Shown: positions 1-44,766 of the stretch, piece after piece | How the letters are laid out: each line of letters starts with the position of its first letter | Position numbering within the stretch: position 1 is the stretch's first letter | IMG/VR virus record: IMGVR_UViG_3300046535_000246 | Span: 1 to 44,766 of that record | Strand: one strand, 5' to 3' | From: a virus | Length of the DNA: 44,766 bases | Notes under the pieces: generated by a model | Databases searched by the model: none | The model's input: only the letters and a program-made list of their open reading frames with translations | What the model was told of the DNA's origin: nothing | Position numbers and translations under genes: made by a program

Positions 1-135
1 TGATCGTTGGTCCACTTGCTACCACTCGAAGAGTGTAAGGTGTATTTACAGCAATACCACCTGGCACCACAACATCAGCCAGCAAGGTTGGTGAACCACT
101 CACCCATGAAAAAGCTCTCAGGTGACCGTCACTTG
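1..135. repeat. Direct terminal overlap of the circular contig (left copy)
   Basis: Bases 1-135 match 44632-44766 at 134 of 135 positions. The only difference is C at 127 against A at 44758, which changes a Gly codon to Cys in the fibre gene read on the minus strand. Both copies lie inside one open reading frame that continues cleanly across the join, so this is an assembly overlap of a circular or circularly permuted molecule. A packaged terminal repeat is the alternative. The non-redundant genome is 44,631 bp. Confidence 0.9.
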
Positions 136-1432
136 CCAGGTAAACACTCAACCAATGAGCACTATCTACATATCTGAGAGCAAATCCACTCGCACCAGTA
201 CCGACTCGAACTGTACCTGTTATCTCAACATCACCAGTACCACACTCAACAACTGCCGCAGAATGAAAATCGGATACTACGGAGCACCGATTTGAACCTA
301 TGAGATAGTGTGGAACAACATCCTCATAAGCCTGACCAGACTCAGCAGTACCGATTGGTCCATTTGCTCGACCGAATGAGTCTTCGACAATCAGCGGTGC
401 GATTCGTAGATTATCTACTGACTCCGATCCGATGTTATACATCGTGAATCCATGCTTCGTCCCCGTCAAAAACGAGGTTACTCCACTGAGGTTGTGAAGC
501 AGGACCCCATTCATGTATGTTCGAATGAGATCACCGAAAGTCACAATTCTCATTGTTCCTGTTATTGCGCCAGCAGCTATAGATCCACCAGTATTTGACC
601 AGCCTCCAGCAGTAACAGTTGCAAGAGTGAGGTTACCAAAACCGTCAAGATAACACAGCCAGTAATTATTGGCATCAACGAGGTGAAAAACTATCCCAGC
701 AGTATAAGTATTACTGGCAATACTTATATCTACGTCTGCTGAGACCTCAACACCAGTGAAACCTGACTCTAAAGTAGCAGGTTGATAACCGGCTGTTGTT
801 ATCTTCACTGCCTTGTTTCCACTCACTACATATAGAGCAGAAGGGTTATAGACCTGACCTGAGTCAGCAGTACCAATGGCACCGTCAGCTCGATTGAAAG
901 AGTCAGATAAAGGAGCGATCGTAGACACTTTAAAATTGTCTACAGAGGAGGTGGTGTTCGCCATGTAAATGCCGTGCTTGGTGACTGTTTGATTGAACGA
1001 GTCTACAGCAATTAGAGCAGGTGCACCGTTTATATAGGTCTGAACAAGAGACCCTTTGGCTATGACTCTAACTGTTACAGCAGGAGCGCACGCCAAAAAC
1101 CCAAAAAGAGTAAGTGACCCAGCAACCTTCTTATACAACTCTGCTCGACCAGCACCTTGATTTATTCTGAAGAACCAGTAGTTGTTATTGTCAGTCCAAC
1201 GGAATGCAATTCCATCCCAACCTGACGAGTTAACATCTAAACTGGCATCAATGTCGGCAATACCACACTCTACAATAACCGGATCATCAGTGGGAGCTGA
1301 GGCACGCTTACAGACAGAACCACCGGCATTAACGTAAGAGTTGCTGGGATTGGTATATGTCTGACCCGTTTGAGCTACAGAAAGAGGGGACCCATCACCC
1401 AGGGGAAAAGTGTCAGAGACAATCACAGTCAT
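1..1432 (-). CDS. Tail fibre / receptor-binding repeat protein, N-terminal part (continues at 44631)
   Basis: The ATG at 1432 overlaps the stop of the hub gene (ATGA) and the frame runs off base 1 into 44631-44063, giving a 666-aa protein once the duplicated end is removed. It holds three tandem modules of about 172 residues beginning near Asp7, Asp177 and Asp351. The last two open with D-S-F-x-R-A-x-G-x-I-G-T-A and the first with a diverged form of it. The modules are rich in beta-strand-type segments with conserved aromatic pairs (NNYWFF, NNYWLC, SAHWLS), resembling LamG/concanavalin-like sugar-binding folds. From about residue 527 an Ig-like domain follows (DTTPPTLLSITRN, FSEPVNGVT). I infer a tail appendage that binds a surface glycan. 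The fold assignment is by eye. Confidence 0.75.
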   Translation of the reverse strand, partial: MTVIVSDTFPLGDGSPLSVAQTGQTYTNPSNSYVNAGGSVCKRASAPTDDPVIVECGIADIDASLDVNSSGWDGIAFRWTDNNNYWFFRINQGAGRAELYKKVAGSLTLFGFLACAPAVTVRVIAKGSLVQTYINGAPALIAVDSFNQTVTKHGIYMANTTSSVDNFKVSTIAPLSDSFNRADGAIGTADSGQVYNPSALYVVSGNKAVKITTAGYQPATLESGFTGVEVSADVDISIASNTYTAGIVFHLVDANNYWLCYLDGFGNLTLATVTAGGWSNTGGSIAAGAITGTMRIVTFGDLIRTYMNGVLLHNLSGVTSFLTGTKHGFTMYNIGSESVDNLRIAPLIVEDSFGRANGPIGTAESGQAYEDVVPHYLIGSNRCSVVSDFHSAAVVECGTGDVEITGTVRVGTGASGFALRYVDSAHWLSVYLASDGHLRAFSWVSGSPTLLADVVVPGGIAVNTPYTLRVVASGPTI

Positions 1433-2916
1433 ACCGATGCCAACGCTTTCTTCTTCTGAGACGCAGCAAGCATGAATCCGTACAGCGTCTGAGGGCCATC
1501 CTGCGTTGAAGTAACACGAACTCGCCAAACCCGAAAGAACACAGCAGCAAGTACCCGCAACGCTCGACGATTCGAGTCGCTGTATGTAAGCGGGGCTACA
1601 GGTTGCTGGACAGAGTCGAAGACGTTGGCGATGTTTGAGACACCTTGGCCTCCCTTTTCAAAGGAGACCCAGAATGAGCGTTTGACGTATTCGGGTGCGT
1701 CGAAGTCGAACTCTTTGGTTTCGACGACGCAGTCGTAGGGGGTATTGGTCGCATCGAGGTACACAGGGTCTCCATGCCTGAATAGGCGTCCATCGTTGAA
1801 ACGGGACCCCATATAGAGACCCTTCATGTTGGCAGGACCCATCACCGCCAACATTGTACCTGGCCTTATTCCTCCAGCAGGAAGCCAGTGACTCCACCCA
1901 TTTGCTCGAAGATGGTAGACATGCCAGGTATACTTGGCATTCCCTCCGTCCCAAGGCTGACTGGCGAGACTGTCCCACGTCGAAGTACCGTATGCTCCCC
2001 AAGTTGGAGCAAAGGTGAAAGTTTGAAGCTGGACGATGTACCGATCCAGCCACCACTCTGCCATCGACCCGTTGATCGTAGCTACTGAGACAACCTGTTC
2101 TTGAAAGTCAGGTTGGACATTGACGGATACCTCCGTGTAGAAGTACCCATCAGTTTTGTAGACTCCTCTAGCCCCTAAGAAGTACAAGAACCCTTCAATC
2201 TCATGTGGTGTGTACCTTGAGACACACCCAATTTCAGGTGACGAGATACGAAGAGCCCACTGCGTAGGGTCTGGAGCGGTATACAAAAGCCAAGTTGAGA
2301 ACATCTTGAAGATGAAGAAGTTGTCATGGAGGATGGCGAAACAAACAACCACATCTCCATCACCAGGCTTTACATCAATAAAGTTGCTGAGACCCGCCCA
2401 TCCTGCTGTTGAGAAATCAGCAACATTGGAGTAGTAAACCCTATTGGACAGTGCTATGTACGAGTTTACTACATACATACGGTCCTTGAAGATACGACAT
2501 GCTGACCCTGAAGGAGAACCAGGAATGGCTGTCATTGCGACTCCATTCCACTGAATCATCACATCGTCTCTACGAACCATGTAGAGAATATCGGCGTACT
2601 GCTCCGAAAACTCCACGTTGTTCCATGTCCCCATGCTGACGTATGTAGCTCCGCCATCATCAGTGTAGTAGAGATCATTCCCTGCACGCACGATGAGTTG
2701 ACTGTAGGTCCGTGTAAGGAAGAAGGCGATTACAACAGTCTGAACTCCACCGATGATTGTTCCAAGAGTCTTAATTCCTGATCGCTTGACTAACTCGCCA
2801 CCCACACTAAGATTGTAGTTTTGACACTCAACAAGCTCAGAATCCTTAATGCGGCCAGAGTCTACCGCAGTGTTCAAGCCACTGAATCGGTTAACTCTAA
2901 CTATCGCTGGCGGCAT
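1429..2916 (-). CDS. Tail nozzle/hub (DNA stabilisation) protein
   Basis: This 495-aa protein starts at ATG 2916 behind GAGG. The N-terminus (SGLNTAVDSGRIKDSE, then a QNYNL and KRSG segment) resembles the opening of short-tail stabilisation/hub proteins such as P22 gp10 and other nozzle proteins. The rest shows repeated short beta-type segments ending in aromatic-Asp/Gly turns, as in a beta-propeller (VYYSN, LLYTAPD, FLYFLGARGVYKTDG). It lies between the lysis-type genes and the repeat fibre and overlaps the fibre start by 4 bp, which fits a distal tail component. The family assignment is an inference from pattern and position. No enzymatic motif is visible. Confidence 0.65.
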   Translation of the reverse strand: MPPAIVRVNRFSGLNTAVDSGRIKDSELVECQNYNLSVGGELVKRSGIKTLGTIIGGVQTVVIAFFLTRTYSQLIVRAGNDLYYTDDGGATYVSMGTWNNVEFSEQYADILYMVRRDDVMIQWNGVAMTAIPGSPSGSACRIFKDRMYVVNSYIALSNRVYYSNVADFSTAGWAGLSNFIDVKPGDGDVVVCFAILHDNFFIFKMFSTWLLYTAPDPTQWALRISSPEIGCVSRYTPHEIEGFLYFLGARGVYKTDGYFYTEVSVNVQPDFQEQVVSVATINGSMAEWWLDRYIVQLQTFTFAPTWGAYGTSTWDSLASQPWDGGNAKYTWHVYHLRANGWSHWLPAGGIRPGTMLAVMGPANMKGLYMGSRFNDGRLFRHGDPVYLDATNTPYDCVVETKEFDFDAPEYVKRSFWVSFEKGGQGVSNIANVFDSVQQPVAPLTYSDSNRRALRVLAAVFFRVWRVRVTSTQDGPQTLYGFMLAASQKKKALASV

Positions 2917-2922
2917 GAGACC

Positions 2923-3012
2923 TCAGTTGATGTGGGGGAGAAGCCAGATGACAAGGACAATGATGAGAAGAATTCCAACAACCGTCCAAACGAGATTGGA
3001 ACCTCCGAACAT
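2923..3012 (-). CDS. 29-aa single-pass membrane peptide
   Basis: A very small gene starts with ATG at 3012 behind an ideal AGGAGG six bases upstream and ends with TGA at 2923. It encodes MFGGSNLVW followed by a continuous hydrophobic helix of about 16 residues and a short LLPHIN tail. It fits exactly between the amidase stop (3021) and the hub start (2916). The strong ribosome site and helix argue that it is translated. Position beside the amidase suggests a lysis accessory (small holin or antiholin), but no family is recognisable. Longer versions of this frame would start inside the amidase gene without a ribosome site. Confidence 0.6.
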   Translation of the reverse strand: MFGGSNLVWTVVGILLIIVLVIWLLPHIN

Positions 3013-3020
3013 TGGACCTC

Positions 3021-3767
3021 CTAACGACTGAACCGATAACGACGGAAGCGATCTACGCCGGGACTCTCTGAACCGCTGTCGAGTACAACAACATAGCCGG
3101 TACCAGCAGGAGCGATGCCGACACAAGGCCAATGCTGGTCGTTGAACCCATTGGCACCACCAAGGAACGGAGCACCATCATAAGCACGAACAGCACCAGT
3201 GATGTCCGCAACCCAACAACCTCCCGTTATTGAATCGGTCGAAACCATGTTGACAGAGACTCCTTGTGGGATCGGTGTAGGACCTACTCCTGAAGCAATC
3301 GAAAGAATTGCAGGACGTTCAGCGAGTCGAACCTCGCAAGGACACGCTGTTGCAACACCCATACGATGGTAACCGAACCCCGGTTCTCCATCATTGTTTG
3401 CTAGAAGTGGCTTCCAACCGTGACGAGCCATCCCCTCAGCATATAAGACCGCCAAAGAGTTACGCATGGCATTGGTCATAGGCTCATCATGTGGGGGAGA
3501 CACACAACCTTCAGTCTCAACCCCGTTATACCGACCGTTCATTTGCATTGCGTGCCAGGCTACAACATCTGAATCCACATACTGCTCAATGGTTCCAGAT
3601 TGAGACACCCAAAAATGGGACGACAACTCAACACTTGGGTCATTGAACCTGTCGAACAGAGAACCGTAAGAGACAGCATGATGAAGCAAGAGCCCAAGAT
3701 TCTGGTCCATTCTCCCACCATGATTACCACCAATGGGGCGATGAACAGCACAATCGAACCAGCTCAA
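3021..3767 (-). CDS. N-acetylmuramoyl-L-alanine amidase (Amidase_2 / PGRP type)
   Basis: This 248-aa peptidoglycan amidase, a zinc hydrolase that cuts between MurNAc and L-Ala, starts at TTG 3767 behind AGGGG. The catalytic domain spans about residues 20-150: HH at 29-30, the WHA segment near 71, a Glu near 86, YHRMG with His134 and ACPC with Cys142. These match the His/His/Cys zinc ligands of the family. The C-terminal part (about 165-248) has GGCWVADITGAVRAYDG and CVGIAPAGTGYVVV. It resembles one to two copies of the wall-associated repeat common in actinobacterial amidases (GYWLV..DGGVFAFG..). It lies between fibre and hub genes, so it could be either the endolysin or a virion-borne lysin. 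The holin is 10 kb away on the circle. Confidence 0.88.
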   Translation of the reverse strand: MSWFDCAVHRPIGGNHGGRMDQNLGLLLHHAVSYGSLFDRFNDPSVELSSHFWVSQSGTIEQYVDSDVVAWHAMQMNGRYNGVETEGCVSPPHDEPMTNAMRNSLAVLYAEGMARHGWKPLLANNDGEPGFGYHRMGVATACPCEVRLAERPAILSIASGVGPTPIPQGVSVNMVSTDSITGGCWVADITGAVRAYDGAPFLGGANGFNDQHWPCVGIAPAGTGYVVVLDSGSESPGVDRFRRYRFSR

Positions 3768-3776
3768 AAAGACCCC

Positions 3777-4598
3777 TTAAGTCTTGATAACGTAGTTGAG
3801 AACGATGAACGGCTCCATGATTGAGAACGCCGCCCCACCACCTTGATTCTGAGTCGTCAGACCAGTCGATGCACCATTCGTCGAAACCCCTGTAGGAGAA
3901 TTTGCGCTTTGTGCAAACGTCACACGAGTCGCTGTAGGGCTAAGGACTAGACCTTCAACAGATGGACCATATCGAACAGCAGCACTCCCAACACCACCAT
4001 CACCTGAACCATCGTGATGATGCTGAGGATCTGTGATGCCGTGATTGTGGTTCGCTTCGGTTGTGAGATGGTTATGACCAACCAACTCACCGACAGTCAG
4101 AAGGTGTGTCTCAGCACCACCTACAGCGGCCAAGGCGCGAGCCGACAAGCCTGTTCCTGTTCCTGCTCCCATAGGAACACGACTTCTGAGATCAGGAAGA
4201 TTGAAGGTTGTACTTCCGTCACCCACTCCATAAGTCGTACCGATGATTGCAAACAACGCTGCAAAGGTGGCACGAGAGATGGCGGCGCCATTACACAACA
4301 CCCACCCCGTAGGAGCAGCCGCTCCAGCATACTGCATCATCATGCCAGGAGGAATGGTTAAGGCAGCCGTCAGAGAGTTTGCTAAAGCAGTAGCATCGTG
4401 AACGTGATCCGCCCGAGCGAAAGCAACTGCAACACCGGCGGTGTTAGCTGCCCCTACAGGCTGAGGGATGGTGACGGCGGATGCTGCGGTCTCATATGCG
4501 TCGATAATGTCGTAGTTATTGCTCAGGTCTGTGGTGACATTGATGAGATCGGTGCCAGCAGGCTTTCGAAGACCGAGCTTCGTTGTCGTGGTAGCCAC
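3777..4598 (-). CDS. Tail fibre with phage tail-collar domain
   Basis: The protein has 273 aa; its GTG start at 4598 overlaps the adaptor stop (TAGTG). The N-terminal stretch has the beta-helical fibre pattern (LGLRKPAGTD, then HVHDATAL). A tail-collar domain follows at about residues 83-150: PPGMMMQYAGAAAPTGW, LCNGA, then YGVGDGSTTFNLPDLRSR. The tail is His/Gly-rich (HNHGITDPQHHHDGSG), a feature of collar fibres where histidines bind metal along the shaft. It follows the adaptor gene and is a second candidate for host binding beside the 666-aa fibre. The domain call is strong; the receptor is unknown. Confidence 0.88.
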   Translation of the reverse strand: MATTTTKLGLRKPAGTDLINVTTDLSNNYDIIDAYETAASAVTIPQPVGAANTAGVAVAFARADHVHDATALANSLTAALTIPPGMMMQYAGAAAPTGWVLCNGAAISRATFAALFAIIGTTYGVGDGSTTFNLPDLRSRVPMGAGTGTGLSARALAAVGGAETHLLTVGELVGHNHLTTEANHNHGITDPQHHHDGSGDGGVGSAAVRYGPSVEGLVLSPTATRVTFAQSANSPTGVSTNGASTGLTTQNQGGGAAFSIMEPFIVLNYVIKT

Positions 4599-5239
4599 TA
4601 CCAGTCCTCCCCTGGAGACTCACGAATCATCGGGTAGGAGTCAGACCCAGGAACCCACTGATCGTGAGCATCCCCAGCCACTCGATCAGCATAGCCCTTC
4701 CTGAAGTAAGTAGCAGCCATCCAGTCCTCTTCCCACTCCTTTGCCTTCTGCAAGCAGAATTGAAGAAGCGTGGAAAGCTGCTCATCAGGAATGGTTAACG
4801 GGTCTGTGCCATTGACAAGTACCGGAGGATACGCCGTGTAATGAAGAACTACCGGAACACCACTCACATCAGGAGTCGGATACAGATTGACATTGTTCTC
4901 ATCCAGCCAGTAATACTGACTAGGAGCCTGCGGCTGATTGGCTGAGACACGCCAGTAAGGATTCGACTTGGCAAGCCATTCCCGAGTCACCCGAAGAAGT
5001 GACTGACCACTGTAGATAACCTCACGCATAGTGAGATAACCCCCAGCTACAGGGATCGAATAGGTCCCGGCAACTGTATTCAGAGTCAGGTCAACCTGTG
5101 GGTGCTCAGTTTCGTTGACGATGTCAAGCTGACCATCTGAGGCCCACTGAGCGATGTCGGTGTCAGTGAACTGACTCGACGTTTTATCCCCGGTAATCAC
5201 TCGAACTCTGCTGATGACATCTTGCAGGGTTCGAGACAT
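4598..5239 (-). CDS. Head-to-tail adaptor (podovirus connector)
   Basis: This 213-aa protein is translationally coupled (TAATG at 5239) to the gene before it. The N-terminus (LQDVISRVRVITGDKTSSQFTD.DIAQWASDGQLDIVNETEHP) is the helical pattern of portal-associated adaptor proteins of short-tailed phages. It is followed by a beta-rich part with WLDENNVNLYPTP and YTAYPPVL, then a long C-terminal helix with AKEWEEDW and FRKGY. Its place, two genes downstream of the capsid gene and before the tail genes, agrees. The family assignment comes from pattern and synteny. Confidence 0.65.
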   Translation of the reverse strand: MSRTLQDVISRVRVITGDKTSSQFTDTDIAQWASDGQLDIVNETEHPQVDLTLNTVAGTYSIPVAGGYLTMREVIYSGQSLLRVTREWLAKSNPYWRVSANQPQAPSQYYWLDENNVNLYPTPDVSGVPVVLHYTAYPPVLVNGTDPLTIPDEQLSTLLQFCLQKAKEWEEDWMAATYFRKGYADRVAGDAHDQWVPGSDSYPMIRESPGEDW

Positions 5240-5700
5240 TATCGGTGATCCTTGAACTTGACCAGCTTGCCTGGCTCGCCTTCTTCCCGAAGGATGTTCT
5301 CAGGGACTGTGAAGGTGCTCTTAGGGCTGGCAAGGACAGTCGAAGTGATTTCGTGAGCCTCTTCGAGCTTATCCTTGAATCGGCGTCCTTCCTGAGCCTT
5401 TGCTTTGGCATTCGTTACATCAAGCCTGCCGGAGATATCCCACTTCTGATTGTCTGCGAGATAGATCCGTTCCAGAACCTTCTCGTCCAAGGTCCATGCC
5501 GAGAATACAGGACGATCAATGCCGTCCTTGCAACGCTCGACAATTCGGAAAGGCGGCTCCTCAACACTGTTGGCCTGCTCGAGAAACTGGACCCGGAGAC
5601 TTGGATCGTACTCGTGCACTCTCTCAGCAATCCGTAGAGCGTCCTTCTCCACAGGTATGCCTTGGACCGTGATGTATTGAGGAGCCGCCTGATCGGTCAC
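5239..5700 (-). CDS. Hypothetical head-tail region protein
   Basis: I do not recognise this 153-aa protein. It starts at GTG 5700, a few bases after the capsid stop, and its stop overlaps the adaptor start. It is charged and mixed in character, with a central PFRIVERCKDGIDRPVF segment and a helical, basic stretch around residues 95-120 (NAKAKAQEGRRFKDKLEEAHE). No signal peptide or membrane helix is seen. The position between capsid and adaptor suggests a head-completion or minor head role. That is only inferred from context. Confidence 0.6.
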   Translation of the reverse strand: MTDQAAPQYITVQGIPVEKDALRIAERVHEYDPSLRVQFLEQANSVEEPPFRIVERCKDGIDRPVFSAWTLDEKVLERIYLADNQKWDISGRLDVTNAKAKAQEGRRFKDKLEEAHEITSTVLASPKSTFTVPENILREEGEPGKLVKFKDHR

Positions 5701-5706
5701 CTTGAA

Positions 5707-6888
5707 CTAGCCCTCGGTGATGTCCCGAATTTCGCCGTGAGCGTTCCGCTGAATGGTGCCGACTTCCGAGTACTGCCGCAGAACCGCCTGCCACGCATCG
5801 AAGTCAGCCACCCACTTGAGGACGGTGCCGTCGTCGTCAGCCCAATGCCACTCCTTCGAACGGAAGACCTTGAGCTTGTCTTCCTCCAGAAGCCGCATCC
5901 GGTTCGGTGGTGCATCCACGTCCTCGACCACCGGGATCTCGGTGCCGTAGTTGAAGGCGAGGCCAGTGAAACCACCGGCGAACTCCTTCGTGTCGGTGTA
6001 CCGACGCTGCTGGGTGAGCAGGTTGAAGTACGCCCGACGAACACCGAGGCTCGTGATGATGACGGAGATCTTGCCACCGTTCTTGCGGACACCGTCCACT
6101 GCCGCGATCATCAGACCCTCAGAGAGCGCCCGGTTGGTCCCGGCGTTGGCGTCGATGAACGCTGCCCACTTCCGCTGCGTGCCCGGAGCGAGACCGTGCA
6201 GTGTGGCAGAGGCATCGAGGATCAGCTTGAGGCCCGTTGGCTCACGTCCGAAGTCACCCGCTCGGTAGACACCGTGCGTGCTGGCTGTCGGAGTGAACGT
6301 CGTGGTCCACGTCACCGAGTTGCCGTTGATGTCCACGATGACATTCGCTGCGATCAACGCAGCACCGCCAGCGATGACGAGGATGTCGGTGTTCATGCCG
6401 ATCTCAAGGTACTGAGCGTTGTCAACCGTGTGGGTGACCGATGCCGCTGAGTCCGTGATCGTGGCACGAAGGCCGGAGCCGTCGTTGTGGATGATGAAGT
6501 TGGAGTCCTTGGCGATGTCGTCCTTGAGGTACTCCATCTCGTTGTCCATCGCTGAGGCGAACGCCTGGAAGTTCTTGTCGGCCAGCTCCATCACCTGACC
6601 GGAGAACCGCACACGTCCGTAGCCGTACTTGAGCGGCACATGGACGGCTGCGTATCCAGCGTTCCCAGCAGCAGCGAGCTGCTCGTTCTCGTTGCGGTAG
6701 CTGATTCCGGTGTTCCGAGTGACTCGGATCGGGAAATCGACGTACCGACCGCCGACTGTCGTGACGACTCCGTCCGAAGTCCGCTCGATCCGCTTGAGGG
6801 TGACAGTCTCCGATTGGAGCTGGTCCTCTAGCCGAAGTGCGTAGACCTCCTTGAGGAGGGAGTCGACTGTGGTCATTGATGCAGGCAT
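5707..6888 (-). CDS. Major capsid protein
   Basis: The protein has 393 aa and starts at ATG 6888 behind AAAGGAG. It directly follows the scaffold gene, as expected. The N-terminal arm (SLLKEVYALRLEDQLQSET) is helical, followed by a beta-type segment with YVDFPIRVTRNTG and GRVRFSGQVMELADKNFQAF. The C-terminal segment VFRSKEWHWADDDG and WQAVLRQYSEVG is typical of HK97-fold capsids of this type. The gene is clearly more GC-rich at third positions than its neighbours, consistent with selection for high expression, and it contains no copy of the dispersed CCTGTAG word. The sub-family of the HK97 fold cannot be settled by eye. Confidence 0.85.
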   Translation of the reverse strand: MPASMTTVDSLLKEVYALRLEDQLQSETVTLKRIERTSDGVVTTVGGRYVDFPIRVTRNTGISYRNENEQLAAAGNAGYAAVHVPLKYGYGRVRFSGQVMELADKNFQAFASAMDNEMEYLKDDIAKDSNFIIHNDGSGLRATITDSAASVTHTVDNAQYLEIGMNTDILVIAGGAALIAANVIVDINGNSVTWTTTFTPTASTHGVYRAGDFGREPTGLKLILDASATLHGLAPGTQRKWAAFIDANAGTNRALSEGLMIAAVDGVRKNGGKISVIITSLGVRRAYFNLLTQQRRYTDTKEFAGGFTGLAFNYGTEIPVVEDVDAPPNRMRLLEEDKLKVFRSKEWHWADDDGTVLKWVADFDAWQAVLRQYSEVGTIQRNAHGEIRDITEG

Positions 6889-6900
6889 GGCTCTCCTTTT

Positions 6901-7860
6901 CTACTGTTTCGCCTGCGATGCTTGGGCGAGAACAGAAGCGACCAGTGATTTCGTGTCTCCTCTTGAGAGACTCCGCACATCGTCGTTTCCTGTGGCGGTA
7001 GCTCCTCCACCACCACCCAAGAGGTTGGGGGCTCGACCATTAGCACTGAGCTGCTTTCCGGCTCGTTCCTGAACGAGATCATTGAATGCCTTGATGGCTT
7101 CCTCAGGACCTGAACCCTGATAGACCCTCATCAGCACCCACTGATCGTCGAAATCACCGAACTCCGTATGCAGCCCCTGTAGCCAAGAGTCAAGTTCCTG
7201 ATCCTCTTGAGCTTGGGTCTTGGTTGCTTGTTCACCAAGGACGTGCTGGGCAAGCGCAACGAGCATCTGCTGCATTTGATCGAGTCGCTGTTGCGCCTGT
7301 GGCGGAAGTTCTCCCTCTGGTCCAGAGAGCCCCTGGTCTTGCTGCCCCTGAGGAGGTTGCTGCCCTGGAATCTCCTGCCCTACAGGGGGCTGCTGCCCCA
7401 TGAGTGCTTGATGCAGGATTCCATACACCTGCCAAGGATTCTCGTCGATCACCTGGGCAAGTTGCATTGCAGCGGAGATGTTTTCAATATCTCCGAACTC
7501 CTGATATGGGGCGAGCTGAGACTGTAGCTCTTGGAAACGCCGTGTTACGCCAGCATCCCACTGCTTGACGTACGGCTCGAGAATGGCCCTGTGCTCCTCT
7601 GGCACACGCTGGAGGAATCCAGGGCCGAGGCTGTATCCGTCTCCCGAAGACGACGAACCCTGGCCTTGTTGCTGACCACCGTTTCCGACAGCTTCTCCCT
7701 GGGGAGCAGGGCTGCTGCCGGTGGCTGTGCCTTCCTGCGAGCCACCAGTATCCCCAGCCGTCTCGTCTCCTCCCGAGACTACTGGAAGAACGGTTCCATC
7801 TGAGAACACCCAAGTGTCCTCGTGTCTCTCGTAGGTTAGGTCCTGGCTACTGGTGGTCAT
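6901..7860 (-). CDS. Capsid scaffolding protein
   Basis: This 319-aa protein starts at ATG 7860 behind AAGGAG. A longer reading frame upstream has no ribosome site and would overlap the 4-Cys gene. The N-terminal 80 residues are acidic, Ser/Gly/Gln-rich and probably disordered. The middle and end are helical with Gln/Pro-rich linkers (GQEIPGQQPPQGQQ) and long Gln/Glu helices (PPQAQQRLDQMQQMLVAL). The C-terminus ends in a short basic helix (SVLAQASQAKQ), the usual capsid-binding end of scaffolds. It lies immediately before the capsid gene. The role is inferred from composition and position. Confidence 0.72.
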   Translation of the reverse strand: MTTSSQDLTYERHEDTWVFSDGTVLPVVSGGDETAGDTGGSQEGTATGSSPAPQGEAVGNGGQQQGQGSSSSGDGYSLGPGFLQRVPEEHRAILEPYVKQWDAGVTRRFQELQSQLAPYQEFGDIENISAAMQLAQVIDENPWQVYGILHQALMGQQPPVGQEIPGQQPPQGQQDQGLSGPEGELPPQAQQRLDQMQQMLVALAQHVLGEQATKTQAQEDQELDSWLQGLHTEFGDFDDQWVLMRVYQGSGPEEAIKAFNDLVQERAGKQLSANGRAPNLLGGGGGATATGNDDVRSLSRGDTKSLVASVLAQASQAKQ

Positions 7861-8161
7861 TTGAGACTCCTTGTGAGACTGTGCCCTCAGAGGGTCCTGG
7901 TCTCGAACTGTGAGAATTGCAGGCGCCCGTCGCAGGAACGCTGCCTGCAACAATAGAACATGAACCGCCCCCCTTACCGTCCCCTTGAAAGTGCTCACAA
8001 CTTTGACACGAGGCTTCGTGAGATCCAGCGGTTCTAAGACCACTTTTGGACGGACTCATTTTGCCCTTGAGCACATCGACGGTTATGTTCTTCCGATGGG
8101 TAGCATCATGAACTACCCTGCCGGGGGACCGACGATTTCGAGTCCAGTCCGTTGAATTCAC
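7847..8161 (-). CDS. Small four-cysteine protein (possible Fe-S/HiPIP-like or zinc site)
   Basis: The GTG start at 8161 overlaps the previous stop (GTGA) and the end overlaps the scaffold start by 14 bp. The N-terminus is basic and flexible. The C-terminal half has a compact cysteine pattern, C-x2-C (CQSCEHF), then CSIVAGSVPATGAC, with four cysteines near residues 53, 56, 68 and 80. This spacing resembles small phage proteins annotated as high-potential iron-sulfur or rubredoxin-like, often found beside head genes. The metal is not determinable here. Coupled start and end make it a real member of the operon. Confidence 0.6.
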   Translation of the reverse strand: MNSTDWTRNRRSPGRVVHDATHRKNITVDVLKGKMSPSKSGLRTAGSHEASCQSCEHFQGDGKGGGSCSIVAGSVPATGACNSHSSRPGPSEGTVSQGVSNDHQ

Positions 8162-8682
8162 TTGGCGTTCTGAGCAAATCCTGAAGGAGCGCTGGTCTTG
8201 TTGAAGCCTTCGAACTTGGAGAGGATTCCAGTCCGACCTTGAGTGTTCTTGGTCGAAGCAGCCGTGGATTGTCCTGCCCGAGGATTGATCCGTCGAGCCA
8301 AGGCATTACGAGACGGCAACCCAGGGTGACTCTTCCCAGGTTCGATGGTCGGACCAGCCTTCTTCGAGCTATTCGAGGTCACCGTGGTCTGCTTGGCCCC
8401 GTTTCCACGGTGACTACTAGATGGTGTCTCCCGACCAGTTGAAGAACCACCGTGAGAGTTGACGCTACTGAACCCGTTGGTAGCTGAATCACCTTGAGTT
8501 GGCTTGTCGATGCCAAACTTCTTCTCCATCGCCTCCAGGCCCGCCGACTCACCCTTCTCCTCACCCGGTGAACCCTCGTTCGGACCCATGTGAGCCTTCA
8601 TCCAGGCTACAGGGTCAGGTATCTCACGCTGCTTGGCACCGACGTTGGCGGTCTTGTGTTGTCCCTTGCTCGGGTTTGCCAT
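8158..8682 (-). CDS. Hypothetical low-complexity head-region protein
   Basis: This 174-aa protein is rich in Ser, Gly, Asn, Lys and Thr and probably mostly disordered. Only a short N-terminal segment (IPDPVAWMKAHMGP) and GLEAMEKKFGIDKP look structured. ATG at 8682, downstream gene coupled by GTGA. I do not recognise a family. Its position between portal and scaffold genes suggests a minor head or assembly component, unproven. Confidence 0.6.
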   Translation of the reverse strand: MANPSKGQHKTANVGAKQREIPDPVAWMKAHMGPNEGSPGEEKGESAGLEAMEKKFGIDKPTQGDSATNGFSSVNSHGGSSTGRETPSSSHRGNGAKQTTVTSNSSKKAGPTIEPGKSHPGLPSRNALARRINPRAGQSTAASTKNTQGRTGILSKFEGFNKTSAPSGFAQNAK

Positions 8683-8688
8683 GAGAAC

Positions 8689-8958
8689 CTACCTGACTGT
8701 GGTTGGAAAGTCAGCCAGCCGCAGAGCGTACACCATGTCGTTCTGAGTCATGGTGTTGAGGCGAGCGACTGTGAAGGTTGATGCGCTGATGGCCGTGAGA
8801 CGCGCTCGCAACGTGGCGATGGAGTCGTCATTGACGTTGCCGTCATCAAAGCCGTTCTGAGGACTGGTATTGCTACCAGTCATGTTGGTCTTCTGAGTAC
8901 CAGACCCGGTGTGAGCAGCGGTGACTCCGAGTTGGTTTCCGACTTGCTGGTCAGCCAC
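8689..8958 (-). CDS. Hypothetical small head-region protein
   Basis: This 89-aa protein starts at GTG 8958 behind a perfect AGGAGG and overlaps the preceding gene by 8 bp. The first half is Gly/Asn/Thr-rich. The second half is a compact helix-type segment (IATLRARLTAIS, LNTMTQNDMVYALRLADFP). No family recognised. It could be a small head accessory protein judging only from its neighbours. Confidence 0.55.
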   Translation of the reverse strand: MADQQVGNQLGVTAAHTGSGTQKTNMTGSNTSPQNGFDDGNVNDDSIATLRARLTAISASTFTVARLNTMTQNDMVYALRLADFPTTVR

Positions 8959-9133
8959 GCTTCTTACCTCCTGAGTTCATGCGTCGAATTGTAGCATTGG
9001 CGATCCTGATTGCCTTGGCTTCATCACCACTACTCTTGTAGACTGCATTGGCGATCTGAGAAGCCTTGTCGGCAGGAATCCTACCGAGTGAGTGATTGTG
9101 CTTCTTTGCGAACGACTTTCCCGTCCACGGCAT
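8951..9133 (-). CDS. Small basic conserved-type protein
   Basis: The protein has 60 aa and starts MPWTGKSFAKKHNHSL. It is followed by a helix (ADKASQIANAVYKSSGDEAKAIRIANATIRRM) and a lysine-rich end. Proteins with the pattern K-H-N-x-x-L ... A-N-A-x-x-x-x-G-x-x-E-x-x-A-I-x-x-A-N are common in phage head operons and near ChaB-like annotations; the function is unknown. It is placed directly after the portal gene. Its high basic charge would allow DNA contact. Confidence 0.65.
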   Translation of the reverse strand: MPWTGKSFAKKHNHSLGRIPADKASQIANAVYKSSGDEAKAIRIANATIRRMNSGGKKRG

Positions 9134-9137
9134 CGCT

Positions 9138-11207
9138 CTACCCCGAGGGTCCCTGTTGTGCGAGTGGGTTGATCGGTGGCATCTGCACCTGTCGATTCAC
9201 AGGATGAGCAGCACCGCCTGGCGGAAGCTGATGAGGAGGCGGCATCAGGTTTGGAGCGCCGGGATGCCCAGGAAGTCCTGGCGGAGCACCAGGGAGTGGT
9301 GGTTGCCCAGGTGCTCCACCAGAAACTTGAGCCATCGCAGCAGCTTGCATCTGATTCTGCTGGAGTGCTTGCTGGTGCATTTGAACATGCTCCTCGAAGG
9401 CGGCCTGAACCTGAGGATCTGAACTGTCGAACCGCTGACGCTTCCGCTCATCGTTGTGCTCATTGATGTGGATTGTGTGTTCATCCCAAGAATGCACATT
9501 GACAGGCATTCCCTTGAGCATCTTGAGATTCTCACGCTGAGCTGCTCTGGCGTCCCGCTGCATCTCCTCATACAGCCGACCAGTTTCGGCCATGTCGAGG
9601 TATCTCAGCGCTCGATCAGGAGGAATCCACCCCATCTGACCAAGCTGCATGATGAACGCCTGCTTGGCAGCCCGAGACCTTGGCATCGCAGAACCAGACT
9701 GAACATTCAAGTCCGTATTACCTGCGAGATCCTGATTTGAAAAGATGAACGACTCGTATTCCCCATCTGTACCGACAACTCGAACTGTTCGAGGAAGGTC
9801 CCAAAATTGCTGGACCATCTCAAGCAGGTGCTTACCGATACGTTCGATTCCCTCTTCGAGTGACGAAACCGTATTGGCGAGCTTTGTGTCGTCGGCCTCT
9901 TGCAGATAGGAGATGGCTGTCGCTGCGGTGACGCCAGGAGGAGCCTGTCCCTTGGTGACTTCGTGTTGTCCTGAGATATCCGCCATATCTGTTTGGCAAC
10001 GATTCAACTCCTCGATGACATATTCGGGGATCGGCTCAAGCTTCAACGGCGTTGGGGGAGCGAAACCGGGCGTATAGAAAACAATCAACCCAGGCTCAGA
10101 CGTGATCTTGTTCGGGTCGATTGAACCCCTTGGAGCGACCAACTGAGGCTTTGCCATACGATTCTTAGCCTCGATGATCTGAGACCGTGTCCTGTTGTAT
10201 TCCTTCTGGAGTGGAATCAGGTCAGAGATCACTGATTCAGCGTAGAACCTACCAGTAGGAACATGATCGAACTTTGTGAAAGGATACTCCCCATGATCCC
10301 AGGGGAATGAGTCAGTGACCGACAGGGGCGTGTCGGCGGCGTAGATTATGACCGCTCCATTGGGCCACTTTCCACACGGCTTGACCCAGCACTCTTTCAC
10401 CGAGACGTGGTCATACCCTGTCTGCTGCTGGATTCCAAGTGCCTGTAGGAACTTCTGCTCCAAAACCCCACCACTGGAGTTCGAGTCAGCCGGAACCTCT
10501 ACCCCCCAAGTATCCTTGATATACTCAGGTGTCTTCGCAGCGACATGGAAGACATATGGCTGGAACTCAATCTCCTCTTCCTCCACATCAGGGACGAAGA
10601 AGTGGAATGGAGTGATATTCTCGAGCCGAATCCGACCAGGGATACCAGACGAGTCAGGTTGCTGACCATCGTACCAGTCCTTGATGAATCCGTTGCCAGT
10701 GAGACACTGCCAGAACGTCATCCGTCGAATGACCCTCTTAGCTTTGAGGTCTCGCCACAGGTATTCAAAGATGTTCTCAGCGGCACGAGCGCCAGCCAAG
10801 TCATCGTCATCAGTGCTTGCCGGAATGACGTAAGGCTGAGGATCTTCCTTCGTCAACTTGGCGTGCTCAGATCGAATGATTGGGCGAATCTTGTTCGTCA
10901 CCAATCGAACCCGCCACGGAGGAGCGGGTGGCTCGTACATTCGAGCGTAGTTTGAACCAGTCCCGAAGTTTGGAGTCCACTGAACGTACTGCCGGCCGAA
11001 GTAGAAAGCGATATTCGTGTACCAGGCACGCTCAAATTGAATTCGAGACTTCCGACACAATTCGAACTTCTCTTCAGCCCAATTCATCGCTTCCCGTTCA
11101 GCAGCACCGGAAAGAGACTTTGAGACAACAGACTGACCATTGGACGAACCAGAAGAAGGTACTGCTCCAACATCAGCAGTTCCAGTGAGTCCAAGTATAT
11201 CAGTCAA
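9138..11207 (-). CDS. Portal protein (podovirus type)
   Basis: The protein has 689 aa; its TTG start at 11207 overlaps the previous gene by 8 bp. It forms the dodecameric DNA channel at one capsid vertex. Portal-like segments appear in order: RIQFERAWYTNIAFYFGRQYV, WRVRLVTNKIRPIIRSEHAKL, a conserved NGFIKDWYD, FPWDHGEYPFTKFDHVPTGR, then the long helix with EYNRTRSQIIEAKNRMAKP (crown/stem region). GQHEVTKGQAPPGVTAATAI and NTVSSLEEGIERIGKHLLEM follow. The last 90 residues are Gln/Met then Pro/Gly-rich (GAPGQPPLPGAPPGLPGHPG) and probably disordered. Length and order match large portals of T7- and N4-like phages. Confidence 0.88.
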   Translation of the reverse strand: MTDILGLTGTADVGAVPSSGSSNGQSVVSKSLSGAAEREAMNWAEEKFELCRKSRIQFERAWYTNIAFYFGRQYVQWTPNFGTGSNYARMYEPPAPPWRVRLVTNKIRPIIRSEHAKLTKEDPQPYVIPASTDDDDLAGARAAENIFEYLWRDLKAKRVIRRMTFWQCLTGNGFIKDWYDGQQPDSSGIPGRIRLENITPFHFFVPDVEEEEIEFQPYVFHVAAKTPEYIKDTWGVEVPADSNSSGGVLEQKFLQALGIQQQTGYDHVSVKECWVKPCGKWPNGAVIIYAADTPLSVTDSFPWDHGEYPFTKFDHVPTGRFYAESVISDLIPLQKEYNRTRSQIIEAKNRMAKPQLVAPRGSIDPNKITSEPGLIVFYTPGFAPPTPLKLEPIPEYVIEELNRCQTDMADISGQHEVTKGQAPPGVTAATAISYLQEADDTKLANTVSSLEEGIERIGKHLLEMVQQFWDLPRTVRVVGTDGEYESFIFSNQDLAGNTDLNVQSGSAMPRSRAAKQAFIMQLGQMGWIPPDRALRYLDMAETGRLYEEMQRDARAAQRENLKMLKGMPVNVHSWDEHTIHINEHNDERKRQRFDSSDPQVQAAFEEHVQMHQQALQQNQMQAAAMAQVSGGAPGQPPLPGAPPGLPGHPGAPNLMPPPHQLPPGGAAHPVNRQVQMPPINPLAQQGPSG

Positions 11208-11562
11208 GGCCGAGCATCCTCATCTCGTCCGTCATGTCTACTACAACTTCACCGAACCCCTGAGGATCACTGAATCCTGCCCGACGCATTTCCTCCTCGT
11301 CAGACATACCCTTTGACTCCTCAGATGTCGAGCCTGAATTCTCCATTGTCGGAAGCATCTGGAGGTAGCTCGTCCACTCCCGAGTCATCGCTCGATTCAG
11401 CAGACGTTCCCTCTCCCGCTCCCAATTGATCCGCTCCGCTCGGTGATCCGACCTCATCGTCTCGATCAGATTCCGAAGCGTATTCCGTTCCTGGGAAGAG
11501 AACCAGATCAGGCTCCCGATTGCTAGGATGGCGATTGCGAGCACGATCACGGACGTAGCCAT
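11200..11562 (-). CDS. Membrane-anchored coiled-coil protein, overprinted on the preceding gene
   Basis: This 120-aa protein has an N-terminal membrane helix (residues 4-22, SVIVLAIAILAIGSLIW). A charged coiled-coil segment follows (ERNTLRNLIETMRSDHRAERINWERERERLL), then an acidic C-terminus. The ATG at 11562 sits behind GGAGGAGG seven bases upstream, one of the best ribosome sites in the late unit, even though it lies inside the 184-aa gene in another frame (242-bp overlap). The topology resembles an inner-membrane spanin or a portal-associated membrane protein. An outer-membrane partner is not expected in an actinobacterium. Function unknown. Confidence 0.6.
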   Translation of the reverse strand: MATSVIVLAIAILAIGSLIWFSSQERNTLRNLIETMRSDHRAERINWERERERLLNRAMTREWTSYLQMLPTMENSGSTSEESKGMSDEEEMRRAGFSDPQGFGEVVVDMTDEMRMLGLD

Positions 11563-11875
11563 TGATAGCCTCCTCCAAGGCTCGGAAGTTGTCGTTGGCT
11601 ACCTGCAAGCGGAAAGCCTCACGGCGAGCGGTCTCAGCTTGTTCCTTGAGCACTTCTGCCTGTGCTGGAGTGATCCATCCAACAGTTCGTGCGAGTTCAC
11701 TGAGACACTCGTTGCAGACGTACACAGCGCCATGAAACTCAAACTGCAAGGACAAGTCAATGAACCAGTCCCTACAGGAGGAGTCGGCACGGCACAGGAA
11801 ACAGCACCCAGGGAGAGCGGCAGGGGCCGTCACCACCTGCCACCGCTCCGTAGGTGCCTGTTGGAACAGGCTCAC
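11321..11875 (-). CDS. Zinc-finger-like protein with acidic tail
   Basis: The protein has 184 aa; its GTG start at 11875 is coupled to the upstream stop (GTGA). Residues 24-57 contain CCFLC...C and CNEC separated by about 25 residues, a probable zinc knuckle pair. A helical segment follows (ITPAQAEVLKEQAETARREAFRLQVANDNFRALEEAI). The last 70 residues are Ser/Asp/Glu-rich and low in complexity. That is exactly the stretch sharing DNA with the membrane coiled-coil gene, as is common where one of two overlapping frames is under weak constraint. Function unknown. Confidence 0.6.
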   Translation of the reverse strand: MSLFQQAPTERWQVVTAPAALPGCCFLCRADSSCRDWFIDLSLQFEFHGAVYVCNECLSELARTVGWITPAQAEVLKEQAETARREAFRLQVANDNFRALEEAINGYVRDRARNRHPSNREPDLVLFPGTEYASESDRDDEVGSPSGADQLGAGEGTSAESSDDSGVDELPPDASDNGEFRLDI

Positions 11876-12420
11876 TTCTTGGAAGCCGGAGCCTTCGCAG
11901 GCTCGTTGTCCTTGATGTCGAAGGAGGACTCCTTGGCCTTCGGTGCAGGCTTCTCAGAGCCGGACCCTGGCGGGTTGTCATCGACGGCCTTCTGAGCATC
12001 GCCGCTGTCGGTGAAAGCCTCGACACGAGCGGTCAGCGTGGCCTCGTCGGAAGGGTCGAGATCCTGCGACAGATCGACGGACGGAGGGGAGACGAACTCG
12101 TCAGCTTCACCGTCACCGCCAGGACGAGTCGTTGAGTCCCCGATCTTCTGCTTGGCGGTCATCCCCTCGCTGGGAACCCACGGAGTCGAGCCGGTGACCT
12201 CATTCTCGACGATGGCAGCGGCGGTCTTCGCCTGAGCAGCTTCAAGCTGATCGAGACGGAGAGGATCGCCAGCATGGACCAGATCGAGAACCACATCGAC
12301 AACGCCTTCGGTGGAGATGCCACCGTGATACAGCTCGCCACGAGCCGACATCAAGGAGATGCCAATCACCTGAGCGGCCTCCTGATGCACAGTTTCTCCG
12401 TTGACTCGAACCTCGAACAT
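11872..12420 (-). CDS. Hypothetical acidic protein
   Basis: The protein has 182 aa and starts at ATG 12420. The first 75 residues look folded (MFEVRVNGETVHQEAAQVIG, GGISTEGVVDVVLDLVHAGDPLRLDQLEAAQ). The rest is acidic, Pro/Ser/Ala/Lys-rich and probably disordered, ending KAPASKK. It lies between the large terminase and the zinc-finger gene, with upstream AGGAGAG. I do not recognise a family. Confidence 0.6.
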   Translation of the reverse strand: MFEVRVNGETVHQEAAQVIGISLMSARGELYHGGISTEGVVDVVLDLVHAGDPLRLDQLEAAQAKTAAAIVENEVTGSTPWVPSEGMTAKQKIGDSTTRPGGDGEADEFVSPPSVDLSQDLDPSDEATLTARVEAFTDSGDAQKAVDDNPPGSGSEKPAPKAKESSFDIKDNEPAKAPASKK

Positions 12421-12431
12421 TTACTCTCCTC

Positions 12432-13925
12432 TCACCACTCGTTGCCGAGAGTGTAGTCGGAACTCTCTTGCTCCTTGGACCTGCTGAGGTCCGGGTCGAC
12501 ATAGCCATAGTACGGACTAGACGCCACACTTGCACCCCTGGGGTCCTGAATCTCAGGAACATATGTCCCTGTATCCATCTGTGGACGAGATGCAACCCCG
12601 TAACGAAGAGCATCACAAGCATGGTCGTTCTTCTTGTGCTGTTCCTCTTTGCGATTCTTTTTGTTGTCCATCTTCTTGTTAGCCCACGTTGCCCAACGAA
12701 GACGTTGAATCTCCCATGTGAGATTCGGACAGTTATCCTTACAAATATACAGCTCAGGAACCTCATTGAGACCAGTCAGCTTTGCAGCGACTCGGTTCAA
12801 CCCAGCTCGAACATCATTGTTGCCAGGCAGAATTGGGACTCCGTTGTTGATATACTCGATCTGAACCGAAGTCCCGGTAATCGGATCAGTGTTCCTGATG
12901 CTCGGATCACCGACATTGTAGTCAGTAACCCGATTGTGCTCCAGATTCTTAGCATGTACCGCTGCTGCATGGAATGAGATGACCTCACCTACGACATAGT
13001 GCTCATCGTAGATGATAATACGACCATCTCGATCGACGGCGCCCCAAAGCCAAGCAGTAGGGTTTGAGAACCCATGATCCATCATTCCGAAGTGCATCCA
13101 CTCCCTCGGCGGGATCAAAGTCTCAATGAAGTGCTGTTCACCGAGCATTTTGTAGATAAGACCGCCAATCTGGATGAATTTCCCATATCGACGAGCTTGA
13201 ACCTCATCTGACGACAATCCAGCCGTGATTATCTCAATTTCCCCGGCATTCACGTATGGATTCTCGTCAGTCATCACTTCGACCACAAACAGGTTCTCGT
13301 TGGTCATGGCGGCTATATATACGTCATCATACACCCAGGTCATGCCTTCAACCGGGGTCATGGTCATCCACCAGTCACCAGACACGTCGAGATGCCGCAT
13401 ATTGCACTCAACAAAGATGTCTTGTGGCGGTTCCTCGTCAAACCACGTTGCATGACGACTTGTTCCAGCGAACTTTTCGAGATCCTGCTCATATGACATG
13501 AATTCGAGGGTGGACTTGTTTTCAAGTGTCAACGTCCGACTCTGCTTGTCATATGAATCCTCTAATGACCCATTTATAAGCGCAGAAGGTGGGAGCCACC
13601 GAAGAATCTCCGGTTTCATGATCTTATCAACCCCATGATCGAAGTCGACTCCCACAGCACGGCAGTCTACAGGAGGCTGATGCTTGACAGGCTTGAATGG
13701 GTCGCGGCCGAGAAGACGATCCACCATCTCTACCCCACCACCGACGGTTTTCCCCGAGCGATTACCACCAATGAACAGCTTTCCCCGAGCACCTGACTGG
13801 TGAAAGAGCTGCTGCTTGGCATGTGGCGAGTATCCGTAGATATTCGGCCGTACTGACGCAGTTCTCAACCCCGAGGCTATACCCCGGATGAGATCAGGCG
13901 CCGTAATCAGTCGAGACTTAGCCAT
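12432..13925 (-). CDS. terL: Terminase large subunit (ATPase-nuclease)
   Basis: This 497-aa DNA-packaging motor acts at the portal. The ATPase domain has Walker A GGNRSGKT (53-60) and Walker B ATWFDEEPP (about 159-167, with the catalytic Glu), plus an NMRHLD region. The RNase H-like nuclease domain shows FGMMDHGFSNPTAW, then IIIYDEHYV, YNVGDPSIRNTD and a final HACDALRY, the acidic cluster expected for metal binding. Length is normal for the family. No Shine-Dalgarno precedes ATG 13925; the upstream sequence is CTCCTCTGA. Translation probably depends on reinitiation after the gene 9 bp upstream. Confidence 0.95.
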   Translation of the reverse strand: MAKSRLITAPDLIRGIASGLRTASVRPNIYGYSPHAKQQLFHQSGARGKLFIGGNRSGKTVGGGVEMVDRLLGRDPFKPVKHQPPVDCRAVGVDFDHGVDKIMKPEILRWLPPSALINGSLEDSYDKQSRTLTLENKSTLEFMSYEQDLEKFAGTSRHATWFDEEPPQDIFVECNMRHLDVSGDWWMTMTPVEGMTWVYDDVYIAAMTNENLFVVEVMTDENPYVNAGEIEIITAGLSSDEVQARRYGKFIQIGGLIYKMLGEQHFIETLIPPREWMHFGMMDHGFSNPTAWLWGAVDRDGRIIIYDEHYVVGEVISFHAAAVHAKNLEHNRVTDYNVGDPSIRNTDPITGTSVQIEYINNGVPILPGNNDVRAGLNRVAAKLTGLNEVPELYICKDNCPNLTWEIQRLRWATWANKKMDNKKNRKEEQHKKNDHACDALRYGVASRPQMDTGTYVPEIQDPRGASVASSPYYGYVDPDLSRSKEQESSDYTLGNEW

Positions 13926-13934
13926 TCAGAGGAG

Positions 13935-14345
13935 TTAGGCTCGAACTCCGAAGGCCACAACAGCAGCACTCGTGTTTCCAGCGCCGAACGAGGGCACATT
14001 CACGACGATTGCCACGGCAACACCAGTAGCCGCAACAGGTCTCGGAAAGGTGATGCTGAGAGGCTGGACTGCCACGGCAACTCCAGCAGGGATCGCCATG
14101 TCGAAGGTCATCGTGCCTCCGATACAGCCTGTCACCGTCACCTGAATGACACTCGCAGCCGTCGCACCTGCTCCGGTCACGATGAATCCAGTGATGTAGT
14201 TGGTGAGACCCGCTGCCGCAGGAATGGTCGCCGTTGTCGCAGTAGCAGCAACGTTCCCCGAGCTTGCAACAACATCATTTCCCGAGGACGGGTTGATCCC
14301 TTGCAGTGCTCGCTGTTGCAGGTCAGCCAGAGACAGCGTTGCCAT
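13935..14345 (-). CDS. Putative head decoration or minor structural protein
   Basis: The protein has 136 aa and starts at ATG 14345 behind AAGGAG. After a short N-terminal helix (LSLADLQQRALQG) it is almost entirely small residues and alternating hydrophobics (ATATTATIPAAAGLTNYITGFIVTG, then ITFPRPVAATGVAVAIVVNVP). This predicts a compact beta-sandwich. Beta-sandwich proteins of this size beside terminase genes are usually capsid decoration or neck proteins. That role is inferred, and no diagnostic motif is present. Confidence 0.5.
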   Translation of the reverse strand: MATLSLADLQQRALQGINPSSGNDVVASSGNVAATATTATIPAAAGLTNYITGFIVTGAGATAASVIQVTVTGCIGGTMTFDMAIPAGVAVAVQPLSITFPRPVAATGVAVAIVVNVPSFGAGNTSAAVVAFGVRA

Positions 14346-14354
14346 GTTTTCTCC

Positions 14355-15065
14355 TTAGATCACGAAGGATGAAGTCGGTTCTTTTGGCTCGGGTATTTCA
14401 AGGACTGGCATTCCGACAGCCGAAATGATACCCTCAGGGGAGACTGCCTGTCCTATCGTAATCATCTCAAGGTCAGCAGCAATACCCTGTAGCACCTGGG
14501 GGTCTCTCACCCACTTGGCAATCACTTCGACCACTCGAACCATGACCATCTCAACGTTCACGTCCACCTGAACACGAGGATTGTAGATTCCTCGCATCTC
14601 AAAGTAGAGTTTCAACGCTGAAACGTCTCCACCCTTGATGACACCAAGGAGACTGGTGTATGCTTCATGGTCAGAGCTTTCAAAGAGTTGCTTACCTCGT
14701 TGAGCAAGATAACCCTTGAATGCAGGTTGACGGAGCCAGACATGATACTGTTGGCTCGATACGCCAATCTCTTGAAGCTTCTCACGAACCGACCGATTGT
14801 CGTGAAGATTCAACAGCCTGTTAGCGAGATTCAACTGCTCCAACGTCAGAAGCGCCTCAGACCTACCAGAGTCAAGAGGTATACCCCTTGCATTGATGGC
14901 GTTTCGGAAGACATCTTGCTTCCAATACTTCCGAATCGTCTCAAGGTTGACCCCGGTAAGTTCGACTACTTTCTCTTCAGTTGGAAGTGAGCCAGTCTGC
15001 CAGAACGTCTGCTCATAGGCAGCGATGACATCGCATTGGTCAGCCGTTAACTCCGACCCACTCAT
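14355..15065 (-). CDS. terS: Terminase small subunit (phBC6A51-like HTH)
   Basis: The protein has 236 aa from ATG 15065; a GTG at 15101 would lengthen it. The N-terminal helix-turn-helix region (ADQCDVIAAYEQTFWQTGSLPTEEKVVELTGVNLETIRKYW) is followed by a second helical region. This second region (QQYHVWLRQPAFKGYLAQRGK, then SSDHEAYTSLLGVIKGGDVSALKLYFEMRGIY) is the signature arrangement of phBC6A51-type small terminases and related DNA-recognition proteins. It is encoded two genes before the large subunit, as usual. It overlaps the tandem-HTH gene by 26 bp. Confidence 0.75.
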   Translation of the reverse strand: MSGSELTADQCDVIAAYEQTFWQTGSLPTEEKVVELTGVNLETIRKYWKQDVFRNAINARGIPLDSGRSEALLTLEQLNLANRLLNLHDNRSVREKLQEIGVSSQQYHVWLRQPAFKGYLAQRGKQLFESSDHEAYTSLLGVIKGGDVSALKLYFEMRGIYNPRVQVDVNVEMVMVRVVEVIAKWVRDPQVLQGIAADLEMITIGQAVSPEGIISAVGMPVLEIPEPKEPTSSFVI

Positions 15066-15552
15066 TCCTCGCAAACTCCCCGCATCGGAACTCCAGTTCA
15101 CCTAACACAGTAGCGGATAGGCCAGATTCCAACATCGCAGTCTTGAACTGCTCCGAAAGAACATGCTTTGTACCATGCTCAAGGTTGTACATCTCAGCAG
15201 GGTGAACACAGAACGACTTACAGAACCGCATTCGAGAGAGTCCCTTACCAAGAGACAAACGAAAGTCCACTACAGGGTGCCTCGGGCCAGGAGCGGGGAG
15301 TGTCACATTCGCCATATCATAGAGTCTTCTTGCTGCGTTGCGGTTATCCCTCTGATAGAAGTGGTAGGCTTCGTCAATTGCAACTCCGCTCATACCATGT
15401 CTGATGAGGAAATCCCTCAAAACAGGTAGAATCTCAGGGTAAACCCCATGTTCACAGAGAAACACGGCTTGGACATGAACACCTACCTCCCCAGCGAGAT
15501 CCAATAGTGTCCATCCATGCTGCGATCTGAACTCCTTGATGGGGTTCGACAT
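15040..15552 (-). CDS. Tandem helix-turn-helix protein, first gene of the late unit
   Basis: The protein has 170 aa. Two related XRE-like helix-turn-helix halves can be seen. Residues about 5-55 contain IKEFRSQHGWTLLDLAGEVGVHV and FLCEHGVYP. Residues about 95-155 contain VDFRLSLGKGLSRMRFCKSF and MYNLEHGTK. Both repeat the order recognition helix, then L/C-E-H-G. It is the first gene after the divergent control region and so a candidate regulator of it. It could also be part of the packaging recognition complex, since small terminase follows directly. Start ATG 15552 behind AGGAG (close spacing). Confidence 0.65.
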   Translation of the reverse strand: MSNPIKEFRSQHGWTLLDLAGEVGVHVQAVFLCEHGVYPEILPVLRDFLIRHGMSGVAIDEAYHFYQRDNRNAARRLYDMANVTLPAPGPRHPVVDFRLSLGKGLSRMRFCKSFCVHPAEMYNLEHGTKHVLSEQFKTAMLESGLSATVLGELEFRCGEFARNEWVGVNG

Positions 15553-15590
15553 TACTCCTCTCTCTCCGCTCCCTAATTGCTTCTTAGACC

Positions 15591-15619
15591 ACTGTAACAG
15601 TTCTCATCAAGAAAGTCAA
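15591..15619 (-). promoter_or_regulatory. Late leftward promoter
   Basis: On the minus strand TTGACT (15619-15614), 17 bp, TACAGT (15596-15591). The predicted start lies near 15584, exactly over a TTAGACCA site at 15584-15591. Read leftward it leads into the tandem-HTH gene. I saw no other minus-strand promoter as clear, so this may drive the whole 23-kb late unit. Confidence 0.7.
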
Positions 15620-15628
15620 GAAATCTCC

Positions 15629-15657
15629 TTGACATCTCAACTGGGGTGGTCTAATAT
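15629..15657 (+). promoter_or_regulatory. Early rightward promoter, near consensus
   Basis: TTGACA (15629-15634), 17 bp, TAATAT (15652-15657): the strongest sigma70/SigA-type promoter in the genome. The expected start falls at about 15663-15665, on the ATG of the first early gene at 15664, so the transcript should be leaderless. TGGTCTAA (15647-15654) overlaps the -10 element and is the inverted partner of the site at 15584. Confidence 0.88.
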
Positions 15658-15663
15658 GGTTAT

Positions 15664-15864
15664 ATGGCCCGCAAGAGAGAAGCTCGTATCAAGGTCTGGT
15701 CGTCCATCAGTAAGGACACGTTTCTCAAGTATGAGATCCTCTCCAGAACATCAGGGTTCCCGTTGTTCTATCACTTCCGAAAGGCACTAGAGGAATATGT
15801 CCGAGACGTCAGAGCCGACACTGGAACCAACACAGATACCACTGAAGTTAGCAGTGGACGATGA
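15664..15864 (+). CDS. Small ribbon-helix-helix-like DNA-binding protein
   Basis: The protein has 66 aa. The N-terminus ARIKVWSSISKDTFLKYEILS followed by FYHFRKALEEYVRD gives the strand-helix-helix pattern of MetJ/Arc regulators: a basic strand, then two helices with a turn between. The tail is polar and Thr-rich. There is no ribosome site because the ATG is at or within a base of the predicted transcription start. Being first in the early unit and next to paired operator-like sites, it is a candidate regulator of the switch. The family call is by pattern only. Confidence 0.65.
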   Translation: MARKREARIKVWSSISKDTFLKYEILSRTSGFPLFYHFRKALEEYVRDVRADTGTNTDTTEVSSGR

Positions 15865-16657
15865 GTTCGCTAAGATCATTCAGGGTGATTGCCGGCGGAT
15901 GGGAGAAGTGGTTGAGCGATCATCTGTTACCCTCTGCATCACTTCGCCACCCTACCCCGGAGTCGACCAGCCCGAGCCAGACTACGTCACCTTCCCCGAC
16001 CCCAAAGACTTCAACGCTGCACACGACATTCTACAGAGTACGTGGGCGGCTTGTTATGAAGCTCTCGAGGACCTCGGGTACCTGGCAGTCAATCTCTATG
16101 ACATTCCCACTGGTGAGTCTGGAATGTTCCCGAACGTCGCTGCAACCATCAAGCGAGCGTTGGAGGTCGGTTTCGTTCTCCGTGAAACCTACATTTGGCA
16201 CAAGGGGGCCTCTTACAGTCCTCCTAGCGGATCGTGGCCTTACCCAAAGGGAGTACTATCTGCAAATACGTATGAACCCATACTCCTCTTTCAAAAACCC
16301 CTACAATTCTCACAACGAAAGCGGAAGACCGTAAGTGACTACACAGAAGAACAGCAGAAGCTGGCCATCCTCGGGCCTACGGAACATGCCTGGCTCATGG
16401 ACCCTGTCTGGAAAATTCCCGCCGAACGGGAAGGTAGAGCACTCGGACACCCGTTCACGTATCCAACTGAGCTTTGTGAACGACTCATTAGACTCTACAG
16501 CTTCCCTGGAGATAAGGTGCTCGATCCCTTTGTCGGCTCAGGAACTACGGTTGAAGCTGCTCGGGTTCATCGACGAGTTGGCATCGGCTTTGAATTATCC
16601 GACAAGTACATCGACATCTGCCAACGCCGATTCAACCGGCAAAGCCTCTTTGGATAA
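15797..16657 (+). CDS. DNA methyltransferase (N4-cytosine/N6-adenine, beta class)
   Basis: This 286-aa amino-methyltransferase modifies DNA using S-adenosylmethionine. The catalytic motif IV TSPPY is at 49-53, preceded by IIQGDCRRM. The AdoMet-binding motif I DPFVGSGTT is near 243-251, followed by GIGFELSDKYIDICQRR. Motif IV before motif I places it in the beta class. No restriction endonuclease partner is adjacent, so it is an orphan enzyme probably used to mask host restriction sites. ATG 15797 lies inside the preceding gene (68-bp overlap, behind GAGGA); a GTG near 15854 is a possible later start. Confidence 0.88.
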   Translation: MSETSEPTLEPTQIPLKLAVDDEFAKIIQGDCRRMGEVVERSSVTLCITSPPYPGVDQPEPDYVTFPDPKDFNAAHDILQSTWAACYEALEDLGYLAVNLYDIPTGESGMFPNVAATIKRALEVGFVLRETYIWHKGASYSPPSGSWPYPKGVLSANTYEPILLFQKPLQFSQRKRKTVSDYTEEQQKLAILGPTEHAWLMDPVWKIPAEREGRALGHPFTYPTELCERLIRLYSFPGDKVLDPFVGSGTTVEAARVHRRVGIGFELSDKYIDICQRRFNRQSLFG

Positions 16658-16719
16658 CCTCTCTTCGGCTGAGCCGGTAGACAAGAACCAGTTGAAGTTT
16701 CCTCCTGAGGTAACCTTCC

Positions 16720-17721
16720 ATGTCTAAGCTCTCAATCAGTGCGCTACAGGTTGTGACAGAGGAAGTGGACTCGCAGTTTAACCAAGGTCACGCATGGAGT
16801 CCCTGGTACGGGAAGCCCGACTACGATGTGTACCGCAGAGCCTGTGCTAAGTGTCCTCAGGCAATGGAGTTCACTGGACAGTTTCTTGAGGCCATCCAAG
16901 ACAAGGAGCAACTAATAGTCGCACTCATTCAGACTGCTTACACTATTCCTCCTTGTGTTGGTTACTCGGGTGTCAAGCCTCATCCCGACTTCGACAAATA
17001 CTACGATCTCTTTGGACAAAAGAAAATTGGGGCAATGAAACTGGCGGCGTCAGAGTCTGGTCTAAAGTCGAACCAGAAAGCAATGGACGAGCAGTTAGTG
17101 AAAGACAAAGAACTAGCAAATGCTATCAAACTTCTCGCCAAGCATGGCATGGTAACCTATGAGGATGCCTTGGCTCTTGTAGACCCTGAGAAGCCATCTG
17201 ATTTTGAACAGACTGGACTCGAAAAGATTATCGCTGCTTCTGAGTCCAACGGCCCCTACCCCAACAATTGGACCTCATGGGATAAGGAGCTGATTCAGAA
17301 GGACGAATCTGTGCTAGCCCAAAATCTTCCAGACCCTCCTGTGGGTACTTCTGCTCCTTATCAGCTTGTAGAGCCACCAGACATTCCAGACGAGGTCCTA
17401 TCAGCCATCATTGAGTGGCTCGAACTGTCTCGAGACCAGTGTGAGTCTCCTTCACACTGGTTGAGCCTACAGGTAGTAATTGATGTCCCGAACATAGTGC
17501 TGGGCTACGAGATAACTGAGGGTGCCACAATCAACAACAGTTCCTTCGACACTGTAAGTCTGAACTACTACCAAGTGCTCATCAGACGCACCTTCGTTAT
17601 CCTCGCTGATTCAAGGTGGTTCATGGAGGTAGCGATCCGGCAAGACACAGGAGAGCCTGTAGCCACCGTCAACCATTCAGGTGAGTTCGGTCACTGGATG
17701 GCTCAGCAATCCAACTACTAA
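16720..17721 (+). CDS. Hypothetical early protein
   Basis: I do not recognise this 333-aa protein. It starts at ATG 16720 behind GAGG. The first part contains WSPWYGKPDYDVYRRACAKC and AMEFTGQFLEAIQDKEQLI. The centre has a lysine-rich helix and a repeated ALVDPEKP-type acidic linker. The C-terminal third is beta-rich (YQVLIRRTFVILADSRWFMEVAI). Two Cys near the N-terminus (C-x2-C) may bind metal. No membrane helix. It could be a host-takeover or DNA-metabolism accessory given its early position, but there is no direct evidence. Confidence 0.7.
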   Translation: MSKLSISALQVVTEEVDSQFNQGHAWSPWYGKPDYDVYRRACAKCPQAMEFTGQFLEAIQDKEQLIVALIQTAYTIPPCVGYSGVKPHPDFDKYYDLFGQKKIGAMKLAASESGLKSNQKAMDEQLVKDKELANAIKLLAKHGMVTYEDALALVDPEKPSDFEQTGLEKIIAASESNGPYPNNWTSWDKELIQKDESVLAQNLPDPPVGTSAPYQLVEPPDIPDEVLSAIIEWLELSRDQCESPSHWLSLQVVIDVPNIVLGYEITEGATINNSSFDTVSLNYYQVLIRRTFVILADSRWFMEVAIRQDTGEPVATVNHSGEFGHWMAQQSNY

Positions 17722-17744
17722 AACTCTGACCAGAACGGAGACTA

Positions 17745-18050
17745 ATGGAACCGAGAGCAGTTCCAGAATCAATTGTCGCACACGGTATTGGAGTGCCGTT
17801 AACCTTCATCAGACCTGAAGGAGCCGACCCACCAGTAGGTGATCTTCAGGTCATAGTGCTTGAGGACCTTCGAGCAGTTCTTGAGGGCCGTCTGCCGAAG
17901 TCAGCAAAGTTCATCTCATGGTGGGAACCCTCGGAAGAGGAACGTCACAAGATCGCAGCAGGAGCACCAATCCGACTGGTTATCATCGGTGCAACCCATA
18001 TCAACCCAATGTCTATCACTGTTGGCTCAACCCTGGAGGATTTACTCTAA
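17745..18050 (+). CDS. Hypothetical early protein
   Basis: This 101-aa protein has ATG 17745 behind GGAGA. The sequence alternates hydrophobic strands and acidic loops (VGDLQVIVLEDLRAVLEG, APIRLVIIGATHINP), suggesting a small alpha/beta fold. The stop is coupled to the next gene by TAATG. No family recognised. Confidence 0.65.
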   Translation: MEPRAVPESIVAHGIGVPLTFIRPEGADPPVGDLQVIVLEDLRAVLEGRLPKSAKFISWWEPSEEERHKIAAGAPIRLVIIGATHINPMSITVGSTLEDLL

Positions 18051-18451
18051 TGCCGGAAGAACCAACGCAAGACCTTATCCTCAAGGCTGATCTCGCAACT
18101 GCGCTACAGCAAGTGAATCAGTGGGCACGCATCGAGCGTCGTGACTACGCCGACAAGAAGTTCGAGCAGCTCCGTGCCAAAGAGGTCCACATCATCGACA
18201 CTGACCCTCACCTGGAAAGTTCGCCGCACATCTTCCATGGTATCGGTGACTACATGAAGCGTGCTGAGATGTTCGGCCTGGACACCTTCCAAGGTCGTCA
18301 AGCTCTCGGCAAGGCACTTATCACAATCGAATCACTCCTCTGCGATGCCATTGTGGCTCACGGCCCAATGCCGAGGCCAGGTTTTACTTCAGGCGTCATA
18401 CAAGTGTGGGACCTCTGGCAACCCACAAGACCAGAGATCACTCCACAGTGA
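18050..18451 (+). CDS. Hypothetical early protein
   Basis: This 133-aa protein starts at ATG 18050, overlapping the previous stop, with GGAGGA upstream. It looks helical overall (LKADLATALQQVNQWARIERRDYADKKFEQLRAKE; FGLDTFQGRQALGKALITIESLL). A conserved-looking FHGIGDYMKRA segment is present. No metal site or membrane helix. The function is unknown; the gene lies between other small early genes and the AP2-like and DnaQ genes. Confidence 0.65.
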   Translation: MPEEPTQDLILKADLATALQQVNQWARIERRDYADKKFEQLRAKEVHIIDTDPHLESSPHIFHGIGDYMKRAEMFGLDTFQGRQALGKALITIESLLCDAIVAHGPMPRPGFTSGVIQVWDLWQPTRPEITPQ

Positions 18452-18621
18452 CTCATTCCCCAAGCAGAAACAAAGGCTACGCAGCCTATCCTCGTGTCTC
18501 ACAACTCGGCAGGGGAGTACGAGTCTTCCTCGGCCGGTTCCCCACAAAGGAAGCTCGAGATGCAGCAGTCAAAGAGTTCCGTAAGAAGTACCCCGACACC
18601 AGATACAGGAGATACGAGTGA
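18448..18621 (+). CDS. Lone AP2-like DNA-binding protein
   Basis: This 57-aa protein has a GTG start overlapping the previous stop (GTGA). GYAAYPRVSQLGRGVRVFLGRFPTKEARDAAVKEF is a three-strand plus helix pattern like the AP2/integrase-type DNA-binding domain: arginine-rich strands, a YLGRF-type motif, T-x-E-A-A helix. Phage AP2 domains usually accompany homing HNH nucleases; here it stands alone. It ends with a strongly basic tail (RKKYPDTRYRRYE). DNA binding is inferred. Confidence 0.6.
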   Translation: MTHSPSRNKGYAAYPRVSQLGRGVRVFLGRFPTKEARDAAVKEFRKKYPDTRYRRYE

Positions 18622-19199
18622 CAACCCTAGCATTCATCGACTCAGAAACAACTGGCCTCGATCCTCGCCACCACGAGATGTGGGAACTTGCAATTGTCAC
18701 CTACGATTCTGAGACTGTCTTAGACCCGTCAACCGAACCGTTGGAGACCTACCTTTTCCAGTTCGCTCCTGACCTGGAGAAAGCCGACCTGATCGCCCTG
18801 AACATCGGCAGGTACTTCGAGCGGCACAAGAAAAGTATCTACTGTTGCCGAGTAGACTTCCCAATATCAGGTGCAGTTCAGGAGTGGTCCCGTCGTGAAG
18901 TCGCAGAACTGCTCACAACAGACCTACAGGGCGCACATCTGGTGGGAGCGGTCCCCGACTTCGATGCTCGCTTCCTTAGTAAGTTTCTGTTTGAGTCCGG
19001 TGGGCTACCTACCTGGCACTATCATCTCGTGTGTGTAGAGAACCTCGCAGCAGGCTATCTGGGTCTCCAGCCACCCTGGAAATCAGACGACATCTTCGAT
19101 GCACTCGACATTTCACGAGATCACGATCGAAAGCATACGGCGATGGGAGATGTTGAGGATTGCATCGAAATGTACCGTCGAGTTATGTCGCCCAGGTAG
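18618..19199 (+). CDS. DnaQ-like 3'-5' exonuclease (DEDDh)
   Basis: The protein has 193 aa; its GTG start at 18618 is coupled to the previous gene (GTGA). Motif Exo I FIDSETTGL gives Asp8 and Glu10. Exo II is GAVPDFDARFL. Exo III HTAMGDVED gives His173 and Asp178, the DEDDh pattern. Such enzymes proofread DNA synthesis or trim DNA/RNA ends. The family A polymerase of this phage already has its own exonuclease domain, so this one may act in recombination, repair or host nucleic-acid breakdown. Confidence 0.88.
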   Translation: MTTLAFIDSETTGLDPRHHEMWELAIVTYDSETVLDPSTEPLETYLFQFAPDLEKADLIALNIGRYFERHKKSIYCCRVDFPISGAVQEWSRREVAELLTTDLQGAHLVGAVPDFDARFLSKFLFESGGLPTWHYHLVCVENLAAGYLGLQPPWKSDDIFDALDISRDHDRKHTAMGDVEDCIEMYRRVMSPR

Positions 19200-19299
19200 T
19201 ATGGTCTATCTACGTTTGGTCTAACGGGCTATTTGATAAAAAGTTGCCGCAACCCGGTGCTCTCGCAGTCGCGTTTTGGCTCAGCCGCCGATCGACTTA

Positions 19300-19358
19300 G
19301 TGAGCAACGCTAAAGGTGAGCGTACCTAACAGTGAGCGTGGCTAACCAGATAGTGAGC
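19300..19358 (+). repeat. GTGAGC iterons
   Basis: GTGAGC occurs at 19300, 19316, 19332 and 19353. The first three are spaced exactly 16 bp and share GTGAGC-N4-CTAA; the fourth is 21 bp further. Regular spacing of about 1.5 helical turns is typical of initiator or regulator binding arrays. Confidence 0.75.
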
Positions 19359-19409
19359 GCCCCTCTGCATAACTATGCCCCCCGTTGCATACGCATTAAT
19401 AGGTAGATC

Positions 19410-19435
19410 ATTGCACTCATCACACCTAGTGCAAT
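19410..19435. repeat. Inverted repeat ATTGCAC / GTGCAAT
   Basis: Perfect 7-bp arms at 19410-19416 and 19429-19435 with a 12-base centre. The same TAGTGCAA core reappears as inverted arms at 20840-20849 and 20912-20921 on the other side of the 285-aa gene. Confidence 0.6.
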
Positions 19436-19470
19436 CGGTATTAGCGAGGCACCTGTTAGACCAGCTAACT

Positions 19471-19515
19471 ACTTGACTTCAAGCTACTTGAGATCCAGCT
19501 ACTTGACTTGAAGCG
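19471..19515 (+). repeat. Three tandem 15-bp repeats
   Basis: ACTTGACTTCAAGCT, ACTTGAGATCCAGCT and ACTTGACTTGAAGCG follow each other without gaps, directly upstream of the promoter at 19530. Likely a protein-binding array. Confidence 0.75.
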
Positions 19516-19529
19516 AGAAACGGGGTGAC

Positions 19530-19558
19530 TTGCTTTCGAAAAGGCCGGGCACTAGGGT
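19530..19558 (+). promoter_or_regulatory. Promoter of the 285-aa gene
   Basis: TTGCTT (19530-19535), 17 bp, TAGGGT (19553-19558). The predicted start near 19565 leaves a leader of about 60 bases before ATG 19627. This rules out starts for that gene that lie within the promoter. Confidence 0.6.
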
Positions 19559-19626
19559 CGACGGTGCAACACCACAACGCACCGCCGCCCCGACCGGGAC
19601 GGCCCAACCAAAGGACATGAGACAGA

Positions 19627-20483
19627 TGGCAAGCAAGAAAAACGCAATCACGTTGACCACCGATCGGCTCGACGAAGTGTTGGCCGAACTGGCGATCGTC
19701 GATGAGAAGTTGGCTGCCCTGAAGGGCACCGCCGCACAGTGGAAGAAAAACGGGGAAGCCGCCGCTCTGGCGACACTGGTCTCGGATTTCATCCCGGCTG
19801 GCGCTTGGCTGAACGGCCCGGCCATCCCGGTCACGTTCTCCATCACCCCGGGCGATACTGTGGCCGATCACATCGACACCGTCCGGAATTACGTTCTCGA
19901 CTGCGAGCAGTTCGCAAACGTGCTGTCGACCGCTTGGATCAATGCCAACCGACAGGACGGCGACGAGTCGACCGCCTTGAAGGTCCGGCGGGCTGAACTG
20001 GCCGTCGACGCCGAGGCGATCATCAGCGCATTCCGACTGATGGGCCAGGCCGACATGGTCTCATCCTACGTGGTCCCGGCTGCACCCAAGGGCACGACAG
20101 GCAGCACGTCGGCCCGATCTGGCGTGAAGGTCTCGACCATGCAACAGTACCGGGTGGTCGACGGTGAGCGGGTCATGCCGGGTGGCGCCGGTACGCAGAA
20201 CAAACTGAGCAGCCAGGCTTGGTATATGTGGCAGCGTCCGGTCGAGGACGTCCGGGCCGCTATGGCTGCGGCGAACAGCGGACACCGGGTCGATGAGACC
20301 AAGGACTTCGAGACCACGTTGACGATGGTCAACCTGAAGACCAACGCCGAGCAGACCCACACGTTCGGATGGTACGTGATCCCACAAGATGACGAGCCCG
20401 CCGCCGATGCCACACCGGACGAGGAGGAGGAAGCGGCTGAGAAGGCGCTTGACGACTTCGCCGCCGAGGTGACCGGCAAGTAG
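19627..20483 (+). CDS. Stand-alone GC-rich early protein with acidic C-terminus
   Basis: The protein has 285 aa from ATG 19627 behind AAAGGA (an ATG at 19618 is possible). The N-terminal half is helical (LDEVLAELAIVDEKLAALKG). A second domain at about 185-250 reads YRVVDGERVMPGG, LSSQAWYMW, FETTLTMVNLKTN, FGWYVIPQ. The end is strongly acidic (DDEPAADATPDEEEEAAEK), a tail type found in ssDNA-binding and histone-like proteins. The second domain resembles residues about 170-255 of the 277-aa gene at 27267 (YRYIMDG, SFSSLAYYAT, WELTLPNGK), so the two may be paralogues. Own promoter, own terminators and GC-rich third positions indicate high expression. No known family; an abundant DNA-binding role is my guess. 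Confidence 0.7.
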
Positions 20484-20489
20484 CAGACC

Positions 20490-20511
20490 GGGGGATGCGG
20501 CGGCATCCCCC
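20490..20511 (+). terminator. Hairpin after the 285-aa gene
   Basis: Perfect 9-bp stem GGGGGATGC / GCATCCCCC with a GGCG loop, starting 7 bases after the stop codon. No T-run follows directly; a second hairpin lies 20 bases on. Confidence 0.65.
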
Positions 20512-20531
20512 ACCCATCCAAGGTGACGAGT

Positions 20532-20556
20532 GCCCCCGGGTGACCGGGGGCTTTGT
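20532..20556 (+). terminator. Intrinsic terminator
   Basis: Perfect stem GCCCCCGG / CCGGGGGC with a GTGA tetraloop (20532-20551) followed by TTTGT. GC-rich stem with a short T-run is the usual intrinsic terminator form in high-GC Gram-positive hosts. Confidence 0.8.
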
Positions 20557-20710
20557 CATGTCCCGCGGCAAGCCGCTCGGCGTCGTGATGCGATAAAGTT
20601 CGCCTCTCTGAGCCATGCGTCAAAGGATGTTACTCGAGCACTTTTGGAGTATACAACTCGACTGTGCGAGCTGCTATGCCGAGCTGTGAGTGAAACAGAG
20701 GTGCGCCACC

Positions 20711-20736
20711 ATAGGGCCCCTTATAGGGGGCCCTAT
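20711..20736. repeat. Perfect hairpin ATAGGGCCCC / GGGGCCCTAT
   Basis: 10-bp perfect arms at 20711-20720 and 20727-20736 with a 6-base TTATAG loop. No T-run follows, and it stands 230 bases from the nearest gene end, so it may be a structural element and not a terminator. Confidence 0.8.
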
Positions 20737-20758
20737 TGATAGGTTGACGGCGCTAGAC

Positions 20759-20945
20759 TTTGCAAACGACTCTCAAAGTATATAGACGCTCTACCTGCAC
20801 TTTTGCAACCATGCAAAGCACTTCGCGATGTCTCCAACCTAGTGCAAAGTCGTTGCAGACGCTAACACCCCTCTACCTGGACTTACGTAATCTCTGTAAA
20901 AGTGAAAACAGCTTTGCACTAACTTAGTTCAAGGGTTTGCAATGC
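20759..20945. repeat. Cluster of TGCAAA/TTTGCA sites
   Basis: TTTGCAAA (20759-20766, palindromic), TTGCAA (20803-20808), TGCAAAG (20812-20818), TAGTGCAAAG (20840-20849), CTTTGCACTA (20912-20921, exact inverse of the previous) and TTTGCAAT (20936-20943). Six related sites in under 190 bp of noncoding DNA suggest a cooperative protein-binding region. Confidence 0.65.
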
Positions 20946-20963
20946 CTCCTTCAAAGATTCTCC

Positions 20964-20992
20964 TTGACTACTCTTAGAGTATCTGTTAGACT
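20964..20992 (+). promoter_or_regulatory. Promoter of the winged-helix regulator operon, with palindromic operators
   Basis: TTGACT (20964-20969), 17 bp, TAGACT (20987-20992). Two palindromes overlap it: TACTCT-T-AGAGTA (20969-20981) within the spacer and CTGGTA-AGG-TACCAG (20991-21005) at the start site. Their position would block polymerase when bound, suggesting repression, possibly by the downstream HTH protein itself. Confidence 0.75.
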
Positions 20993-21023
20993 GGTAAGGT
21001 ACCAGAGAAACAAAGGAGACAGT

Positions 21024-21044
21024 ATGTTTAAGGAGACAGTATGA
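21024..21044 (+). CDS. Six-codon leader ORF
   Basis: ATG TTT AAG GAG ACA GTA TGA encodes MFKETV. Its own ribosome site (AAGGAGACAGTATG, 21013-21026) is an exact duplicate of the one serving the next gene (21030-21043), and its stop overlaps the next start as ATGA. The AAG GAG codons are the Shine-Dalgarno of the following gene, so translating the leader must clear and reload that site. Confidence 0.45.
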   Translation: MFKETV

Positions 21045-21643
21045 ACCAAGTAGACGCAGCCTCTAAGAGACGGACGGCGATTCTTGTTGCACTCAGGACA
21101 CCGAAAACACTGAAGGAGCTGGAGGAGGAGACTCACTGCAAGTACCACACCATTTGGAGGGCGCTCAAGCCACTCCGTGAGGCTGGCGTAATCGAAGAAT
21201 GCACATGGCGAAGAGGCCGTGAAGCTGTCTACGTTGCCACCAACCAGAACGAAGACGGAGTCACCTACATCACCACCGAAGCCGGGGCGCTCCCTGTAGG
21301 GGCTTGGGCTGAGATGGACCAGGCGACCATGAACAATACCCTGCTCGCGAAGGTGAGAGACATTCCAAGGTCACTGGCGCAGGCTTGGCGCTACTCCAAG
21401 TACTCAGCACTGAAGACACTGGAGCAGGCGAATGCTGGATCGATGGACCCAGGTGAGTGTAAGGCAGCACTCCGCAAGTCACTGGAACACCTGCGGACAC
21501 TGGAGCTGGCGGTTGAGCAAATGTTGCTGGCTGACATTTGGGCTGAGGCTACACCAGACAATGCCGACAAGTTCGGAGTCACAGACCCAGCTCAAGTGCT
21601 GGAAAACGGAGCACAATTCGAAAGGATGCACGGCCGTGGCTGA
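21041..21643 (+). CDS. Winged-helix DNA-binding regulator
   Basis: The protein has 200 aa. Residues about 9-68 form an ArsR/MarR-like winged helix: RRTAILVALRTPKTLKELEEETHCKYHTIWRALKPLREAGVIEE, then a wing CTWRRGREAVYVAT. The remainder is helical (EMDQATMNNTLLAKVRDIP, ALRKSLEHLRTLELAVEQMLL) and probably dimerises. It is the first gene of its operon, directly after two palindromic operators, so autoregulation is likely. The leader ORF is fused to its start by ATGA. The effector is unknown. Confidence 0.75.
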   Translation: MNQVDAASKRRTAILVALRTPKTLKELEEETHCKYHTIWRALKPLREAGVIEECTWRRGREAVYVATNQNEDGVTYITTEAGALPVGAWAEMDQATMNNTLLAKVRDIPRSLAQAWRYSKYSALKTLEQANAGSMDPGECKAALRKSLEHLRTLELAVEQMLLADIWAEATPDNADKFGVTDPAQVLENGAQFERMHGRG

Positions 21644-21830
21644 GATCAAGATGTCAGTGACAACGAAGGGTTACGAGTCACACGTAACTCTCAACAACGA
21701 GACCATGTCAGTCGAAGACATGGGGGTAAGAGTTACTGAGTGGCTTGAGTTCCAACTCAGGTACCTGGCTGCAATGGCACCAGGAGAATCAGTGACTGTG
21801 ACACGTCTTGACGAGGACTTCCGGATATGA
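21636..21830 (+). CDS. Hypothetical small protein
   Basis: This 64-aa protein starts at GTG 21636 behind AAAGGA, overlapping the regulator by 8 bp; ATG 21651 is a possible alternative. The sequence looks like a small beta/alpha fold (YESHVTLNNETMSVEDMGVRV, WLEFQLRYLAAM, ESVTVTRLDEDF). The stop is coupled to the next gene by ATGA. No family recognised. Confidence 0.55.
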   Translation: MAEIKMSVTTKGYESHVTLNNETMSVEDMGVRVTEWLEFQLRYLAAMAPGESVTVTRLDEDFRI

Positions 21831-22177
21831 GAAGCGTCCAGTGGCACCAACGCATGGCCGAACTGTCTCATCGCCCTGTAGGAACGCACACTGTCCTCGA
21901 ATCGGTTAGATCCGGGACCATTGAGCCCGACGATGCTGTTGCTGTGTTGGGATATGCTTACGCTCCGGGGGAAGCACCACCCTCAGTCGAGGCGCTCGAG
22001 CAGTTCCTTCGTGACCTGACCGAAGAGAACGACGGTACACTACCTGACGACAGAGAGTGGATTGACTGCGAGCTTTGTCCAGACTGCGGGCACCTGACAC
22101 TGTGGGATGATAAGCTTGAGGACCATAGGCACCTGGTTCCGAATTCAGCATGTTGGCTCTCAAAAGGTGACTGCTAA
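21827..22177 (+). CDS. Hypothetical protein with C-terminal zinc site
   Basis: The protein has 116 aa; ATG 21827 overlaps the previous stop. The N-terminal part contains helical RPVGTHTVLESVRSGTIEPDDAVAVLGYAY. The C-terminal part has CELCPDCGHL, then two histidines (EDHRHL) and a final Cys pair, plausible as a zinc-binding unit. Last gene before a strong hairpin. Function unknown. Confidence 0.65.
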   Translation: MRSVQWHQRMAELSHRPVGTHTVLESVRSGTIEPDDAVAVLGYAYAPGEAPPSVEALEQFLRDLTEENDGTLPDDREWIDCELCPDCGHLTLWDDKLEDHRHLVPNSACWLSKGDC

Positions 22178-22201
22178 GTCGAACAGTCTCGAGGATGGTA
22201 G

Positions 22202-22247
22202 GTGGGCCTCGCAGTCGCCGGTGAGAAGTCGGAGCAGCGAGGCCCAC
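22202..22247 (+). terminator. Hairpin terminator after the winged-helix operon
   Basis: Perfect 11-bp arms GTGGGCCTCGC (22202-22212) and GCGAGGCCCAC (22237-22247) with a 24-base loop containing a CCG/CGG inner pair. A TAGACCA site starts at 22248 and AAAAG follows; no T-run is present, so termination efficiency is uncertain. Confidence 0.65.
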
Positions 22248-22274
22248 TAGACCAAAAGATCTCGACAAGCTGAC

Positions 22275-22303
22275 TTGACAAGGGCAAGAGTACCTGATAC
22301 GCT
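22275..22303 (+). promoter_or_regulatory. Promoter of the SNF2 helicase operon
   Basis: TTGACA (22275-22280), 17 bp, TACGCT (22298-22303). A perfect palindrome GCTTAACCT-GAA-AGGTTAAGC (22301-22321) overlaps the end of the -10 box and the predicted start, an ideal repressor operator. CTAGACCA lies 21 bp upstream of the -35 box. Confidence 0.78.
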
Positions 22304-22367
22304 TAACCTGAAAGGTTAAGCGGTACGAGACAAGCAAAACAACCTGGCAAGGGAAAGGGCAGAGAAC

Positions 22368-22643
22368 ATGGCACAGACCAAGGACAATGCAAGGGTTTGG
22401 CTGGAGACAGACGAACTGCACGACCACTACTACCAGGCAGACTTCATGGTCTACCTGCCGTTCTATCTCGACTACATCGAGCTGGGGCGTCGGGTCGATG
22501 ACCACATCAACGGCCCCGGCGAGTACGAGATGCTGCTGGACATGGGCGTGGACATGACGGCGCCTCGGTTCGACAGCAACGGCAACAAGATCGACAAGAA
22601 GTTCTGGTTCTCACCGGGATGGAACAAGGGAGCAAGTAAGTGA
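22368..22643 (+). CDS. Hypothetical small protein
   Basis: This 91-aa protein has ATG 22368 about 55 bases after the predicted transcription start. It is acidic and aromatic-rich (ELHDHYYQADFMVYLPFYLDYIEL), followed by GPGEYEMLLDMGVDM and a basic FDSNGNKIDKKFW end. The stop overlaps the helicase start (GTGA). I do not recognise it; the tight coupling suggests a helicase partner. Confidence 0.65.
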   Translation: MAQTKDNARVWLETDELHDHYYQADFMVYLPFYLDYIELGRRVDDHINGPGEYEMLLDMGVDMTAPRFDSNGNKIDKKFWFSPGWNKGASK

Positions 22644-24526
22644 ACGAGTTCGAGAATATCTACGATCACCCGCAGGTGAAGGAGTTGCTCCAGAAGATCG
22701 CTGATCTGGAGAACATGATTTCGGGCGTCAAGCCCAAGTTCGACCAGCTCACGCAGCAGTACAACCTGGCAAAAGGCGAGAAGGACGAATACCTGAAGTC
22801 GGTGAACGAGACGCTGGCAGGCTTCGACAACGCCATGCGACTGTTCGACCGCGAGCGTCGTGAAATCGAGCAGCAGATGCGTGTGGCTGAGTCGATGAAG
22901 TCCGACGTGAATCGTGCCATCACCGAGATGGTCGATACCCTGAAGGCGCAGGAAGCTGAGAACGAAGTCGAACAGCGGTGGCAGCACATGCTGGACTCCT
23001 GGGATCATGCCTGGAAGGAGACCATCCGCAAGTTCCAGCTTGAGTGCGTTCGATTCGTGGTCGGTGGTTTCGAGACCGACCTGCACGGCATCTTGGTGGC
23101 CGACCAGATGGGTCTCGGCAAGACACTTGAGGCCATCGCTGCCATCGACGTGATCCAGTCAATGCCGAGCTTCACCGACATCATCGGGAAGCGTTGCCCG
23201 GCACTCGACTTGGACCACCCCGAGAGCACCAGCGTACTGTGGCTTTGCCCGACCAGCATCAAAGAGGCCACCGTTCGTGAGATCCGCAAGTGGGCGCCCG
23301 AGCGCAAGGTGATGAAGCTACAGGGTACGCCCGAGATCCGCAACAAGATCGTCGAGCTGGCCCACGGTAGCGGCATCGTTCTGATTGTCGGGTACGAGCA
23401 GCTTCGGGACCGCAAGGGTCAGTCAGTGACTCCTGAACTGTTCGAGCACCAGTGGGGCGTGGTCGTCATGGACGAGGCCCACAAGTTCAAGAGTGATGTC
23501 AGCAGCACGTTCGCCCGGGTCGAGCAGATCAGCAAGAACGCTGGCTTTATCCTGCCGATGACCGGGACCCCGATCATGAATCGGCCCGAGGAACTGTGGT
23601 CGATCCTGCACATGCTGACGCTCAAGGGCAAGTACGAGAAGAAGTTCGATGTCAAGTGGCGCTTCATCAACGAGTACTGCTGGTCCTACTCGGGCAAGGC
23701 AGAGTTCGCTGGGGGTGGCTACGACCGACTCATCAAGGACGTCAAGGATATGATTATCCGCCGACGTAAGGATGAGGTCTTCTCCGACATGCCCGACAAG
23801 GTGCGTGAGGTCCGGTTCGTCGAGCTGGACAAGGCACAGCGTGATGTCTATGACCAGATGCGTGACAAGTTCCTCATCTGGCTGGACGAGCAGCACACCG
23901 ATGTTATCACGGCACAGTCCATTCTCGCCCAGCTTACCCGGCTGCGCCAGTTGGCACTCTATCCGGCGGGTGTGAAGATCACGGACTCCGAAGGTAAAGA
24001 GCACGTCGTCGATTGCACCGAGGGTGCCAAGCTGGACGAAGCAATGGACATCGTCGAGGAACTTCTGGCGAACGACGAAAAGGTTCTGATCTTCTCCAAC
24101 TACAACGAGCCCATCAAGGTGCTGAGTGCCCGTATCGAGCAGCACTTCGGTGTTGAGACTGCGCTTATCATCGGTGGGCAGACCGACGTGAACCGAGCCA
24201 ACAAGGTCGATCGGTTCAACGACCCCGACGACAAGCTCAGGGTCGTCCTCGGCAACATCGCCGCTATGGGCATCGGACTAAATCTCCAGGGTGCCTGCTC
24301 GAACGCAATCTTCTTGGACCTTGGGTGGAATCCCGGTGTCAACGAGCAGGCCGAGGATCGGCTGCACCGTCAAGGCCAGAAGAATGCAGTCACCATCCAC
24401 ATCATCCAGGCCGAGGACACCGTCGATGCTTTCATCGCAATGAAGCTGGAAGAGAAGGCTGCGATGATCGAAGGCGTCATGGAGCGGTCGGAACTTCGCA
24501 AGGCCATTCAGGATGGTCTCATCTGA
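22640..24526 (+). CDS. SNF2-family DNA translocase/helicase
   Basis: The protein has 628 aa. A long N-terminal coiled coil (about 1-115) precedes a complete SNF2-type motor. Motif I is DQMGLGKT (155-162) and motif II is DEAH at 278-281 (VVVMDEAHKFKS). Motif III is MTGTPIMN, the helicase-C part contains VLIFSNYN, and motifs V/VI are GIGLNLQGAC and EQAEDRLHRQGQ. Such enzymes use ATP to move along duplex DNA and remodel protein-DNA complexes. Phage homologues are typically in replication or recombination operons. GTG start at 22640 coupled to the previous gene. Confidence 0.9.
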   Translation: MNEFENIYDHPQVKELLQKIADLENMISGVKPKFDQLTQQYNLAKGEKDEYLKSVNETLAGFDNAMRLFDRERREIEQQMRVAESMKSDVNRAITEMVDTLKAQEAENEVEQRWQHMLDSWDHAWKETIRKFQLECVRFVVGGFETDLHGILVADQMGLGKTLEAIAAIDVIQSMPSFTDIIGKRCPALDLDHPESTSVLWLCPTSIKEATVREIRKWAPERKVMKLQGTPEIRNKIVELAHGSGIVLIVGYEQLRDRKGQSVTPELFEHQWGVVVMDEAHKFKSDVSSTFARVEQISKNAGFILPMTGTPIMNRPEELWSILHMLTLKGKYEKKFDVKWRFINEYCWSYSGKAEFAGGGYDRLIKDVKDMIIRRRKDEVFSDMPDKVREVRFVELDKAQRDVYDQMRDKFLIWLDEQHTDVITAQSILAQLTRLRQLALYPAGVKITDSEGKEHVVDCTEGAKLDEAMDIVEELLANDEKVLIFSNYNEPIKVLSARIEQHFGVETALIIGGQTDVNRANKVDRFNDPDDKLRVVLGNIAAMGIGLNLQGACSNAIFLDLGWNPGVNEQAEDRLHRQGQKNAVTIHIIQAEDTVDAFIAMKLEEKAAMIEGVMERSELRKAIQDGLI

Positions 24527-24696
24527 TGTTCGAGACCTATATCGACCCGGAAACGGGTACCGAGTACTGGTGGTGCGTGGACTGTGGCAACGAGTTCTAC
24601 GCTGACGACATCGTCGAGATTGTCGACGCCAATGGAGCATTCACCGGACAATGTTTAGGTTGCATTCAAGATGAACACGACAAGAGGAGCAAGTAA
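24526..24696 (+). CDS. Small zinc-ribbon protein
   Basis: The protein has 56 aa; ATG 24526 overlaps the helicase stop (TGATG). CVDCGNEF and CLGC are separated by about 28 residues, a four-cysteine zinc ribbon. It is one of at least five small two-knuckle proteins in this unit. Probably a nucleic-acid or protein adaptor; the target is unknown. Confidence 0.65.
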   Translation: MFETYIDPETGTEYWWCVDCGNEFYADDIVEIVDANGAFTGQCLGCIQDEHDKRSK

Positions 24697-25037
24697 TGCC
24701 TGGCATCGATATCGAAATACTGGAAGGTGAGACGCTGATGGACGCCATCAAGCGCGTCAGCGAAGCAACAGCCCCCGAGAAGAAGGCGCCGAAGAAGAAG
24801 GCCGAGCCCAAGGTCACCGTTACCGACCCCAGCGCCGGCGAGACAGTACAGCCGGACGTGTACGCTGCGATCCACGTCTACCAACGGGAAGGTGAGCTTG
24901 AATCAGTCACCCGGTCCAACGGTACCAGAGAACGTCAGATGCACGGTCCCGGGACGTTGGTCTTCGTCCACATGCACTCGTTCGGTGCGCCCTGTAGCCC
25001 GGCGTGCCGTGAGCGCGTCTTGAAGGATGACGCATGA
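24696..25037 (+). CDS. Hypothetical protein
   Basis: The protein has 113 aa; ATG 24696 overlaps the previous stop (TAATG). An acidic helix (IEILEGETLMDAIKRVSEAT) is followed by a Lys/Pro linker (PEKKAPKKKAEPK). A beta-rich C-terminal part follows, with GTLVFVHMHSFGAPCSPACRERV. The HMH and C-x3-C elements may bind metal. No family recognised. Confidence 0.6.
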   Translation: MPGIDIEILEGETLMDAIKRVSEATAPEKKAPKKKAEPKVTVTDPSAGETVQPDVYAAIHVYQREGELESVTRSNGTRERQMHGPGTLVFVHMHSFGAPCSPACRERVLKDDA

Positions 25038-25174
25038 CTCTGGATGACATCGCCTTCCGAGAGGAAGTTGACAAGGTCATGCTTCAACTGCGTCGGGGTC
25101 TCCTCATTCCAGAGGAGGCCCTGATGCGGATTGGTGAGATCCAAGTTAAGTACAACAAGAGGGCGGACTCATGA
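25034..25174 (+). CDS. Short helical hypothetical protein
   Basis: This 46-aa protein fills the gap exactly. ATG 25034 overlaps the previous stop (ATGA) and its stop overlaps the next ATG (ATGA). The sequence is MTLDDIAFREEVDKVMLQL followed by RRGLLIPEEALMRIGEIQV and a basic end, two short amphipathic helices. Too short to classify. The double coupling supports translation. Confidence 0.55.
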   Translation: MTLDDIAFREEVDKVMLQLRRGLLIPEEALMRIGEIQVKYNKRADS

Positions 25175-25434
25175 AGCTGTCAGTGTCGGTCCCGGATGGT
25201 CTCTGGAATGCGGCCATCCGGGAATGGGGAGTAGAAGATATCACTCAGACCAGCGGTGTCAGTCCTAGTGCCATCGTCCAACTTGCACTCAAACATTTCG
25301 TTCTCAAAGATGACAAACAGTTGTGTGTTCACTGTGGCGGTATAATCAAGAAGGATGAGATCGAGTGGTACCACATCGAAGGTGGATCGAAGGTTTGTGC
25401 TCTCACAGCCGAACCCGAGGAGACCAGTGACTGA
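25171..25434 (+). CDS. Small protein with RHH-like N-terminus and zinc knuckle
   Basis: This 87-aa protein opens MKLSVSVPDGLWNAAIREWG, followed by SPSAIVQLALKHFVL. This resembles the strand-helix-helix of ribbon-helix-helix proteins. CVHCGGIIKKDEIEWYHIEG and a later Cys make a zinc-knuckle-like C-terminus. It may be a small DNA-binding regulator. Coupled at both ends to its neighbours. Confidence 0.55.
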   Translation: MKLSVSVPDGLWNAAIREWGVEDITQTSGVSPSAIVQLALKHFVLKDDKQLCVHCGGIIKKDEIEWYHIEGGSKVCALTAEPEETSD

Positions 25435-25567
25435 CAAGACAGCCAAGAGAATAAAACGACCCAAGGGCAAGGAGTACTGCGATACTCCTGGAACTAGCTG
25501 CTACTACAATGAGCAGAATGTGTGCGTCAATTGTGGTCGAAAGAAAGGTTGGCGGAGTGTCTCTTGA
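25427..25567 (+). CDS. Small basic zinc-ribbon protein
   Basis: This 46-aa protein starts at GTG 25427 behind GAGGAG and overlaps the previous gene by 8 bp. A lysine/arginine-rich start (KTAKRIKRPKGKEYC) leads into C...C, then CVNCGRKKGW. Four cysteines fit one zinc site. The high positive charge suggests nucleic-acid binding. Confidence 0.55.
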   Translation: MTDKTAKRIKRPKGKEYCDTPGTSCYYNEQNVCVNCGRKKGWRSVS

Positions 25568-25802
25568 CCCAATGTTCCACGGTGGTCTCCAGAAGATCAA
25601 GCATGTAGTCTCCCTGGTTATCGACTTCGAGGACGGTACCAGGGAGATCATCGAATTCCTACCCGACAACATGGCACACTACAGGGTGCGGGGTGACTAC
25701 GATATAGAGCGTCGTGGTTCCGTTGACGTGCCTGTCCGACAGTTCACTCAACACGACATCTTCTGGAAGGAGAACCATGATCTGGCTGATCCTAATAGCT
25801 AG
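25557..25802 (+). CDS. Hypothetical small protein
   Basis: The protein has 81 aa from GTG 25557 (AAAGG eight bases upstream); ATG 25572 is an alternative without a good ribosome site. The sequence is beta-rich and charged (HVVSLVIDFEDGTREIIEFLP, HYRVRGDYDIERRGSVDVPV). It overlaps the next gene by 26 bp. No family recognised. Confidence 0.5.
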   Translation: MSLDPMFHGGLQKIKHVVSLVIDFEDGTREIIEFLPDNMAHYRVRGDYDIERRGSVDVPVRQFTQHDIFWKENHDLADPNS

Positions 25803-26031
25803 TCATCTCATCATGTTCTGTCTCGGCGCACTGTTCGTGATGTTGTGGGAACATCTCGAATGGAAGCGTGTCGAAGAGTACAGGGACAGGGACATTCAGG
25901 GTGCACTCCGATACCATCAAGACATGGAGGACATTGCTCGAGCAATGTGGCCCGAATGGTTCCGTGAGCGGAACTCGCAGTCGCATGATGTGACGATCCC
26001 TGAAAATTTCCCGGAGCGCTTTAAGGACTAA
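25777..26031 (+). CDS. Small membrane protein
   Basis: This 84-aa protein starts at ATG 25777 behind a perfect AAGGAG. Residues 2-24 form a membrane helix (MIWLILIASHLIMFCLGALF). A charged cytoplasmic-type tail follows (HLEWKRVEEYRDRDIQGALRYHQ). An early membrane protein of this form could alter the host envelope or exclude superinfection. That is speculation from topology. Confidence 0.6.
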   Translation: MIWLILIASHLIMFCLGALFVMLWEHLEWKRVEEYRDRDIQGALRYHQDMEDIARAMWPEWFRERNSQSHDVTIPENFPERFKD

Positions 26032-26032
26032 T

Positions 26033-26269
26033 TTGAAATCTGCCCAGCATGTTCTGATCTGCTCTGTCTGTGAAACATTCGAGTACCTGGCAACGTCCGA
26101 ACATCTGAATGCCCGACTACGAGATGAAAAACGTAAGCACTTCGCTGATCTACAGGGGCGAGTGGCGAGTATCACTGTGATCTACGACGATCGGGACGAG
26201 ACTGATCCTTACCTGTCGGCTCTGATGAAGTGGAGGGCAGAACATGCGGGGAACACCGAAGGACCCTAG
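26033..26269 (+). CDS. Hypothetical small protein
   Basis: The protein has 78 aa; TTG start at 26033 behind AAGGA. It begins KSAQHVLICSVCETFEYLATSEH (C-x2-C, possible metal), then a charged helix (LNARLRDEKRKHFADLQG) and a strand-turn segment. No ATG exists in frame before the last dozen residues, which supports the TTG. It overlaps the HNH gene by 26 bp. Confidence 0.5.
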   Translation: MKSAQHVLICSVCETFEYLATSEHLNARLRDEKRKHFADLQGRVASITVIYDDRDETDPYLSALMKWRAEHAGNTEGP

Positions 26270-26567
26270 GTCCACTCAGCGAAAGCGAGCACGTGATGTC
26301 CTTAACAGGACTGGTCGAAAGTATTTTTGCGGGAGTCGCAGTGATGGTAGTACAAGTCCTGATGGCTGTGGGCGTAGCCCTACTCTTGGGGATGCTCCTG
26401 GAGGCACGTACCCGGGGATGGCGACACTCCAAGCGAACCACATCAACAAGAACATCATGGACAACGACCCCGCCAACCTTGAGTGGCTCTGCCCAAGCTG
26501 CCACCGAGAGAAAGACAATCGAACGGCCAAGGGCGTATCCGTCATCGAGAACGAATTTGGCTATTAG
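26244..26567 (+). CDS. HNH endonuclease (free-standing)
   Basis: The protein has 107 aa. Its C-terminal half contains NHINKNIMDNDPANLEWL followed by CPSCHREKDNR, the N-H...N...H zinc/magnesium core of HNH nucleases with a C-x2-C zinc pair. The N-terminal part carries two further Cys (CGSRSDGSTSPDGCG). It cuts DNA and may be a homing-type nuclease or a site-specific nicking enzyme. It is unlike the HNH that partners terminase, which would sit beside the packaging genes. Another frame is open through this region but has no motif. Confidence 0.8.
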   Translation: MRGTPKDPRSTQRKRARDVLNRTGRKYFCGSRSDGSTSPDGCGRSPTLGDAPGGTYPGMATLQANHINKNIMDNDPANLEWLCPSCHREKDNRTAKGVSVIENEFGY

Positions 26568-26596
26568 CCGGGACGAACAGCTCGAGAAGGAGTACT

Positions 26597-26632
26597 ATGA
26601 GCGACACCCCGAAGGTGATCCGCCTACCATAG
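26597..26632 (+). CDS. Possible 11-codon minigene
   Basis: ATG 26597 sits four bases after a perfect AAGGAG (26587-26592) and reads MSDTPKVIRLP before a TAG. It fills the only gap between the HNH gene and the next zinc protein. It could be a translated leader, or a chance ribosome site. Confidence 0.25.
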   Translation: MSDTPKVIRLP

Positions 26633-26647
26633 AGAGGAAACATAAGC

Positions 26648-26914
26648 GTGGGGTTTGAAGAACTACTCAAGGAAGAATCCCCGGAAATCTATCAGCAGCT
26701 TATGAGCCTGCAAGATGGGCCGCTCGATGTAGAGTTCAAACTTGACTTCTGCTCTCGTTGCGGAGCTACCATTGTTACAGCTCAACAGCCGACACACAAT
26801 CAGTGGCACCGTGATCTGACCGTCTCCATGAACTTTCAGCTTGGTCTCCTTCAAATCATCGCTGAGAAGACAGGCTGGGACCCCAACAATCTACCTTTGA
26901 AGTCAGATGGCTGA
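26648..26914 (+). CDS. Small protein with zinc-binding CxxC...H-x-H pattern
   Basis: This 88-aa protein has a GTG start at 26648 behind GAGGAAA. An acidic helix (FEELLKEESPEIYQQLMSL) precedes CSRCGATIVTAQQPTHNQWH, which supplies two Cys and two His as for a zinc finger. A short hydrophobic helix follows (MNFQLGLLQIIAEKTGW). It overlaps the next gene by 8 bp. Role unknown. Confidence 0.6.
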   Translation: MGFEELLKEESPEIYQQLMSLQDGPLDVEFKLDFCSRCGATIVTAQQPTHNQWHRDLTVSMNFQLGLLQIIAEKTGWDPNNLPLKSDG

Positions 26915-27179
26915 GTGGTGTGACTGCAACACGGAACTCACAAGCGGCCATCTTTCTCTGTTCCCTGTAGCTGATGCTTGGGTGCATGGTGAGTGTCTCC
27001 GTCCCAGCTTTGCTATCTGGCAGATTCACGAGAAGTACTGTGACGAGTGTGGACGGTCATTCAGTAGTCCAGTCTCAGATGTTTGTCCGAGATGTAACGG
27101 ACCTTCGTGGGCCGATCTAGCTACTGGCTACCGGCTGTATGTCGCAGAAATGTTGGACCGACATCGGAAAGCATCTTGA
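26907..27179 (+). CDS. Double zinc-ribbon protein
   Basis: This 90-aa protein carries CDC and a C-L pair near the start, then YCDECGRSFSSPVSDVCPRCNGP, a clear C-x2-C ... C-x2-C ribbon. It ends with a helix YRLYVAEMLDRHRKAS. Its stop codon lies inside the -35 box of the next promoter. Last gene of the helicase operon. Confidence 0.65.
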   Translation: MAEWCDCNTELTSGHLSLFPVADAWVHGECLRPSFAIWQIHEKYCDECGRSFSSPVSDVCPRCNGPSWADLATGYRLYVAEMLDRHRKAS

Positions 27180-27204
27180 CGTTCTGGTCTATCTGTGGTT
27201 AAAT
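27176..27204 (+). promoter_or_regulatory. Promoter of the 277-aa gene
   Basis: TTGACG (27176-27181), 17 bp, TTAAAT (27199-27204). TGGTCTA (27185-27191) lies inside the spacer. The predicted start near 27211 gives a leader of about 55 bases with a small GGGCG/CGCCC hairpin. Confidence 0.7.
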
Positions 27205-27266
27205 GATGTTGGTGGGCGAACCACGCCCCCAGGGTCAGAGCACCCAACCAACAAGGAGACAAGAGC

Positions 27267-28100
27267 ATGGCAAAGGGTAGCAGCGGATCGGTGACCATCT
27301 CGGTCGATCAGCTCTCGGATCGGGCGAAGATCATCACGGAGATCGACAGCAAGATCGCAGCGGCCAGCGGCAACGACTCGCAGATGCGGAAGGCAGCCGT
27401 GGACGAGATCCTGTCGGCCAACGCCGAGCGGATCAACTCGCTGTTCGACACGGTCGTCTCGCAGCTCATGGGGCTGCCGGGTGAGGAGCTGGTTGGCATC
27501 GTCTCCAAGCTGGAAGAGGCGATGAAGGGCGACTTCAAGACCAAGACCGACCTCGTCATCGACGAGAAGGTCAAGGCGTCGGCCAACGTCGAGGGCGTCG
27601 ATGTCAACGCTCTCAAGGAGCAGCGCAAGGCCGAGCTGGACCTGTTCCGGGCGCTGAAGACGATGCTGGACTCGCTGGGTCTGGACACGTCCGAGGTCGA
27701 GGAGCCCAAGAGCCGTGGTGGTGGCCGTCCGAGCGGTTCGGGTGCCGGCTCCAAGACCGGCAAGAACAAGGAGGGCTACCGCTACATCATGGACGGCAAG
27801 GACCGGCCCAACTCACAGAACAGCTTCTCCTCGCTGGCCTACTACGCCACTGAGGGTCTCAAGGACCCGGCCACACCTGGCGGCGAGATCACAGCGGCTC
27901 CTGAGGGGGAGAAGTCCCGCATGTCCAGCAAGGCACTGCGGACCTGGCTCGACCAGCAGGGCGTCAAGTTCGGTGAGGCCGACGAGTGGGAGCTGACCCT
28001 GCCCAACGGCAAGAAGATCGGTGCCCGACGAGATGCCGACTCGTCCACGACCGAGGCGGCCCCCACCGAGGCACAGTCGGAGGAGGTCCCGGCAGCCTGA
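27267..28100 (+). CDS. Stand-alone GC-rich early protein, probable paralogue of the 285-aa gene
   Basis: This 277-aa protein starts at ATG 27267 behind AAGGAG. The N-terminal half is helical (KIITEIDSKIAAASGNDSQM; LKEQRKAELDLFRALKTML). A Gly/Arg/Ser linker (SRGGGRPSGSGAGSKTGK) leads to a C-terminal domain: YRYIMDGKDRP, SFSSLAYYAT, SSKALRTWLDQQGVKFG, WELTLPNGKKIGARR. This domain resembles the end of the 285-aa protein. The gene is very GC-rich at third positions, has its own promoter and a strong terminator, and lacks the dispersed CCTGTAG word. I infer an abundant, possibly DNA-associated protein; no family is known to me. Confidence 0.72.
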   Translation: MAKGSSGSVTISVDQLSDRAKIITEIDSKIAAASGNDSQMRKAAVDEILSANAERINSLFDTVVSQLMGLPGEELVGIVSKLEEAMKGDFKTKTDLVIDEKVKASANVEGVDVNALKEQRKAELDLFRALKTMLDSLGLDTSEVEEPKSRGGGRPSGSGAGSKTGKNKEGYRYIMDGKDRPNSQNSFSSLAYYATEGLKDPATPGGEITAAPEGEKSRMSSKALRTWLDQQGVKFGEADEWELTLPNGKKIGARRDADSSTTEAAPTEAQSEEVPAA

Positions 28101-28118
28101 CCTTCACAACCTGACAAC

Positions 28119-28150
28119 GAAAGGGGACCCTCGAAAGGGGGTCCCCTTTC
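28119..28150 (+). terminator. Strong hairpin after the 277-aa gene
   Basis: Perfect 12-bp arms GAAAGGGGACCC (28119-28130) and GGGTCCCCTTTC (28139-28150) with an 8-base loop, 19 bases after the stop. It is immediately followed by ATGTTTAAGGAGG, the ribosome site of the Rpf gene, so read-through or coupling may feed that gene. Confidence 0.8.
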
Positions 28151-28167
28151 ATGTTTAAGGAGGACTC

Positions 28168-28716
28168 TTGAAGCACAAAACCCTAGCAGTAGTCGCAGTA
28201 ATCCTCGCTTCTTGTTCAGGATCGAAGCCCCAACTGTTACCCACAGACTCACCAACGTCATCAACGACCTCCACTACCGAGGCAGGAGACCCAAGGCTGA
28301 TAGCCATTGTGGCCTCTCGGAGTGGGGGCTTTCTATTTCCAACGACAACCACAGAGCCGCCAACAACTACAACTGAGCCACCGACCACTGTTCCGGTGAC
28401 TGTACCGCCCACAACAATACCCCGACCAGTACCTGTCACTCAACCCACCGCACCCCCTGTAGTAATCTCGACTGACTACGGTGATGCTTTCTCTCGACTT
28501 CGTCAGTGTGAGTCGGGAGGTAACTACTCAACTAACACTGGCAATGGTTACTATGGAGCATATCAATTTTCAGCAGGTACCTGGCAGGGTCTAGGCTACA
28601 GTGGCTTACCGAGCGACGCTGATCCAGCGACACAGGATGAGGCCGCACAAAAACTCCAACAACGGAGTGGGTGGGGCCAATGGCCTGCCTGTTCCCGATC
28701 TCTAGGATTAGGCTAA
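28168..28716 (+). CDS. Secreted lipoprotein with Rpf (resuscitation-promoting factor) domain
   Basis: The protein has 182 aa and starts at TTG 28168 behind AAGGAGG. Residues 1-16 are a lipoprotein signal peptide ending in the lipobox LASC (Cys16). A Thr/Pro-rich spacer (about 25-97) carries TTTTEPP repeats. Residues 107-182 match the actinobacterial Rpf fold, a lysozyme/transglycosylase-like muralytic domain: LRQCESGGNY with catalytic Glu115, NTGNGYYGAYQFSAGTWQ, then GWGQWPACSRSLGL. Cys114 and Cys175 are the usual disulfide pair. The enzyme should be exported and anchored outside the membrane, where it opens peptidoglycan. It stands between two high-expression genes in the early unit, not with the lysis genes. 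Wall loosening, waking dormant hosts or superinfection exclusion are possible roles. Confidence 0.88.
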   Translation: MKHKTLAVVAVILASCSGSKPQLLPTDSPTSSTTSTTEAGDPRLIAIVASRSGGFLFPTTTTEPPTTTTEPPTTVPVTVPPTTIPRPVPVTQPTAPPVVISTDYGDAFSRLRQCESGGNYSTNTGNGYYGAYQFSAGTWQGLGYSGLPSDADPATQDEAAQKLQQRSGWGQWPACSRSLGLG

Positions 28717-28735
28717 AAGATCTCAGAAATATCGC

Positions 28736-28764
28736 TTGACTAGACCACGAGTGTATGGTACTGT
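28736..28764 (+). promoter_or_regulatory. Promoter of the 163-aa gene and downstream structured region
   Basis: TTGACT (28736-28741), 17 bp, TACTGT (28759-28764). TAGACCA (28741-28747) directly abuts the -35 box. The predicted start near 28771 gives a short leader before ATG 28807. Confidence 0.72.
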
Positions 28765-28806
28765 GGTACTAGATCGGAACAAACGGCTCAAAGAAGGGAG
28801 CATGAA

Positions 28807-29298
28807 ATGGGGTATTTCCCCGAAGGTGTTGTCACTCCGCAGCCTCCTCACAACCCGCTTCGGCCAGTTGTGAAGCTGCTCTCCGTCAAGGCCAAGAAGG
28901 CCATGTACGCAGCTTCTCAGAAGGGCCTCATCAAGCGAGGCACCTGGGACGGTTGTGCGTTCAACGCTGCCGGCGGCATCATGGGCGAAGGCGACTCGGT
29001 TGCTTCGTTCGGTCGTGCGGCTGAGATCTTCGACATGCCGATCAGCTCGGTCCAGGCGTTCATCACCGTGTGGGACGGCATCGGCGGTTCGGATGAGCAC
29101 GCCAACCGTCTCCTGGTCGAAGCACTGACCGAGACCGGCCTTGCTGTTCCCCCCGGTCAGACTCGTGGCAAGCGGATCATCCGTGGCTATGCCTACAAGT
29201 CCGAGGCCACCAAGTTCCAGGAGCAGCTGGAGTCTGGCGAGCTGACCGTTGACATGATCCCCGGATGCTCGGAGGCAATTCAGCTTCTGAGCGTCTAA
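28807..29298 (+). CDS. Stand-alone GC-rich early protein
   Basis: This 163-aa protein has ATG 28807 behind AGGGAG. After a Pro-rich start it has a basic helix (KLLSVKAKKAMYAASQKGLI) and GTWDGCAFNAAGG. A helical core follows (FGRAAEIFDMPISSVQAFITVWDGIGG, HANRLLVEALTETGL), then a basic RGKRIIRGYAYKSEA. Codon choice is like the capsid gene and the two paralogues, suggesting strong expression. The central segment could hold a small helix-turn-helix. I do not recognise it. Its transcript should run on into the stem-loop array. Confidence 0.7.
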   Translation: MGYFPEGVVTPQPPHNPLRPVVKLLSVKAKKAMYAASQKGLIKRGTWDGCAFNAAGGIMGEGDSVASFGRAAEIFDMPISSVQAFITVWDGIGGSDEHANRLLVEALTETGLAVPPGQTRGKRIIRGYAYKSEATKFQEQLESGELTVDMIPGCSEAIQLLSV

Positions 29299-29641
29299 GT
29301 TGTGGGAGGATGTCTGCCCCTGTGTCATGGAGTGCCATCTGTCCGCAGGGAACAGACATCCTCTCACGCAGTTGTGGGGGTGAATGGGATTTTCTCGCTT
29401 GATCTTCCCGTCACCCCCACTCAGATGTTGTGGAATGAGTAGTCTTGCCAGATCGCACCGAGAGACACGGCTGCACTCGGCATTCCACAACAACAGTTGC
29501 CTTGCCAGGCGCTGAGTTCCCGGTGGTTAGAACTGCTCCCTTTCCACCGGGCGCTCAGTAGAATCCAGGGACACCGAAAGACTCGACGTTTTCGTTAATG
29601 GCAAAATTCGAGCGCTGTCAAGTCCCTGGGTTCTACTGAGT
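29299..29641 (+). ncRNA. Candidate structured RNA: array of nested stem-loops
   Basis: Noncoding. Consecutive stems: A 29302-29316 with 29353-29367 (15 bp, one mismatch; inner CCCTG/CAGGG and ATGG/CCAT). B 29374-29383 with 29411-29420 (10 bp, inner GGGA/TCCC). C 29427-29437 with 29481-29491 (11 bp, inner CCGAG/CTCGG). A small GCCT-TGCC-AGGC hairpin (29499-29510). D 29519-29526 with 29544-29551 (8 bp, extended by CTGAG/CTCAG). E 29554-29572 with 29622-29640 (19 bp with one G-U; inner CTCGA/TCGAG). A, B and C each begin with GTTGTGG. None has a T-run, so they are unlikely to be simple terminators. CTCAG at 29554 can pair in D or E, making these alternatives. Confidence 0.6.
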
Positions 29642-29670
29642 GTTTCAGCTACCACGAATAGGGGTCATTC

Positions 29671-30606
29671 GTGTCAATCTTAACGTACCAAGACGAGCAT
29701 TCCGGTAAGGCACTCGTCGATCAAATCAAGCTACAGGAACCAACGGTTCCGATCATTTCGCACTCTCAGCTTATGGCTTGGGATCGTTGCGAGATGCAGT
29801 GGTACTTGTCGTACATCGAAAACTGGCAGCCACGTGAGAAGAAGCGTCACCTGGAATTGGGTACCCTAATCCACGAAGATGCAGCCTGTTGGTACCGGAC
29901 TCACAGTCGCGAGACGGTACAGGCGCTGTTTCTGGAACATTGGAATTTGTTCCAGGGACAAGACTCGGCCATGACGATGCTGGCCGAAGAGATGTGGCTG
30001 ATGACTCGCTACATCGAAGACTATGCCCCGTTCGCTGATACCGGGCATGAAGTACTCGCTGTTGAGGAGCACTTTCTGATTCCCTTGTTCACTCCAAAGG
30101 GACGGAAGTTCTATCTCCAGGGGTACATTGATCTCCTGACGACGTTGAATGGTCTAATGTACGTATGGGACCATAAGTCGTCCACGAAATTCTGGTCTTA
30201 TACAGAGATGCTGATGGACCTGCAACTCAAGCTGTACGCCGCTGCAATGGCAGAGAACGGTCGTCCAGTCCATGCGGTCATCTACAATCAGCTCAACACG
30301 TATGAGTACAAGAACAAGGAAAACATTCCTCCTGACAAGCTGTTCCGGCGTGAACCGAACTACTTGAATCAGGCCGAGATCCAAAACGTCCTACTGGAGG
30401 TGGGTCATGCGGTAGACGAAATGCAGGATGCTCATGGAAGAGTGGTCCGCAGACGGATGCGTCGTGACTGTTCGATGTGTCGGTATCAGGACCCCTGTTT
30501 GGCAGGACTCAAGGGTATGGACATGCACGATGTTCTCCCTGCAAACTTCAAGCGACCCGGAGACAACACGGAAATGGAGACAGAAGATGTTGAAATTCAT
30601 CTGTGA
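29671..30606 (+). CDS. Cas4/RecB-like PD-(D/E)XK nuclease with Fe-S cysteines
   Basis: The protein has 311 aa from GTG 29671 behind AGGGG. The N-terminus ISHSQLMAWDRCEMQWYLSYI is the usual start of RecB-type nucleases and supplies the first cluster Cys. GTLIHEDAACWY follows. The active site is GYIDLL (Asp154) and VWDHKSS (Asp167, Lys169), with LQLKLYAAAMAE as the Q-Y helix. At the C-terminus CSMCRYQDPC provides three further Cys, giving the four-Cys 4Fe-4S arrangement of AddB/Cas4 proteins. No other Cas gene or CRISPR array is present. It probably resects DNA ends for the Sak4-type recombination genes that follow. Confidence 0.88.
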   Translation: MSILTYQDEHSGKALVDQIKLQEPTVPIISHSQLMAWDRCEMQWYLSYIENWQPREKKRHLELGTLIHEDAACWYRTHSRETVQALFLEHWNLFQGQDSAMTMLAEEMWLMTRYIEDYAPFADTGHEVLAVEEHFLIPLFTPKGRKFYLQGYIDLLTTLNGLMYVWDHKSSTKFWSYTEMLMDLQLKLYAAAMAENGRPVHAVIYNQLNTYEYKNKENIPPDKLFRREPNYLNQAEIQNVLLEVGHAVDEMQDAHGRVVRRRMRRDCSMCRYQDPCLAGLKGMDMHDVLPANFKRPGDNTEMETEDVEIHL

Positions 30607-30760
30607 CGCATGTGAGAACGAAATCCCGGAAGACAAGGTCAACACAGTGTCCCTCAGCGCCCGAACCCTCGGTGACAAGGTCGTCCACCTGTGCGACGAG
30701 GACCTCGACGGCTTCATGGACGCGACACTCGGCGGTAACGACCTGTTCCTCCAGGACTAG
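30587..30760 (+). CDS. Small zinc-knuckle protein
   Basis: This 57-aa protein has ATG 30587 behind GGAGA, overlapping the nuclease end by 20 bp. CDACENEI and a later LCDED give three Cys; an acidic helix ends the protein (DEDLDGFMDATLGG). GC-rich compared with its neighbours. Possibly a partner of the nuclease or the ATPase downstream; no family recognised. Confidence 0.6.
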   Translation: MLKFICDACENEIPEDKVNTVSLSARTLGDKVVHLCDEDLDGFMDATLGGNDLFLQD

Positions 30761-30812
30761 TACTCCCATCACAAACGGCTAAATCCCCACGAGGATAGCC
30801 AGAAAGTAGATC

Positions 30813-31658
30813 ATGGGAGATACCATCGACCTCATCCAACCACTGTCCGAAGTATCGTTCAAGGTGAAAGCCTTGATCTACGGTCCTCCGGGCGTCGGCA
30901 AGACTGCTTTTGCTGCTGCTGGACCGAACACGTTGTATCTCGACGCTGACGGTACAGGAGCACTCACCATCCTGAACTTCCCTGAGCTTGCGGCGGCCTG
31001 TAGGGTCTTGCAAATCAGGGAATTCAATCAGATGCTCGATGTTCTGGACGCTTTGCGGAGCCATGATCCACGACTCGCCAAGATCGAAACCGTGGTGATT
31101 GACACCCTGTCTGAGCTACAGAAGCGACACCTTGATGAAGTCATCATGCGTGAGAAGGCAGTCAACCCGAACCGAGCAACAATCCCGTTTCAGCAGGACT
31201 ACAAGACGAACACCGAAGGGATGCGTCGTCTCGTCATTTGGTTTCGTGATCTCGACCTGAACATCATCTGTGTCGCTCACGAAACTGTCGAAAAGGACGA
31301 GCTGACTGGCGCATTGATCTCCCGACCACTGTTGACGCCGAGACTGGCTTCAACAATGGAAGGTATCTTCGACCTGTTCGGCTACATGACTGCTGAGATC
31401 GACGCAGATTTCAATGTCACCCGAACTCTCCAAGTCATGCCTTCTCGTCGGGTGAAGGCAAAGACGAGAATCGGGGGACTTCCACCAGTGATGAAAGACC
31501 CGACATTCCAAACGATCCTCGATGCGAAAGCAAGGATGATCGAGAACAACCAGAATCAACCAGCACTCGCAGGACCAATTCCAACCGGACCAAAACCATT
31601 CGTTCCGCTGACCAATCAGAGTGTCGAAGGAACAGAAGGAGAATCAAGTGCCGTTTGA
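30813..31658 (+). CDS. Sak4-like RecA-fold ATPase (recombinase)
   Basis: The protein has 281 aa. Walker A is GPPGVGKT (24-31) and Walker B is VVIDTLSEL (Asp97). Between them lies LYLDADGTGAL. A conserved NIICVAHETVEKDE sensor segment follows. Order and length match AAA_24/Sak4 proteins, which promote single-strand annealing in phage recombination. A ssDNA-binding protein gene overlaps its end, as is typical for Sak4 neighbourhoods. The C-terminal 45 residues are Pro/Asn-rich and likely mediate contacts. Confidence 0.85.
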   Translation: MGDTIDLIQPLSEVSFKVKALIYGPPGVGKTAFAAAGPNTLYLDADGTGALTILNFPELAAACRVLQIREFNQMLDVLDALRSHDPRLAKIETVVIDTLSELQKRHLDEVIMREKAVNPNRATIPFQQDYKTNTEGMRRLVIWFRDLDLNIICVAHETVEKDELTGALISRPLLTPRLASTMEGIFDLFGYMTAEIDADFNVTRTLQVMPSRRVKAKTRIGGLPPVMKDPTFQTILDAKARMIENNQNQPALAGPIPTGPKPFVPLTNQSVEGTEGESSAV

Positions 31659-32202
31659 GTACGGAACAGATGATTGGGACGAATCAGTCGCCCCAAAGAA
31701 CTACGCTCCAGTCCCGGCAGGCATCTATCATTTCGTCATCACCGGAGCAGATGTTGGCAGGACCAAGGACGGGAATAAGGACACACTCAATCTGGCTTTG
31801 CAGATCGAGGGAGACGACTTCGACGGCCGCTACATCTTCGACCTGTGGGTCATGCCTGACAAGGCCATCGACACCGATCCCGAGAAGTACAAGCAAGCGA
31901 TGGGGTTCCTCAAGGCCAAGCTCGAAGCCATCTACAACGTCAAGGTCACCGGCAACTTCCGCATCGACCCAGGTGATCTGCTCGGGCGTCGTGGAGTCGT
32001 TCAGGTAAGCGTCAAGGCTGATCCGAAGCCCGTCGAGGCAGGTGGCGGTTTCTACGACCCGAAGAACGTCGTTCGCCGCTACGTCGAAGCGAGCGACCCC
32101 GAAGCCAACACTCCTTCCCCAACTGCATCAGCCGAAGCGGCCTCCATCGGAACCACTCAGGCCCCCAACGGAGCATCACAAACATCAAGTTTCCGTCTGT
32201 AG
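31648..32202 (+). CDS. Putative single-stranded DNA-binding protein (DUF669-like)
   Basis: The protein has 184 aa from GTG 31648 behind a strong AAGGAG; an earlier GTG at 31621 lacks one. PVPAGIYHFVITGADVGRT, LNLALQIEGDDFDGRYIF and GNFRIDPGDLLGRRGVVQVSV form the beta-barrel-like pattern of DUF669 / gp2.5-type proteins. The last 35 residues are Ser/Thr/Ala-rich. It overlaps the Sak4 gene by 11 bp. Its job would be to coat ssDNA for annealing and replication. The family name is given by pattern. Confidence 0.72.
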   Translation: MPFEYGTDDWDESVAPKNYAPVPAGIYHFVITGADVGRTKDGNKDTLNLALQIEGDDFDGRYIFDLWVMPDKAIDTDPEKYKQAMGFLKAKLEAIYNVKVTGNFRIDPGDLLGRRGVVQVSVKADPKPVEAGGGFYDPKNVVRRYVEASDPEANTPSPTASAEAASIGTTQAPNGASQTSSFRL

Positions 32203-32233
32203 TCTAGCGACTATACTGACGGACGAAGTCGTG

Positions 32234-32272
32234 AGAGTGGCAGCCCACCAGACCCCGGAGGGCTGTCACTCT
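32234..32272 (+). terminator. Hairpin between ssDNA-binding and primase-helicase genes
   Basis: 13-bp arms AGAGTGGCAGCCC (32234-32246) and GGGCTGTCACTCT (32260-32272) with one G-U pair, then TGCGTTTGC. It sits between the stop (32202) and the GTG at 32304. A TATACT box at about 32209 has no clear -35, so a promoter followed by an attenuator is possible but weakly supported. Confidence 0.65.
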
Positions 32273-32303
32273 TGCGTTTGCATACTAAAAGGGAGCGTCG
32301 GGA

Positions 32304-34064
32304 GTGGTGCATATCGTTGGAGACACCGACGATAAAGTCATAGGGGATTTCTTCTCCTACATCTTCGAGTCTGGTCAGGGATTCTTATATATCGCTCACA
32401 AGTTTCCTGGTAACCAGCATGAGTTCAAACAAACCTTCTTTCACTGGCCTGAAGAAAAAGAAAAGGCCGTCCAGTTCGTTATCGAACAGCGCTCAAAGTA
32501 CGAAGTCTACTACGCACCTGCTCTATTTTCAGCACCGAGCAGCCTTAAGGAACACGTACTAGGCTCCAGGGTGTTCTGGTGTGAATTCGATGGACGTATC
32601 CCGGTTGATCTTGGAGACATTCCAGACCCAACCTTGCGGGTAATCTCATCCATTGAGGGACACGAACACTGGTACTGGAAAACAGATCAGCTTATCACAG
32701 CCGGACATCTCGAGAAGGTTAACCGAGCACTAACCTACACCTTGGGGGCTGACTCATCGGGTTGGGATGCTGGACAGATTCTTCGTCCACCGCAGACTTT
32801 CAACCATAAGCGTGAGTCTCCAGTAGTGATCTTCGAGTGGCAAGACAATGAGCTGCACGCCGGTGAATTCCTAACACTGCCGGAACCACCACCACTCCAA
32901 GAGATTCCAATCCCAGAGAATATTCCCGACGTTCAGGAAGTAGTCTTCCGCCACCAATTCAACCATCAAGTCGCTCACCTGTTCAGAGTTGGTGTCCCTG
33001 TAGGGAAGCGTTCCGAAGCAGAAATGAGTCTCGGTTACTACCTGGCTGAGATGAATCTGACTAACGAAGAAATGCTCTCAGTTCTACTTAACGCCGATCA
33101 ACGATGGGGAAAGTTCTCAGGTCGGCAAGATCAGTTAGTCAGACTCATGGAAATCATAACGATAGCCCGACAGAAGTTTCCCTACAGGGCAGAGGGGACT
33201 AAGGTCGGTGTCCATGAGTTTCTCAAGCCAATGGGGCTTCTCACACTGTTACGCTCAGAAATCCATATCGAATGGGCTTGGGATGGGTGGCTCCAGAAGC
33301 AAGGCTACATGCTGTTGACAGGACCCTCAGCGGTCGGTAAGACCCAGCTTTCCCTGGACGTATGTGGGTCGATGGCCTTGGGTCAGCGGGCCTTAGACAG
33401 CCCTACACAGCAGTCCCGAATCGGGTTTTTCAGTCTCGAAATGAACTTGCCTGAACTCAAGGAATTCGTTCAACTCATGGCGGCTGGATTCACGCCAGAG
33501 GAACTAGAAGTCCTTGAAGAGAACCTGCAATTCTTCCCTCTTGGTGAGCCCCTGTACCTGACGAAGACGGAGACTCGTGAACAGGTTGAACAACTGGTGT
33601 CGGACCTTAAGCTCGACGGTGTGGTCTTCGATTCTCTTGGTTCAACGACAGACGGCGATCTTTCTAATGAAACGTCTGTTAAATCACTCATTGATTGGAA
33701 TGACCGTTTCCGTCAACGCTCTGGAGCCTTCACTTGGTTCATTCACCATCACCGTAAGGCATCAGGAGACAATAAGAAGCCAAATAAGCTTTCTGATGTT
33801 TATGGTAATCAGTACATCACAGCGAGAGCAAGTAGTGTGGTCTGTCTATGGGACTCAGGTATCCCGAACACTCTTGACTTTTTGCCACTTAAGGTGCGAC
33901 TCCGTGCTAACCCTGGTAGGTTCCATATCAAGCGAGGAGGTAATCTTCGATTTACTCGCATGGTCAGCGGCATAGTCCAAGAAGAAGTAGTTGAGGAGCA
34001 GGAGGAGCAAGTGGTAGAAGAAGAAGAATTGACTATTGGTCTCAAAGAAAACTTCAAAATCTGA
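32304..34064 (+). CDS. Replicative primase-helicase
   Basis: This 586-aa protein has a GTG start at 32304 behind GGGAG. The N-terminal half resembles RepB-like/archaeo-eukaryotic primase domains: FWCEFDGRIPVDL, LRVISSIEGHEHWYWKTD, RALTYTLGADSSGWDAGQILR with PPQTFNHK. The C-terminal half is a RecA-fold (AAA_25/RepA-like) helicase: Walker A GPSAVGKT (340-347), GFFSLEMNLPELKEF, VVFDSLGST (Walker B), FIHHHRK. The end is a highly acidic stretch (EEVVEEQEEQVVEEEE), possibly a docking tail. It primes and unwinds at the fork for the polymerase encoded next (TGATG coupling). Confidence 0.82.
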   Translation: MVHIVGDTDDKVIGDFFSYIFESGQGFLYIAHKFPGNQHEFKQTFFHWPEEKEKAVQFVIEQRSKYEVYYAPALFSAPSSLKEHVLGSRVFWCEFDGRIPVDLGDIPDPTLRVISSIEGHEHWYWKTDQLITAGHLEKVNRALTYTLGADSSGWDAGQILRPPQTFNHKRESPVVIFEWQDNELHAGEFLTLPEPPPLQEIPIPENIPDVQEVVFRHQFNHQVAHLFRVGVPVGKRSEAEMSLGYYLAEMNLTNEEMLSVLLNADQRWGKFSGRQDQLVRLMEIITIARQKFPYRAEGTKVGVHEFLKPMGLLTLLRSEIHIEWAWDGWLQKQGYMLLTGPSAVGKTQLSLDVCGSMALGQRALDSPTQQSRIGFFSLEMNLPELKEFVQLMAAGFTPEELEVLEENLQFFPLGEPLYLTKTETREQVEQLVSDLKLDGVVFDSLGSTTDGDLSNETSVKSLIDWNDRFRQRSGAFTWFIHHHRKASGDNKKPNKLSDVYGNQYITARASSVVCLWDSGIPNTLDFLPLKVRLRANPGRFHIKRGGNLRFTRMVSGIVQEEVVEEQEEQVVEEEELTIGLKENFKI

Positions 34065-35962
34065 TGCTAGTACAGACTCGTCAGACTTTCGAAGGTGTGA
34101 GAACAGCCCTGGCAGCGGCACCGATTATCGTTGTTGACACTGAGGGGACTGGTCTACTGCCGCATCAAGGAGATCGCCTGTGCGGCGTTTCGACCTACTG
34201 CGAAGTGGTCGGAACCGAGTTCGCCATGTCAGCTTACTTCCCATTCCGACACAAGCCTGGCTCAAGCCTATTCGATGCAAGTGAGAACTTACCGTGGGAG
34301 TGGTTCAGGGAACTTATGCAAGTGTTGTTTCGATCAGATGTGACTCTGGTCTTTCACAATGCAAAGTTCGACCTGACATGCTTTGCTTACGAGGGGTACT
34401 TCTTCGAAGGTAACTTCGAGTGTACGCAGATCATGTCGTGGCTCAACTGTGAGTGGGAATCACACCGACTCAAGGACCTTCACGACAAGTACATCGAAGG
34501 GTCACAATCCAAGGCTCGTGAAGCAGCTATCAAGCAGTACGTAAAGCGAGAAGGATCTTACGCCAACGTACCGCCCGCAGCTATGGAGCCTTATGCGTGT
34601 GGGGACGCAGAAGACACCTGGGAAATTCGAAACTTCATGCTCCAACAGTTGGAGGAGAAAGAACTCACGCCGCTACTTGCTCGTGAGTTCCAGTTCTCCC
34701 GCCAACTGTTCGATATGGAGTGGTATGGGATCGGCGTGGACCTCGGCCTCTCACAACAGTTGTCCGACGAGGCGGTCGCCCGGATGCGACAAGTCGAGGA
34801 CGAGATGGGGTTCGATCCGTTGAAGCTGGACGAACTGGCTCGTAGGCTTTTCCTGCCCCCTCCCACTGGTCTCGGAATCCACCCTGAGTCATTATCGCAA
34901 ACCTCCTCTCCAGACTTCCCTAATGGGAGACCCGAGATGCGAGAAGAGTTCCTCTCCAAGCACCTGGGTTTCCCCCTTGTGTCTAGTGTGCTGGAATACA
35001 GAGGTCTTGTCAAGGCAAATTCCACTTGGTTCCGGGGATTCATCGACATTGCTGCCAAATCCAAGGACAGCAGGCTTCACAGTACCTTCAACGGGAGCAG
35101 TAAGCAGTCGGGAAAGATCAGCACGAAGACCGGCCGCTTGAATTCGAGCAACCCAAATGTCCAGCAAATCCCGAGACACGAAGAGGAACTCGATGCCGAC
35201 ATTACAAAGCACGTTAAGAGACTTTTCAAGCCTGGACGGCAGCGATGGAGTCTATACGAATTTGATTATTCGCAGATCGAGCTACGACTTGCATCTGTCT
35301 ACGCCGATGCTGTGCCTCTGCTTGAAGCCCTCCGAGCCGGTGCTGATCCTCACGCCGTCACTGCTGAACGAATTGGCTGCTCTCGTCAAGCAGCAAAACA
35401 CGCAACCTATACAAGTCTCTACGGTGGAGGACCTGCAAAACTTGCTTGGCAGATTGAACGACTCCAGTTCATCACCACCGGCCAAGTCATCACCTACCCT
35501 GTAGAACAAGCAGCAACACTACTCGAAGAGTACTTCACTCTGTACCCTGGGTTCAAGACGATAATGAATCAGGCGACTCGCACGATTCGTCAACGTGGAT
35601 ACGTTCAGATGTGGAATGGAAGACGTAGACACTACGAGCGTTGGTTCGATCCGAAGCTCAACAGGATGGTTGACAATGGACACAAGGCGTTCAACTCAAT
35701 CATCCAAGGTGGAGCGAGTGAGATCATCAAGGAAACAATGCTCTCACTTCCAAGGAAAGACTACGCCTACAGGGTGGTGTCGCAGGTGCATGACTCTCTT
35801 TGGGTCGAAGTGGTTGACGACTTTCGGGAGGATTGGCTAGACGAGATCAAGTGGTACATGGAATGGCCGAGTCGTGACGAACGATTCCAAATCCCATTCA
35901 CGGTAGATGTCAAGCTACTCAGCCACGAGGAGTTTGACCCACGACTATGGGAGGAGCCTTAG
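34064..35962 (+). CDS. polA: Family A DNA polymerase with 3'-5' exonuclease
   Basis: The protein has 632 aa. The exonuclease domain shows VVDTEGTGL (Asp25, Glu27), FHNAKFDLT and YACGDAEDTW. Polymerase motif A is DYSQIELRLAS (Asp401) and motif C is QVHDSLWVEV (Asp577). Motif B is RQAAKHATYTSLYGG with Arg441, Lys445, Tyr449 and Tyr453. Tyr449 is the residue equivalent to E. coli Phe762, as in T7 polymerase. The usual N-F-G of the O-helix is replaced by T-Y-T. There is no 5'-nuclease domain, as usual in phages. It is the replicative polymerase. Confidence 0.95.
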   Translation: MLVQTRQTFEGVRTALAAAPIIVVDTEGTGLLPHQGDRLCGVSTYCEVVGTEFAMSAYFPFRHKPGSSLFDASENLPWEWFRELMQVLFRSDVTLVFHNAKFDLTCFAYEGYFFEGNFECTQIMSWLNCEWESHRLKDLHDKYIEGSQSKAREAAIKQYVKREGSYANVPPAAMEPYACGDAEDTWEIRNFMLQQLEEKELTPLLAREFQFSRQLFDMEWYGIGVDLGLSQQLSDEAVARMRQVEDEMGFDPLKLDELARRLFLPPPTGLGIHPESLSQTSSPDFPNGRPEMREEFLSKHLGFPLVSSVLEYRGLVKANSTWFRGFIDIAAKSKDSRLHSTFNGSSKQSGKISTKTGRLNSSNPNVQQIPRHEEELDADITKHVKRLFKPGRQRWSLYEFDYSQIELRLASVYADAVPLLEALRAGADPHAVTAERIGCSRQAAKHATYTSLYGGGPAKLAWQIERLQFITTGQVITYPVEQAATLLEEYFTLYPGFKTIMNQATRTIRQRGYVQMWNGRRRHYERWFDPKLNRMVDNGHKAFNSIIQGGASEIIKETMLSLPRKDYAYRVVSQVHDSLWVEVVDDFREDWLDEIKWYMEWPSRDERFQIPFTVDVKLLSHEEFDPRLWEEP

Positions 35963-35963
35963 T

Positions 35964-36395
35964 ATGCTATTCCTGGCGATTGACCCCGGTGAAACAACGG
36001 GGTGGGCTGAGTTCGAAGACGGCGTACCCAAGGTCTTTGGTGAGTACAACAAGGACGACTTCTTCCATTGGCTCAACGAACAACATAACTACCAGCAGAT
36101 AGTTATGGAAGAGTACATCATCCGACCAGCAGGAGCAGGAGGGTTTAACCACTCATGGGGTCGAGTTCCGACACTACGCGTGATTGGTGGAGTAGAGTTC
36201 TTTGCCTGTATTCACGGCATCCCCATCGAGTATCAGATGTCGGACATACTAGTCCCTGCATCTGCTCGATTTGGTCTACCGCACCCGAAGAAGAAGTCCC
36301 TCCCACAGAGGAACGCAGTGTCAGCGATCATCCACGGTAAGTGGTGGTGGGAGAGGATTGGATCTCAGCTCGATGAGACTCAGCAAAGCAGCTAA
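35964..36395 (+). CDS. RuvC-like Holliday junction resolvase
   Basis: This 143-aa protein starts at ATG 35964 behind GGAGGAG, two bases after the polymerase stop. LAIDPGETTGWAEF (Asp7) is the first strand of the RNase H/RuvC fold. IVMEEYII (Glu49/Glu50) is the second acidic position. A C-terminal segment has PHPKKKSLPQRNAVSAIIHG, where the final acidic residue is not obvious. It likely resolves branched DNA before packaging. Pattern and place next to the polymerase support the call. Confidence 0.75.
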   Translation: MLFLAIDPGETTGWAEFEDGVPKVFGEYNKDDFFHWLNEQHNYQQIVMEEYIIRPAGAGGFNHSWGRVPTLRVIGGVEFFACIHGIPIEYQMSDILVPASARFGLPHPKKKSLPQRNAVSAIIHGKWWWERIGSQLDETQQSS

Positions 36396-36588
36396 GATCC
36401 TCGCTCAAAACGGGATGGAAGTCCCGGAGCCGTTCAACAAGTATCTCAAAACAATGGACCGCATCAACCGGGGCGTGGCTCAGGTTTGGAAGTGTCGGTC
36501 CTGTGGGAAGGAGCATGAAACTCCACTCCCCATCAAGGAGATATCATGTTCCTGTGGACATATGTGTCGGAAGATTTGGCCCAAATAA
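36373..36588 (+). CDS. Small zinc-ribbon protein at the end of the early unit
   Basis: The protein has 71 aa from ATG 36373, overlapping the resolvase by 23 bp; the ribosome site is weak. A basic helix (RLSKAAKILAQNGMEVPEP) leads to WKCRSCGKEHETPLP and ISCSCGHMC, a four/five-Cys ribbon. Its last 45 bp overlap the 3' end of the WhiB gene on the other strand. Confidence 0.6.
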   Translation: MRLSKAAKILAQNGMEVPEPFNKYLKTMDRINRGVAQVWKCRSCGKEHETPLPIKEISCSCGHMCRKIWPK

Positions 36589-36834
36589 AGCCTTCATCTC
36601 CCGACGTTGCCACTCATCAGTGCCACCGAAGATACCATCATCTATCTGCTCTGTCCACGCATAGATGAAGCACTGAGTTTTAACAGGACATCGTTTGCAG
36701 ATACTCTTGGCGAAGGGTGTCGTCGCCTCATTCTTTGAGGTTGGAAAGAAGATGTATTTATCTTCACGACTCCTACAGGCGGCGGCCAGTTTCCAGTTAG
36801 GCTCTGGACTCTCTGCTTGGTCCACGAGTGCCAT
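36544..36834 (-). CDS. WhiB-family Fe-S transcription regulator
   Basis: The protein has 96 aa; ATG 36834 behind GGAGGAG. Four conserved cysteines (20, 46, 49, 55) lie in AAACRSRED and SICKRCPVKTQC. FFP precedes them and GIFGGTDEWQRREM, the WhiB G[IV]xGG turn, follows, with a final basic/polar tail. WhiB proteins bind a 4Fe-4S cluster and act with SigA. They occur only in actinobacteria and their phages. It is the last gene of the late unit, converging on the early unit. Confidence 0.92.
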   Translation of the reverse strand: MALVDQAESPEPNWKLAAACRSREDKYIFFPTSKNEATTPFAKSICKRCPVKTQCFIYAWTEQIDDGIFGGTDEWQRREMKALFGPNLPTHMSTGT

Positions 36835-36926
36835 GCTCCTCCAGTGTCACCCACCCCTTACCCCTGAAGCGTACAGGTTGCTACCACAGCAGGTCTAGTC
36901 ATTCCGACGAATTTCTCTGAAGAGAT

Positions 36927-37124
36927 TCAAATAGGTGGAAACAGGGAGGCCGAGTTACGGTTTCCAATGCGTCGAGCAACAAGACACTTGGCTCCTGAAA
37001 TTGCTGCCGCTACCCCTGCGATTCCGAGATCTCTTAGGTTCAAGTGCTCGGTGACGAACCACGAGCCAAGAAATGCCTGAAGGGCTGTTCCAACTATGCG
37101 TTCAGACGCATCTCTCCAGAACAC
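36927..37124 (-). CDS. Holin, r1t-like
   Basis: This 65-aa protein has a GTG start at 37124 overlapping the upstream stop (TAGTG). The order matches small r1t-type holins of actinobacterial and Gram-positive phages: MFWRDASERIVGTALQAFLG, then a hydrophobic helix GIAGVAAAISGAKCLVAR, then IGNRNSASL. Two membrane helices are predicted (about 9-24 and 33-50). It would form the lethal membrane lesion releasing the endolysin. It follows the transglycosylase-like gene. Confidence 0.82.
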   Translation of the reverse strand: MFWRDASERIVGTALQAFLGSWFVTEHLNLRDLGIAGVAAAISGAKCLVARRIGNRNSASLFPPI

Positions 37125-37699
37125 TAATACCAGCCGTGAGCCTGCCAGAACTCCTTGGCCTTAGTCGGAGTTCCATAGCGCTCAGTAATGTACTGCATCG
37201 CCATCTTGTCTTGAAGGTTCGGATCGTGAGTGTTGGGGTCCGAAATGCCTAGTTTCTGAGCGTACGAAGCTCGATTGTAGTCGAGAAGCTGTCCACGCCC
37301 AAACGCCGTTGACGTTGGATTCTGAGCGTTTGGATCACCACCAGACTCATGCTGGATGATCCAGTCATATGCTGCCTGGTCCTCAGGTCCGAGACCAAGT
37401 CCACCAGTCTGACTGGCAAGCGCCTCTCCACCGGAACTTCCACCGCCGTATGCTCCTGGCTGCCCAGCCGGAGTCATATCTGGCCCTGTAGGAGATGGTC
37501 CAGTCGGGGTTGATGCCCCAAGAAGAGCTTGATCCCCGCCACCAGAACTCTGCTGCTGATTCATGGCATCAGCCAGTGGGTCCTCTTGCTGGATTTTGAG
37601 AGAGTCTAAAGCATCCTGAATGTAGCTTGGAGTGCCATCTTCAGAGCCATCATTGACAGGGAACTTCAGCTTCCCGATCTGAATGAATTGAGTCGCCAT
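37124..37699 (-). CDS. Lytic transglycosylase-like virion protein
   Basis: The protein has 191 aa from ATG 37699 overlapping the previous stop (TGATG). Residues 40-105 are Gly/Ser/Pro-rich. Residues 108-191 form an SLT/lysozyme-like domain: YDWIIQHESGGDPNA (Glu118 as catalytic acid), TAFGRGQLLDYNRASY, MAMQYITERYGTPTKAKEFWQAHGW. Such domains in ejection-protein clusters open the wall locally during DNA entry. Being directly before the holin, it could instead be the lysis enzyme. Confidence 0.8.
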   Translation of the reverse strand: MATQFIQIGKLKFPVNDGSEDGTPSYIQDALDSLKIQQEDPLADAMNQQQSSGGGDQALLGASTPTGPSPTGPDMTPAGQPGAYGGGSSGGEALASQTGGLGLGPEDQAAYDWIIQHESGGDPNAQNPTSTAFGRGQLLDYNRASYAQKLGISDPNTHDPNLQDKMAMQYITERYGTPTKAKEFWQAHGWY

Positions 37700-40425
37700 C
37701 ACTTCCCGGCTTTCTTCAGAGCAGCATTGATTCGCTGCGTCTTGATAGATCGAATACGTGCTGAGATCGGAGTCTGTTGGCGCCGCAACTCAGACAACTG
37801 CATCTGAGGTGTGATCTGCCGACCGCCAAGACCCGTGAGGAAGTTGAATATCTCAGTACCAGGCTTTTGCGTGGTCTGCTCACCAGGCAGGATGATCCTA
37901 TTTGGAGTGGGTGGGTTCTTCAGGTTCGAAGCGAATCGAGTCAGTGGAAGTTGATTTGTTAGGTACTGAGGAAGCCCACCATGCAGTGGTGCTCCACTAA
38001 CCAAACTCTTTCCTGTGGCATTCTCTACCAAAGCCCGAGCAATTGGTGAAGTCTGACCCAACTGCTTACGAAGAACCTCACTGGTCGAACCAGAGTACGA
38101 CCTTGATAGGTCTTCAAGTGGAAATGGCACATCGAGGTACCGAGCTAGCTGCCCACCCTTCTGCCCCTGTAGCCTGAGGTTAAACACATCTCTCATGTAT
38201 GCAGGGATTTGCTCACCAATGGGCAGATGCTGAGGATCTGTTCCAAGCATGGTCTGAATTGCGTTGAAAGCCTTGGGAATTTGAGCCATCTTGCCAGGAT
38301 TTGACATCAGCATTTCGAGCTGCAAAGGCATGTTCTTCCGCATGAAGGTATAAAACGGAACGAACCGACGAATGCGAGTCTCGAATTGGGTTAGATCAGA
38401 GTAGTCGAAGTGATAGTGTCGAACTACTCCAGCAGCTTTTGAAGCCGCCTTGTTGAGATCAGCAAATGTCTCAACACCACCCATTTTGGCAGCTTCGTCC
38501 TTTAAAGCACGAGCGAAGGTTGTCATTCGAATGATGTTTTCACGAGCGGCATTAAAGGTACGCAATTTCTCCATACCAGTATTAACCGGACCCGTTATGT
38601 GGGCCGACAGACCACCTGGAGTAGTAGCACCAATAAGTTCGGTATTTGAGAAGCCCATGTTGGCGCCATGTTCTTTGAACATTCGCTGTAACTCAGCAGC
38701 ATCCCAAAGCTTATTACCACCACCCTTAGCAGCGAGCTGAATAGCCCCTTCCCCTCGAAGTACTCGATACCCACGAATCAAATCCTTGGGATCAGTCACT
38801 CCAGCTTCCCAAGCTTGGAAGAGATCACCAATTGAGTTTCGAACATAATGAGAGGGGTTCATTGTCGTAACCCCTGTCTTCCAGAGCCTCTGAAACTCAT
38901 CAACCATCTTGGTGAATTTCTGAGTCTCTACGTCCGACAGGTAAAAACTATTCAAGGTACGAATGCCGTGACGAACCTGCTCCGGCACATACACAGTTCG
39001 CTTGCCAAGAGTCGGAACATCTTCGTGAGTCAGCTTAACAAGACCTGACTTTTCTGCTGCATTTTGAGCAGCCGTCTTCCCTAAACCAGCAAACTCAGTC
39101 CCATACTGGTCGATTGCATCATGGTGAAAAGCAGTTCGACCGATCAGGTTGTTATGCTCAGATGCTCGAAGCTTTAGAACATCAGTGATATTCTCATGTG
39201 GATGAAGGTTGGCATCCTTGAAATCTTCAAGAGTTGGAAAAGGCTTCTTGGGAGTATTGCCAGCCTTCAGTTGAAAAGTGTTATTACGAGCACGACTCGT
39301 CAATGCTTTGGCTGCGTCTGTTTCACCTTCCCCCTTGGGAAGAAACTTCGGAACGTAGTTTGGAGCCCCAGCGCCAGGACTTGTCAACCCATGAACTGCC
39401 TCAGTCTTATGGTAGTCCTCAATAAAGGCTCTCGAACGATTTACAAGAGTTTGCATATCAGTGCCATCCTTAGAGAGTTGACCTGTAAGGTCAGTTCCCT
39501 TTTCAATGGCATGATGAATTTCAACTCCCTGCTCTGGAGTTATATGCTGCCCGATGGCATCATGGATTATATTGTACTCTTCAAGAGTAGACCCAATAGC
39601 CTGCTGACGACCCACAGCAAGACGGGTCTTGAGTTCACCGGGATACTTTGCAGCAGTACGGAATGAGTTATTTGCCCAATCAACAAGAGGGTTGGCGGCA
39701 ATCGGACGACCAACCTTAGCAAGAGCAGCATACGCCTTCTCAGAAGATGCTACAGGGCGGCCCAAGAAGTTGAGGTCGAGTGAACCCTGCTTACCTGTGG
39801 CCTTAGCAGCCTTCTGTGCGAGACCTGCGACAGTAGCCAACGTGTCAGCCTTTGAGGCACCTTTGGTAACCTGCTGAGCAGCTTGAATTGCCTTGCCACT
39901 CTCAGCTATACCCTCTACCGCAGGAGCAGCCTTTGTTAAGCCGAGTGAAACGAAGTTGGTTGGGTCAGTGAGAATATCAGTACCGAATCCCAGAGCGCCT
40001 CGTGCGAGCTTGTTCTTCATCCCCATGTCGCTATAGACATTGGAGAAGCGGGTCTTGTCTTTCCCCTCAAGACCACGAAGAAACCCACCCCCAAGAATAC
40101 CGGGGAGCTTACCGATATCTCCACCCTTGCCTGCGGCCTTATTCGCATTGATGGCTTTCACTACTGCATCGAACGTGTTAGCCACAGCGTAGTTGGGCCG
40201 AGAGATTACATCGAGGATTCGACTGAGAGGACTTGGATGCCCACCAGAAGGAGAGGGTAGATTTCCACCTTGAGCTTGAAGCCGCATCTTCTGAGCATCT
40301 AGTTGAGCCTGAAGTGTTTGAACCCTGGAGTTAGCTACTCCCTGATTTATGGCTCCTTTCCAGTTAAAAGTACCAACTGGAGTGGCTGCCTTTGTCTTGA
40401 GAGCCTTAGACCAGTCATAGGCCAC
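37699..40425 (-). CDS. Large internal virion / ejection protein
   Basis: This 908-aa protein has a GTG start at 40425 right after the previous stop, with AAGGGG upstream. It is mostly helical. FVPFYTFMRKNMPLQLEMLMSN (about 690-710, given here in part) is a segment recurrent in very large phage virion proteins. It is preceded by MNPSHYVRNSIGDLFQAWEAG. Helical N-terminal heptads contain VQTLQAQLDAQKMRLQAQG. With two Q-rich neighbours and a lytic domain protein it forms the expected ejection cassette of short-tailed phages, the counterparts of T7 gp14-gp16. The role is inferred from context. Confidence 0.7.
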   Translation of the reverse strand: MAYDWSKALKTKAATPVGTFNWKGAINQGVANSRVQTLQAQLDAQKMRLQAQGGNLPSPSGGHPSPLSRILDVISRPNYAVANTFDAVVKAINANKAAGKGGDIGKLPGILGGGFLRGLEGKDKTRFSNVYSDMGMKNKLARGALGFGTDILTDPTNFVSLGLTKAAPAVEGIAESGKAIQAAQQVTKGASKADTLATVAGLAQKAAKATGKQGSLDLNFLGRPVASSEKAYAALAKVGRPIAANPLVDWANNSFRTAAKYPGELKTRLAVGRQQAIGSTLEEYNIIHDAIGQHITPEQGVEIHHAIEKGTDLTGQLSKDGTDMQTLVNRSRAFIEDYHKTEAVHGLTSPGAGAPNYVPKFLPKGEGETDAAKALTSRARNNTFQLKAGNTPKKPFPTLEDFKDANLHPHENITDVLKLRASEHNNLIGRTAFHHDAIDQYGTEFAGLGKTAAQNAAEKSGLVKLTHEDVPTLGKRTVYVPEQVRHGIRTLNSFYLSDVETQKFTKMVDEFQRLWKTGVTTMNPSHYVRNSIGDLFQAWEAGVTDPKDLIRGYRVLRGEGAIQLAAKGGGNKLWDAAELQRMFKEHGANMGFSNTELIGATTPGGLSAHITGPVNTGMEKLRTFNAARENIIRMTTFARALKDEAAKMGGVETFADLNKAASKAAGVVRHYHFDYSDLTQFETRIRRFVPFYTFMRKNMPLQLEMLMSNPGKMAQIPKAFNAIQTMLGTDPQHLPIGEQIPAYMRDVFNLRLQGQKGGQLARYLDVPFPLEDLSRSYSGSTSEVLRKQLGQTSPIARALVENATGKSLVSGAPLHGGLPQYLTNQLPLTRFASNLKNPPTPNRIILPGEQTTQKPGTEIFNFLTGLGGRQITPQMQLSELRRQQTPISARIRSIKTQRINAALKKAGK

Positions 40426-42159
40426 TTAGGTCCCCTTGTAATATCTTTGGAGCGCAGCCATCAGTCCACCCTGGTCCAGATTACCAGGAGCAGAAAGAAG
40501 CTGTTGCAGAGCGTAAGCATACGGGTCAACACCAAGAGCCTTCGCTTGAGTATTGGCATCATTGATAAGACCGAGTACACTACTGCGGAACTGAGGACCA
40601 GAACCCTGTGGACCCCAAAGGCCAGGCTGCTCAGAAGTAAGGAAGTTGTTTAACAGGTCACCATGCAAAGACTTGTCAGCAGTCTGAGTCCCACCATTTG
40701 CATAGTAGGTACCACGGTCCTGATAGTATTGCCCCTGAGCACCAAGCAGATCAATCTGTGCAGCCAACTGCGCCCTCTTAAGAGGATCGGTTGCCAGGTT
40801 GTAGTCCTGCTGAAGTTTCGCCTGTTGGAGTGATAGGTTCCCCATACCAAGACCGAGTGAGTTGGCTGCTTCCTGCTGCTTGAGGTTGATATTCTCCTGC
40901 CCCTGCTGGAGAGTCCCAAGCTGAACCATCGAACCAAGCTGATCCTGTCGAGCCTGACGCTGCATGTTGTACTGCATCTGAGCTAGGTTGTTAACAGCCG
41001 TCCTGTAGTCAGCCGGCTTCTGAGCCTCAAGTGCGGCGATCTGACTCTGCAAACCACCCTGCTGAGTCTGTGTCTGCAAACCAAGCTGAGCAAGGGCATT
41101 CTGGACATTCATCGCCAGGTCCTTACGAGCCGTCGCTCCCTGATTCGCTGCGGCACCTATCTGTCGATCACCAAGAGCAAGCTGGTTGGCCTGATCCATG
41201 CTGAGACCTGCAAGTGACGTTGCCTTGTTCTGGAGATTTCCACCTTGCATGGTCTGATAGGAACTGAGAATCCTGGCTAGAGGATTTCCCATCCCTTGCT
41301 GGATACCGAGCTGATCGGCCGTTCCGCCGAGTTGCTGGATGACTTGGTTGTTGAGCTGGGAGAGCGCGTCAGAAGCCTGGTCATACGAGCCGCGTACTGA
41401 GCCCTGCGTCTGACCGTAAATATCGGCAACCTGTCCTTGGTTTCGATAGAGGTCATTGCGGAGAGCATCGTAGATTGCCTGTAAGCGAGTGTCGGCCGTT
41501 TGCCCATATTGAGTCTGCACCTGTTGGTTTTGTTGACTCGTATTGGCGAGTTGCTGGATGGCGTTTTTGAATGCCTGCTCCTGCTGACCATACTGGAGCT
41601 GGATTTGATCGAGCGCCATCTTGTTGACGTCCATTTGAGGCATCTGAGGAGCGGGGCCGAGTTGCTGCATGAGCGCCGCAAGGAAGGCGTTTGGATCGGT
41701 CCCACCGGCCCCACTGCCTGCCCCAGCAGCCGCCAGGATGGCACCAAAGTCAATCGACGGGGTACCAGCAGGCGACGGAAGCTGTCCCTGAGTGTTAGAA
41801 CCTGCCAAGAGATTGTTGGCAGCCGAATCCGCCGATGACCTCAAAAGTTCATCTCCAGGACGAGCACCACCAGTAGTTGACGGCTGGTACCCGAGGGATG
41901 AAGGGTCGTTCGGATACTGATTCGGTCCTGTATACGAAGAATTGATGGCTGAGGTTGCAGGCTGAGCAGCTCCAGGGCCGATGTAGTTTCCGTAGTTGTC
42001 GAGATACAACCCACTATAGGCACTGCCACCAACCTGAGGCTGAACAGATTGTCCAGTGGACCACGCTTGACCCTGACTCAGTGGGTCCTCATAGATCGAC
42101 AGCCGACGTGCTAGTGCACCAGGAGAAAGACCTGACGACGAAGAAGGAACAACAGACAT
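40426..42159 (-). CDS. Q-rich helical virion protein (putative ejection protein)
   Basis: The protein has 577 aa; ATG 42159 coupled to the upstream stop (TAATG). The N-terminal 150 residues are low-complexity Ser/Gly/Pro. The centre is an almost uninterrupted Gln/Asn/Ala helix with heptad character (QQEQAFKNAIQQLANTSQQN, SQLNNQVIQQLGGTADQL). Similar composition to the 371-aa gene before it suggests a related structural role inside the virion. No catalytic motif. Confidence 0.65.
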   Translation of the reverse strand: MSVVPSSSSGLSPGALARRLSIYEDPLSQGQAWSTGQSVQPQVGGSAYSGLYLDNYGNYIGPGAAQPATSAINSSYTGPNQYPNDPSSLGYQPSTTGGARPGDELLRSSADSAANNLLAGSNTQGQLPSPAGTPSIDFGAILAAAGAGSGAGGTDPNAFLAALMQQLGPAPQMPQMDVNKMALDQIQLQYGQQEQAFKNAIQQLANTSQQNQQVQTQYGQTADTRLQAIYDALRNDLYRNQGQVADIYGQTQGSVRGSYDQASDALSQLNNQVIQQLGGTADQLGIQQGMGNPLARILSSYQTMQGGNLQNKATSLAGLSMDQANQLALGDRQIGAAANQGATARKDLAMNVQNALAQLGLQTQTQQGGLQSQIAALEAQKPADYRTAVNNLAQMQYNMQRQARQDQLGSMVQLGTLQQGQENINLKQQEAANSLGLGMGNLSLQQAKLQQDYNLATDPLKRAQLAAQIDLLGAQGQYYQDRGTYYANGGTQTADKSLHGDLLNNFLTSEQPGLWGPQGSGPQFRSSVLGLINDANTQAKALGVDPYAYALQQLLSAPGNLDQGGLMAALQRYYKGT

Positions 42160-43274
42160 TAGAGTCCAAGCCTCCTTCTGATGGCTGGATCAAGTTGCTG
42201 AGGACTGAAGTTGTACTTCTCACCAAGGGTGTTGGCAAGAGTGTATGACATATCAGGATTGATCGTCAATCCACCCTGAGAGAAATCACCGTGAGCACCA
42301 ATCTCGGCATTCGGATCAGCCGTCTGTCCAGCGTAACCGAGATACGAACCGCCGTAATTATTACCCCCAATACCAACACCTGCTCCACCACCGCCAGTGT
42401 AGACACCGCCGAGACTTGTCAGATTCAACCAGCCATATAGAGGGTCAAACTGCGAACTAACAATGTTCTCATTGTTCGCTGGATTGACAACCTGCCCCAT
42501 CGAGTACTGATTGGCCCCAGGAGTCCGATACTGTTGCCCTAAGACAGCATCTTCAAATCCCTGACCACTCGCCTGCGTCTGAGCCTGTAGCTGCTGATTG
42601 TAAAGCATCTGCCGTTGAGCTGCATCCTGAGCAGCTTGTGCTTGCGCCTGAGTCAAGGATGACTGCTTAGCTTGATCCGACTCGAAGGCAGCATGAGCAC
42701 CAGAAGCCTGAACACCCTGCTGGAGAAGCTGTTGCAGATACGAAGCTCGGTTACGATCAAGAGCCTCTTGCTGCTGTTGCTGCTGGAGATTCATCTGTCC
42801 AACCTGATTCAGATAGTCAGTGTTGAGTCTCCCCTGACCATACAAGTTGTTCGATGACCTAAGAATCCCCTGCTGAGCCATCTGCCCTGAAAGCATGTTG
42901 AGCTGATCTTGGTACGACTGTTGAGCCTGCTGCAACGGAGCCTGCATCGACGTTCGCAGCTTTTGAACAGCCTGAGAGTACTGACTGTTGATGTCGTTCT
43001 GATTCGCCGTAATCCCCGACATAGTGTTCTCATACGTCGGGTCGTAATACTGGTTCTGATCTGTAGACAGACTCGAAGCATACGGATCATTAGGAGTTGG
43101 TACAGATGATCCAGATGTATTAGAACCAGCTACAGGGGCCGTTGGTGGGCCGCTCCCAAGATACGAAGGGTCATTGAGATAGCTCTGCATGAGCGCGTTG
43201 GGGTCAGCGTTAGGATCGTCGAAGTATCGACGTTGAATCGCGCTCTGAAGACTTGATGTCAGTGCATCAGCCAC
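42159..43274 (-). CDS. Q-rich helical virion protein (putative ejection protein)
   Basis: This 371-aa protein has a GTG start at 43274 and an 8-bp overlap with the upstream gene. The middle (about 90-240) is a Gln-dominated helix (MQAPLQQAQQSYQDQLNML; NLQQQQQQEALDRNRASY). It is flanked by Pro/Ser/Gly N-terminal sequence and a Gly-rich C-terminal patch (GGVYTGGGGAGVGIGGNNYG) before a short folded end. It resembles its downstream neighbour in composition and length of helix. Probably assembled within the head and ejected. Confidence 0.65.
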   Translation of the reverse strand: MADALTSSLQSAIQRRYFDDPNADPNALMQSYLNDPSYLGSGPPTAPVAGSNTSGSSVPTPNDPYASSLSTDQNQYYDPTYENTMSGITANQNDINSQYSQAVQKLRTSMQAPLQQAQQSYQDQLNMLSGQMAQQGILRSSNNLYGQGRLNTDYLNQVGQMNLQQQQQQEALDRNRASYLQQLLQQGVQASGAHAAFESDQAKQSSLTQAQAQAAQDAAQRQMLYNQQLQAQTQASGQGFEDAVLGQQYRTPGANQYSMGQVVNPANNENIVSSQFDPLYGWLNLTSLGGVYTGGGGAGVGIGGNNYGGSYLGYAGQTADPNAEIGAHGDFSQGGLTINPDMSYTLANTLGEKYNFSPQQLDPAIRRRLGL

Positions 43275-43695
43275 TCAGCGGAACCCCCTGAGGTTGCCCC
43301 AACCTGCTGCGGAGAAGTGCCATGATGGCGTCGTTCATCGTCCCGTCTTGATTCCCTCCCCCTGGAGGTAGTGATCCGACGAGACCAGTCAGGGTGGACT
43401 GAGAAGGACTCACTCCTCCACCCACCGGCATCATGCCCGGACGACCGATAGGGGGAGCGCCTGGCGGTGGACCCATCGGAGGACCACCCATCTGCCCACC
43501 CTGAGGACCACCCATCGGAGGAGGACCCATCGGGGGACGGCCCATGTTTGGATTCCCAGGACCCATCTGAGCGTTGGGAAGTCCGCCTCGATAGACATTC
43601 GCTCCCCGAGAAAGCATCCCTTGGGGACCACGAGCGTCAGGGACGCCGAGTCCAAGTCGTCGAGCGATCGCTGCTTGATTGTTCTTCGGGGGCAT
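43267..43695 (-). CDS. Pro/Gly/Met-rich low-complexity protein
   Basis: The protein has 142 aa from ATG 43695 (AAGGTG upstream; a GTG three bases earlier is possible). The middle is an extended low-complexity run of PPMG, GGPQGG and GAPP units, collagen-like in composition without strict triplets. The ends are more ordered (NNQAAIARRLGLGVPD; MNDAIMALLRSRLGQP). Probably an unstructured virion linker next to the ejection proteins. Confidence 0.6.
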   Translation of the reverse strand: MPPKNNQAAIARRLGLGVPDARGPQGMLSRGANVYRGGLPNAQMGPGNPNMGRPPMGPPPMGGPQGGQMGGPPMGPPPGAPPIGRPGMMPVGGGVSPSQSTLTGLVGSLPPGGGNQDGTMNDAIMALLRSRLGQPQGVPLSG

Positions 43696-43715
43696 CACTC
43701 ACACCTTACCAGTCG

Positions 43716-44063
43716 TCAGAACCCGTAGGCTATCCAAGTTACATTTATCGCCGTAGTACTCGCAACAATTGAGGGGCCAGCACCAAGCCCAAAGACCTTG
43801 ATCTGGAGACTGCCGCCTGTAGTTGGTGCTGCTTTGACAATACAGGCATTTATGACTGGATCATCTCTCAGGCTGACCATTGCGTATAACACCCGAGTTA
43901 ATCCAGTTGGAAGTGTCAGTGTACCATTGACCAATGCTACACCCTGTCGAGTGTCATTGATGTTGGCGATAGAATCAACGACACGACGAAAGTTCTCTCC
44001 AACGTTCGCTGGGAACCCTATCGGGTCAGCGGTCATCGGTACGAGATTGATCCCCCTGGGCAT
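43716..44063 (-). CDS. Small beta-rich tail-region protein
   Basis: This 115-aa protein has ATG 44063 overlapping the fibre stop (TGATG). A helix near the start (VGENFRRVVDSIANI) is followed by alternating strands (GTLTLPTGLTRVLYAMVSL, GGSLQIKVFGLGAG, TTAINVTWIAYGF). This is the form of a small beta-sandwich, as in fibre trimerisation or capping units. Coupled to the fibre gene, so likely its partner. No family recognised. Confidence 0.6.
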   Translation of the reverse strand: MPRGINLVPMTADPIGFPANVGENFRRVVDSIANINDTRQGVALVNGTLTLPTGLTRVLYAMVSLRDDPVINACIVKAAPTTGGSLQIKVFGLGAGPSIVASTTAINVTWIAYGF

Positions 44064-44766
44064 CAGATTCCTATGTGCAACGCAGCGAGCAGGTTCTTCT
44101 GCGTCTTGAGATTGGTTGCGATTGTATCTGATGAAGGAGGCGGAGGAATCACTGTCTTGTCGATTGTGTAGACTTGACCTGTGAATGAGGCAGTTGTAAG
44201 AGCGTTGGAAGCTACATCTGTTATGCCAGTATTGTTGGCAAGGTTGAGTCCCAACGTCCCATTGCCACTCCCAGTATTCGCTGTAACTACCCACGTATCT
44301 GTGGGACCGGGACCAACTGCACTCGTAATGGATGGAGCTATCAGTCCTCCGTTTACCAGTCCAAAGTTTGATGCAGTAACTCCATTGACGGGCTCAGAGA
44401 ACACCACTGTCCATGACACGCTTGTAGCGTTTGTTGGAGATCCGCTATTTCGTGTTATCGACAATAGTGTCGGAGGAGTAGTATCGCCCCCTCCAGAAGT
44501 AGCCGCTGCAACGATACTCAATTCATCAACAGAGGATGTAGTATCAAAGATGTGAAGACCATGCTTTGTTGCAGTCTGACCCAGACTCGAAGTAAAAGTA
44601 GTCAGAGGTACAATGCTGTCTTTATAGACAGTGATCGTTGGTCCACTTGCTACCACTCGAAGAGTGTAAGGTGTATTTACAGCAATACCACCTGGCACCA
44701 CAACATCAGCCAGCAAGGTTGGTGAACCACTCACCCATGAAAAAGCTCTCAGGTGACAGTCACTTG
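44063..44766 (-). CDS. Tail fibre / receptor-binding repeat protein, C-terminal part (continues from base 1)
   Basis: Continuation of the gene that starts at 1432; the true join is base 1 to 44631, and 44632-44766 duplicates 1-135. This part carries the end of the third 172-residue module (VVASGPTITVYKD), then an Ig-like domain from Asp527 (DTTPPTLLSITRNSGSPTN, FSEPVNGVTASNFGLVNGG). It ends in a short Pro-rich tail (IPPPPSSDTI). The end is coupled to the small beta-rich protein by TGATG. The 44758 A variant would put Cys where the left copy has Gly. Confidence 0.75.
   Translation of the reverse strand, partial: SDCHLRAFSWVSGSPTLLADVVVPGGIAVNTPYTLRVVASGPTITVYKDSIVPLTTFTSSLGQTATKHGLHIFDTTSSVDELSIVAAATSGGGDTTPPTLLSITRNSGSPTNATSVSWTVVFSEPVNGVTASNFGLVNGGLIAPSITSAVGPGPTDTWVVTANTGSGNGTLGLNLANNTGITDVASNALTTASFTGQVYTIDKTVIPPPPSSDTIATNLKTQKNLLAALHIGI
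44632..44766. repeat. Direct terminal overlap of the circular contig (right copy)
   Basis: Same sequence as 1-135 apart from A at 44758. It should be removed when the genome is circularised. Confidence 0.9.

Follow-up and report, generated by a model that had tools for sequence, protein, structure and literature searches.

A gene for a predicted Rpf-type lipoprotein on the replication strand of a podovirus with a probable actinobacterial host

Rpf domains have been known in bacteriophages since the tape-measure motif of Barnyard, and Rpf motifs in phage tape-measure proteins are already published (PMC1796659, PMC6392294). Cultured phages also carry stand-alone genes for small Rpfs of the secreted type, namely gp102 of the Mycobacterium phage prophi79-1 (annotated as resuscitation-promoting factor), gp174 of the Streptomyces phage GiJojo (near an endolysin gene), gp046 of the Rhodococcus phage Weasels2 (clustered with thymidylate synthase) and gp107 of the Rhodococcus phage Shagrat. 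No lipobox cysteine was found in the N-termini of these four proteins. The last of them (L221:2917-3423) is annotated as a glycosyltransferase; its sequence reads as a signal peptide followed by an Rpf domain and then a LysM-like repeat. In the literature searched we found no paper studying a stand-alone secreted phage Rpf, an absence that is no proof. The initial annotation of the locus described here had presented a phage-encoded Rpf as a novelty, which, given the published motifs and the genes of cultured phages, was an overstatement. What is new is an Rpf that is predicted to be lipid-anchored, is encoded on the replication strand and has its domain at the C-terminus.

The window, by which we mean the whole stretch of 44,766 nucleotides analysed (IMG/VR virus record IMGVR_UViG_3300046535_000246, classed as linear), is bounded by 135-nt direct terminal repeats (1-135 and 44632-44766) that are 99% identical. 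The repeats indicate that the window is probably a complete genome, and we describe it as the apparently complete, 44.8-kb genome of an SU10/P22-like podovirus. With the genome probably complete, the minus-strand genes at its two sides would make up a single late unit, running from about 15.5 kb down to 1 and then from 44.7 down to 36.5 kb. This unit encodes terminase, a P22/SU10-type portal, an SU10-type capsid protein, an adaptor and a collar protein, together with an Amidase_2 protein that is the probable endolysin (3021..3767, minus strand), an r1t-type holin (36927..37124, minus strand), an SLT-like transglycosylase related to the C-terminal parts of tape-measure proteins (37124..37702, minus strand) and, at the end of the unit beside the holin, a WhiB-like regulator (36544-36834, minus strand; PF02467, 61 bits). 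The WhiB-like gene has the same position in most relatives. A WhiB made by a phage might influence septation in the host, or it might affect other phages.

The replication unit lies on the plus strand between 15.8 and 36.4 kb (DNA methylase, exonuclease, SNF2 helicase, PD-(D/E)XK nuclease, Sak4-like recombinase, primase-helicase and PolA), and it is this unit that houses the rpf-like gene (28168..28716, plus strand). The holin, amidase and SLT genes all lie on the opposite strand and more than 8 kb away, confirming the earlier statement that the gene stands apart from them. Its assignment to an early region stands as far as co-orientation with the replication genes goes; early expression itself we infer from strand and neighbours. 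Among the window ORFs that were scanned, with the small ones covered in part, neither an integrase nor a repressor could be recognised. The presence of Rpf and WhiB suggests that the host is probably actinobacterial; it probably lives in soil. To look for the host, the capsid protein was searched against 395 genomes from the class to which an Acidimicrobiaceae MAG belongs, with two weak matches only.

The rpf-like gene starts with TTG, is preceded by the strong Shine-Dalgarno sequence AAGGAGG (28157..28163, plus strand) and encodes a protein of 182 amino acids, as read from the ORF and from Pfam and PDB sequence matches. Its first 16 residues, MKHKTLAVVAVILASC, have the form of a lipoprotein signal with the lipobox L-A-S-C16; the coding stretch for this predicted signal peptide (MKHKTLAVVAVILAS) and the putatively lipidated Cys16 is 28168..28215 (plus strand). 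Among the 109 Shine-Dalgarno-preceded starts with open reading in the window, the Rpf start alone passes a PS51257-like lipoprotein rule, making a chance lipobox unlikely. The protein is thus predicted to be exported by way of a signal peptide with a lipobox. A Thr/Pro-rich linker of about 87 amino acids (28216..28476, plus strand) leads to the Rpf catalytic domain (28477..28713, plus strand), and Pfam detected no second domain such as LysM or G5 in the protein.

The identity of the domain is supported by Pfam, PDB matches, an alignment of viral domains, AlphaFold2 and Foldseek. PF06737 (Transglycosylas) matches residues 108-175 with an E-value of 3.4e-21 and 76.1 bits against a cut-off of 27; the PHROG match is to 'transglycosylase', and the PDB sequence matches are confined to RpfB, RpfE and RpfC. 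In the alignment to RpfB, Glu115 (codon GAG, 28510-28512, plus strand) and the pair Cys114 (28507-28509, plus strand) and Cys175 (28690-28692, plus strand) align with the catalytic glutamate and the disulfide of the M. tuberculosis Rpfs; the equivalents in RpfC are Glu16 and Cys15-Cys76 (PMC4648573). The glutamate is invariant across 14 viral Rpf domains. The AlphaFold2 model of the domain (pLDDT 80) has a predicted fold closest to M. tuberculosis RpfB, RpfC and RpfE, and Rpf structures fill the first 14 places among its Foldseek matches, with TM values reaching 0.80. The NCBIfam equivalogs Rpf (NF046106; 70.5 bits, cut-off 180) and RpfC (NF046107; 57.7 bits, cut-off 200) match within the domain only and fall far below their cut-offs. 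The family search and structure prediction that the initial annotation had proposed therefore bear out its reading of a complete Rpf domain with Glu115 and the Cys114/Cys175 pair, and the LASC lipobox with Cys16 and the Thr/Pro spacer are likewise as it described.

The gene lies between two genes of unassigned function that are kept in relatives, one upstream (27267..28100, plus strand), which marks the insertion site, and one downstream (28807..29298, plus strand). Directly before it is a strong RNA hairpin with a 14-bp stem and a GAAA loop (28119..28150, plus strand). Among the perfect hairpins that were found across the window it is the longest; the region folds with -36.5 kcal/mol (z -3.2), and no T-run follows. 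This hairpin probably ends the preceding transcription unit, being a putative terminator, in which case transcription of the Rpf gene would depend on read-through. Behind the gene, and before the next one, is a promoter-like block, TTGACT-N17-TACTGT (28736..28764, plus strand), which is absent from the calls of a generic promoter scan. The scan also gave no promoter of the Rpf gene's own, and the block occurs once, downstream. Riboswitches precede some host rpf genes; Rfam gave no match for the window, nor for any of 7 cellular rpf loci.

A near relative, G002 (46.7 kb; capsid 77% and primase-helicase 62% identical to the window), has no Rpf. In its genome the two flanking genes are adjacent, with just an analogous hairpin in the same place and, directly after it, the promoter-like block between them. 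The window block, TTGACTAGACCACGAGTGTATGGTACTGT, matches the TTGACC...TATAGT block of G002, and AGACCACGAG and TATGGTA are common to both phages, with a single occurrence in the window. The Rpf gene of the window sits exactly between hairpin and block. The empty, otherwise contiguous site in G002 shows that the gene is a discrete insertion, behaving like a 'moron'. Relatives for this comparison were found only via primase-helicase and capsid searches, a single-sequence search of IMG/VR with the downstream gene having returned none.

Across the 11 near-full-length relatives searched (42 kb or more), a single genome, G020, encodes an Rpf that passes the Pfam cut-off; with the window phage, two of 12 members carry the gene, which is therefore dispensable. 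The G020 protein is also a lipoprotein by rule (Cys17) and its gene is on the replication strand, at a different site, upstream of thyX. The gene is thus optional and mobile, and both carriers keep the replication strand and the predicted membrane anchor. Three other Rpf-like matches, all in relatives of the window phage, were rejected. That of G004 (L053; about 18717 to the contig end) has the first conserved cysteine replaced, is without a signal peptide, scores below the Pfam cut-off and is cut by the contig end; the match in G016, an NlpC/P60-type protein, and the one in G021 are also below the cut-off.

In IMG/VR an alignment-based scan gave 295 confirmed relatives, 80 of which were retained. 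Secreted Rpfs appear to be scattered through many actinobacterial viruses: 65 of 83 distinct Rpf domains are preceded by an N-terminal hydrophobic export signal under a permissive, uncalibrated start-choice rule, and lipoboxes are present in several environmental proteins (L005, L142, L181, L196 and G020). Neighbours of the genes include a DnaQ exonuclease (L002), an MT-A70 methylase (L004) and an integrase (L010); in L196 a lipoprotein Rpf is encoded beside DNA methylases and a primase-polymerase, and in L006, L011, L013, L014 and L142 the gene is near CHAP, GH25 or amidase genes. Two IMG/VR contigs with lipoprotein Rpfs, L159 and L168, lack clear phage genes over the part that was read and are perhaps non-viral. 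In L181, an environmental phage contig with a terminase, three consecutive small genes have lipoprotein- or export-type N-termini (7719-9411), the first being the Rpf lipoprotein; together the three may form a cassette of cell-surface genes. In L007 (9484-10344), from another environmental phage, the Rpf gene comes immediately after a WhiB-like stretch and has a methylase and a DnaQ-type exonuclease downstream.

In a domain tree of 84 rows, with few columns and most forks uncertain, the window domain is placed within cellular Rpfs from organisms of Acidimicrobiia, Frankia and Pseudonocardia type, and it is 75% identical to the Rpf of an Acidimicrobiaceae MAG. A clade uniting it with the Rpf domains of cultured phages, in which tape-measure, lysin and secreted types were pooled, was rejected (AU p=0.0003). 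The grouping with phage endolysins that the initial annotation had set against its own reading was thus not recovered, the domain being nested in cellular Rpfs. A single origin of the window and G020 Rpfs was not rejected (AU p=0.23). On the tree the environmental viral Rpfs need 11 label changes, of which well-supported branches impose at least 6; this argues for repeated gain or loss. These results suggest that the domain was captured from an actinobacterial cell. Base composition as an argument for a recent capture was rejected: the GC3 of the gene (0.43), although the lowest among the replication-strand genes measured, equals that of the phage's amidase and tail genes and is unlike that of a high-GC donor, which suggests that the gene has long been resident.

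We tentatively favour the explanation that the lipoprotein acts from outside the membrane on the wall of the infected cell itself, remodelling it to keep the host growth-competent. A gene for an Rpf-type wall hydrolase, inserted as a moron between two conserved replication-strand genes, would be expressed together with the replication proteins or shortly after; the host Sec system would export the product, which would be lipidated at Cys16 and held by its flexible Thr/Pro tether on the outer face of the cytoplasmic membrane. There the domain could cleave glycan strands of the cell's own peptidoglycan, and the limited reach of the tether would let the wall be loosened and renewed, not destroyed, so that a slow-growing or dormant host may stay or become growth-competent and productive. 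The complete domain and fold, the lipobox, the discrete insertion and the nesting among cellular Rpfs support such an effect on host state, as do the clustering of the Weasels2 Rpf with thymidylate synthase and the neighbours of the L196 Rpf. It is made plausible by three published observations: infection by Rhodococcus phage WC1 raises host rpf genes, which its authors interpreted as perhaps preventing hosts from going dormant (PMC10986025), infection of Rpf-deficient mycobacteria by two phages was reduced according to a meeting abstract (PMC12908700), and a tail-borne wall hydrolase motif of TM4 aids entry into stationary cells (PMC1796659). The timing and level of expression are less certain because of the upstream hairpin and the lack of an evident promoter of the gene's own.

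The same protein could instead be an accessory secreted endolysin, exported early, restrained by the energised membrane and adding glycan cleavage to that of the amidase when the holin fires, a possibility we consider nearly as likely as remodelling of the host wall. The Tgl protein of kayviruses is secreted, is transcribed from an early promoter and lyses the cell on membrane depolarisation (PMC7150955); the endolysin of the window phage is an amidase, which a glycan-cutting partner would complement; and secreted Rpf genes are found near an amidase or other endolysin gene in L006, L011, L013, L014, L142 and GiJojo. The initial annotation's view that a role in lysis is unlikely was therefore too strong, since Tgl is early and yet an accessory endolysin, and several environmental secreted Rpfs are encoded near endolysin genes. 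These points, together with the dispensability of the gene, weaken the case for an effect on host state. However, the gene is far from the holin and amidase and on the opposite strand, the G020 gene is likewise on the replication strand, a lipid tether restricts reach, and a second muralytic protein, the SLT-like product (37124-37702), is already present. What leads us to favour wall remodelling over lysis is that two related phages carry the gene on the replication strand, each at its own site and away from holin and amidase.

Superinfection exclusion, in which a surface lipoprotein alters or binds the wall and so blocks injection by a second phage, has a precedent in Ltp of Streptococcus thermophilus phage TP-J34, a lipoprotein that is located outside the membrane, prevents DNA injection and is regarded as a possible moron (PMC3952083). 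Proteins of that type are expressed from prophages, whereas the window gene, although for a lipoprotein by rule, is in the replication-strand unit of a genome with no integrase or repressor among the ORFs scanned; its intact catalytic residues would be needless for a plain plug, and the wall hydrolase motif on the TM4 tail helps entry (PMC1796659). We consider exclusion unlikely. We assign the lowest likelihood to a neutral or transient passenger, a host gene lately acquired and functionless for the phage. The lack of the gene in most relatives, including the closest near-full-length one, and its lowest GC3 on the replication strand would fit a passenger, but the frame, ribosome site, signal peptide and catalytic residues are all intact, the match of its GC3 to amidase and tail genes instead of a high-GC donor suggests long residence, and there are a second lipoprotein Rpf in G020 and at least 6 label changes for viral Rpfs on the tree.

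Most soil bacteria are slow-growing or dormant, and lytic phage production in such hosts is an open question. A wider proposal, which we regard as doubtful, is that actinobacterial viruses have repeatedly captured and re-equipped host Rpfs, some as lipoproteins made along with the replication proteins, and lift infected cells, perhaps also their neighbours, from dormancy; the Rpfs would then be a virus-coded growth signal by which unproductive hosts become productive. Were the role lytic, the locus would instead represent a two-stage lysis strategy, with a tethered glycan cutter put in the wall early. The 295 viral matches and the members in cultured Rhodococcus and Streptomyces phages make that question of phage production testable.

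Compared with the actinobacterial Rpfs (M. luteus Rpf; M. tuberculosis RpfB, RpfC and RpfE), the window protein has the same domain, predicted fold, glutamate and disulfide pair, and it is predicted to share their export and action on peptidoglycan outside the membrane; it differs from them in being phage-encoded and in having a plain Thr/Pro tether and a C-terminal domain. The Rpfs of prophi79-1, Weasels2, GiJojo and Shagrat are likewise products of small genes, each combining an N-terminus that resembles a signal peptide with a single Rpf domain. In these, however, the catalytic domain comes straight after the signal peptide, LysM-like or other C-terminal tails are present in three of the four, and the domains are on a different branch of the tree. 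The tape-measure motif of Barnyard, Giles and CRB2 is also an actinophage Rpf domain, but within a virion protein (PMC1796659, PMC6392294), whereas the window Rpf is predicted to be a separate exported lipoprotein. Ltp of TP-J34 is, like the window Rpf, a phage-coded, moron-like lipoprotein, though of another lipoprotein family and expressed by the prophage from a lysogeny module (PMC3952083). Kayvirus Tgl is comparable as a secreted phage transglycosylase with an early promoter that is distinct from the major endolysin; it is, in contrast, an SceD/IsaA-like member of a staphylococcal family with a type I signal peptide, encoded a few genes from lysK and demonstrated to be an accessory endolysin (PMC7150955).
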